Below are positions 1-30,572 of a DNA stretch of 30,572 bases, in pieces; the first letter of the stretch is position 1; each line of letters starts with the position of its first letter. Made by a program: the position numbers and the translations under genes. The stretch covers positions 1-30,572 of the IMG/VR virus record IMGVR_UViG_3300046462_000381. The stretch is one strand, 5' to 3'. The notes under the pieces were generated by a model. It ran no database searches. It was not told the origin of the DNA and saw nothing but the letters and a program-made list of their open reading frames with translations. The DNA is from a virus.

Positions 1-244
1 CCGGGATATTCGGCGTGAGGCCATAATTGCCGACGACGCGGCCGGTCTCGCCGATGATCTTGCCGCCGCTTTCGAGCCGCCGCTGCGCGCCGAAACCGCG
101 CACGGTATAGCTTGCGACATCGCCATGAATGTAGATCTTGGTCGGGCGCCCGCTCGGCTCGGTCGCGTCCTCCCAATGCCCGTTGCTGACGCTCAGCGTA
201 AGCGGAAACGACAGCTTGTTGGCGACGGTAACGGTTCCGGCCAT
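1..244 (-). CDS. Small phage protein, partial (runs off the left edge)
   Basis: The reading frame starts at an ATG at 244 and is open to the window edge, giving 81 residues beginning MAGTVTVANKLSFPLTLSVS. It follows the 81-residue gene at 249-494 by 4 bases, at the downstream end of the head operon. The opening resembles that neighbour (TVTV..ANKLSFPLTL here, TVTVYCRIANGLTLTL there), and its NYGLTPNIP stretch recalls the region preceding a D-F-W-x-x-W motif in such small head-tail region proteins. I infer a paralogue of the neighbour. No enzymatic motif is visible and the function is unknown. The C-terminus lies outside the window. Confidence 0.7.
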   Translation of the reverse strand, partial: MAGTVTVANKLSFPLTLSVSNGHWEDATEPSGRPTKIYIHGDVASYTVRGFGAQRRLESGGKIIGETGRVVGNYGLTPNIP

Positions 245-248
245 GACA

Positions 249-494
249 TCAACCCGCGTGAATGTGGCCGCTGACGAGCGGCGGAAAGCTGGGGTTTTCC
301 TCGATCCATTTTGCCCAGAAATCGGCATCGACCTCGTTGCCGCCGGCTTTCAGCTTGACCGCGCGATGATCCGCGCCGCCCGATTTGTCGTCGAGCGTCA
401 GCGTGAGACCGTTCGCAATGCGGCAATAGACCGTGACGGTCTTCGGCGCCTCGGCGGCTTCTTCGGCCGGCGCGTCTGATGCTGATTTCGCCAT
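249..494 (-). CDS. Small phage head-region protein (81 aa)
   Basis: This 81-residue protein starts MAKSASDAPAEEAAEAPKTV and ends with a V-D-A-D-F-W-A-K-W-I-E-E-N stretch. The ATG at 494 overlaps the capsid gene's stop by one base (TGATG), so translation is probably coupled. The longer open frame upstream of this ATG lies inside the capsid gene and is only its shadow. The acidic, alanine-rich first 18 residues look disordered. Small proteins of this type commonly follow capsid genes in tailed phages, but I cannot assign a role. A head-completion or tail-connector function is possible from position alone. Confidence 0.75.
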   Translation of the reverse strand: MAKSASDAPAEEAAEAPKTVTVYCRIANGLTLTLDDKSGGADHRAVKLKAGGNEVDADFWAKWIEENPSFPPLVSGHIHAG

Positions 495-1585
495 CAAACC
501 CCCAGCATCGAAGCAAAGGCGAATGGCTGACGGTTGATCGCGCCCCAGGTGCCGCCCGAATACTTTTGCCGCCACGACGAGTCGTGCCGCACGATGATAT
601 GCGCGCGCATCTTCTCGGTGAAGGCGACGAAGGTCGTCTGCTGGTTCTGCACCCGCTCGGCGATCAACTGGACGAAATTGCCGGCCGCGGTCGCGTACTG
701 CACCGCCGTTTCCATCCTGATGTTCGGGAACGTGCCCTTGATAAGCTCCATCGCCGTGGTCGAGTTGTACGGCGCGTTCGGCTGCGTCAAGGCGACCTGC
801 GAACCCGGCGACATCGCCAGCACCAGCGGCACGCTCTGATCGAGTTCGACGACGCCCGCCGATTGCGCGACCAGCAGCGAATACATCGACTGAACGTCGG
901 TGAAAATCTCGTTCTGCGTCGCCGTCACCACGCCATTGGTGATCCATGGCCCATGCGCCTGCGAACCGTAGGCTTTCGGCCCCGGCTGGATTGCGGCCGG
1001 CAGCGCCGGATCATTCAGCAGACCGTAGTTCTGCAATCCCGACACGCCGAAGGCATAGCTGGCGTTCTGGAATTGCGCCTGCGCCCAGACCAGTGATTCG
1101 CGCTTCTCGGCGACGGCGTTGAGCTTGCCCTTGGCGAGCATCGCTTCCTCGCGCTCGCCGACCTCCATGAGGCCCTGGTAGTGATAGGACTGCCGCTCCG
1201 GCCAGACGGCGTTGAAATTCGACATGCCGCTCTGGCCGAAATCGTCATACGACGTGACCTCGCCGGCATATTCGACGACCGGGAACAATTCGGTCGTCGT
1301 GACCCAATCGCCGACCTTGCGCTCGTCGCCGGCAATCGCCGCGAACTTCAGCGGCGAAAACAGGATTTTCAGCACCTCGGGATAGACCGCGTAGGTCATG
1401 AATCCTGGCACGGCGTTGTTCGCCGTCGTGGTCAGCGGCGCCTGCGCGTCCATCGCCAGACCCATCGGCTTCCCCGAACCCGGCGCAAGCACGATCGCAC
1501 CGGGTGCGCCCCATTTGGCCTCCCCCAGCGCGGCGATGCCGCCGTTCTTCATCAGTTCGCGACGGAACGCCTCGGTCATCGGCAT
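494..1585 (-). CDS. Major capsid protein, DUF2184 family
   Basis: This 363-residue protein would form the head shell. I recognise the DUF2184 capsid family from several stretches. These are the LTTTANNAVPGFMTYAVYPE region (about 51-70), G-D-W-x-T-T-x-x-F-P-V-V-E-Y-x-G-E (about 92-108), the R-Q-S-Y-H-Y-Q-G strand (about 131-138), F-G-V-S-G-L-Q-N-Y-G-L-L-N-D-P (about 179-193) and a C-terminal R-Q-P-F-A-F-A region. Length is normal for the family. It lies after the protease-scaffold and cement genes, which is the usual head-gene order with DUF2213 and DUF1073 partners. The start at 1585 lies 24 bases after the cement gene stop, with a purine-rich GGGGAGAGC ahead of it. Identification is by sequence pattern, not by search. 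Confidence 0.93.
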   Translation of the reverse strand: MPMTEAFRRELMKNGGIAALGEAKWGAPGAIVLAPGSGKPMGLAMDAQAPLTTTANNAVPGFMTYAVYPEVLKILFSPLKFAAIAGDERKVGDWVTTTELFPVVEYAGEVTSYDDFGQSGMSNFNAVWPERQSYHYQGLMEVGEREEAMLAKGKLNAVAEKRESLVWAQAQFQNASYAFGVSGLQNYGLLNDPALPAAIQPGPKAYGSQAHGPWITNGVVTATQNEIFTDVQSMYSLLVAQSAGVVELDQSVPLVLAMSPGSQVALTQPNAPYNSTTAMELIKGTFPNIRMETAVQYATAAGNFVQLIAERVQNQQTTFVAFTEKMRAHIIVRHDSSWRQKYSGGTWGAINRQPFAFASMLGV

Positions 1586-1609
1586 CGAATTGCTCTCCCC
1601 TTGATCCCG

Positions 1610-2551
1610 TTAGCCGAGCGGAATGGCGGAAATCTTGACGATCTCGCCCGGCGCGCCCGAAGACATGGCGATCCATTTGGTCTCGACGTAGTTCGTGCTG
1701 GTGATCGTCGAGCTGGTCACGGTCTGCGTCGGGCCGACATACCAGGTGCCCGCGCCCGCGCCTGCGGCGAAAATCTTGGTGCCGGCGGTGACGCCGCCGC
1801 CGCCCGAGCCGGCCAGCACGTCGCCGACCGTAAAGCTGCCGGTCGTGGTGCCCGGCGTGAACAACCCGTAGGTGCCGGTCATCGCCTCGCTGGCGACGGT
1901 CTGCGGGTAGTTGACGGTGTAGGTGCCCGCCCCGCCCGCCGAGCCTGTCAACTGCGCGACGATCTGCGTGCCGGTGATGACGCCGGTGCCAGCGATGGTC
2001 TCGCCGGGGACGATGAGGCCGGTCACGACGCTCGCGGTCAGCACGCATTCGATCGTGCCGGTCTGCGGATTGAGCACCTGCGCCAGAACGCCGGTGAAAC
2101 TCGACGTCTCGGGGTCGATCTTCGATCCGGTCGCGCTTGCGCCGGCCGGCGGCGAGCCGGTCGCGGCGAAGGCCACAATCGAGCCGTCGTTGACGTTGGC
2201 GTAGGCTTTCTGCCCGATCAATGCCTGCGTGGTGCCGCCGTTCGGCGCCCACACATCGCATTCGGCCATCGCGCCGATCTGCGAGCCGGGATAGATCGCC
2301 TCGCTGAGCTCGGCGAGGTACGGCGTGATGATGCCCTGCCAGTTGCGCACGACGATGCCCGTCACCGGGCCAACGCCGTTGCCGTTCAGCACCTGGAAGA
2401 ACGGATCGGCCCAGGCAAAGCCGAGCTTCAGCGCCGAGCCGGCGACCATCGCGCCGGGACCGGCCAGCACCGAGTTGCGCGGGTTGGCGCTCGCGAACGC
2501 CCACGGAATGCCGGGAGCCTGGACTTGCTGAACCTGAGACGGAAACGGCAT
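1610..2551 (-). CDS. Phage structural cement protein with glycine-rich insert
   Basis: This 313-residue protein probably decorates and stabilises the capsid. The N-terminal half matches what I know of phage cement proteins: F-A-W-A-D-P at about 45-50, V-x-N-G-N-G-V-G-P-V-T-G-I-V-V-R about 54-69, a poly-beta region, then C-D-V-W-A-P and I-G-Q-K-A-Y-A-N. The region from about 165 to 285 is unusual. It is rich in G, T, S, A and V and carries two related modules around G-T-Y-T-V-N-Y-P-Q-T-V-A-S and G-T-W-Y-V-G-P-T-Q-T-V-T-S, so the protein is longer than simple cement proteins. The gene sits between protease-scaffold and capsid. Confidence 0.8.
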   Translation of the reverse strand: MPFPSQVQQVQAPGIPWAFASANPRNSVLAGPGAMVAGSALKLGFAWADPFFQVLNGNGVGPVTGIVVRNWQGIITPYLAELSEAIYPGSQIGAMAECDVWAPNGGTTQALIGQKAYANVNDGSIVAFAATGSPPAGASATGSKIDPETSSFTGVLAQVLNPQTGTIECVLTASVVTGLIVPGETIAGTGVITGTQIVAQLTGSAGGAGTYTVNYPQTVASEAMTGTYGLFTPGTTTGSFTVGDVLAGSGGGGVTAGTKIFAAGAGAGTWYVGPTQTVTSSTITSTNYVETKWIAMSSGAPGEIVKISAIPLG

Positions 2552-2564
2552 CGATTATGCTCCC

Positions 2565-4289
2565 CTACACCGGGACATTGAAGCTCTTGAGCCAATCGTC
2601 GCTCGGGGTGCCGCGGTTGAGCGTCGCCGCGTGGTCGACGGCCAGCGCCGGATCGCCCGGCTTCGGCAACAGCCCGACCATCGCTTTCAACGCCGCGATC
2701 TCGCGGATGCCGTCATGCGCGACGCCGGCCTGGTCGAGCGCGAAGCGGTAGATTTCCTCCGCGCTGTCGGCGGCGCCGGTGAAGTCGGCGACATAGGGCA
2801 ACACGTCGGCCTTGGCTTGCGCGATGCCGTTGAGCCGCGCGATCACGCGATCTTCGGTATCCTTGACCGCCTTCTTGATCGCCGCGTCCATTGCCCCTCG
2901 GTCCATGCCTGGCCTCTTGTCCTTTGCGCGCATCACCCGGTCGGCGGCCTTGGCCTTGCGGTCCTCGGCCTTTTCCTCGTCCTCGCGCTTCTTCTTTTCT
3001 TCCTCGCTCTCGTCGTGGCCGAGTTTCCGGCGCGCATCGTTGGCGCGACGTACCTTGCGGTCGCGCGCCTCCATGCGCTTCTTCTTCTCCTCCTCGGTCT
3101 CGGGGTCTTCGTCGGCTGCGGCATCGAGGCCATGCTTGCGGTCCTCGGCGCGATCCTCCATGCGCTCGGCGCGCTCCTCCTCGGTCTCGGTCTCGTCCTC
3201 GGCGCCGTCGTCCATCTCCTCGTCGCCGACGATGGCGTCGAGGCTGTCGAGCAGCCGGTGAATTTCGTCCGGTTCCGGCTTCGCGTCGTTCGCCAGTTTG
3301 ACCTTGCCGAGCGCGGTCGATAGCGCGGTGGCGAGGCGCGGCTTACGCTGCAGCCAGTTCTTCGCCGTGGTGTCTTTGAGGATCGCGGTGATGCCGGTCG
3401 CGTCGAGTTTGGCGTCGGCCGCCAGCCTCGGCGAGACGAAGCCGGTGATCGCGCCCAGCGCGAGGGTGGCCCGGTGCGAGGTGCGAGGCTTCACCGCCAT
3501 GATAAAATCCCCTTGTCCAAGCTGCGCATCTCCGACAATGACATCCGGCCCGGCTCTCCCGGCCTCAACGAGTGCAACGTGATTACCATATATCGCGGTC
3601 ATCCTACCATCATAATCTACACCTTGATGCTCGCCCGGCGTCATGTCGGCGGTGTAGCGGTAGGACGACGACAACTCGCGCTTCTGGCCGCTATCGACGC
3701 CGGCCTGCGACTCGTCATCCCAAATGACCAGCGTGTTGTCGAGATACGGGTTTATGAACTCGGTATCCGTGCCGAGAGAGCCGACGCGCAAGTCCTTGCT
3801 CGGCTCCGCGCTCGACTGCGGAACGTGGCGCGTCAACAATGGCAGATTGTTGAAGGTCGAGGCACCCTTGGCAAGCTCGGCCGGATCACGGAACAGCTTG
3901 TAAAGTTTGTCCGCATCCAACCCAAGCCGCTCGTAATCGGGGATTTCCCGGCCCCAATACGGATTTACACATGCTTTCGAGATATGGCAGCGGATATGCA
4001 AAAATCCGTTCGCATCGTATTTGCGAGCGGACTTCGGGCCAAGATCGATCTCGAATTTGTCGAAGGCCAGACCATCGACGGCATGTTCTTTTTCGTCGCT
4101 TTCCTCTTTCAGCCACTCGCTGATCAGGCGCGACAATTCCTCGAATTTTTCGCCGCTCATATCTTTGGCATCAACGCCGGAAATCTTGCCGGCATTGCGG
4201 CTCGCGTAGAAAACCTCTTTGCCCTTGGCCTCGCCATACTCGGATTGCATCCGAGCGAGGATTTCCGAGCCTTTGGCGGTTAGGGGCAT
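2565..4289 (-). CDS. Capsid maturation protease fused to scaffold domain (DUF2213-like)
   Basis: This 574-residue protein probably scaffolds the procapsid and cleaves head proteins. Residues 1-40 form a short module with Y-G-E-A-K-G-K-E-V-F-Y-A-S-R-N-A-G-K-I-S-G-V, often found in phage structural proteins. About 85-270 matches the DUF2213 family (FLHIRCHISKACVNPYWG; N-N-L-P-L-L-T-R-H-V-P; E-L-S-S-S-Y-R-Y-T). About 335-475 is extremely rich in E, D, K and R with repeated T-E-E-E-x-x-x-R-M-E units, as expected of a helical scaffold. The C-terminus contains a helical A-D-V-L-P-Y-V region. It overlaps the upstream SLOG gene by 10 bases. I did not identify catalytic residues with certainty; protease function is from family knowledge. 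Confidence 0.85.
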   Translation of the reverse strand: MPLTAKGSEILARMQSEYGEAKGKEVFYASRNAGKISGVDAKDMSGEKFEELSRLISEWLKEESDEKEHAVDGLAFDKFEIDLGPKSARKYDANGFLHIRCHISKACVNPYWGREIPDYERLGLDADKLYKLFRDPAELAKGASTFNNLPLLTRHVPQSSAEPSKDLRVGSLGTDTEFINPYLDNTLVIWDDESQAGVDSGQKRELSSSYRYTADMTPGEHQGVDYDGRMTAIYGNHVALVEAGRAGPDVIVGDAQLGQGDFIMAVKPRTSHRATLALGAITGFVSPRLAADAKLDATGITAILKDTTAKNWLQRKPRLATALSTALGKVKLANDAKPEPDEIHRLLDSLDAIVGDEEMDDGAEDETETEEERAERMEDRAEDRKHGLDAAADEDPETEEEKKKRMEARDRKVRRANDARRKLGHDESEEEKKKREDEEKAEDRKAKAADRVMRAKDKRPGMDRGAMDAAIKKAVKDTEDRVIARLNGIAQAKADVLPYVADFTGAADSAEEIYRFALDQAGVAHDGIREIAALKAMVGLLPKPGDPALAVDHAATLNRGTPSDDWLKSFNVPV

Positions 4290-4639
4290 TGGATAACCTC
4301 GATGCCGCGCAGACGCGCGCGTTCGATCATATCCGCCGTACCGCGCCCGCCGAGAAACGCTACTACCAAATCAGGTTTGCCGTCGTCGATCATTCGCTGA
4401 TTGCGCAACGGCCCCGCCGCCCTGCCGTATTTCTGCCATTCTGCAACAAACGGCGCTTGCGTGATTTTCTGCGCCGACGCCATCATTTGCGCCCAGATCA
4501 TTCCTTGATGATCCGCGCCCGTCGCCGCGCCGTGAATGACACATGTAATCGGACCGCGATCGGCATTAATGCTCGTCAGCGTATTCCAGATGTGATCGCT
4601 GTCGTTGTAATCGCGGCCGCCGCAGACAAGAACGCGCAT
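4280..4639 (-). CDS. SLOG-superfamily protein (DUF2493/YspA-like)
   Basis: This 119-residue protein starts MRVLVCGGRDYNDSDHIWNT. That opening, the H-G-A-A-T-G-A-D loop (about 56-63), the A-x-W-x-K-Y-G-R-A-A-G-P-L-R-N-Q-R-M region and the terminal V-V-A-F-L-G-G-R-G-T segment are typical of the DUF2493 branch of the SLOG superfamily. SLOG proteins have a Rossmann-like fold thought to bind nucleotides or nucleotide-derived ligands. The protein is complete for that family. It sits between the minor head protein genes and the protease-scaffold, overlapping the latter by 10 bases, so it is made late with virion proteins. The role in the phage is unknown; a structural function or modulation of host nucleotide signalling would be speculation. 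Confidence 0.88.
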   Translation of the reverse strand: MRVLVCGGRDYNDSDHIWNTLTSINADRGPITCVIHGAATGADHQGMIWAQMMASAQKITQAPFVAEWQKYGRAAGPLRNQRMIDDGKPDLVVAFLGGRGTADMIERARLRGIEVIQCP

Positions 4640-4649
4640 TCGCCAAACC

Positions 4650-4805
4650 TCAATGGATCAGCCGCGTCACGTCGCCGAACAGCAGCGAGGCGAAAAAACA
4701 CGCCAATGCCGCGCCGATGAAATTCAGCCGCGGCGGATTGGGAATTTCGACCGCCGCACATACGGCGAAGACAAAGGCGAAAACGAGGAGGATTGTGCCG
4801 AGCAT
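4650..4805 (-). CDS. Small two-helix membrane protein (51 aa)
   Basis: This 51-residue protein starts MLGTILLVFAFVFAVCAAVE. Residues 1-18 form one hydrophobic helix. A short polar link with two prolines follows, and a second hydrophobic stretch (about 28-45) ends before D-V-T-R-L-I-H. The ATG at 4805 overlaps the stop of the 34-residue gene upstream (TGATG), which decides this start over one 60 bases further upstream. A small late-expressed membrane protein could be a holin-like or inner membrane protein, but its place among head genes gives no direct support. Function unknown. Confidence 0.65.
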   Translation of the reverse strand: MLGTILLVFAFVFAVCAAVEIPNPPRLNFIGAALACFFASLLFGDVTRLIH

Positions 4806-4909
4806 CAGTCGAACTCCACCAAAAGCGCAAACCCACACGCCCATTTGCCCGACTTGGGGAACCACGCTATCCAGCCAAAGTCATATTTCCACTCGATTTC
4901 GATCGGCAT
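4805..4909 (-). CDS. Tiny protein (34 aa) between head genes
   Basis: A 34-residue frame starts at ATG 4909, overlapping the MuF-type gene's stop by one base (TGATG). It ends at a TGA that itself overlaps the next ATG at 4805. The peptide begins MPIEIEWKYDFGWIAWF and is rich in aromatic residues (four W). The double one-base coupling is the main evidence that it is translated, since a chance frame would not fit both junctions. No family recognised. Confidence 0.55.
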   Translation of the reverse strand: MPIEIEWKYDFGWIAWFPKSGKWACGFALLVEFD

Positions 4910-5763
4910 CACTCAAACCCCGGAATGATCGGCCGCGCCACGCATCTGCAATTTATGAGCGTACCGGGCCACACATATTCGCCCTCATCAGGGTCAAACC
5001 ATCCAGTAGCAATAGCATATCTGATGCGATCTCTACCAGCCTTGACATGGCTCGGGCGCGGCACCTTACCGGCGTGCGAGTGAACCCAAACCGCCTCTGT
5101 GATGCCGAGTTCCTGCTGGCGCACCCGCGTCACGACCGCCGTCGCCTTGTTGTTCTGATCGCGCGAAATCAGAGCCGCTCGGCGGCGCGTCACGCCGTAT
5201 TCGTATTCAATCGTTCGCGCCAGCGCGCCAAGATCGCGCCCCATCTGCACCGAGCGCATGACGTGGCCTTCGACCTGCGTCAAATATTCGCTCGGGATCG
5301 ATTTGATAAGGCTGACATTCTCGCCGATCGTCGCCCGCAACGCATCGTTGACCGCGCGCGTCGTCTGGAACCGCACGGTAAAGCCGGCCCGGCGCAGCGA
5401 AGCACGCAATGAGGTATCAGAGCGATCCTTGACATTGATCGCAAACCAGCGTGCCAGGTCGCCGGCCAGATCCGAAAAGCGGCGCTCCCAGCGCGAGCGC
5501 AATTCGCGCAGCGCATCGAGCAGGGTGCGAGCGGGCGAGGCATCCCGCGCCAGCTTGGCAATCTCCGGCTCGTTGGCGTCGTAATGAAAGCCGATCCAGT
5601 AGAGAACCGAATGGTTCATCTCGTCGATCAGCGCGTCGAGCTTGCGGCGATATTCGTACTCGATGCCGACATTCGCGCGCGTCGGCGCTAGCGCGATCGG
5701 CTTGCCGGTTGGCGAGATCAACGGCCACCAGTTCGCGCGCACCTCGCGCAAAGGGCAAGGCAT
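4909..5763 (-). CDS. Minor head protein, MuF / SPP1 gp7-like
   Basis: This 284-residue protein is probably an internal minor capsid protein located at the portal vertex. The C-terminal part carries the MuF-type signature: W-V-H-S-H-A-G-K-V-P-R-P-S-H at about 227-240, then G-W-F-D-P-D-E-G-E-Y-V-W-P-G-T-L-I-N-C-R-C at about 255-275. That block keeps the conserved His and Cys residues of the family. The preceding region is mostly helical with an R-D-Q-N-N-K-A motif. A stop codon directly precedes the ATG at 5763, fixing the start. The gene lies downstream of the portal gene, as is usual for the family, although two signal-peptide proteins intervene here. Confidence 0.9.
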   Translation of the reverse strand: MPCPLREVRANWWPLISPTGKPIALAPTRANVGIEYEYRRKLDALIDEMNHSVLYWIGFHYDANEPEIAKLARDASPARTLLDALRELRSRWERRFSDLAGDLARWFAINVKDRSDTSLRASLRRAGFTVRFQTTRAVNDALRATIGENVSLIKSIPSEYLTQVEGHVMRSVQMGRDLGALARTIEYEYGVTRRRAALISRDQNNKATAVVTRVRQQELGITEAVWVHSHAGKVPRPSHVKAGRDRIRYAIATGWFDPDEGEYVWPGTLINCRCVARPIIPGFE

Positions 5764-5823
5764 TCATCCCAAAACCAACGTCGCCACCATTGCCGCCGAC
5801 CGCAACGATCACATCTCATTTTC

Positions 5824-6996
5824 TTACCTCATCCTCCGACACCTCAACATTCCATAACTGTCGAGCGTGCTTACCGCGAATGCATGGGATATATTGAGAT
5901 AAATTGGCGCTCCTCCACTGACCAGAGTTCGCCGCGGCCCGGCGGAAATGGTGTTAAAATTGTTTGCTGTTATTGCGGTCGTAGTCTGTGTAAAGCCGTT
6001 ATTTATCAATTCTCCTAACCCCACAGATGCAGCCGATGTCGAGATCGTGACCGTACCAGATGAGGTTGTGGTTCCGCTCCCCGGAATATCGTCGGTCGTG
6101 GCAGAACAGTCCCAATCCCCAGCAGTTAAATTAAGCGCAACCACCGGAACAGCCGAACTTGTTATCAACCGCACGAAATTCGCCGCAGTCTGGGTTCCAG
6201 TGCCCGTATCGCTCGCCCCCACATCAGTTCCCGCTATAGCGTTAGCCACGGATGTCGCAATCTTGAACGTATTGCCGCTATAGCTCGCCGGATCGATGTA
6301 ATACTGGCCGGCATAAGCTGCCGTAGCACAGGGATTGATACCCGTTGGAAGCCCGCCGCCTGAGTTGGTAAAGCACACGGTTTGAATGCACGATGCTCCC
6401 GTGGTAGGGAGACAGTTGGCTGCGGGAGTGCCGCCATTTAATCCTCCCGCCCACGACGCCACAGTCACTACAGTCGGCGTGGCTGCGGTGAAGGTCGCCG
6501 TTCCTGTCGCCTTCGCCGCGAGAACCGACATAATCTCGCCGACCTTGCCTGCCACCGCATTATCGTTGGTTGCGGTAGCCGCAACTTGCCCGGCCGAAGA
6601 ATACCCGACACCCCCAATCGTCCCGCCAGTCCCGACCGCGACACTGCTGCCGTCCGTGCCGGTGAATGTCAGCGTGTTGGAAATCGTCGCGACCTTGCCG
6701 TTGCCGATCGTGAGCCCCGTCGCCGACGCGCCGCCGGTAATCGTAAAGGCACCGCCCCCTACCGTCGTCAGCGCACCACCAAGGGACAGAGCCTTCCCGC
6801 CCGCACTCGCTACGGTCGGATCGGGATAGGTGCCGCTCAGATCCCCACCAGCAGCGCCTGAGGGAGGAGCAGATGTGCCGGGCGCAACCGGCCCCGGTCC
6901 TGGATAATAGCTAGTTGGCGCAGGCTGCGCCCAGGCCGGCAATGCCGCCAGCAAACCACCGATCGCGAACAGCGCGCGCCTTACCATTGTAGGCAT
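5824..6996 (-). CDS. Fibre-like protein with Sec signal peptide
   Basis: This protein of about 390 residues begins with a convincing signal peptide: R-R after the start, a hydrophobic core ALFAIGGLLAALPAW, then an A-W-A-Q-type cleavage site. A proline-rich linker follows (YYPGPGPVAPGTS), then G-G-D-L-S-G-T-Y-P-D-P-T-V-A, a motif common in phage tail-fibre and host-derived repeat proteins. The remainder is low-complexity beta-rich sequence dominated by T, G, A, S and V. The ATG at 6996 overlaps the upstream gene's end by 16 bases; an internal ATG at 6987 is equally possible. A signal peptide on a protein encoded between portal and minor head genes is odd. It may be an exported surface protein, or a fibre gene acquired from a host. 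Confidence 0.65.
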   Translation of the reverse strand: MPTMVRRALFAIGGLLAALPAWAQPAPTSYYPGPGPVAPGTSAPPSGAAGGDLSGTYPDPTVASAGGKALSLGGALTTVGGGAFTITGGASATGLTIGNGKVATISNTLTFTGTDGSSVAVGTGGTIGGVGYSSAGQVAATATNDNAVAGKVGEIMSVLAAKATGTATFTAATPTVVTVASWAGGLNGGTPAANCLPTTGASCIQTVCFTNSGGGLPTGINPCATAAYAGQYYIDPASYSGNTFKIATSVANAIAGTDVGASDTGTGTQTAANFVRLITSSAVPVVALNLTAGDWDCSATTDDIPGSGTTTSSGTVTISTSAASVGLGELINNGFTQTTTAITANNFNTISAGPRRTLVSGGAPIYLNISHAFAVSTLDSYGMLRCRRMR

Positions 6997-7379
6997 CCGA
7001 TCGGATGCGAACTGTCGGTCGAGATCACGCTGACACCAAGGCGCGAGTGTGGCACCACAAGCCACGGCTGGCTTGGCGCGCTCGCCGTCGCGATCAACGG
7101 ATAATCGCTCGTCGTCGCCGCGCGCAATGTTGGGCTGGCAACGCTGGTTGCCGTCTGGTTGAGGTAAAGCGGGCTCGTCGTCTGCCCCGCCGGGTTCCAG
7201 ATCACCGCGCCATTGACCGGCCCGGTCAACACATTGACCGCCGTATTGCCGGTCGTGACCTGCGTCACCGCGCAGGGAAATGGCGTGACGTTCTGCGCCC
7301 GCGCCTCAGACGCCGCTGTTAGCGCCGCCAGTGCTGCCCCGCACGCCGCCAGCATCAACCTCGCGTTCCAATGGATCAT
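6981..7379 (-). CDS. Small exported protein (132 aa) with signal peptide
   Basis: The sequence opens MIHWNARLMLAACGAALAAL and continues to a probable A-R-A-Q cleavage site near residue 29. The mature part of about 100 residues is rich in T, S, A, V and P with two Cys (in F-P-C-A-V-T and I-G-C-L-Q-W near the end), which could form a disulfide outside the cytoplasm. An AGGGG stretch about 10 bases before the ATG at 7379 supports that start. The first 74 bases overlap the end of the portal gene. It directly precedes the fibre-like exported protein, so the pair is probably co-made. No family recognised. Confidence 0.6.
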   Translation of the reverse strand: MIHWNARLMLAACGAALAALTAASEARAQNVTPFPCAVTQVTTGNTAVNVLTGPVNGAVIWNPAGQTTSPLYLNQTATSVASPTLRAATTSDYPLIATASAPSQPWLVVPHSRLGVSVISTDSSHPIGCLQW

Positions 7380-8904
7380 TGATCGGCTTCCCCTCGCCAT
7401 CAACATCTAGCGTGCCCGGCGCGTCCTCGCCTAAATCCAGGCCATGATACGGACTTTTCGGATCACCCGCCAGCCGCTTGCGGACATCGTTCGGCGCAAT
7501 CGCGCCCATCTCGATATTCTGCAAATCGATATCGGATTTGGTCTTTTCGACCGCGGCCTCGCCCGCCTCGTCGAGTTGCCACAGCGGCACGAAATCGAAA
7601 TCGATCTCGGGATCGATCTCGCCCCATTTGTTGAGCTGAATGATCTTGATCGCGGTATCGAGCGGACGGCGATACTGGTTTTCCTGATCGCTGTTCACGT
7701 TGTCGTAAAACGACCTGATCTCGTCTTCCTGGCTGGCGTTCAATCCCGAGGGCGACAGACCGAACGCTTTAAGCAGCGGCGCGCGCATCGGGATCAGCAT
7801 GTGTTCCTCGGCCTGCGCCTGCAACTCGTCGAGCCCGGCCAGCGGCGCCGAGACGTTTTTCAGATCCTCGGTATCCTTATCGACGGTCATCGTGCCGAAA
7901 TTATCGCGCATCAGGTTGAACGCCTCGATGCGGTCTTCGAGCGACCGCGCCGCGTTCTCGGTCAGGAACGCCGACATATTCGTTTGCAGCACCATCGTCG
8001 AAAACGCGCTGATAAGCTCGTTGACGCTGTTCTTCGTCCGCAGAAACGCATCAACATAGGGCTTCATCAACTGAATGACCGAGATACCGCCAAACGAATA
8101 GGCGGCTTTCAGAATGTCGGGCACCGGATTGCCGATGAACGTCAGCAGCCGCGACGCGTGGATCGTCGAACCCATGACCGTCCACAATGTCGGCACGAAG
8201 AAATCGTCGCGCAGCGGGTTGTTGGAGTTGTAAGCCTGGGGGTAAATCCAATACGGCTCGATTTTCTTGAAACCCCGCAACGCGCCTTTCTTGATCGTGC
8301 GGCTGTCGACGATCAGCGGCGCGCGCAGCAATTCGGGATTGTCCTCGACGCCGGCAATCTGGACATAAAGCTGTCCCATGCCGAAATAGCCGTCGTCGCG
8401 CTTCGCATCGCGGAAATGCTCGCGCAACCGGAAGCGACGCAACTCGGCTTCGAGTTCCTTGATCTTTTCGGTTTTGTCGTCGTCGCCGGTGGATTTGAAC
8501 TTGATCCACTTGCGCGTCATCTCGTTGGCGAACAACTCGACGATGATGCGGTATTCGGGCCGCTGCGCGAGTTCGGCGAGGTAGGGGTAGCCGAGCCAAA
8601 CAAGGCCGGTTCCGGCGCCCCAGCCGATGCCGCCGTTGCTGATACCGAAACTGGTCAGATTGCCGAGCGCATCGTCATTCGCCAGCGCGCGCGCCTCGGC
8701 GGCCTTGTTGCCGCCCATCGCGATATCGGGCGGCGGTGCGGGGCGGAATAGTCGCTCGCGATTGACCGCATCACGCTCGCGCAGCTTTTCGAGCGTGCGC
8801 TCGCTGAACACGATCGGCTCGCGACGCTTTTCTGGCGTCGGTTCGGGCGCGGCTGTGGGGCGCAGCAAGCCGCCGAGAGCGGCGAGGAAGATGTCGCGGA
8901 TCAT
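7306..8904 (-). CDS. Portal protein, DUF1073-like
   Basis: This 532-residue protein would form the dodecameric portal ring used for DNA packaging and tail attachment. I recognise the DUF1073 portal pattern: Y-L-A-E-L-A-Q-R-P-E-Y-R-I-I-V-E-L-F-A-N-E-M-T-R-K-W (about 107-132), a central D-S-R-T-I-K-x-G core, a S-R-L-L-T-F-I-G-N-P-V-P stretch, and S-P-S-G-L-N-A-S-Q-E-D-E-I-R-S-F-Y-D-N-V (about 388-407) near the C-terminal clip and wing. The start at 8904 overlaps the 58-residue gene's TGA (ATGA). Length and position just after TerL are as expected. Confidence 0.93.
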   Translation of the reverse strand: MIRDIFLAALGGLLRPTAAPEPTPEKRREPIVFSERTLEKLRERDAVNRERLFRPAPPPDIAMGGNKAAEARALANDDALGNLTSFGISNGGIGWGAGTGLVWLGYPYLAELAQRPEYRIIVELFANEMTRKWIKFKSTGDDDKTEKIKELEAELRRFRLREHFRDAKRDDGYFGMGQLYVQIAGVEDNPELLRAPLIVDSRTIKKGALRGFKKIEPYWIYPQAYNSNNPLRDDFFVPTLWTVMGSTIHASRLLTFIGNPVPDILKAAYSFGGISVIQLMKPYVDAFLRTKNSVNELISAFSTMVLQTNMSAFLTENAARSLEDRIEAFNLMRDNFGTMTVDKDTEDLKNVSAPLAGLDELQAQAEEHMLIPMRAPLLKAFGLSPSGLNASQEDEIRSFYDNVNSDQENQYRRPLDTAIKIIQLNKWGEIDPEIDFDFVPLWQLDEAGEAAVEKTKSDIDLQNIEMGAIAPNDVRKRLAGDPKSPYHGLDLGEDAPGTLDVDGEGKPINDPLEREVDAGGVRGSTGGANSGV

Positions 8905-9077
8905 CTGATACGATTTCGCGCCAGCATATTTTCGTAGTCTTCTTTGACGCGCATATGAACGTAGGTCTCGGCCAAAGCGCGAATAACACTAGGATCGAGA
9001 ACCGCCATATGCTCGATTAGTCTTTCTTTCAAGACTTTCTCAAATTCCTCGATGTGTTTTACAAACTCGATACTCAT
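8901..9077 (-). CDS. Small helical protein (58 aa) between TerL and portal
   Basis: A 58-residue frame runs from ATG 9077 to a TGA at 8901. It is tied to TerL by an ATGA overlap at 9074-9077 and to the portal gene by another at 8901-8904. The peptide begins MSIEFVKHIEEFEKVLKERL and is charged and strongly helical, with no Cys and no membrane segment. The precise coupling on both sides makes it very likely real. No family recognised; a packaging accessory role would be guessed from position only. Confidence 0.75.
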   Translation of the reverse strand: MSIEFVKHIEEFEKVLKERLIEHMAVLDPSVIRALAETYVHMRVKEDYENMLARNRIR

Positions 9078-10579
9078 CTCGCCCCCATTCCCCGCATCCG
9101 CAACGCGTTGCGGGCGCGCAACGCGGTCAACTGCGACGGCGGAATGATGACCGGCCGCGTGCCGAGCCCGACCAACCGAAACCCTTCCGACGCGCCGTCG
9201 ACCTGATCGTCGTGCGAGCCGCTCGGGAACGCGGCCAGCTCGTCGAGGAACGGGCGGTTCCAGTCGGCGCGCACGATACCGACATTGCCGACGTTGACCT
9301 GGCTGGCAAAGGGCGCGGCGCGTGTCGCCTTGTCGCCGGTGACGGGCAAGCTGTCGAGCACATAGCCGGGCAGCAGGCGCGCGTAGTCCAGCACCTGCGC
9401 CTTGCCGGCCTGGCCAGGGTCTTGCGGAAAGCCGATCCTCACGTCGTGCCCGTCCAGTATCGCCGTGTTGCGGATGAGCGCCTTGACCTCATCCGGGCCA
9501 CCGCGCTCGCGCCGCACATCCCATATCACATATTTGCCCTCCGGCGTGCGACCCATGCCGATGCCCGCAGTAAAATCGGGATCGCGGGTGCCGATGTTCT
9601 TGGTCGCAGCCAAATCCCAGCCCCGCGCCTTGCTGACGAGCTGCGGGCAGGCTTGCAGGATTTCGATCTGGCCGATCTTGAACAGCGCGCCCTCGGCCGG
9701 GCGCGGTCGCTGCTGGTATTGCGAAGCCCATTCGCGAGTCGCGCCTGCGGCCTCCAGCGATGCCTTGATGTCGGCGAGGCTTTGCCCGTAGCCGTAATCA
9801 TCGTCGCTCCAAAGCCACTCGCCGGGTGATCTGTTTAATGCATCGCCGATTTCCGCCTGCGCCGGCAGGCTCAGAACATGCCAGCGATCGGGCTCATCCT
9901 CCAAAAGGCCACCGGCAAGGTCCGATTCGTGCCACCTCGTATGCATCAAAACCACGGGCGCACCCGGCGTCAATCGACGCTCGAAATCTCCAAGATACCA
10001 ATCCCGGACCCGCTTTCGGTCAGCCTCGCTATCAGCCGCCTGCCGTCCTTTGATCGGATCATCAATGATCCCGAAATCTGCTCTAAAACCAGGAATCGCG
10101 CCGCCGACCCCAGCGGCGAGATAGCTACCGCCGTTAGTGGTGTACCATCGGCCACGATTTTCCGTTCGAAGTCCATAGCCTAGCGTGTGCTCGTTTTCCC
10201 GAATGATGCCGTGGATTTTGCCACTGAAATCCTCCGCAAGATCGGCCGTGTGCGAGGCGCCGATGATTTGGCAACCCGGAAACCTGGCAAAAAGATGCGG
10301 CGGGCTCAGGACGCTGGTATAGGTCGATTTAGCCGAGCCGGGCGGCATGAAGATCATCAGCCGCGGATAAACCCGCGTAAAGCATTTTTCCAGCGCATCG
10401 ATCAGCAGGCGATGATGAATGGCCGGCGTGAGGTAGCGCGCGGAGAGCGCCTCAATGCACCACGGAAGAAGCCGGCTCCGGCATTGCATCCTCCGCTTTT
10501 TCTCGATCGCCAATTCCAGCACGCGCTGCGGCGATAAGTCGATCGAGGTCATCGTCTGTGAGTTCTCGGGTTGAAGCAT
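9074..10579 (-). CDS. terL: Terminase large subunit
   Basis: This protein of up to 501 residues is the packaging motor ATPase and headful or site-specific nuclease. The ATPase domain has Walker A P-P-G-S-A-K-S-T at about 79-86 and Walker B F-G-I-I-D-D-P at about 169-175. The nuclease domain has G-W-D-L-A-A-T (first acidic residue D322) and the late H-D-D-Q-V-D-G at about 456-462. Q-Y-Q-Q-R-P at about 287-292 is typical of the linker. The annotated ATG overlaps TerS by 128 bases; ATG 10552 or 10489 could be the true start, leaving the ATPase domain intact. It is preceded by TerS and followed by a small gene and portal. Confidence 0.95.
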   Translation of the reverse strand: MLQPENSQTMTSIDLSPQRVLELAIEKKRRMQCRSRLLPWCIEALSARYLTPAIHHRLLIDALEKCFTRVYPRLMIFMPPGSAKSTYTSVLSPPHLFARFPGCQIIGASHTADLAEDFSGKIHGIIRENEHTLGYGLRTENRGRWYTTNGGSYLAAGVGGAIPGFRADFGIIDDPIKGRQAADSEADRKRVRDWYLGDFERRLTPGAPVVLMHTRWHESDLAGGLLEDEPDRWHVLSLPAQAEIGDALNRSPGEWLWSDDDYGYGQSLADIKASLEAAGATREWASQYQQRPRPAEGALFKIGQIEILQACPQLVSKARGWDLAATKNIGTRDPDFTAGIGMGRTPEGKYVIWDVRRERGGPDEVKALIRNTAILDGHDVRIGFPQDPGQAGKAQVLDYARLLPGYVLDSLPVTGDKATRAAPFASQVNVGNVGIVRADWNRPFLDELAAFPSGSHDDQVDGASEGFRLVGLGTRPVIIPPSQLTALRARNALRMRGMGAR

Positions 10580-10970
10580 CGTTTATTGTATGCGCGACTT
10601 CCTGCTTGTCACGCCACAATTTCGGCTGGCGATTACGCAGCCAAAGCGACGCCGCCGCCGTGTCGGGCGGATAATGCTCGATGTATGGAACTTCCGTAAC
10701 GACACCATCCTGGCAAAAGATTTTCACCGCGTTATGCGAATATCCGCGTCCGCGGTGCCACAAGCTACGCGCCATTTGTGCATCGGCATCTGCGCGCCCG
10801 CGCGTGAAGGCGTCAAGAAACTCGGGATGTCGTTTCCTCCACGCGTCGACCGACTGGCGCGTGGTTTGAAAAAACTCCGCAATCTGATCGTCCGTCGCAC
10901 CGAGCAAACAATAGTTGTAAGCCTGCTCGGCATATTCAATTTTGTATTTCGAGGGGCGGCCGCCGGGCAT
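10452..10970 (-). CDS. terS: Terminase small subunit
   Basis: This 172-residue protein begins MPGGRPSKYKIEYAEQAYNY. It has an N-terminal helix-turn-helix (G-A-T-D-D-Q-I-A-E-F-F-Q-T-T-R-Q-S-V-D-A-W at about 29-49) typical of TerS DNA recognition. The central A-D-A-Q-M-A-R-S-L-W-H-R-G-x-G-Y-S-H region and the D-T-A-A-A-S-L-W-L-R-N-R-Q-P-K-L-W-R-D-K block (about 102-121) are characteristic of the family. The ATG at 10970 directly abuts the upstream TGA. The function is binding the packaging site and loading TerL, inferred from family and position. Confidence 0.93.
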   Translation of the reverse strand: MPGGRPSKYKIEYAEQAYNYCLLGATDDQIAEFFQTTRQSVDAWRKRHPEFLDAFTRGRADADAQMARSLWHRGRGYSHNAVKIFCQDGVVTEVPYIEHYPPDTAAASLWLRNRQPKLWRDKQEVAHTINDASTRELTDDDLDRLIAAARAGIGDREKAEDAMPEPASSVVH

Positions 10971-11165
10971 TCAATTCGCCCTTCCCCAAACGCTCGCGCG
11001 CACCGATGCGGCGAGGTATGGCGGCACATTGTACGGGCGCGCTTCGATCGTATACATGCCGCCGTGCATCCCGCAACGCGGGCAACGGAGATCGCCGCAA
11101 TCGGGGCAGTTCACGACTTCGTTGGCGCGGAAACGTGAACGGCAGGTGATGCAGACGCAGGGCAT
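10971..11165 (-). CDS. Small zinc-ribbon protein (64 aa)
   Basis: The 64-residue protein opens MPCVCITCRSRFRANEVVNC and contains C-V-C-I-T-C, then C-P-D-C-G-D-L-R-C-P-R-C-G: paired CxxC knuckles able to bind one or two zinc ions. The ATG at 11165 overlaps the stop of the previous zinc-ribbon gene by one base, deciding the start against a longer frame. It is followed without gap by TerS. It may bind nucleic acid or act in transcription or packaging. No named family. Confidence 0.75.
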   Translation of the reverse strand: MPCVCITCRSRFRANEVVNCPDCGDLRCPRCGMHGGMYTIEARPYNVPPYLAASVRASVWGRAN

Positions 11166-11368
11166 CAGAACAACTCGGCGTATTGCGGCGGCAGGGTTTT
11201 GAGCCAGATTGGCCGGGTTGGCGTGGTGTTGTGCGGCGGCGCGCAAAACATGACCGGCGTACCGCAGCGCGGGCAGCAGACGAATTTGTTGCGGGCGCAC
11301 TGCGTGCCCTCGCTTTCGAGAAAGCGATGCGCGCATGCGGCGCAATGGCAGGGCAGGTCCGGCTCCAT
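11165..11368 (-). CDS. Small zinc-ribbon protein (67 aa), first gene of late operon
   Basis: The 67-residue protein opens MEPDLPCHCAACAHRFLESE and has C-H-C-A-A-C then C-C-P-R-C-G, a zinc-ribbon-like arrangement similar in plan to the next gene, suggesting distant duplication. It is the first gene after the AT-rich island and therefore probably the first in the late leftward transcript. The stop overlaps the next ATG (TGATG). Function unknown; zinc binding is inferred from cysteine spacing. Confidence 0.75.
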   Translation of the reverse strand: MEPDLPCHCAACAHRFLESEGTQCARNKFVCCPRCGTPVMFCAPPHNTTPTRPIWLKTLPPQYAELF

Positions 11369-11677
11369 GTTTTTTCACATAGCATGGCATCACGCGCAAA
11401 TCAACACAACCTTGACCCTTTTCGCAGTTTCGTCAAAACACGCATAGGGCGATCTTGACGAAAGATGTCGTTGATATAAAAGGATAATTTACCTTTCGTC
11501 ACTTACGTCATTTCGTCATCTATATACCCTCTGAAATCGGGAACACCCCCAAACGAGAACGTATATAGAACATTCCATCTTTACTATATATGATGAATGA
11601 TGAAAGTGATGAAAGGTATAGGTATATATATAAATCAATAACTTAATGGCAATCTTTCGTCAAAACTTTCGTCAAGG
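11369..11677. promoter_or_regulatory. AT-rich intergenic island: late promoter region, possible origin
   Basis: This 309-base stretch has no convincing gene and is far richer in A+T than its surroundings, with runs such as TATATATATAAAT near 11622-11635. It holds dispersed TTTCGTCA/TGACGAAA words (listed separately) and three spaced TGATGAA words near 11591-11612. On the minus strand, TTGACG at 11663-11658 followed after 17 bases by TATTGA could be a weak promoter for the packaging and head operon. The combination of easily melted DNA and repeated short words also fits a phage replication origin. Both readings are inference. Confidence 0.6.
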
Positions 11678-11691
11678 TCATTTTGACGAAA
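11428..11691. repeat. Dispersed TTTCGTCA/TGACGAAA octamers (seven copies)
   Basis: TTTCGTCA occurs at 11428-11435, 11494-11501, 11511-11518, 11655-11662 and 11667-11674. Its complement TGACGAAA is at 11456-11463 and 11684-11691. A related TACGTCA lies at 11504-11510. The copies at 11666-11675 and 11683-11692 form a perfect 10-bp inverted repeat with a 7-base loop. Seven exact octamers in 264 bases is far above chance. They could be iterons for an initiator, operators for a repressor, or promoter parts, since TTGACGAAAG contains a -35 hexamer. Confidence 0.85.
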
Positions 11692-12048
11692 GTGTCGCTT
11701 CTGCGGCGAGGATGGCGTTGCCGATCAGCGTCGCGATCTGCGGGACGATGGCGTTGCCGATGGCTCGATTTCGGTCCAGTCCATTGGAAAGCCCATTAGC
11801 GCCTCCGTAAAGTTCGGATGGATTCTCCAACCGTGTTCGCCAATAAGACCTTGCACGCGCAAAACTGTCGTTTGTTTGTATCGACCAGTGCGATCGTGTC
11901 GCGGTACGCCAAAACCCCTGCGATCCATAGATGCCGTTGGAGTAGGCCACAACGAACACTCTGCGTCGCATATGTGCGGTATTATGGCGCAAATCCCTAC
12001 GAAGGGGAATCGGCCGCCCGGCGCGCCCTCGGGTGGCATTTGTAACAC
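11678..12048 (-). pseudogene. Cytosine-C5 methyltransferase C-terminal remnant
   Basis: One frame (stop at 11678) contains M-R-R-R-V-F-V-V-A-Y-S-N-G, matching C5-MTase motif VIII. It ends with G-L-S-N-G-L-D-R-N-R-A-I-G-N-A-I-V-P-Q-I-A, matching the motif IX/X end of the family. A second frame over the same bases (stop at 11725) contains S-L-W-P-T-P-T-A-S and N-F-T-E-A-L-M-G-F-P-M-D-W-T, also typical of phage cytosine methylase C-termini. A frameshift inside one ancestral gene would explain both. Motif VI (ENV) and everything between PCQ and motif VIII are absent, and the N-terminal half lies at 12837-13130 beyond foreign genes. I therefore treat it as a broken gene. Confidence 0.7.
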
Positions 12049-12084
12049 GAAAAAGCCGGGGTGCGTGTGGTGCGCAACCCCGGC
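12049..12084 (-). terminator. Rho-independent terminator, leftward
   Basis: On the minus strand, GCCGGGG (12084-12078) pairs with CCCCGGC (12061-12055). An inner TGCG/CGCA pair and a 7-base loop extend the stem to 11 bp with one bulged base. TTTTTCG follows immediately (12054-12048). This is a textbook intrinsic terminator for leftward transcription. It lies between the cargo genes and the methyltransferase C-terminal remnant, so a transcript from the N-terminal side would stop before the remnant. Confidence 0.85.
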
Positions 12085-12124
12085 CGTATCGTGGTACCCG
12101 CACTGGATTGAGACCGTCGCGGGC

Positions 12125-12263
12125 TAGCACTTGGTACACTCCAACATTGGAGTCATCTGCTTAGAAGTCAAGGACGGTCTTTCCTAACAGCGAGCATCAG
12201 GGATGCTCCGCTGAACGAGGGAGTACCGTCTAGTGAGTCAGTACGACGTTATCCGACAAGCGA
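12125..12263. other. Non-coding segment with nested hairpins
   Basis: No gene is seen. ACTCCAA (12138-12144) and TTGGAGT (12147-12153) form a 7-bp inverted repeat with a 2-base spacer. GACGGT (12173-12178) pairs with ACCGTC (12225-12230). Inside this, CAGCG-AGCATC (12188-12198) pairs with GATGCT-CGCTG (12202-12213) with a single bulged C and a 3-base loop. The nested arrangement could be a folded RNA, a recombination end or a boundary of the inserted segment. No known RNA family was recognised. Confidence 0.5.
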
Positions 12264-12428
12264 TCATTCGTATTTCCAAGCGGCGTATTCCGTAGCGCGT
12301 TCCCGCGCATCTGGGCCAGCAAAGATCGCCACGTCTACGCCGCCATCGCCGTCACTGTTGATCTTCTCAACCCGCCACGCGTGAGGATCGTCTCGATCTT
12401 GGACAACTTCGGCCGGAAACTCCTTCAT
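12264..12428 (-). CDS. Small cargo protein (54 aa), rhizobial-type
   Basis: The 54-residue protein begins MKEFPAEVVQDRDDPHAWRV. Its AGGGAG ribosome-binding site about 8 bases before the ATG at 12428 favours this start over one 42 bases upstream. The pattern D-P-H-A-W-R-V-E then V-A-I-F-A-G-P-D-A-R-E-R-A is one I associate with small proteins of unknown function that are frequent in Bradyrhizobium-like genomes. It is not a phage family I know. With the neighbouring 146-residue gene it sits inside the disrupted methyltransferase locus, upstream of a strong terminator. Function unknown. Confidence 0.65.
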   Translation of the reverse strand: MKEFPAEVVQDRDDPHAWRVEKINSDGDGGVDVAIFAGPDARERATEYAAWKYE

Positions 12429-12477
12429 CGCAACGCTCCCTAGCTTCGCATTGGCAAACGATTCTAACACGGGATCG

Positions 12478-12918
12478 TCACGACTCCGCTTGCAAAACCA
12501 GCTTCCAGCGCACGCCGCGACCGTTCCCGATCTTCTCGACGGTGCCAGCCTTCCGCAGATCGTGCAGCGATACGAGAATGCGGCGCGTGAAGTCGGTTCG
12601 CTGCTTGCGATCCGCTTCCGGGTCTAGACCCTTCTCCCGCATCGCTCGCACGGTCACGTCGTCGGCACGGATCGTGCCCAACTCCCGCAACAGGTCATAG
12701 CAGCGTCGAGTAATCTCGTTGCGCCCGAAGAATGCGGAGCGCACTGGCATCCGACCCTTGGTCGGTATGTCTGACGGTTCCTCGCCGTAGAGCTTCAAGA
12801 CCATATCGACGTGAAACAGATCGGCCTGGAGCTTGTCTAGCTGGCGGCGCAGATCAACGATCTGGCCGGCAAGCGCAGACCGCTTCTGCCGCAAACCTGG
12901 CAGGGAAATCCTCCGCAC
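12478..12918 (-). CDS. Coiled-coil plus winged-helix-like cargo protein
   Basis: This protein of up to 146 residues starts at a GTG that lies inside the methyltransferase fragment's motif IV codons. Residues about 9-45 (L-R-Q-K-R-S-A-L-A-G-Q-I-V-D-L-R-R-Q-L) are a coiled coil. About 62-146 looks like a winged helix (R-S-A-F-F-G-R-N-E-I-T-R-R-C-Y-D-L-L-R-E-L-G-T-I-R-A-D-D-V, later L-R-K-A-G-T-V-E-K-I ... V-R-W-K-L). This layout is familiar from small uncharacterised proteins common in Bradyrhizobium-type chromosomes and plasmids. The natural start may have been lost at the junction near 12895, in which case the present GTG is fortuitous. A DNA-binding role is inferred from the fold only. Confidence 0.6.
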   Translation of the reverse strand: MRRISLPGLRQKRSALAGQIVDLRRQLDKLQADLFHVDMVLKLYGEEPSDIPTKGRMPVRSAFFGRNEITRRCYDLLRELGTIRADDVTVRAMREKGLDPEADRKQRTDFTRRILVSLHDLRKAGTVEKIGNGRGVRWKLVLQAES

Positions 12919-13130
12919 AGGACATCGGGAACAATTACGTCTGCCTGGAGTTTGGTATTTGCGAGTTTCGTGATGTCTTCATATTGTTTTACCTCAGGCC
13001 AATGCTTTGCCAGCACGCGACGGCAGAATGGCTCAATCTCGCAGAACGCAATTGTTTTGAAACCTCCCGTTCTTTCCAATCCCAGCGAGAAGCCGCCGAT
13101 CCCGCTGAAAAGATCGAGAACTTTCAGCAT
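12837..13130 (-). pseudogene. Cytosine-C5 methyltransferase N-terminal fragment
   Basis: Starts MLKVLDLFSGIGGFSLGLER, which is C5-MTase motif I (SAM binding). It continues through a motif II-like A-F-C-E-I-E-P-F-C and reaches motif IV V-L-C-G-G-F-P-C-Q at about 71-78, including the catalytic cysteine C77. After Q78 the homology stops: the next 19 residues belong to the coding sequence of the inserted coiled-coil gene read in another frame, ending at TAG. The fragment lacks motifs VI to X. Its ATG overlaps the end of the Prim-Pol gene by 7 bases, the original operon position. It cannot be active alone. Confidence 0.8.
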
Positions 13131-15457
13131 GGACGATAAATACGCAGCGTGCGTCCATTGGTTTTCTGTTCGTCGAGCCTGATTTGATCGCCCTCCATAA
13201 GATCACGCAGGATTTCCATTCGCCGCCGTCCATCGAGAGATTGCGTCCTGCGCGTGATGTCGTTCTGCGTGATACCGGATTTCCCGCTTCCGGCGATAAT
13301 GCTCAGAACTTTCTTCAGTTCCGTCTCTTTGTCGTTCTCGCTGACATGCTTGTCCACGCCCTCGGTCATCGCTTTGATGCAGAAATTGACGATGGTTTCG
13401 GCCCACTCGACATCGGCGATATTGATTTCGGGATTGGCGGGTTCGCGCGAGATTGCGCAGGTGAGGGCAACGCGGATAATGTTCTCGTGCCAGCGCGCCA
13501 AGATCGCGCCGTGCCCGTTGCCGATCGCCTCGCGCCGCTTGGCGAAAACATCATCGGCGAGTTCCTCGATCCGATCGTTTGCCGAATTGGTATAAAGAAC
13601 CATATGAGGGCACGGATCGACACTCGGTCCCTCTCCCAAGGCCGGCGGTTGCCACGCGGCGGCCCCGCGCACTATCGAGTTGGAGAAATCTAAAAGATCA
13701 TCTCCAATCGCAGTAATGTCACGCGGCGCCCGGTTACGCTCAGGAACCGGATCGTCCGTAGGAAACAATAACCATCGAGCCAAACTGCCGTCATCGGCTG
13801 ATCCTCCGCGCAAGGCATCCCAGAAATGCTTTGGCACTGTGGTCGCGTGCATGACGCAGCAGGGTTGCATGATATCTTTTCGCGGATTGTCCTGCTGGTT
13901 GGCATATTCCCCTCCTGCGAATGGGCGATGGGCGGATGTCGAAAGCTCGGTCAGATTGTCCCATATCTCCGCAACGAATTTGGAACTCATGCGCGGATTG
14001 GTGACGTGTTTCAAGAAGCGCCCGAACTCGTCGATCTGGAACAACGACGAGGGCGATCGATAGAGAGCGGTCAACAATCCCGAGCCGGATACCAGCTTGT
14101 TGCCGCCGATAAAACGCGAAAGACCAGCCTGTAGAAAAAGGGTCGTGATAACGCCGCGCGCGTGGTCTTTGCCGGCTCCGCTTTCGCCGATGGCGCAGAT
14201 GTAGAGGTTGGTTCGCACATTAGTCATGCTCCTGTAGCGCCGTCCGGCAAGCACGCCGACCGCGGCGAGGGCGGCACCGACCGCGAAGATCGGTTGCGGA
14301 TGAATGGCGGAAGCCAACGTGTGTTCGACAAATTCGCTGATGAAACCCTGCGGAAGCTGCTTGCGAAAAGCATCGGGAACAAATATGTTTTCCTCGCCCG
14401 GCGCGATGACGCTCGGGACATCGGAGCCGGGGGAGACAGGGCGCGCCTGATCCAGTAGAAGCTGTGCTGGATGATTCCCCGGCTCCAGCATTATTGCTTC
14501 GCCGTCCATCGTCAGTTCAGCAGGACATACCCAGCCGGCGTTTTCGGCGAGGTAGTAGATGGTCCCCGCGCCGGCCGAGTGGATCGCGCCGAAGCCGCGC
14601 CAGGTCTTCAGCGTATAGGCCGGCTCGTCCTTTTTGGATTTGGCCGACCAGCGGCAGAAGATATCGCACCCGGCATCGCCGATGGCACCCTTGACGGCGA
14701 GGCCGATGCGGACCCAATCATCCCAGATGGCATCATCGTTGGGCAGGAACTCCAGGGCCGAGCGGATAGCCTCCGCGGTGCCGCGCAGGCGCCCGGTGAC
14801 GATGCGTTCGCGCTTCTCGCCCTCGCCGTTGGCGACGAGCCTTGTGCGTCTCAGCGAGGTCGGGACGAGCGCGTAAGCCGCCTCGCCGAAGGCGCGCGCC
14901 TGGTCCTCGGTAATGGCCGGAAGTTCGCCGATATGCGTGTCGGCCAGACCCTCGTTCGGCCACTCGTAGGGGCGGCCGGTCTCGGGGTGCAGCGCGTAGG
15001 CGACAAATTGCTGACCGCGCGCGAGGATCTCGATCGGGTAGTATTCCTTGATGCCGCCGAATGCTGTTGTGGCGCGATAGACAAGCAGGCGCTTGGGAGC
15101 CATGCCGATGCGCAGGCACGGACTGTCGCCGAGCATCTCACGCGCCAACGCCTCGACGGCGAGCGCGATGGCCGCATCCTCGACGATGTCGATGTCGATG
15201 GCGACGACGTTGCCGGTGGCGATGCCGATCGCGCAATCCGGCCAGCGCGACCAGCTCGCCGCCTCGATCAGGGTTGTGGGGCGGATGCCGTGCTTCTGCC
15301 AGCCGGAATAGGGGCGCCACTCGCCTTGGGTGAAGTTGCCGGGATACTTGGTGCCGGGCCGGATCGGCAGAATATTGTATCCAAGGTCGACGAGGCGCGA
15401 ACCGAGCGCGGCCATGTAGGACGACGATTGCGGCCCGCCGCCGTTTGCCTCCACCAT
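13124..15457 (-). CDS. Prim-Pol primase/polymerase with helicase-like ATPase domain
   Basis: This 777-residue protein is likely the phage replication primase-helicase. The N-terminal Prim-Pol domain (about 15-200) has the paired acidic A-I-D-I-D-I at 87-91 and an R-L-L-V-Y-R strand. A PriCT-2-like domain follows (about 225-300; A-I-R-S-A-L-E-F-L-P-N-D-D near its start). About 355-720 is a DUF3987-like ATPase with Walker A G-E-S-G-A-G-K-D at 424-431 and Walker B L-F-Q-I-D-E-F-G at about 472-479. The C-terminus (about 715-777) looks winged-helical. It would prime and unwind at the origin. The downstream methyltransferase ATG overlaps its end. Confidence 0.9.
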   Translation of the reverse strand: MVEANGGGPQSSSYMAALGSRLVDLGYNILPIRPGTKYPGNFTQGEWRPYSGWQKHGIRPTTLIEAASWSRWPDCAIGIATGNVVAIDIDIVEDAAIALAVEALAREMLGDSPCLRIGMAPKRLLVYRATTAFGGIKEYYPIEILARGQQFVAYALHPETGRPYEWPNEGLADTHIGELPAITEDQARAFGEAAYALVPTSLRRTRLVANGEGEKRERIVTGRLRGTAEAIRSALEFLPNDDAIWDDWVRIGLAVKGAIGDAGCDIFCRWSAKSKKDEPAYTLKTWRGFGAIHSAGAGTIYYLAENAGWVCPAELTMDGEAIMLEPGNHPAQLLLDQARPVSPGSDVPSVIAPGEENIFVPDAFRKQLPQGFISEFVEHTLASAIHPQPIFAVGAALAAVGVLAGRRYRSMTNVRTNLYICAIGESGAGKDHARGVITTLFLQAGLSRFIGGNKLVSGSGLLTALYRSPSSLFQIDEFGRFLKHVTNPRMSSKFVAEIWDNLTELSTSAHRPFAGGEYANQQDNPRKDIMQPCCVMHATTVPKHFWDALRGGSADDGSLARWLLFPTDDPVPERNRAPRDITAIGDDLLDFSNSIVRGAAAWQPPALGEGPSVDPCPHMVLYTNSANDRIEELADDVFAKRREAIGNGHGAILARWHENIIRVALTCAISREPANPEINIADVEWAETIVNFCIKAMTEGVDKHVSENDKETELKKVLSIIAGSGKSGITQNDITRRTQSLDGRRRMEILRDLMEGDQIRLDEQKTNGRTLRIYRPC

Positions 15458-15466
15458 GAAAACTCC

Positions 15467-15652
15467 CTAGACCGAAGCCTCTTTCTTCATTCTTCGCACC
15501 ACACGCTGAGCATTACGCTTTTTGAGAAAGGCATCTATCCGTTTGCCATTTTGAACAATAAAAAAGATCGTATAATCGACCGGATGTATAAATTCTCCGC
15601 TTTGCATAATATGCATTCTATGTAATTGACGTTTGCGTATCTCGATATTCAT
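15467..15652 (-). CDS. Small basic protein (61 aa)
   Basis: This 61-residue protein starts MNIEIRKRQLHRMHIMQSGE and ends with a strongly basic tail (A-F-L-K-K-R-N-A-Q-R-V-V-R-R-M-K-K-E). The ATG at 15652 overlaps the deaminase gene's stop (ATGA). It is more A+T-rich than its neighbours, hinting at recent acquisition. The basic helix suggests nucleic-acid binding, but no family is recognised. Confidence 0.65.
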   Translation of the reverse strand: MNIEIRKRQLHRMHIMQSGEFIHPVDYTIFFIVQNGKRIDAFLKKRNAQRVVRRMKKEASV

Positions 15653-16104
15653 TTGTTGTATTCCTCGAAGATGGCGTTTTGCGCCGGTCGCTGATCCTGA
15701 TATTTGCCTTCGTATGGTTGTTCGGTAGCTTCCTCCAAGCGATAGAAGACTACCTGCGCCGCGCCTGTGCCAGCCAGAATTGTTACCGGCTCGCCGAAAT
15801 GCTGATTTAATTCAAGCCGCAATATACCGCGCCAACCCGGCTCGATCACCGTATTTGCCGCCTCGACATGAAGACGCGCCCATGTGCTTTTCGTGTAGAT
15901 GATGCCCATTACGTCATTCGGCATATTGAATGTCTCGATCGCATCGACGAGACGCGAACAACCGGAATAAAGATATACGTCTCCAGCAACACGCAGATCA
16001 TATCCCGCCGGACCCAAACCATGCGTCACGCCATTGAAGCGCGTGCGAGGCAGACATGGCGACAATAATTCAAGACGACGAATGGTCTGCGCGGGCAAGA
16101 TCAT
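15649..16104 (-). CDS. dCTP deaminase / dUTPase-superfamily protein
   Basis: The 151-residue protein starts MILPAQTIRRLELLSPCLPR. Recognisable blocks are G-L-G-P-A-G-Y-D-L-R (about 29-38), Y-T-K-S-T-W-A-R-L-H-V (about 71-81) and N-T-V-I-E-P-G-W-R-G-I-L-R-L-E-L (about 86-101), matching the trimeric dCTP deaminase fold. The glutamate in L-E-L is where the family's catalytic residue lies. It is shorter than typical bacterial Dcd (about 190 residues), mainly at the termini. It would convert dCTP to dUTP to feed dTMP synthesis, adjusting nucleotide pools during replication. The longer open frame upstream of ATG 16104 is out-of-family shadow sequence. Confidence 0.85.
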   Translation of the reverse strand: MILPAQTIRRLELLSPCLPRTRFNGVTHGLGPAGYDLRVAGDVYLYSGCSRLVDAIETFNMPNDVMGIIYTKSTWARLHVEAANTVIEPGWRGILRLELNQHFGEPVTILAGTGAAQVVFYRLEEATEQPYEGKYQDQRPAQNAIFEEYNK

Positions 16105-16115
16105 TTTTGTTTTCC

Positions 16116-16319
16116 CTAGTACGGCGGCTCGCCGCTCGCCTTCTGTTTTTCGTGTTCCTCGTGATAGGCGACGCAGACTTCTTCCAGAAAGCGATACCAC
16201 TCGCCTTCCGTAAACGTCGCGAGGTCGGTCTTGCCGATGCTGTCCAGATATGCGCCGGCCGGCGCGGACGCCGCCTCGATCGCGGCGATCTGCCATGTCG
16301 TGAGGGTTGTTGCGGTCAT
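16116..16319 (-). CDS. Small conserved phage protein (67 aa)
   Basis: This 67-residue protein starts MTATTLTTWQIAAIEAASAP and contains G-A-Y-L-D-S-I-G-K-T-D-L-A-T-F-T-E-G-E-W-Y-R-F-L. I associate that pattern with short uncharacterised proteins of alphaproteobacterial phages. The ATG at 16319 overlaps the preceding stop (ATGA). It lies 11 bases before the deaminase gene. Mostly helical, no membrane segment. Function unknown. Confidence 0.7.
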   Translation of the reverse strand: MTATTLTTWQIAAIEAASAPAGAYLDSIGKTDLATFTEGEWYRFLEEVCVAYHEEHEKQKASGEPPY

Positions 16320-16540
16320 GTCATTTTCTCAATCGCTTCGACGATTTGGGCAAGACGTTTGCGCGCCATGGAGAAGTTTTCTTCGCGCAATTCGGCAAGA
16401 GATTTATTGATGCCGTACATTGCCAATTCGAGTTTGCGTTCCGCCAAAGTGCCGGCGCGCTCGTGAAATTCAATTGCCGCGCGCCACGCGGCGGCACATT
16501 CGTCTTCGGCAGATAGAAAGATTGGCAATTCATCAAACAT
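16316..16540 (-). CDS. Small helical protein (74 aa)
   Basis: This 74-residue acidic protein starts MFDELPIFLSAEDECAAAWR and is predicted almost wholly helical, with a heptad-like tail (S-L-A-E-L-R-E-E-N-F-S-M-A-R-K-R-L). Start and stop overlap both neighbours (TAATG with the helicase gene, ATGA with the next). No family is recognised. Coupling implies co-production with the helicase. Confidence 0.7.
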   Translation of the reverse strand: MFDELPIFLSAEDECAAAWRAAIEFHERAGTLAERKLELAMYGINKSLAELREENFSMARKRLAQIVEAIEKMT

Positions 16541-18126
16541 TAGAGTTTCTCGCCAACAACCTCAAAGTATTTATCGACGCGGCGCACCGCGATCTCGCGC
16601 GGGTTCTGGATATGCGCACGCATCGCCAGCGCCTCGGTGATTGAGCTCGGCACCGGCATATCGGGCGCCATGCGCCGCCACCAGCGTTCCGCCTGCTGGC
16701 GCGGATATCCCGAATGGCACAGGCAGACCCAGGTGCGATATTGCGACAGGCCGCTTTGGTAGGTCACGCATAGGCTGTCCGGCTTATCCTGCTTCTGGTG
16801 CCGATGGTAGCCGACGCTTTCGACCGCGACCCACTGCGGCGCGTGATCGGTCAGCACGCTCAGCCGCGACGCCTTGGTCTCGATCTTGCGCTCGGCGATC
16901 TCGAATGTCGTCAGGCACGCCGCGCACCAGCGCGCGCCGATCGGATTTTCCGCGCCGCACGCCGGACATAGTTTCGTCGGCGCCTCGCGTTCCTCGTCTT
17001 CCTGCCGCCGGCCCGGCGTGCGCACAATCGGATTGTCGATCGGGCCATGCCGCGCCAGGTTCCCGCCGAAATCTAAAATTTGACATGATATTTTGTCGGT
17101 TTCGGGCGACAGCCGCAAGCCGCGGCCGACCATCTGTATCCACAAGCCAGTGGATTTTGTCGGCCGTACCACGGCCAGCAGATCGACGTGCCGCGCATTG
17201 AACCCGGTCGTCAGGATGCCGACCGTGACCAGCGCCTTGATCTCACGCGCCTTGAACGCATTGATGATGCGGCTGCGCTCGGCATCCTTGGTCTCGCCAA
17301 AGGCGCACTCGGCGCGGATGCCGAGGTTGCGAAGTTCATCGCACAGCAGCTTGGCGTGCTTGACGCCGCAGGCGAAGACGAGCCAACCGAGACGATCGTG
17401 CCCGGCCGCCACGATCTCGCGGCAGACCTGCTCAATGGTCGCGGGATCAAGCGCCGCCGCCTCAAGCTGACCGGGGATGAACTCGCCGCCGCGGGTGCCG
17501 ACACCCGTCGTGTCGATCTGCGCCGCGCCCGAAGCTGAGACTGGCGGGGCGAGATATCCGGCCTCGATCAGATCCTTGACGTTGGCCTCGTACACCAGAT
17601 CGGTGAACAGCCTATCCTCGCCCTCGTGCAGCATCCCGCTGTCGAGACGGAACGGCGTGGCCGTCAGGCCGATACATTTCATGCGCGGATTGAGGCGCGC
17701 GAGATCGGCGAGAAAGCGCCGATACATCGTATCGAAATTTCGCCCGCACAGATGCGCCTCGTCGATGATGACGAGATCGATCGCGGGCAACTGGTAGGCG
17801 CGGCGATGCAGCGATTGGATGCCGCCGAATATGATCGGCGACATCACGTCGCGACGGTTGAGGCCGGCGCTGTGCAATCCGGCCGGCGCTTCGGGCCAGA
17901 TGCCGAGCAATTCGGTGAAACTCTGGACGATCAACTCCTTGACATGCGTCAGCACAAGCGCGCGCGTGTCCGGCCACCACTCGAACGCCTCTTTGAGCAA
18001 TGTCGCGATAATCAGCGATTTTCCCGCGCCCGTAGGTACGGCTACAAGCGGGTTGCCCGTTTCCGTCTCGAAATATTCGTAGACAGAATCAAGCGCCTCG
18101 CGCTGATATGGACGAAGCGAAAGCAT
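16540..18126 (-). CDS. SF2 DEAH-type helicase with zinc ribbon
   Basis: This 528-residue protein unwinds or translocates on DNA. It begins MLSLRPYQREALDSVYEYFE, a Q-motif-like start. Walker A V-P-T-G-A-G-K-S is at 30-37, DEAH at about 122-125 and T-A-T-P-F-R (motif III) near 154-159. The second RecA-like domain has V-G-I-L-T-T-G-F-N-A-R-H-V-D and Q-M-V-G-R-G-L-R (motifs V and VI). After it comes a C-P-A-C-G ... W-C-A-A-C zinc ribbon and a C-terminal domain with R-W-W-R-R-M. The start at 18126 forms a TAATG overlap with the upstream gene. It resembles UvsW/RAD25-type phage helicases used in recombination or replication restart; the exact role is inferred. Confidence 0.92.
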   Translation of the reverse strand: MLSLRPYQREALDSVYEYFETETGNPLVAVPTGAGKSLIIATLLKEAFEWWPDTRALVLTHVKELIVQSFTELLGIWPEAPAGLHSAGLNRRDVMSPIIFGGIQSLHRRAYQLPAIDLVIIDEAHLCGRNFDTMYRRFLADLARLNPRMKCIGLTATPFRLDSGMLHEGEDRLFTDLVYEANVKDLIEAGYLAPPVSASGAAQIDTTGVGTRGGEFIPGQLEAAALDPATIEQVCREIVAAGHDRLGWLVFACGVKHAKLLCDELRNLGIRAECAFGETKDAERSRIINAFKAREIKALVTVGILTTGFNARHVDLLAVVRPTKSTGLWIQMVGRGLRLSPETDKISCQILDFGGNLARHGPIDNPIVRTPGRRQEDEEREAPTKLCPACGAENPIGARWCAACLTTFEIAERKIETKASRLSVLTDHAPQWVAVESVGYHRHQKQDKPDSLCVTYQSGLSQYRTWVCLCHSGYPRQQAERWWRRMAPDMPVPSSITEALAMRAHIQNPREIAVRRVDKYFEVVGEKL

Positions 18127-18332
18127 TATTCTTCCGGCAGCCAATCTTCGGCGCGCCATGCCTGCGATTTGGATTCCATATATTCGATCAGCGCAGCTGC
18201 CTCTGCAAACCACTCTCGCCGACTATCCTCGGGGATATCAAGCCATTGGCGCGACGAAGACCATCGATTGTCATATGACCGGCAAAGATATTTTGCCAAT
18301 TTCAGCGTTTCCTCATTTCGAGTAAGCGACAC
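18126..18332 (-). CDS. Small protein (68 aa), first gene of leftward early unit
   Basis: The 68-residue protein starts MSLTRNEETLKLAKYLCRSY from a GTG at 18332, with GGAGGG close upstream. It is aromatic- and charge-rich, with five W (R-W-S-S-S-R-Q-W-L, R-R-E-W-F, A-W-R-A-E-D-W-L). It heads the leftward early operon, immediately before the helicase, and faces the YdaS-like regulator across a 61-base divergent promoter. No family recognised; first-in-operon position suits an early host-takeover or regulatory protein. Confidence 0.7.
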   Translation of the reverse strand: MSLTRNEETLKLAKYLCRSYDNRWSSSRQWLDIPEDSRREWFAEAAALIEYMESKSQAWRAEDWLPEE

Positions 18333-18343
18333 ACCATCCCTCC

Positions 18344-18385
18344 AGAAACTTTATCTTGACGATAGCCCCGCGGCGGGTGTAGTGC
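18344..18385 (+). promoter_or_regulatory. Rightward early promoter element, copy 1
   Basis: AGAAACTTTATCTTGAC (18344-18360) includes a -35 TTGACG. A weak -10 candidate TAGTGC follows about 18 bases later (18380-18385). The same 17-mer recurs exactly at 20878 and with one change at 23651. It lies in the 61-base divergent gap before the YdaS-like gene, about 34 bases from its ATG. Confidence 0.75.
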
Positions 18386-18393
18386 AAGCGTCC

Positions 18394-18786
18394 ATGACAA
18401 CGAAACCAAAAATTCCCTTTTCCGACACGCCGATCACCGATGAGGTGATCGACCGCGGCGGCGGCAGCGTCGAACTGGCGAGGCGCCTCGGCGTTTCGCG
18501 CCAGACCGTGCATCGCTGGGGATTTCGCGGCCGGATACCCGCCGAGCGCGTCGAGGCGGTCGCGGAGGCGACGGGCATGGGCAAGGACGAAATCAGGCCG
18601 GATTTGTTCGACGCCTACGAACACAAAGGCGCGCACTACCTGCCCCGCGGCAAGCTGCCCCGCGACATGATCGACGAGTTGTCGCGCGCCGAGGCGGCGG
18701 TGACCGACGCCGACACGCCGGAAGCATTCCGCTTGAAGCGCGCCGCCGCCGAGATCGTGCCGCTGTTATGGGAGTTGCTGGGATGA
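18394..18786 (+). CDS. YdaS/Cro-like helix-turn-helix regulator
   Basis: This 130-residue protein has an N-terminal helix-turn-helix. I-D-R-G-G-G-S-V-E-L-A-R-R-L-G-V-S-R-Q-T-V-H-R-W (about 19-42) is followed by R-I-P-A-E-R-V-E-A-V-A-E-A-T-G-M, the usual pattern of YdaS/Cro proteins. The C-terminal half is helical (P-R-D-M-I-D-E-L-S-R-A-E-A-A-V). A longer open frame upstream is antisense shadow of the helicase, so the ATG at 18394 is chosen. As the first rightward gene beside the divergent promoter, it probably binds that region and controls early transcription or a lysis-lysogeny choice. The direction of control cannot be told from sequence. Confidence 0.85.
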   Translation: MTTKPKIPFSDTPITDEVIDRGGGSVELARRLGVSRQTVHRWGFRGRIPAERVEAVAEATGMGKDEIRPDLFDAYEHKGAHYLPRGKLPRDMIDELSRAEAAVTDADTPEAFRLKRAAAEIVPLLWELLG

Positions 18787-18971
18787 ATAAAGACGAACTG
18801 ATGCGCGCCTTAAGGGGCATCAATCCCGAAATTGGGGATGCAGCAACACGATTAATTAGCTGGCATCATTTAGCTGAAGCTGGGCTCGCCGCCGCATCCG
18901 GTTCTGGCCGATATTTGCAATTTTCGCTAACTGAGGCCGGGCGCGCGGCGCAAAAGGAAATTGATACATGA
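18783..18971 (+). CDS. Small protein (62 aa), winged-helix-like
   Basis: The 62-residue protein starts MNKDELMRALRGINPEIGDA. The ATG at 18783 overlaps the regulator's stop (ATGA). The tail F-S-L-T-E-A-G-R-A-A-Q-K-E-I resembles the final strand and helix of winged-helix DNA-binding proteins, and the L-I-S-W-H-H-L-A-E-A-G-L-A-A segment could be the recognition region. It may be an auxiliary DNA-binding protein; this is a weak inference. Confidence 0.65.
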   Translation: MNKDELMRALRGINPEIGDAATRLISWHHLAEAGLAAASGSGRYLQFSLTEAGRAAQKEIDT

Positions 18972-19153
18972 TCGACTTCCGCGAGCGCCCCGCCTATCGC
19001 CCGAAGTCCGGCGATCTTCTCGCGCTGGATATGCTTTCTTCAGATCAGGCCAATGCCATACATTGGGAACGTCTGGCTGCGCGTGGGTTATGGCTGGTGC
19101 CCTACGATGGCGGCTGGCGCGTAGTGCCGCGCCCCGCGGAGCGCAGGGCATGA
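18968..19153 (+). CDS. Small protein of unknown function (61 aa)
   Basis: The 61-residue protein starts MIDFRERPAYRPKSGDLLAL; start and stop each overlap a neighbouring gene by 4 bases. It contains A-R-G-L-W-L-V-P-Y-D-G-G-W-R-V-V-P and a basic end. No family recognised. The uninterrupted chain of ATGA couplings from 18783 to 19326 argues it is translated. Confidence 0.65.
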   Translation: MIDFRERPAYRPKSGDLLALDMLSSDQANAIHWERLAARGLWLVPYDGGWRVVPRPAERRA

Positions 19154-19326
19154 GCAAGATCGGCGTTGATCCGGCCTGCTACGATTTGGCGGATCATTTT
19201 CTAGAAGAGCCTGTCGGTCCCGTCCTGTCGGCTGACTTTCGCGAGAAGGTCCGCATTTCACTAGCCGAGGCAATCCAGCGCGCCGTCGAAGATTGGTACG
19301 AAGCGCAGAATTGGGAACCACGATGA
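19150..19326 (+). CDS. Small acidic protein (58 aa)
   Basis: The 58-residue protein starts MSKIGVDPACYDLADHFLEE, with ATG 19150 inside an ATGA overlap. It is acidic and helical in its second half (A-E-A-I-Q-R-A-V-E-D-W-Y-E-A-Q). The longer frame upstream of this ATG is shadow. Similar short proteins occur in alphaproteobacterial phages, but no function is known. Confidence 0.65.
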   Translation: MSKIGVDPACYDLADHFLEEPVGPVLSADFREKVRISLAEAIQRAVEDWYEAQNWEPR

Positions 19327-19544
19327 CCCGCGACCGCGCGCTCTGCCGTCTCGGCATTCACCGTTTCTTCCCGCGCTCGCGCAAGTATGCGGGTCGCCGC
19401 TTTTGCGTGCGTCCCGGCTGTTACGAGACCCGCGGGCCACGCCAGCCGCAACGATTGACCGACTGGCATCTCGCGGTCGCAGCGTTGACCGGCACGCTTG
19501 CCGGCATTGTTGCCACAACCGCGCTTTTTCTGATCGCAGGATAA
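19323..19544 (+). CDS. Small protein with Cys pair and C-terminal membrane helix (73 aa)
   Basis: The 73-residue protein starts MTRDRALCRLGIHRFFPRSR. The basic N-terminal half has three Cys (C-R-L-G-I-H and R-R-F-C-V-R-P-G-C-Y) that could bind zinc. About 51-72 is hydrophobic (H-L-A-V-A-A-L-T-G-T-L-A-G-I-V-A-T-T-A-L-F-L) and probably spans the membrane. The start is coupled by ATGA. A membrane-anchored small early protein might act in superinfection exclusion, but that is only a guess. Confidence 0.65.
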   Translation: MTRDRALCRLGIHRFFPRSRKYAGRRFCVRPGCYETRGPRQPQRLTDWHLAVAALTGTLAGIVATTALFLIAG

Positions 19545-19586
19545 AATGTGACGCCAAAACTCTACGATTCGAGGCGGAGGGGGATA

Positions 19587-19775
19587 ATGTTTGACATCAG
19601 TCAGATTGAGCAGCGTGCCAACGCCTATATAGAAGAACACACTGCGTCTTCCGGCGTGCCGTTTCCAATCACCGGCATTCGACGAACGCTTGTCATCAAA
19701 TGCATGGCAGCATTTGCGTGCAGAGAATTGGCGCGCGAATTGACCGATCTTTTTGAGGGCGAGCCAAAACAATGA
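19587..19775 (+). CDS. Small helical protein (62 aa) before sliding clamp
   Basis: The 62-residue protein starts MFDISQIEQRANAYIEEHTA. The GGAGGGGG before ATG 19587 is a strong ribosome-binding site, favouring this start over an upstream GTG at 19548. It contains two Cys and a helical C-terminus (C-R-E-L-A-R-E-L-T-D-L-F). Its stop overlaps the sliding clamp start (ATGA), so the two are coupled. Function unknown. Confidence 0.65.
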   Translation: MFDISQIEQRANAYIEEHTASSGVPFPITGIRRTLVIKCMAAFACRELARELTDLFEGEPKQ

Positions 19776-20866
19776 AACTCACGATCGATCGCGACGAGCT
19801 GCTTCCCGCAATCTCGCTCTTGCGCGACGTACCGCAAAAGAAACCTGTCATTCCGCTTTACGGAATGTTGCGGCTGACCGCATCCTCAGTTGGGTTTCAT
19901 ATCGAAGCCAACAATATGGAGATGGCGGCAGCAAGCGATCTTCCGCGCGCCCAAGGCGGAAACGAGGATGAGGGCGATATCTGCGTTCCCGCCGGACGCT
20001 TCGCCGACTTTGTGCAAGGCGCGTCGGGCGAGATCGTGCTGGTCGCGACCGACAAGCGGTTGCGGATGCAGGCCGGGCGCGCATGGTGCGAGATGCCGAT
20101 CCTGCCGGGCGATGGCTTCCCGGTTCTCGAATTTCACGATCCGACCGTCAAATTCGAGGTCCAGTGCGCCGCGCTGCGCGATGCGTTGTCCGCCGCCTCG
20201 CTGCCGGTCGACTGGCAGGATACCAAGCATGTGATGCTGGCGGGCGTGCAGATGCGCGGCGATAGCGAGTACGTCAACCTCGTCGGCATCACGGCGGCCC
20301 GCATCATTCTGCGTCGCATGGTCGCCTGCGCCGAGCAGTTCAAGGTATTGCTGCCGCAAGGCATCTGCGGCGTGCTGGCGAAGCTCGGCGGCGCGACCGA
20401 TACCGTTCATGTCGAATTGACCGACCGCCTCGCGCGCTTTTGGTGCGCCGGCACCGAATTCATCTCGCGCCTGATCGATACCGATCCGCAGGATTACCGC
20501 CCCTTGCTGACGCGCAGCGCGCGCGTCGATGAACCGATCCGCTTCACCGGCGCGGACCTGATGTCGGCTGTCCAGCGCGCCGCGCCCATCATCAACGATG
20601 GCGAGCGCGAGCGCGGACTGACGCTCGATGTCGCAGACGGGCACATGACGATCGACGGCGGCATCGCCTCTGTCGCCGAGTTCCACGACGAGATCGAGGC
20701 GAGCGGCCCGGCGTGGCACGCTCAATTCCAGATCGGCTACCTGCGCGACGCGCTGACCGCGTTCGGCGCGGGCGATGTCGAGATACACCCGTCAGAGCAT
20801 GCGATCCGGCTCTGTCCCGCAGGCGAGGCGCACGACTGCGCCATCATCGCCCGGCTACGGGAATAG
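19772..20866 (+). CDS. dnaN: DNA polymerase sliding clamp (beta subunit-like)
   Basis: This 364-residue protein is close to the 366 residues of bacterial beta clamps. It starts MKLTIDRDELLPAISLLRDV, and the three-domain repeat is visible in outline: I-P-L-Y-G-M-L-R-L-T-A domain 1, F-E-V-Q-C-A-A-L-R-D-A-L domain 2, P-I-R-F-T-G-A-D-L-M-S-A domain 3. Core strands such as P-I-L-P-G-D-G-F-P and L-T-D-R-L-A-R-F-W support this. It would encircle DNA and tether a replicative polymerase. No polymerase or clamp loader is in the window, so it may work with host PolIII or a phage polymerase elsewhere. The C-terminus ends C-A-I-I-A-R-L-R-E rather than the usual M-P-M-R-L. Confidence 0.88.
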   Translation: MKLTIDRDELLPAISLLRDVPQKKPVIPLYGMLRLTASSVGFHIEANNMEMAAASDLPRAQGGNEDEGDICVPAGRFADFVQGASGEIVLVATDKRLRMQAGRAWCEMPILPGDGFPVLEFHDPTVKFEVQCAALRDALSAASLPVDWQDTKHVMLAGVQMRGDSEYVNLVGITAARIILRRMVACAEQFKVLLPQGICGVLAKLGGATDTVHVELTDRLARFWCAGTEFISRLIDTDPQDYRPLLTRSARVDEPIRFTGADLMSAVQRAAPIINDGERERGLTLDVADGHMTIDGGIASVAEFHDEIEASGPAWHAQFQIGYLRDALTAFGAGDVEIHPSEHAIRLCPAGEAHDCAIIARLRE

Positions 20867-20877
20867 CGCCAAACCCG

Positions 20878-20918
20878 AGAAACTTTATCTTGACAGTCCG
20901 CGCGCGATCCATTAAATG
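20878..20918 (+). promoter_or_regulatory. Rightward promoter element, copy 2
   Basis: The 17-mer AGAAACTTTATCTTGAC recurs exactly at 20878-20894. It gives a consensus -35 TTGACA at 20890-20895 and, after 16 bases, TTAAAT at 20912-20917 as the -10. It lies just after the clamp gene stop and 27 bases before the next ATG, so it should start a new transcript for the 20945-23645 group. Confidence 0.85.
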
Positions 20919-20944
20919 TATCTCTGCCAGAACGGAGAACGGAA

Positions 20945-21139
20945 ATGAACACGGAACGGACTTGGGAAATCAGCGATCTCGACGGCAGCAACAAGCGCAC
21001 CGTCACGCTGGCGCAGTACCGCGCCGAACTGGACGCGCGCAAGGTATATACCGCAAGGATCGCCGCAGCGGTGCAGACCGGAAATATGAAGGCGGTTATC
21101 GCCGCTCAGCGCGCGATGCGCGATGCCTTTCGGAACTAA
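20945..21139 (+). CDS. Small protein (64 aa), first of second early unit
   Basis: The 64-residue protein starts MNTERTWEISDLDGSNKRTV, preceded by GGAGAACGGA as ribosome-binding site. The pattern W-E-I-S-D-L-D-G then V-T-L-A-Q-Y-R-A-E-L-D suggests a small beta-hairpin plus helices. It is the first gene after promoter copy 2. No family recognised. Confidence 0.7.
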   Translation: MNTERTWEISDLDGSNKRTVTLAQYRAELDARKVYTARIAAAVQTGNMKAVIAAQRAMRDAFRN

Positions 21140-21143
21140 AACA

Positions 21144-21512
21144 ATGGAATCCATGTGCCAGCCGGAGAGCACGGAAGGACCGCGCAGCCGTCCTGACCTT
21201 GCCGGCCGAGGGGGTGCGAGGCCCTCGCTTTTCAAGCCGCGCTTCTGCGACGAATGCGGCGAGCGGTTCCAACCCTACACCAGCAGTTCGCGATTCTGCT
21301 GCTCGACGTGCCGCTTGGCACATAACGGGCGCAAACTCAACACGGCGGTTGCGCTTTACGACGCGGTGATGCGCTGGCGCATCGAGCGCCCCAAGCGCGC
21401 GCTGTTCGACTTGACGCAACTCGCCGACCAACTCGCGACCGAGGAACGCATCCGCCGCGCAAAGCGGAAAGCGCGGATCGCGGAGCAGCGCACGAAAACG
21501 AAAGGAAATTGA
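21144..21512 (+). CDS. Zinc-finger protein (122 aa)
   Basis: The protein of 122 residues is read from ATG 21144 (an in-frame ATG at 21123 would overlap the previous gene). About 34-60 contains C-D-E-C-G-E-R-F-Q-P and R-F-C-C-S-T-C-R-L-A-H, a compact two-knuckle zinc site. The C-terminal half is helical and very basic (R-R-A-K-R-K-A-R-I-A-E-Q-R-T-K). This suits a nucleic-acid-binding protein. It lies upstream of RusA and may belong to the recombination set. The exact family is not identified. Confidence 0.7.
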   Translation: MESMCQPESTEGPRSRPDLAGRGGARPSLFKPRFCDECGERFQPYTSSSRFCCSTCRLAHNGRKLNTAVALYDAVMRWRIERPKRALFDLTQLADQLATEERIRRAKRKARIAEQRTKTKGN

Positions 21513-21513
21513 A

Positions 21514-21684
21514 ATGGCCGAAACCCAAAAGCCGACAATCGATCCGCGCGATCCTGACTATTCGCGCCCAGGTATTTTTGCAGATCATAACTGCTGGAAA
21601 TGCAAAGACGGGCGCGACCTGTCGCGATGCCCGACGCCGGATCATCCCGGAAATTGCGGTTTTCCTCACGCGCGGAACGATTGA
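21514..21684 (+). CDS. Cys-rich tiny protein (56 aa)
   Basis: A 56-residue frame runs from ATG 21514 to TGA 21684, one base before the RusA ATG. GGAAATTG upstream serves as ribosome-binding site. The peptide contains D-H-N-C-W-K-C-K-D-G, S-R-C-P-T-P-D-H and N-C-G-F-P-H: four Cys and several His in a plausible zinc-binding order. It fits exactly in the gap between two genes. No family known. Confidence 0.65.
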   Translation: MAETQKPTIDPRDPDYSRPGIFADHNCWKCKDGRDLSRCPTPDHPGNCGFPHARND

Positions 21685-21685
21685 A

Positions 21686-22102
21686 ATGATAACCTTCACC
21701 TGCGCGCCTCCGCCATCGACCAATGCGCTTTACGCGACTGTGCGCGGAAAGCGCGTCAAGTCGATGCGCTACCTAAAATGGATCGATGATGTCGGCTGGG
21801 AAATCAAATCTCAGGTTCGCGGCGCGACCATCGTCGGCCCATTCGAGTTCATGGCGTGGCTCCCGCCCGGCATCGACATCGATAACATCAAGGCGCTGAT
21901 CGATATCATGGGCCCGCCAACCGTGAGATCACGCCACGCGCTCGGCATTACCGAGGACGATTCGCAGATGGAGGCGTGTCACATCTACCGTGACCGCAAT
22001 GCAAAGGTTTGTCGCGTGCAGATCGCGCCGATGGCGGTTGAGTGGGGATTGGATTTAACTAAAGAAACCGATCGCAAAATGGCATGGATTTTAGGCGGAT
22101 GA
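21686..22102 (+). CDS. rusA: RusA-family Holliday junction resolvase
   Basis: The protein of 138 residues starts MITFTCAPPPSTNALYATVR, with P-P-P-S-T-N-A-L-Y like the RusA N-terminus. The catalytic-acid segment G-I-D-I-D-N-I-K-A-L-I-D-I-M is at about 71-84, followed by G-I-T-E-D-D-S-Q-M-E (about 98-107). The paired acidic residues and the lysine match RusA-type endonucleases that cut four-way DNA junctions. The frame is open further upstream, but the ATG at 21686 fits the preceding gene's stop. It would resolve recombination intermediates before packaging. Confidence 0.9.
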   Translation: MITFTCAPPPSTNALYATVRGKRVKSMRYLKWIDDVGWEIKSQVRGATIVGPFEFMAWLPPGIDIDNIKALIDIMGPPTVRSRHALGITEDDSQMEACHIYRDRNAKVCRVQIAPMAVEWGLDLTKETDRKMAWILGG

Positions 22103-22989
22103 CCTACGAGGATTTTCTCGCGACGAAATCTACCGCTGCACCGCCGAGCGGCTGGCCCGATCCGCCGGATATTCCGTATCCGCTCAAACCATTTCAAGCC
22201 GCGATCACGCGATGGGCATTGCGCCGCGGACGCGCGGCGTTGTTCGAGGGCACCGGGCTCGGCAAGACGCTGCAGCAACTCGCCTGGGCGCGCATGGTCT
22301 GCGACGGCGAGGAAGTTCGCGCGCTGATCCTGACGCCGCTCGCCGTTGCCGAGCAGACGGTCGCCGAGGCGGGCAAATTCGGCATCGATGGCATCGCCTA
22401 CGCGCTCGATCAGAAATCAGCCAAGACCGATATTACGGTGACGAATTACGAGCGGTTCGAGAAATTCGATATCGAGCAATACGGCGCGATCGTGCTGGAC
22501 GAAAGCGGCATCATCAAATCGCACGACGGCGCAACGCGCACGATGCTGACCGAAGCATGCATCAACGTGCCGTGGAAACTGTGCTGCACCGCGACGCCAG
22601 CCCCGAACGATTACGCCGAACTCGGACAGCACGCGGAGTTTCTTGGCGTGATGACGGCCAAGGAAATGCTGTCGATGTTCTTTGTTCACGACAGCGGTAT
22701 CCGCGCCGACGATGATCGCGCCGGGCATGATGGCTGGCGCTTGAAACGCCACGCCGAGCGCGATTTCTGGCGCTGGCTGGTCTCATGGTCTGTCATGGTA
22801 CGCCATCCCCGCGATCTCGGCTTCGACGCGCCGGAATACGATCTGCCGCCGTTGCAGATGCACCAGATCACCGTCGCGGCCAACCATGACGCGCCGAGCG
22901 CCGGCAGTCTGTTCGCATTGCCGGCCAGCACGCTCGGCGAGCGGATCACGGCGCGCAAGGATACGGCCGAGGCGCCGACGAGGAATTGA
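22099..22989 (+). CDS. SNF2/SF2-type helicase, N-terminal domain only (truncated)
   Basis: The protein of 296 residues starts at ATG 22099 (ATGA overlap with rusA; ATG 22084 is also possible). It contains L-K-P-F-Q-A-A-I-T-R-W-A-L (Q-motif), Walker A-like E-G-T-G-L-G-K-T-L, I-V-L-D-E-S-G-I-I-K (DEAH-equivalent, DESG), T-A-T-P-A-P-N-D-Y and the R-H-P-R-D-L-G-F region. These match the first RecA-like domain of SNF2-type phage helicases. In relatives I know, this is followed by a second helicase domain and then an N6-methylase region. Here the frame stops shortly after L-P-A-S-T-L-G-E-R. The second domain (motifs IV-VI) is missing, so it is probably inactive or altered. Confidence 0.8.
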   Translation: MTYEDFLATKSTAAPPSGWPDPPDIPYPLKPFQAAITRWALRRGRAALFEGTGLGKTLQQLAWARMVCDGEEVRALILTPLAVAEQTVAEAGKFGIDGIAYALDQKSAKTDITVTNYERFEKFDIEQYGAIVLDESGIIKSHDGATRTMLTEACINVPWKLCCTATPAPNDYAELGQHAEFLGVMTAKEMLSMFFVHDSGIRADDDRAGHDGWRLKRHAERDFWRWLVSWSVMVRHPRDLGFDAPEYDLPPLQMHQITVAANHDAPSAGSLFALPASTLGERITARKDTAEAPTRN

Positions 22990-23378
22990 CCGATGAAGCG
23001 ATAAGGACGCGCGCGGAAGATGGCAACCGCTCAGCGGCGCAGCACAAATCAATCCTGATCTGGCAACGCTATGCGGAGCCGGTCTGGAACGACATCGCGC
23101 AAAGCGACGTGTTGTCGCATCGCGTGGCGCGCGCCGAAGCGGACGAGCGGCATATCTCGCCATTGCAGTTGACGCCGATCCGGCGCTGCTTGCAGCTATG
23201 GACAAATCCCGGCGATGTCGTGCTATCGCCGTTTACCGGCATCGGCAGCGCCGGCTATGTAGCAATCGAGATGGGGCGCAAATTCATCGGCGCGGAATTG
23301 AAGCCATCCTATTTCCGGCAAGTCGTCGATAATTTGCGCCTCGCAGAGCAAAACAAACTTGACGTTTCGCTATTTTGA
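22986..23378 (+). pseudogene. N6-adenine/N4-cytosine DNA methylase, C-terminal fragment
   Basis: The frame begins near a TTG at 22986, overlapping the helicase stop, and codes 130 residues. W-Q-R-Y-A-E-P-V-W-N-D-I, then D-E-R-H-I-S-P-L-Q-L-T-P-I-R-R and V-L-S-P-F-T-G-I-G-S-A-G-Y-V-A (SAM-binding motif I), then G-R-K-F-I-G-A-E-L are typical of the end of phage methylases. The catalytic D-P-P-Y/W motif, which comes earlier in this arrangement, is absent. I read it as what remains after an out-of-frame deletion joining helicase and methylase. A small remnant protein might still be made. Confidence 0.7.
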
Positions 23379-23435
23379 TAATTTTATGCGTCTGCGCAAT
23401 TCTTTTCCAGCGCAGAAAGACGGAGAAAAACGAAA

Positions 23436-23645
23436 ATGCCTTCCCATTTGCTGATGACCATGAAAGTTCCGTTGCCAGAGGGTTCGCTGGTCGACCAAGG
23501 CGACGCGCTCGGCGCGATCAAGCTCGCACGCGACGCGCTCGTCGAGGCGCTTCCGGCCGGCGAATACAGCGACAAGATCGTCAAGTCGAGCGGCAACCCG
23601 CGCAAGCCGCGCGCCAAGAAGGCGTGGGTCGCCGAGGCGGCATAA
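23436..23645 (+). CDS. Small protein (69 aa)
   Basis: The 69-residue protein starts MPSHLLMTMKVPLPEGSLVD with GGAGAAAAACGAAA upstream. It has a helical middle (A-I-K-L-A-R-D-A-L-V-E-A-L) and a very basic tail (N-P-R-K-P-R-A-K-K-A-W). Last gene before promoter copy 3. Short proteins of this plan occur in related phages; function unknown. Confidence 0.65.
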   Translation: MPSHLLMTMKVPLPEGSLVDQGDALGAIKLARDALVEALPAGEYSDKIVKSSGNPRKPRAKKAWVAEAA

Positions 23646-23650
23646 CCGAC

Positions 23651-23692
23651 AGAAACTTTTTCTTGACGGCGAGCGGGCATCCGAAATAGGAT
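23651..23692 (+). promoter_or_regulatory. Rightward promoter element, copy 3
   Basis: AGAAACTTTTTCTTGAC (23651-23667) differs from the other two copies at one base. It gives -35 TTGACG (23663-23668) and, after 18 bases, TAGGAT (23687-23692) as a good -10. It lies 5 bases after a stop codon and about 40 bases before the ATG at 23731, so it should drive the recombination group downstream. Confidence 0.85.
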
Positions 23693-23730
23693 GCTCGCAT
23701 CGTCAACCGAACGTGAACAGGAACGAAACG

Positions 23731-23922
23731 ATGATCATCACTTTAACGCTTCAGATCGATAACGATCTTTCCGACGTAGTTGCTCGCGCATTTCAAAATG
23801 TCGCAGAACATGTCGGCAATCATGGCTACAATGATGGATGCTGGGAAACTGCCGAAACATGGCAGGGCATCAATAACTTCCGAATTGACCGCCGAGATTT
23901 TACGCGAGGAGAGGTGGCATGA
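23731..23922 (+). CDS. Small protein (63 aa)
   Basis: The 63-residue protein starts MIITLTLQIDNDLSDVVARA. The ATG at 23731, with AGGAACG just upstream, is preferred to a GTG 18 bases earlier. A beta strand is followed by a helix and N-H-G-Y-N-D-G-C-W-E-T-A-E-T-W. First gene after promoter copy 3 and coupled (ATGA) to the next. No family recognised. Confidence 0.65.
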   Translation: MIITLTLQIDNDLSDVVARAFQNVAEHVGNHGYNDGCWETAETWQGINNFRIDRRDFTRGEVA

Positions 23923-24428
23923 CCGCCCCGCGCCGCAACCGCGCCATCATCGCCGATCTTGACGAGTTGACGCCGGAAAAGATCGCCGGCCTGCCGATCG
24001 GCGAACTCTGCATGTTGCAGGACGAGTTGACCGAAGCCGCAGCCGAATTGAAGCGCCGCACCGCACGGCTGCTGGCCGGTCTCGGCGTTCGGTATGGCGC
24101 CAAAGATCGCGCGCTGCGCGGCTCCAAGCCAACCGGTATCTTGCATTTCGACGACGCAGATTTCGGCGTCGAATCGGATGCGACCAAGACCGTCAAATGG
24201 GATCAGGCAAAACTCGAAGCCGCGCTGAACGCGATCCCGGACGGATGGACGCATTACGCGAAATACAATCTGGAAGTCGAGGAACGCAAGTTCACGGCCG
24301 CGCCGCCGACGATCCAGACACAACTCCTGCCCGCGCGCACGGTGATCGTCGCGCCGAGCAAGTTCAAGATCGTGCGCAAGGAGGGGGGGCGGGAAATGAT
24401 CTGGCTGATCGAGGCCGGTGATGCCTGA
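23919..24428 (+). CDS. Conserved phage early protein (169 aa)
   Basis: The 169-residue protein starts MTAPRRNRAIIADLDELTPE. It has an N-terminal helical hairpin (E-L-C-M-L-Q-D-E-L-T-E-A-A-A-E-L-K-R-R-T) and then D-A-T-K-T-V-K-W-D-Q-A-K-L-E-A-A, a segment I associate with uncharacterised proteins encoded next to phage recombination genes. It ends in beta-rich sequence. Its stop overlaps the start of the next gene by 8 bases. A role alongside the Sak4-like ATPase is inferred from position only. Confidence 0.7.
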   Translation: MTAPRRNRAIIADLDELTPEKIAGLPIGELCMLQDELTEAAAELKRRTARLLAGLGVRYGAKDRALRGSKPTGILHFDDADFGVESDATKTVKWDQAKLEAALNAIPDGWTHYAKYNLEVEERKFTAAPPTIQTQLLPARTVIVAPSKFKIVRKEGGREMIWLIEAGDA

Positions 24429-24577
24429 CCGCCCGATAGCGCCACCCGATGATCCGCGCGTGGCCGCGATGCGCGACATACTCCAGCGCCTCGACGAAGA
24501 CGCAGCCCTCGAACGTGCCATAAAATCCCTCAGTCAACAGGGGAGAGTGAAAATGCCTGATTGGACGCCGGGACCGT
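24419..24577 (+). repeat. Direct repeat, copy 1 (partner at 24849-25007)
   Basis: This 159-base unit matches 24849-25007 at an offset of 430 bases with about 12 differences (about 92% identity by my count). A perfect run of about 75 bases is included. Three of the first four substitutions are silent, so both copies appear to be kept as coding sequence. The unit covers the first 44 codons, the internal ribosome-binding site and the start of the W-T-P-G-P-W part. Confidence 0.88.
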
Positions 24578-24858
24578 GGCGCTTCGAGGAACAGACCGGT
24601 CCGCGAGATGTCCGCCTCAAGCGGCGGCACTGGCAGTTCGGTCAAGTCCACGCGCCCGCAAGAGGCGTCGGCTTTGCGTTCGGCGATGATGAGGCCAACG
24701 CCCGCCTGATCGCCGCCGCGCCCGAGTTGTACGAGGCGCTGGCGGAAGTGACGGCAGAATTGGCGGGATTGCATTTCGAGCAAGGTATCAAAAACGAACC
24801 GAGCATCGTTCGTGCTGAAGCGGCGCTCGCCAAGGCACGAGGAAAGGCTGATGCCTGA
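24421..24858 (+). CDS. Tandem-duplicate gene, copy 1 (145 aa), with internal start
   Basis: The first 44 codons, beginning MPDRPIAPPDDPRVAAMRDI, form a helical module. In frame, GGGGAGAGTGAAAATG places a strong ribosome-binding site before an internal ATG at 24553, starting P-D-W-T-P-G-P-W. Phage proteins of that W-T-P-G-P-W family usually start exactly there. The rest carries A-N-A-R-L-I-A-A-A-P-E-L-Y-E-A-L, a hallmark of the family, and ends A-E-A-A-L-A-K-A-R-G-K-A. Two products may be made, a long and a short form. A near copy follows immediately. Function unknown. Confidence 0.75.
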   Translation: MPDRPIAPPDDPRVAAMRDILQRLDEDAALERAIKSLSQQGRVKMPDWTPGPWRFEEQTGPRDVRLKRRHWQFGQVHAPARGVGFAFGDDEANARLIAAAPELYEALAEVTAELAGLHFEQGIKNEPSIVRAEAALAKARGKADA

Positions 24859-25007
24859 CCGCCCGACAGCGCCGCCCGACGATCCGCGCGTGGCCGCGAT
24901 GCGCGACATACTCCAGCGCCTCGACGAAGACGCAGCCCTCGAACGTGCCATAAAGTCCCTCGGTTGGAAGGGGAGAGTGAAAATGTCTGATTGGACGCCG
25001 GGGCCCT
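24849..25007 (+). repeat. Direct repeat, copy 2 (partner at 24419-24577)
   Basis: Second copy of the 159-base unit. Divergence rises sharply after it: the two proteins share the N-terminal module but differ through much of the middle before the common A-R-L-I-A-A-x-P-E-L-Y-E-A-L segment. This suggests that the duplicated N-terminal stretch is younger than, or has been homogenised separately from, the rest. Confidence 0.88.
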
Positions 25008-25309
25008 GGGCTTCGCGGGATTTTCCCGATGATTGGGACGTTGGTGGCCCCGAGGACGGATCGTCGCCTGCGTTCTGCATCGGTACAGATGACGATGTTG
25101 TTGCGGTCGTTTACGGCGATTACCATGACCGCGATCAGGGTAAAAACGATGCTCGCCTGATCGCCGCCACACCCGAGCTTTACGAGGCGCTGACTGCGTT
25201 GCTACGCGAAGTCAAGAAAGCGGGGTTTGAGAGTGCCCACGACTATGGCTGGCCGACGGTCATCCCGGCAGCAGATGCCGCACTCGCCAAGGCGCGGGGA
25301 GAAAGCTGA
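24851..25309 (+). CDS. Tandem-duplicate gene, copy 2 (152 aa), with internal start
   Basis: Read from ATG 24851, which overlaps the end of copy 1. Residues 1-44 are nearly identical to copy 1. The internal ATG at 24983 has the same GGGGAGAGTGAAA ahead of it and opens S-D-W-T-P-G-P-W. The body continues with D-D-D-V-V-A-V-V-Y-G-D-Y-H-D-R-D, N-D-A-R-L-I-A-A-T-P-E-L-Y-E-A-L and ends A-D-A-A-L-A-K-A-R-G-E-S. Its stop overlaps the next ATG (TGATG). Function unknown; the acidic patch suggests protein or metal contacts. Confidence 0.75.
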   Translation: MPDRPTAPPDDPRVAAMRDILQRLDEDAALERAIKSLGWKGRVKMSDWTPGPWASRDFPDDWDVGGPEDGSSPAFCIGTDDDVVAVVYGDYHDRDQGKNDARLIAATPELYEALTALLREVKKAGFESAHDYGWPTVIPAADAALAKARGES

Positions 25310-26136
25310 TGGCGATTTCGCTCGCCAGCCTGCGCCGCGGCCCACAGCGCCGCCCGCCGCGCATGATCGTGTACGGGCCGGAGAAGATCGGCAAATCAAC
25401 TTTCGCCGCCAGTGCGCCCAAACCGATCTTCATTCCAACCGAGGATGGCACCGACGCGCTCGACGTGTCGGCGTTCCCGCTCGCCAAAAGCCTGCAGGAC
25501 GTGCTCGACGCGATCGGCGTGCTGATTACCGAGGATCACGATTTTGAGACGCTGGTGATCGACAGCGCCGATTGGCTCGAAACGCTGGTGCATCACAAGA
25601 TCGCCGCCGATCACAACGCGCCATCAATCCAGGGGTCCGGCAGCAAGGGCGATCCGCTTGGCTACGGCAAGGGATACGGCCTCGCGGCCGATCAGTGGCG
25701 CGTCATCCTTGAAGGCTGCGACCTGCTGCGCAACGAAAAAGGCATGGTCATCCTTTTCCTGGCGCACTACAAAATCAAGAGATTCGACGATCCGACCAGC
25801 GACAGCTATGACCGGTTCATGCTCGACCTGCACGATAGCTCGTCGTCGCTTTTGCGCGAATGGTGCGACATCATCGGTTTTCTCAATCTGCGCATCAGCC
25901 TCGATCGCACCGATGCGGGCTTCAACCGCAAGATCGTCAAGGGCAAGAGCGGCGGCGACCGAATGCTCTATCTGGAGGATCGCCCCGGCTTCGTCGCCGG
26001 CAACCGTTACGGCTTACCCGACGAGATCATGGTGCCGCGCGAGAACGGCTGGTCTGCCTTCGCCGCCGAACTCGCCAAGGTGATGATGCCGAAGGTGGCC
26101 GAAACGGCCAAACCGAAACCCGTCAAAGCAGCGTGA
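25309..26136 (+). CDS. RecA-like recombination ATPase (Sak4-type, AAA_24-like)
   Basis: The protein of 275 residues starts MAISLASLRRGPQRRPPRMI. Walker A is G-P-E-K-I-G-K-S-T at 23-31 and Walker B-like L-V-I-D-S is at 82-86. A helicase-like L-F-L-A-H-Y-K-I-K-R-F (about 149-159) matches the Q-x-x-A-H sensor region of this family. The layout fits phage Sak4 proteins, single-RecA-core ATPases that support single-strand annealing together with an SSB. It is followed directly by DUF669 and a Cas4-like nuclease, a frequent trio in phages. Annealing function is inferred from the family. Confidence 0.85.
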   Translation: MAISLASLRRGPQRRPPRMIVYGPEKIGKSTFAASAPKPIFIPTEDGTDALDVSAFPLAKSLQDVLDAIGVLITEDHDFETLVIDSADWLETLVHHKIAADHNAPSIQGSGSKGDPLGYGKGYGLAADQWRVILEGCDLLRNEKGMVILFLAHYKIKRFDDPTSDSYDRFMLDLHDSSSSLLREWCDIIGFLNLRISLDRTDAGFNRKIVKGKSGGDRMLYLEDRPGFVAGNRYGLPDEIMVPRENGWSAFAAELAKVMMPKVAETAKPKPVKAA

Positions 26137-26149
26137 AAGGAACGCGAAA

Positions 26150-26668
26150 ATGGCCGATCTACCCGATGTGTCCGGCGTCGATCCCAATGCCGGATCGTTT
26201 CCCGTGCTCCCGCGCGGGCAATATCCCGTTCACATTTACGACAGCGAGAAGAAGACCACGAGCGATGGCGAGGGCGAATATCTGCGCCTCTACATGGAGG
26301 TCATCCAGGGCGAGCATTCCGGCCAGAAGATGGCCTGGTGCGACCTCAATCTGTGGAACCGCAGCCAGCAGGCTGTCGAGATCGCGCAGCGCCAGTTGGC
26401 GCAGATCTGCCACGCGACGAATACGGTCGGCGCGCGCGACAGCGCAGCGTTTCATCACAAGGCGATGATCGCCGATGTCGACGTGCAGCCGGCGCGCAAT
26501 GACCCGAGAACCGGCAAAAGCTACGGCGAGCGCAACATCTATCGCCGCTTCCTGCCGATCAACGGCACGGCGCAGCCGGCGGCGAGCGGTGCGGGCGGCA
26601 TTGCGGCCGCAACTGCGGTATCCACGCCAGCAGCGACCGCGCGCGGCAGTGCGCCATGGAGGCGATAA
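26150..26668 (+). CDS. DUF669-type single-stranded-DNA-binding-like protein
   Basis: The protein of 172 residues starts MADLPDVSGVDPNAGSFPVL, after AAAGGAACG. The body contains L-P-R-G-Q-Y-P-V-H-I-Y-D-S-E-K-K, G-E-Y-L-R-L-Y-M-E-V-I-Q-G-E-H-S-G-Q-K and A-V-E-I-A-Q-R-Q-L-A-Q-I-C-H-A, all typical of DUF669. This family commonly stands beside Sak4 or Erf and is thought to act as an SSB-like partner. The tail is low-complexity A, G, T and S ending G-S-A-P-W-R-R, the flexible acidic-free end seen in some relatives. Confidence 0.88.
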   Translation: MADLPDVSGVDPNAGSFPVLPRGQYPVHIYDSEKKTTSDGEGEYLRLYMEVIQGEHSGQKMAWCDLNLWNRSQQAVEIAQRQLAQICHATNTVGARDSAAFHHKAMIADVDVQPARNDPRTGKSYGERNIYRRFLPINGTAQPAASGAGGIAAATAVSTPAATARGSAPWRR

Positions 26669-26677
26669 CGGCAGATC

Positions 26678-27634
26678 ATGCCCGCCATCCCCGCACCATC
26701 CGACCCGACGCTTGAAGCCGTAGATCGCGCGATCGAGGCGGGACAGGAGACACGCCTGAGCAATCGCTTGGGCGCGTCTCAGATCGGTAATCCGTGCGAG
26801 CGCGCGTTGTGGTACGGCTTCCGCTGGACTACCGCGCCGCGCTTCGATGCCGCTACGCTCAAACGGTTTCAAGACGGCCACGACGGCGAAGCGCAGATGG
26901 CGGCGCGGCTGCGCGCGATATCGTGCATCGAAATTCACACGCATGATCCTGAGACCGGCAATCAATTCGAGTTGACCGCGATCGAAGGGCATTTCGTCTG
27001 CTACATCGATGGCGTCGTGCTCGGCTTGCTGCAAGCGCCGAAGACCTGGCATGTCTGGGAACACAAGGTCAGCGAGAAATACGCCGCGTTCGTGCGCCTC
27101 GTCGGCAACTATGGCGGCAAGGCGGCGCTGCGTGAGTGGAACGAAGTCTACTACGCGCAAGCCGTGATCGGCATGCATCTGACCGAGTTGACCCGCCACT
27201 ACCTCACCGTCTCGTCGCCCGGCGGCCGCAACACGATGTCGTGTCGCACCGAGGCCAATCCCGAGGAAGCCTTGCGCCTGCTTGCCAAGGCGCGGCGCGT
27301 GATCGAGGCTCCGAACGCACCGACACGGATCAGCAATGACCCGGCCTTCTTCCGATGCCGCTTCTGTGACCATGCGGAGGCCTGTCATGGCGACAAGCGC
27401 CCGCTGGTGTCCTGCCGCTCCTGCCTTCATTCCTCGCCCACAGAGGGCGGAAACTGGCACTGCGCGCGATTTGGCAAGACACTTACGATCGACGAGCAGA
27501 AAGAGGGGTGCCCGGCGCATCTCTATATCCCAAGCATGATCAACGGCGAGCAGATCGACGCAGCCGAAGATGGCGCGTGGGTGCTGTACCGGCTGCGCGA
27601 CGGCAGCGAATGGTGCGATGGGGTTGCGGCGTAA
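26678..27634 (+). CDS. Cas4/RecB-like PD-(D/E)xK nuclease with Cys cluster
   Basis: The protein of 318 residues starts MPAIPAPSDPTLEAVDRAIE. L-G-A-S-Q-I-G-N-P-C-E-R-A-L-W-Y at 31-46 includes a Cys (C40). Catalytic-type residues are D111 in C-Y-I-D-G and E128-x-K130 in W-E-H-K. A later Y-Y-A-Q-A-V-I-G-M-H-L resembles the Q-x-x-x-Y region. The C-terminal part has F-R-C-R-F-C-D-H-A-E-A-C-H and then C-R-S-C-L-H-S, C-A-R and G-C-P-A-H, an Fe-S or zinc cluster like Cas4 plus an extra zinc-ribbon-like block. It probably acts as exonuclease producing single strands for the Sak4/DUF669 pair. Confidence 0.82.
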   Translation: MPAIPAPSDPTLEAVDRAIEAGQETRLSNRLGASQIGNPCERALWYGFRWTTAPRFDAATLKRFQDGHDGEAQMAARLRAISCIEIHTHDPETGNQFELTAIEGHFVCYIDGVVLGLLQAPKTWHVWEHKVSEKYAAFVRLVGNYGGKAALREWNEVYYAQAVIGMHLTELTRHYLTVSSPGGRNTMSCRTEANPEEALRLLAKARRVIEAPNAPTRISNDPAFFRCRFCDHAEACHGDKRPLVSCRSCLHSSPTEGGNWHCARFGKTLTIDEQKEGCPAHLYIPSMINGEQIDAAEDGAWVLYRLRDGSEWCDGVAA

Positions 27635-28050
27635 TGTCCAGATCCGGTTATGGCGATTACGATTGGTGCGATTATCCAGAGTGGGCACTGATCCGCTGGC
27701 GTGGTGCGGTCAAAAGCGCATTTCGTGGCCGACGCGGACAAGCCTTCCTCCGAGAAATGCTTGTGGCGCTTGATGCATTGCCAGTCTCGCATCTCGTCGC
27801 AAATGAACTTGAAACTGCCGGAGAGGTATGCGCGCTCGGCGCAGTTGGACGCGCGCGTCATATTGATATGGTTAAAATTGATCCCGAAGATCGCGAGACG
27901 GTAGCCACTACATTCGGCATAGCAGCCGCAATGGCTGCGGAGATCATGTATGAAAATGATGAAGCAATCGGTAGTCGCGAAACGCCAGAACGGCGCTTTG
28001 ACCGAATGCGTCATTGGATTGCATCAGAAATCAAATCCGAAACAACCTGA
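27634..28050 (+). CDS. Conserved phage protein (138 aa)
   Basis: The protein of 138 residues starts MSRSGYGDYDWCDYPEWALI at an ATG in a TAATG overlap with the nuclease gene. W-R-G-A-V-K-S-A-F-R-G-R-R-G-Q-A-F-L-R-E-M, A-L-D-A-L-P and the later E-D-R-E-T-V-A-T-T-F-G-I-A form a pattern I have seen in uncharacterised proteins from many tailed phages. It is helical without a catalytic motif. Its conservation next to replication or lysis genes suggests a core but unknown role. Confidence 0.78.
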   Translation: MSRSGYGDYDWCDYPEWALIRWRGAVKSAFRGRRGQAFLREMLVALDALPVSHLVANELETAGEVCALGAVGRARHIDMVKIDPEDRETVATTFGIAAAMAAEIMYENDEAIGSRETPERRFDRMRHWIASEIKSETT

Positions 28051-28062
28051 TCGGATGGAGCG

Positions 28063-28398
28063 TTGGCATGTTACGGACTGTGCCTGCTGATCTCAGTATG
28101 GCTCGATCATCACGGCTACGCGCCGCACCAGCGCGACGCGATGCTGCGGCAGGCGTGGACCGAATCCCGCTTCCAGCCGTGCGCCGTCAGCGGTTCCTCG
28201 GGAAGTTTTGGCTTGTACCAATGGGCGGGGTCGCGGAAGCGGCGGCTGCTCGCGATTGGCGCGTGCCCGTCATGGGAAACGCAATTGAAATTCGCTGACA
28301 CCGAGCTGCACACCGCGCCCTACAGCCGCTTCTGGTCAACATCGCCGCGTGTGGCATTCGGCGTGTTGCGCGAGTGCTTCGGGCGCGGGCGATGCTAG
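28063..28398 (+). CDS. Lysozyme-like / tail-tip lysozyme-like protein (111 aa)
   Basis: The frame is open from the TGA at 28050. TTG at 28063 is the likely start, since ATG 28141 would remove the first conserved helix. Y-A-P-H-Q-R-D-A-M-L-R-Q-A-W-T-E-S-R-F-Q-P contains the catalytic-type E-S. It is followed by G-S-S-G-S-F-G-L-Y-Q-W-A-G-S-R-K-R-R, matching the G-x-x-G-x-x-Q-W-x-x-x-R core of lysozyme-like muramidases (Phage_lysozyme2-type). It would cleave host peptidoglycan. The hydrophobic beginning (L-C-L-L-I-S-V-W-L) may direct export. It is the most plausible endolysin in the window. Confidence 0.7.
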   Translation: MACYGLCLLISVWLDHHGYAPHQRDAMLRQAWTESRFQPCAVSGSSGSFGLYQWAGSRKRRLLAIGACPSWETQLKFADTELHTAPYSRFWSTSPRVAFGVLRECFGRGRC

Positions 28399-28427
28399 CT
28401 GATAGTCAGCACTAAGGGAGAGCTGCG

Positions 28428-28664
28428 TTGACCCTATTCGTTGTCTCATTTCTCTGTACCATCCAGTCGTGCCTGATCCCGCAACCGCAAGAAAATCCGG
28501 CGTACAGTTTCTACGCCTCCAGAGAGGCATGCGAGCGACGCCTCTCCATTGCGAGGCTTCCGACTGGGTTAGAGGGGGCGTGCATTGAGACCGAAACGGT
28601 AACTTACAGCCAGTATGGCGGGTTCAGCGCGAACGCATCCATCATGATCAACGTCGACCGCTGA
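28428..28664 (+). CDS. Small protein, possibly exported (78 aa)
   Basis: The 78-residue protein starts at TTG 28428, after GGGAGAG, as MTLFVVSFLCTIQSCLIPQP. A short hydrophobic N-terminus could be a signal or anchor. Four Cys occur overall, and a Y-S-F-Y-A-S-R-E-A-C-E-R-R region follows. Located right after the lysozyme-like gene and before the convergent terminator. It could be a lysis accessory, which is inference from place. Confidence 0.6.
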   Translation: MTLFVVSFLCTIQSCLIPQPQENPAYSFYASREACERRLSIARLPTGLEGACIETETVTYSQYGGFSANASIMINVDR

Positions 28665-28708
28665 TAACGGCTACTATCGAGGATCGCAGGATTTCTGCGG
28701 GTCGCAGG

Positions 28709-28739
28709 CTCGGTTTCGGCCGGCCGGCCGGCTACCGAG
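28709..28739. terminator. Strong hairpin between convergent units
   Basis: CTCGGT (28709-28714) pairs with ACCGAG (28734-28739), and the interior is the self-complementary run GGCCGGCCGGCC. No U-tract is evident on either side. It lies at the meeting point of the rightward and leftward units, overlapping the last codons of the leftward 78-residue gene. It may be a two-way terminator or attenuator. Confidence 0.55.
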
Positions 28740-28968
28740 GCGGCGGCGCAAACCCGCGCGGCGGTCCATAGCCAGCAGCGATGCCGCTCGGTGAGTTGGG
28801 TGCGTGGAGCGATTCCCATTTCTCGGTAATGTCGAGCAGCTTTTCTGCCGCCAGCAATTCCTTGGCCCGAATCAGATGGTTGACCGCGATCAGGAATCCA
28901 TGTCGCTGCTCGATCGCTTCGCGCCGGTCATGTGGCTCGAAGTCATCAGCAGCAAAGGGGCGGCTCAT
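28732..28968 (-). CDS. Small helical protein (78 aa)
   Basis: The 78-residue protein starts MSRPFAADDFEPHDRREAIE. The helical middle (H-L-I-R-A-K-E-L-L-A-A-E-K-L-L-D-I-T-E-K-W) is followed by a proline/glycine-rich tail ending P-P-P-R. The start overlaps the upstream stop (ATGA). The last gene of the leftward right-end unit. No family recognised. Confidence 0.6.
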   Translation of the reverse strand: MSRPFAADDFEPHDRREAIEQRHGFLIAVNHLIRAKELLAAEKLLDITEKWESLHAPNSPSGIAAGYGPPRGFAPPPR

Positions 28969-29414
28969 CGGGCGTTTTCCGGATCGGGCAGGAGGCCGGC
29001 GGCGAGGACCCAGGAGTAACCGCCGCTGGCCCAGCCGACGAGGTAAACGCGGCCGTGGGTCGGGTCGTCGGCGATCCGCATGACGCGGCCGGGGTACCGG
29101 CAGGTAATCCGGAGGTAATCGCCGAGGATAACGGAATCGCCGATGGCGAACGCGGTCACCGGGTTGACCGACGCGGCCGGGACGAGCCAGACCTGATCCC
29201 CGGTCGATTCGAACTTGACCTCAAGCGCGCCGGCCGGGTCGCGGCCGACGACGTGGCAGCGCTTCCCGGCGGCGAACGCGTACCCGACGCCGACGTAATA
29301 GGCGCGGAGCGTCGTCCAGCCGTAACCTCGCCCATCAGGCGAAGCCGCGACGGGCGAGGTTATTTCTTCAAGTCGAACGCGGATCGCGTCGTAATCGTCG
29401 GCAGCGCGCGTCAT
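28965..29414 (-). CDS. Beta-rich hypothetical protein (149 aa)
   Basis: The 149-residue protein starts MTRAADDYDAIRVRLEEITS. The middle and end are beta-rich, with W-L-V-P-A-A-S-V-N-P-V-T, G-D-S-V-I-L-G-D-Y-L-R-I-T and R-V-Y-L-V-G-W-A-S-G-G-Y-S-W. The repeated G-D-x-V-x-L type strands resemble small barrel folds found in tail or host-range proteins, but I do not recognise a family. Coupled by ATGA to the next gene. Confidence 0.6.
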   Translation of the reverse strand: MTRAADDYDAIRVRLEEITSPVAASPDGRGYGWTTLRAYYVGVGYAFAAGKRCHVVGRDPAGALEVKFESTGDQVWLVPAASVNPVTAFAIGDSVILGDYLRITCRYPGRVMRIADDPTHGRVYLVGWASGGYSWVLAAGLLPDPENAR

Positions 29415-29533
29415 GGGGCGGCCTCGCAGTATCGTTCGGCCTCGTTCCGGTTGACGGTAATCGTCGCGCCGTTGGCCGCGCTCCGGCAGTCGACGTACGA
29501 CGGTGTGCGGAGGTCACCGAAGAGCGATGTCGG
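29415..29533 (-). other. Open stretch without a start codon
   Basis: After the TGA at 29536-29534 the same frame stays open for 40 codons to a TGA overlapping the next ATG. It encodes a protein-like segment with F-G-D-L-R-T-P-S-Y-V-D-C-R and N-R-N-E-A-E-R-Y-C-E-A-A-P, but it has no ATG, GTG or TTG. It could be a former extension of the 61-residue gene, a start-codon loss, or read by stop readthrough. A GTG at 29537 in another frame gives only 7 codons. Confidence 0.35.
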
Positions 29534-29719
29534 TCACGACTTCTGCAACGCGTCGTTGGCCTGATCGAGCGCCGCATCGATCTGCGCCTGCTGATCCGGC
29601 GTCGCCGGCGTGTGCGAAGTCAGCAGGTTCCATGCCGTCTTGACGCCCTCGATCTCGGTCGGCGCATTCTTCAACAGATCGATCAGGACCGGCAGGACTG
29701 CGGTGATGACAACTCCCAT
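29534..29719 (-). CDS. Small protein with hydrophobic N-terminus (61 aa)
   Basis: The 61-residue protein starts MGVVITAVLPVLIDLLKNAP, where 2-17 is hydrophobic and possibly amphipathic or membrane-inserted. The rest is helical (Q-A-Q-I-D-A-A-L-D-Q-A-N-D-A-L). GGAGG lies just before its ATG. It belongs to the run of small genes that includes a lipoprotein and a membrane protein, suggesting a lysis-related function. No named family. Confidence 0.65.
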   Translation of the reverse strand: MGVVITAVLPVLIDLLKNAPTEIEGVKTAWNLLTSHTPATPDQQAQIDAALDQANDALQKS

Positions 29720-29728
29720 GATTGCCTC

Positions 29729-30028
29729 CTAGTTCGCGGGCACAGCGGCGCGCAGGTTCTGGATTGCGGTCAGCGCGACCGCCAGCATGGTGCTGTCGCG
29801 CTCTGCCGCCTTGACGGCATTGTAGGCCGTCTGCGCGAGGCTCTTGATGCGCGCCTTCGTCGCGGGATCGGCGGTCGGCTGGCTGGTGTAGGCCAGCGCC
29901 ACCTGATCGGCGACGGTCAGCGCGACCTCGGCCGCCGCGACATCGTTGGCGACGGTCGTCTGCGCGGCCTGGTTGGCGCAGGCGCTGAGCGACAACGCGA
30001 GCACCGATGCGAGAATGATCTTGCGCAT
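29729..30028 (-). CDS. Phage lipoprotein (99 aa)
   Basis: The protein begins MRKIILASVLALSLSACANQ: positive start, hydrophobic core, and the lipobox L-S-A-C giving an acylated Cys at about 17. The mature part is a long alanine-rich helix. It is presumably anchored in the inner or outer membrane. Small lipoproteins in phage lysis clusters can be outer-membrane spanins, but those are usually proline-rich, whereas this is helical. A different role such as superinfection exclusion is possible. Confidence 0.75.
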   Translation of the reverse strand: MRKIILASVLALSLSACANQAAQTTVANDVAAAEVALTVADQVALAYTSQPTADPATKARIKSLAQTAYNAVKAAERDSTMLAVALTAIQNLRAAVPAN

Positions 30029-30032
30029 GGCG

Positions 30033-30296
30033 CTATGCCGTGGCCGGCGGCGCGAGCGCGGCGTCGAGTTTCGCGTTGAGCGAATCGAGTTGCGTGCCCA
30101 CCGGATCGAGGCTGGCCTCCGAGACGCCCGTTGGCGTCGCGCTCAGCTTGGCGATCAGCGCATCGATCTTCGGCCCGAGGTCGTTGACCTTCTGGATAAG
30201 CTCGGCTTCGGTCATGGCTCTTTGTTCCTCATGCACGATGATGCGGTGAATGCCCGCCGCTATGGCGTTCAGTGCCTCGCGTATCTCGCGTATCAC
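30033..30296 (-). CDS. Coiled-coil small protein (87 aa)
   Basis: Read as 87 residues from ATG 30296 (MIREIREALNAIAAGIHRII...). An internal ATG at 30215 would give MTEAELIQKVNDLGPKIDAL. The second half carries heptad-like leucines (D-A-L-I-A-K-L, Q-L-D-S-L-N-A-K-L-D-A-A-L). No signal peptide. Located between the membrane protein and lipoprotein genes with a short overlap upstream. Family not recognised. Confidence 0.6.
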   Translation of the reverse strand: MIREIREALNAIAAGIHRIIVHEEQRAMTEAELIQKVNDLGPKIDALIAKLSATPTGVSEASLDPVGTQLDSLNAKLDAALAPPATA

Positions 30297-30568
30297 GAAG
30301 CGACTTTCGCCGCCAGTGCCTTCACCGCGTCGGAGGCATCGGCGGAAACCGGCGCGCTGTTCGCCAGCGCCGCGATCGTCGCGGTATCCTTGGCCGCGCT
30401 CATGTCATCCTTTTTGGCGCTTCCCGCCGAACTGCCGAAGTAATAGTTGACTGCTGCCATGACGACAATCGGAACCGATCCGTAGAGATTGGTCCGCAAT
30501 GTGTCATTTGGGAGAAAGAAAACTGCAACCAGAACTCCCGCATAGATCAGCAAGACCATCAACGCCAA
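30293..30568 (-). CDS. Membrane protein, possible holin (may extend past right edge)
   Basis: Ninety-one residues are visible if the TTG at 30568 or ATG at 30559 is the start; the frame reaches the window edge, so the gene may begin outside. Two hydrophobic segments (M-V-L-L-I-Y-A-G-V-L-V-A-V-F-F-L and V-P-I-V-V-M-A-A-V-N-Y-Y-F) are followed by G-S-S-A-G-S-A-K-K-D and an alanine-rich cytoplasmic tail. The F-G-S-S-x-G-S-x-K-K-D end is familiar from holin-like proteins of alphaproteobacterial phages. Holin function is an inference from topology and neighbours. Confidence 0.6.
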   Translation of the reverse strand: MALMVLLIYAGVLVAVFFLPNDTLRTNLYGSVPIVVMAAVNYYFGSSAGSAKKDDMSAAKDTATIAALANSAPVSADASDAVKALAAKVAS

Positions 30569-30572
30569 GCCG

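Follow-up and report, generated by a model that had tools for sequence, protein, structure and literature searches.

What has become of a phage cytosine-C5 methyltransferase gene when its two ends lie apart, with a gene of bacterial type between them? The question is raised by an IMG/VR virus record, analysed here over its whole stretch of 30,572 bases (the window), in which the methylase remnants are found on the minus strand. The original prediction was that the centre of the methylase had been replaced by a foreign segment. The remnants, the gene upstream and the two junctions are the following.

13124 to 15457, minus strand: DNA primase gene, upstream (PHROG 3022, 2.2e-72; Prim-Pol PF09250).
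12897 to 13130, minus strand: N-terminal piece of the C5 methyltransferase, motif I to PCQ, 78 codons (PF00145, PHROG 363).
12896 to 12897: left junction, from the PCQ codons of the methylase to the cargo (methyltransferase homology ends at 12897; start of the similarity to the bacterial contig L088, see below).
12033 to 12042: right junction zone, from the end of the cargo to methylase-derived sequence (tblastx to the phage relative L107 and extension by eye).
11696 to 11974, minus strand: C-terminal piece of the C5 methyltransferase, motif VIII to X, in the methylase frame (ORF 12139-11678; PHROG 363 positions 203-319 and in-frame homology).

The N-terminal piece has motif I and the catalytic PCQ, and matches the profiles PF00145 (2.4e-18) and PHROG 363 (1.5e-29). 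Its homology to intact phage methyltransferases is unbroken from 13130 to 12897 and stops at or just past GGFPCQ in nearly all relatives compared, which bears out the abrupt end predicted near 12897. From there the frame reads 19 codons into foreign DNA, to a stop at 12837, so that the present ORF encodes 97 aa. The methylase start and the primase gene overlap by 7 bases.

The C-terminal piece reads HMRRRVFVVAY (motif VIII) ... DRNRAIGNAIVPQIATLIGNAIL, with GNAIVPQ as motif X, and its in-frame homology is to the same intact proteins that are matched by the N-terminal piece. A separate piece with motifs VIII and X beyond a gap had thus been rightly recognised, and its location stands; its extent does not, as it starts further back. 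By tblastx against L107 the similarity is secure from 11994, a reading by eye of GGRFPFVG / NGRLFPLAP pushes it to about 12033, and in another frame, open and conserved from 12048 to 11725, it extends back to about 12033-12048, adjoining the terminator of the cargo. An AT-rich gap at this remnant and immediately beyond it holds a cluster of the word TTTCGTCA, with some inverted pairs, of iteron- or operator-like aspect: its 7 copies in the window all lie within 11428-11691, 1.3 are expected, and none of 100 shuffles reached 7.

Alignment to intact phage C5 methyltransferases, proposed with the prediction for locating the breakpoints, placed the left one at 12897 and the right one, in the methylase frame, at 11974. 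On the intact 249-aa protein of L036, the two pieces align to residues 1-79 and 154-243, leaving about 74 codons absent; on that of L012 (310 aa), they align to residues 1-78 and 275-309, plus a short match at motif VIII. The loss between PCQ and motif VIII amounts to about 60-75 codons, motif VI (ENV) included, the count being about 74 by L036 and fewer if the right end read by eye is correct. Intact relatives therefore confirm that the methylase is split, with motif VI and the intervening segment absent. Compared with the phage orphan C5 methyltransferases (PHROG 363 / PF00145 / TIGR00675 dcm), the window has motif I, PCQ, motif VIII and GNAIVPQ, and both ends match intact members; unlike the intact proteins of PHROG 363, its centre is deleted and replaced, and no continuous frame leads to motif X, the pieces being in different frames. 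Sequence comparison identifies the two pieces as both ends of one intact phage-type cytosine-C5 methylase, the centre of which was replaced non-homologously. The methylase must lack activity, since motif VI and the segments beside it are missing and the ends are not in one frame; read-through cannot therefore restore the enzyme.

An assembly chimera is ruled out, because contigs from other samples contain the junctions. Both junctions recur in three other samples (contigs L002/L006, L004 and L008; 99.76-99.98% identity), and the left one in a fourth (L007). All these sister contigs are 99.76-100% identical to the window, from which they differ by 2 SNPs and one 23-bp deletion; since a single study and a single population may have yielded them all, they speak for the assembly and not for independent evolution. 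The suggestion that recombination had used a short homology around TCCCTGCCAGG did not hold. This 11-mer consists of the conserved PCQ codons plus a G and offers trivial microhomology at most: it is single-copy, a search of the whole window giving no second copy at the other junction. Insertion mediated by repeats was rejected, since no convincing repeat pair is found at both junctions either. Illegitimate recombination would be the default mechanism of the replacement.

In place of the lost codons stands a foreign block of about 0.86 kb, with the following features.

12478 to 12918, minus strand: cargo ORF of 146 aa, with an N-terminal coiled coil and a winged helix, and a GTG start at 12918 inside the methylase (L088 match, AlphaFold, Foldseek).
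12822 to 12844: 23-bp deletion polymorphism in the sister contig L008 (contig comparison).
12264 to 12470, minus strand: small ORF of 68 aa, 54 aa from an internal ATG (two weak genome hits).
12100 to 12240, minus strand: hairpin-rich stretch between the ORFs and the terminator (fold z -2.1, weak).
12042 to 12097, minus strand: intrinsic-terminator-like hairpin closing the cargo, GCCGGGGT..ACCCCGGC then TTTTT (inverted repeat; -32.5 kcal/mol, z -4.4).

The best match of the 146-aa protein, at 78% amino acid and 75.6% nucleotide identity, is on contig JAKAFA010000180.1 (L088), from a metagenome-assembled genome (MAG) labelled only 'Proteobacteria bacterium'. Identities of 31-34% were found on Skermanella and Rhodovastum plasmids, and of 26-37% in 8 further genomes of the class of the L088 MAG. 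Judged by these matches, the protein is of an alphaproteobacterial-type family. Together with the matches to intact methyltransferases, the 78% match to a bacterial gene supports the predicted exchange of the methylase centre for a foreign segment carrying a bacterial gene; the specific link to Bradyrhizobium did not survive, given the unspecific label of the best match, the Skermanella and Rhodovastum matches that follow it, and the mere two weak hits of the 68-aa ORF. On L088, an ORF at 4407-5369 resembling an IS1595-type transposase adjoins the bacterial homologue of the cargo gene, and the Skermanella record matched by the cargo protein has an annotated IS1595 transposase under a match.

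Similarity to L088 starts at 12903 when translated and at 12887 at the nucleotide level, and methylase similarity ends at 12897. Because the one starts where the other stops, the cargo gene seems shorn of its own first codons and to restart at the GTG in the methylase. AlphaFold predicts a long N-terminal helix and a winged helix (pLDDT 75), and the top Foldseek matches of this model are winged-helix proteins, although weak (best E 5.6e-3).

The rest of the cargo is less distinct. The 68-aa ORF gave two weak matches only, in genomes of the L088 MAG's class, and none among phage and plasmid sequences. A search of the hairpin stretch against Rfam gave nothing credible, and a tRNA search found none; the small ORF and the hairpin RNA stretch could be chance features. 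The terminator hairpin 12097-12042 was not listed by a terminator consensus scanner, which allows loops of 3-8 only. The predicted content of two small genes, a nested hairpin and a strong terminator is accordingly right for both ORFs and for the terminator, and doubtful for the hairpin stretch at its z of -2.1. No promoter-like site was found in the cargo by a scan for the sigma-70 consensus.

The replacement thus removed the codons between PCQ and motif VIII; with the winged-helix/coiled-coil gene came a small ORF and a terminator. The primase gene (13124-15457) is the probable entry of the transcript into the N-terminal piece and the cargo, which would now depend on the primase operon upstream for its transcript and on the GTG within the methylase remnant for its translation, transcription ending at the cargo terminator. 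A foreign gene with its own terminator, the combination looked for in phage morons, is present here, and the ORF is intact. The cargo may tentatively be seen as a selected moron, its winged-helix protein being for example a regulator of host or phage genes, and this would be compatible with the replacement; we hold it for possible, with the odds somewhat against it. No promoter was seen by the sigma-70 scan, and the deletion in L008, which may be either a true variant or an assembly error, takes out the stop of the methylase piece, so that remnant and winged helix form a single ORF of 209 aa. With the free ORF put out of frame in L008, the 146-aa protein is not fixed as a free product.

Phage methylases are known to host homing or splicing insertions, out-of-frame HNH genes included (PMC11855218), and the present one is located at a conserved active-site motif. 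That the cargo is such an element (an intein, an intron, or an out-of-frame HNH gene as in ShiLan), from which a functional methylase is still made, is nevertheless highly improbable and largely refuted: the family searches gave the cargo no match to HNH, LAGLIDADG or inteins and none to intron-like RNAs, and the loss of about 60-75 host codons means that this is no clean insertion. Because these codons were replaced, excising the cargo would not rebuild the enzyme. The ShiLan domain is an out-of-frame HNH insertion in a mycobacteriophage methylase, which carries a nuclease and leaves the methylase frame open (PMC11855218). The window resembles it in having a foreign segment, with an ORF in another frame, in a phage methylase. 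It differs in that the methylase centre is replaced, in that no nuclease is present, and in that the overlapping frame to which we now turn lies in the methylase core itself.

The C-terminal piece is open in two frames, that of the methylase and a second one, which also has a counterpart at the end of the N-terminal piece.

12895 to 12925, minus strand: start of the overlapping +1-frame ORF, ATG at 12925, MSCAEDFPAR... (match to the conserved MSxxEDSxAxxS of relatives).
11725 to 12048, minus strand: C-terminal part of the overlapping +1-frame ORF, LWPTPTAS ... EALMGFPMDWTEIEPSATPSS (PHROG 31772, 3.4e-6; PHROG 1008, 5.3e-6).

L107, the closest relative, encodes an intact methylase of 236 aa (1936-2646) and has another ORF in +1 across nearly the same DNA. 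Decay of the C-terminal piece by frameshift, considered as the origin of its second frame, was dropped, both frames being intact in L107. Between the window and L107, the overlap is 79% identical in the alternative frame and 60% in the methylase frame, and the substitutions fall 38/14/16 at methylase codon positions 1/2/3, as for a gene read in the alternative frame; L108 and L109 agree with this. Elsewhere on L107, a 783-aa terminase-like ORF (2958-5309), read by eye, seems to hold an intein-like insert that begins right after GNQNGK (Walker A) and ends in ...AGVIHHNT.

The conserved MSxxEDSxAxxS start of the relatives usually lies 6 codons before the F of FPCQ. The window holds no complete alternative ORF: it has kept the start at 12925 and the end at 12048-11725, and the middle is replaced. 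Because this ORF is severed by the insertion about 10 codons in, with its last 100 or so codons beyond the insertion, the replacement broke two genes at once. The possibility, raised against the original prediction, that the C-terminal piece belongs to an independent conserved gene is thus correct in part, since a conserved overlapping +1 ORF ends in this piece and is better conserved than the methylase frame.

Is this +1 frame a real gene in the intact relatives? Synonymous codons were permuted with the protein sequence and codon usage held fixed, the statistic being a long open +1 run. In the relatives the frame was open beyond what the methylase protein and its codon usage account for: among 50 representative phage methyltransferases, the run was longer than expected in 49 at P≤0.05 and in 40 at P≤0.01, against 9 of 144 control genes of the same contigs and none of 18 chromosomal C5 methyltransferases at 0.05. 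Its median share of the methylase gene was 81% in phages, 18% in the same-contig controls and 19% in cellular C5 methylases. Stops in the +1 frame pile up before and after the run, which in many relatives begins at the ATG 6 codons before the F of FPCQ; others have GTG or TTG instead, or no start within 15 codons of FPCQ. In a single one of the 18 chromosomal C5 methylases (L150) the +1 frame is open throughout (248 codons, P 0.085), with an MGFP-like motif; this methylase is perhaps a prophage gene.

That selection acts on the alternative frame's amino acids was seen in the shift of codon positions, in the suppression of fourfold changes and in pairwise similarity. In 24 disjoint pairs, the shares of substitutions at methylase positions 1/2/3 pass from 25/16/59% before the alternative ORF to 37/24/39% inside it, the recognition region being more extreme (41/28/31%), and the change at fourfold sites falls from 0.38 to 0.22. 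In distant pairs, amino acid similarity in the +1 frame exceeds a codon-shuffle null with a median z of 3.1, compared with 1.5 for the +2 frame. Because shared ancestry gives the +2 frame a certain excess identity as well, most weight rests on the codon-position test. In a reciprocal search with one alternative-frame protein, 593 of 600 candidate stretches encode relatives, and of the 79 loci read, 71 show no more than a single stop in the -1 (methylase) frame along the alternative ORF, the third frame having a median of 10. At the level of sequence, the intact phage relatives hold a second protein-coding frame in +1, which opens shortly ahead of PCQ, extends almost to the end of the gene and is under selection.

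It could be argued that a long open +1 frame is a by-product of codon and amino acid constraints and no gene at all. Open +1 frames arise more easily than +2 ones in some genes, and the alternative protein has no confident fold. This is very unlikely: the permutation fixes both protein and codon usage, cellular C5 methyltransferases are without signal, the codon-position shift and the reduced synonymous change require selection in the other frame, and in several pairs the alternative frame is better conserved than that of the methylase. The reading we favour, with a probability of about 0.82, is that a non-homologous replacement wrecked a C5 methylase and cut an overlapping +1 gene, a frame under selection in relatives.

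Relatives of the alternative frame were found by tblastn in phages of Mycobacterium, Streptomyces, Microbacterium, Escherichia, Salmonella, Vibrio, Rhodobacter, Sulfitobacter, Bacteroides, Porphyromonas and cyanobacteria, the host groups being Proteobacteria, Actinobacteria, Bacteroidetes and cyanobacteria. Annotation of the two frames varies. The RefSeq record of phage K1G (L122) has both overlapping frames, 1080-1904 and 1168-1860, as 'DNA methyltransferase', ORF30 lying inside ORF31, and in Vibrio phage 1.236.O the alternative frame alone is annotated. The alternative ORF of L107 matches PHROG 1008 ('DNA methyltransferase') at 7.4e-24 and has no Pfam domain. PHROG 1008 and ORF30 of K1G are the +1-frame protein, and the label of the family was probably carried over from the overlapping frame.

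Blocks that recur in the alternative protein are SxEDSxA, WKTSQ, SGMMRNG, GLWPTPTA, LNPxWVEWLMGFPxGWT and SETPSSRKS. AlphaFold gave no confident fold (pLDDT 57.5, pTM 0.27, with only the C-terminal end above 70), a weak model that fits a partly disordered, overprinted protein. We infer that the product may be an accessory protein of the phage, translated from an internal start of its own and working with or on the methylase.

The +1 frame might instead provide an alternative C-terminal half of the methylase, with target recognition and the motif IX-like LMGFPxGW, reached by frameshifting, so that one locus would encode two enzymes. Some loci point that way. In Streptomyces phage Lilbooboo (L123, 990-2046), gp32 in frame 0 stops after motif VIII, and gp33 in +1 has LLPTPT..., LMGLEPGW and ...SPEFAEWLMGLEPGWV...IGNGVVP; we read the pair as a split or frameshifted methylase, GNGVVP being motif X-like. 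In L108 (3585-4274) and L218 (1392-2468), the N-terminal part of the methylase is joined in frame to the alternative C-terminal part, the C-terminal part of the methylase being in another frame; these joins are frame-switched natural variants or sequencing errors. The recognition region is also where substitutions track the alternative frame most strongly. We consider this unlikely, as the alternative frame is open and conserved from before PCQ, overlaps motifs IV-VIII and usually has an internal start, as for a separate gene. More speculative in its reach is the combined proposal that tailed phages of at least four bacterial phyla keep an unrecognised gene of 150-350 codons on their C5 methylase, and that some join the frames to make two methylases with two target specificities; we put it forward as a long shot.

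Rz/Rz1 of phage λ is cited as a case of overprinting (PMC9409062). Like the +1 frame described here, it is a gene lying wholly within another frame of a phage gene; here the overlap is much longer (about 150-350 codons), involves an enzyme with active-site motifs, and has a very wide distribution among phages. In the open-access literature, the scope of our search, no paper describing the overlap of methylase and +1 frame was found. As the search covered that literature, and as the depositors of K1G evidently saw both ORFs, 'not described' is provisional.

Taken alone, the replacement is ordinary phage mosaicism, and the overlapping frame matters more. To our knowledge, long same-strand overlaps in dsDNA phages have rarely been described. 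This one sits on a textbook enzyme in many phage groups, and sequences suffice to study how a catalytic domain comes to carry a second protein in another frame. The name 'DNA methyltransferase' is probably wrong for one PHROG family, and gene callers choose either frame arbitrarily. Knock-outs of the methylase in phages may delete a second protein as well.
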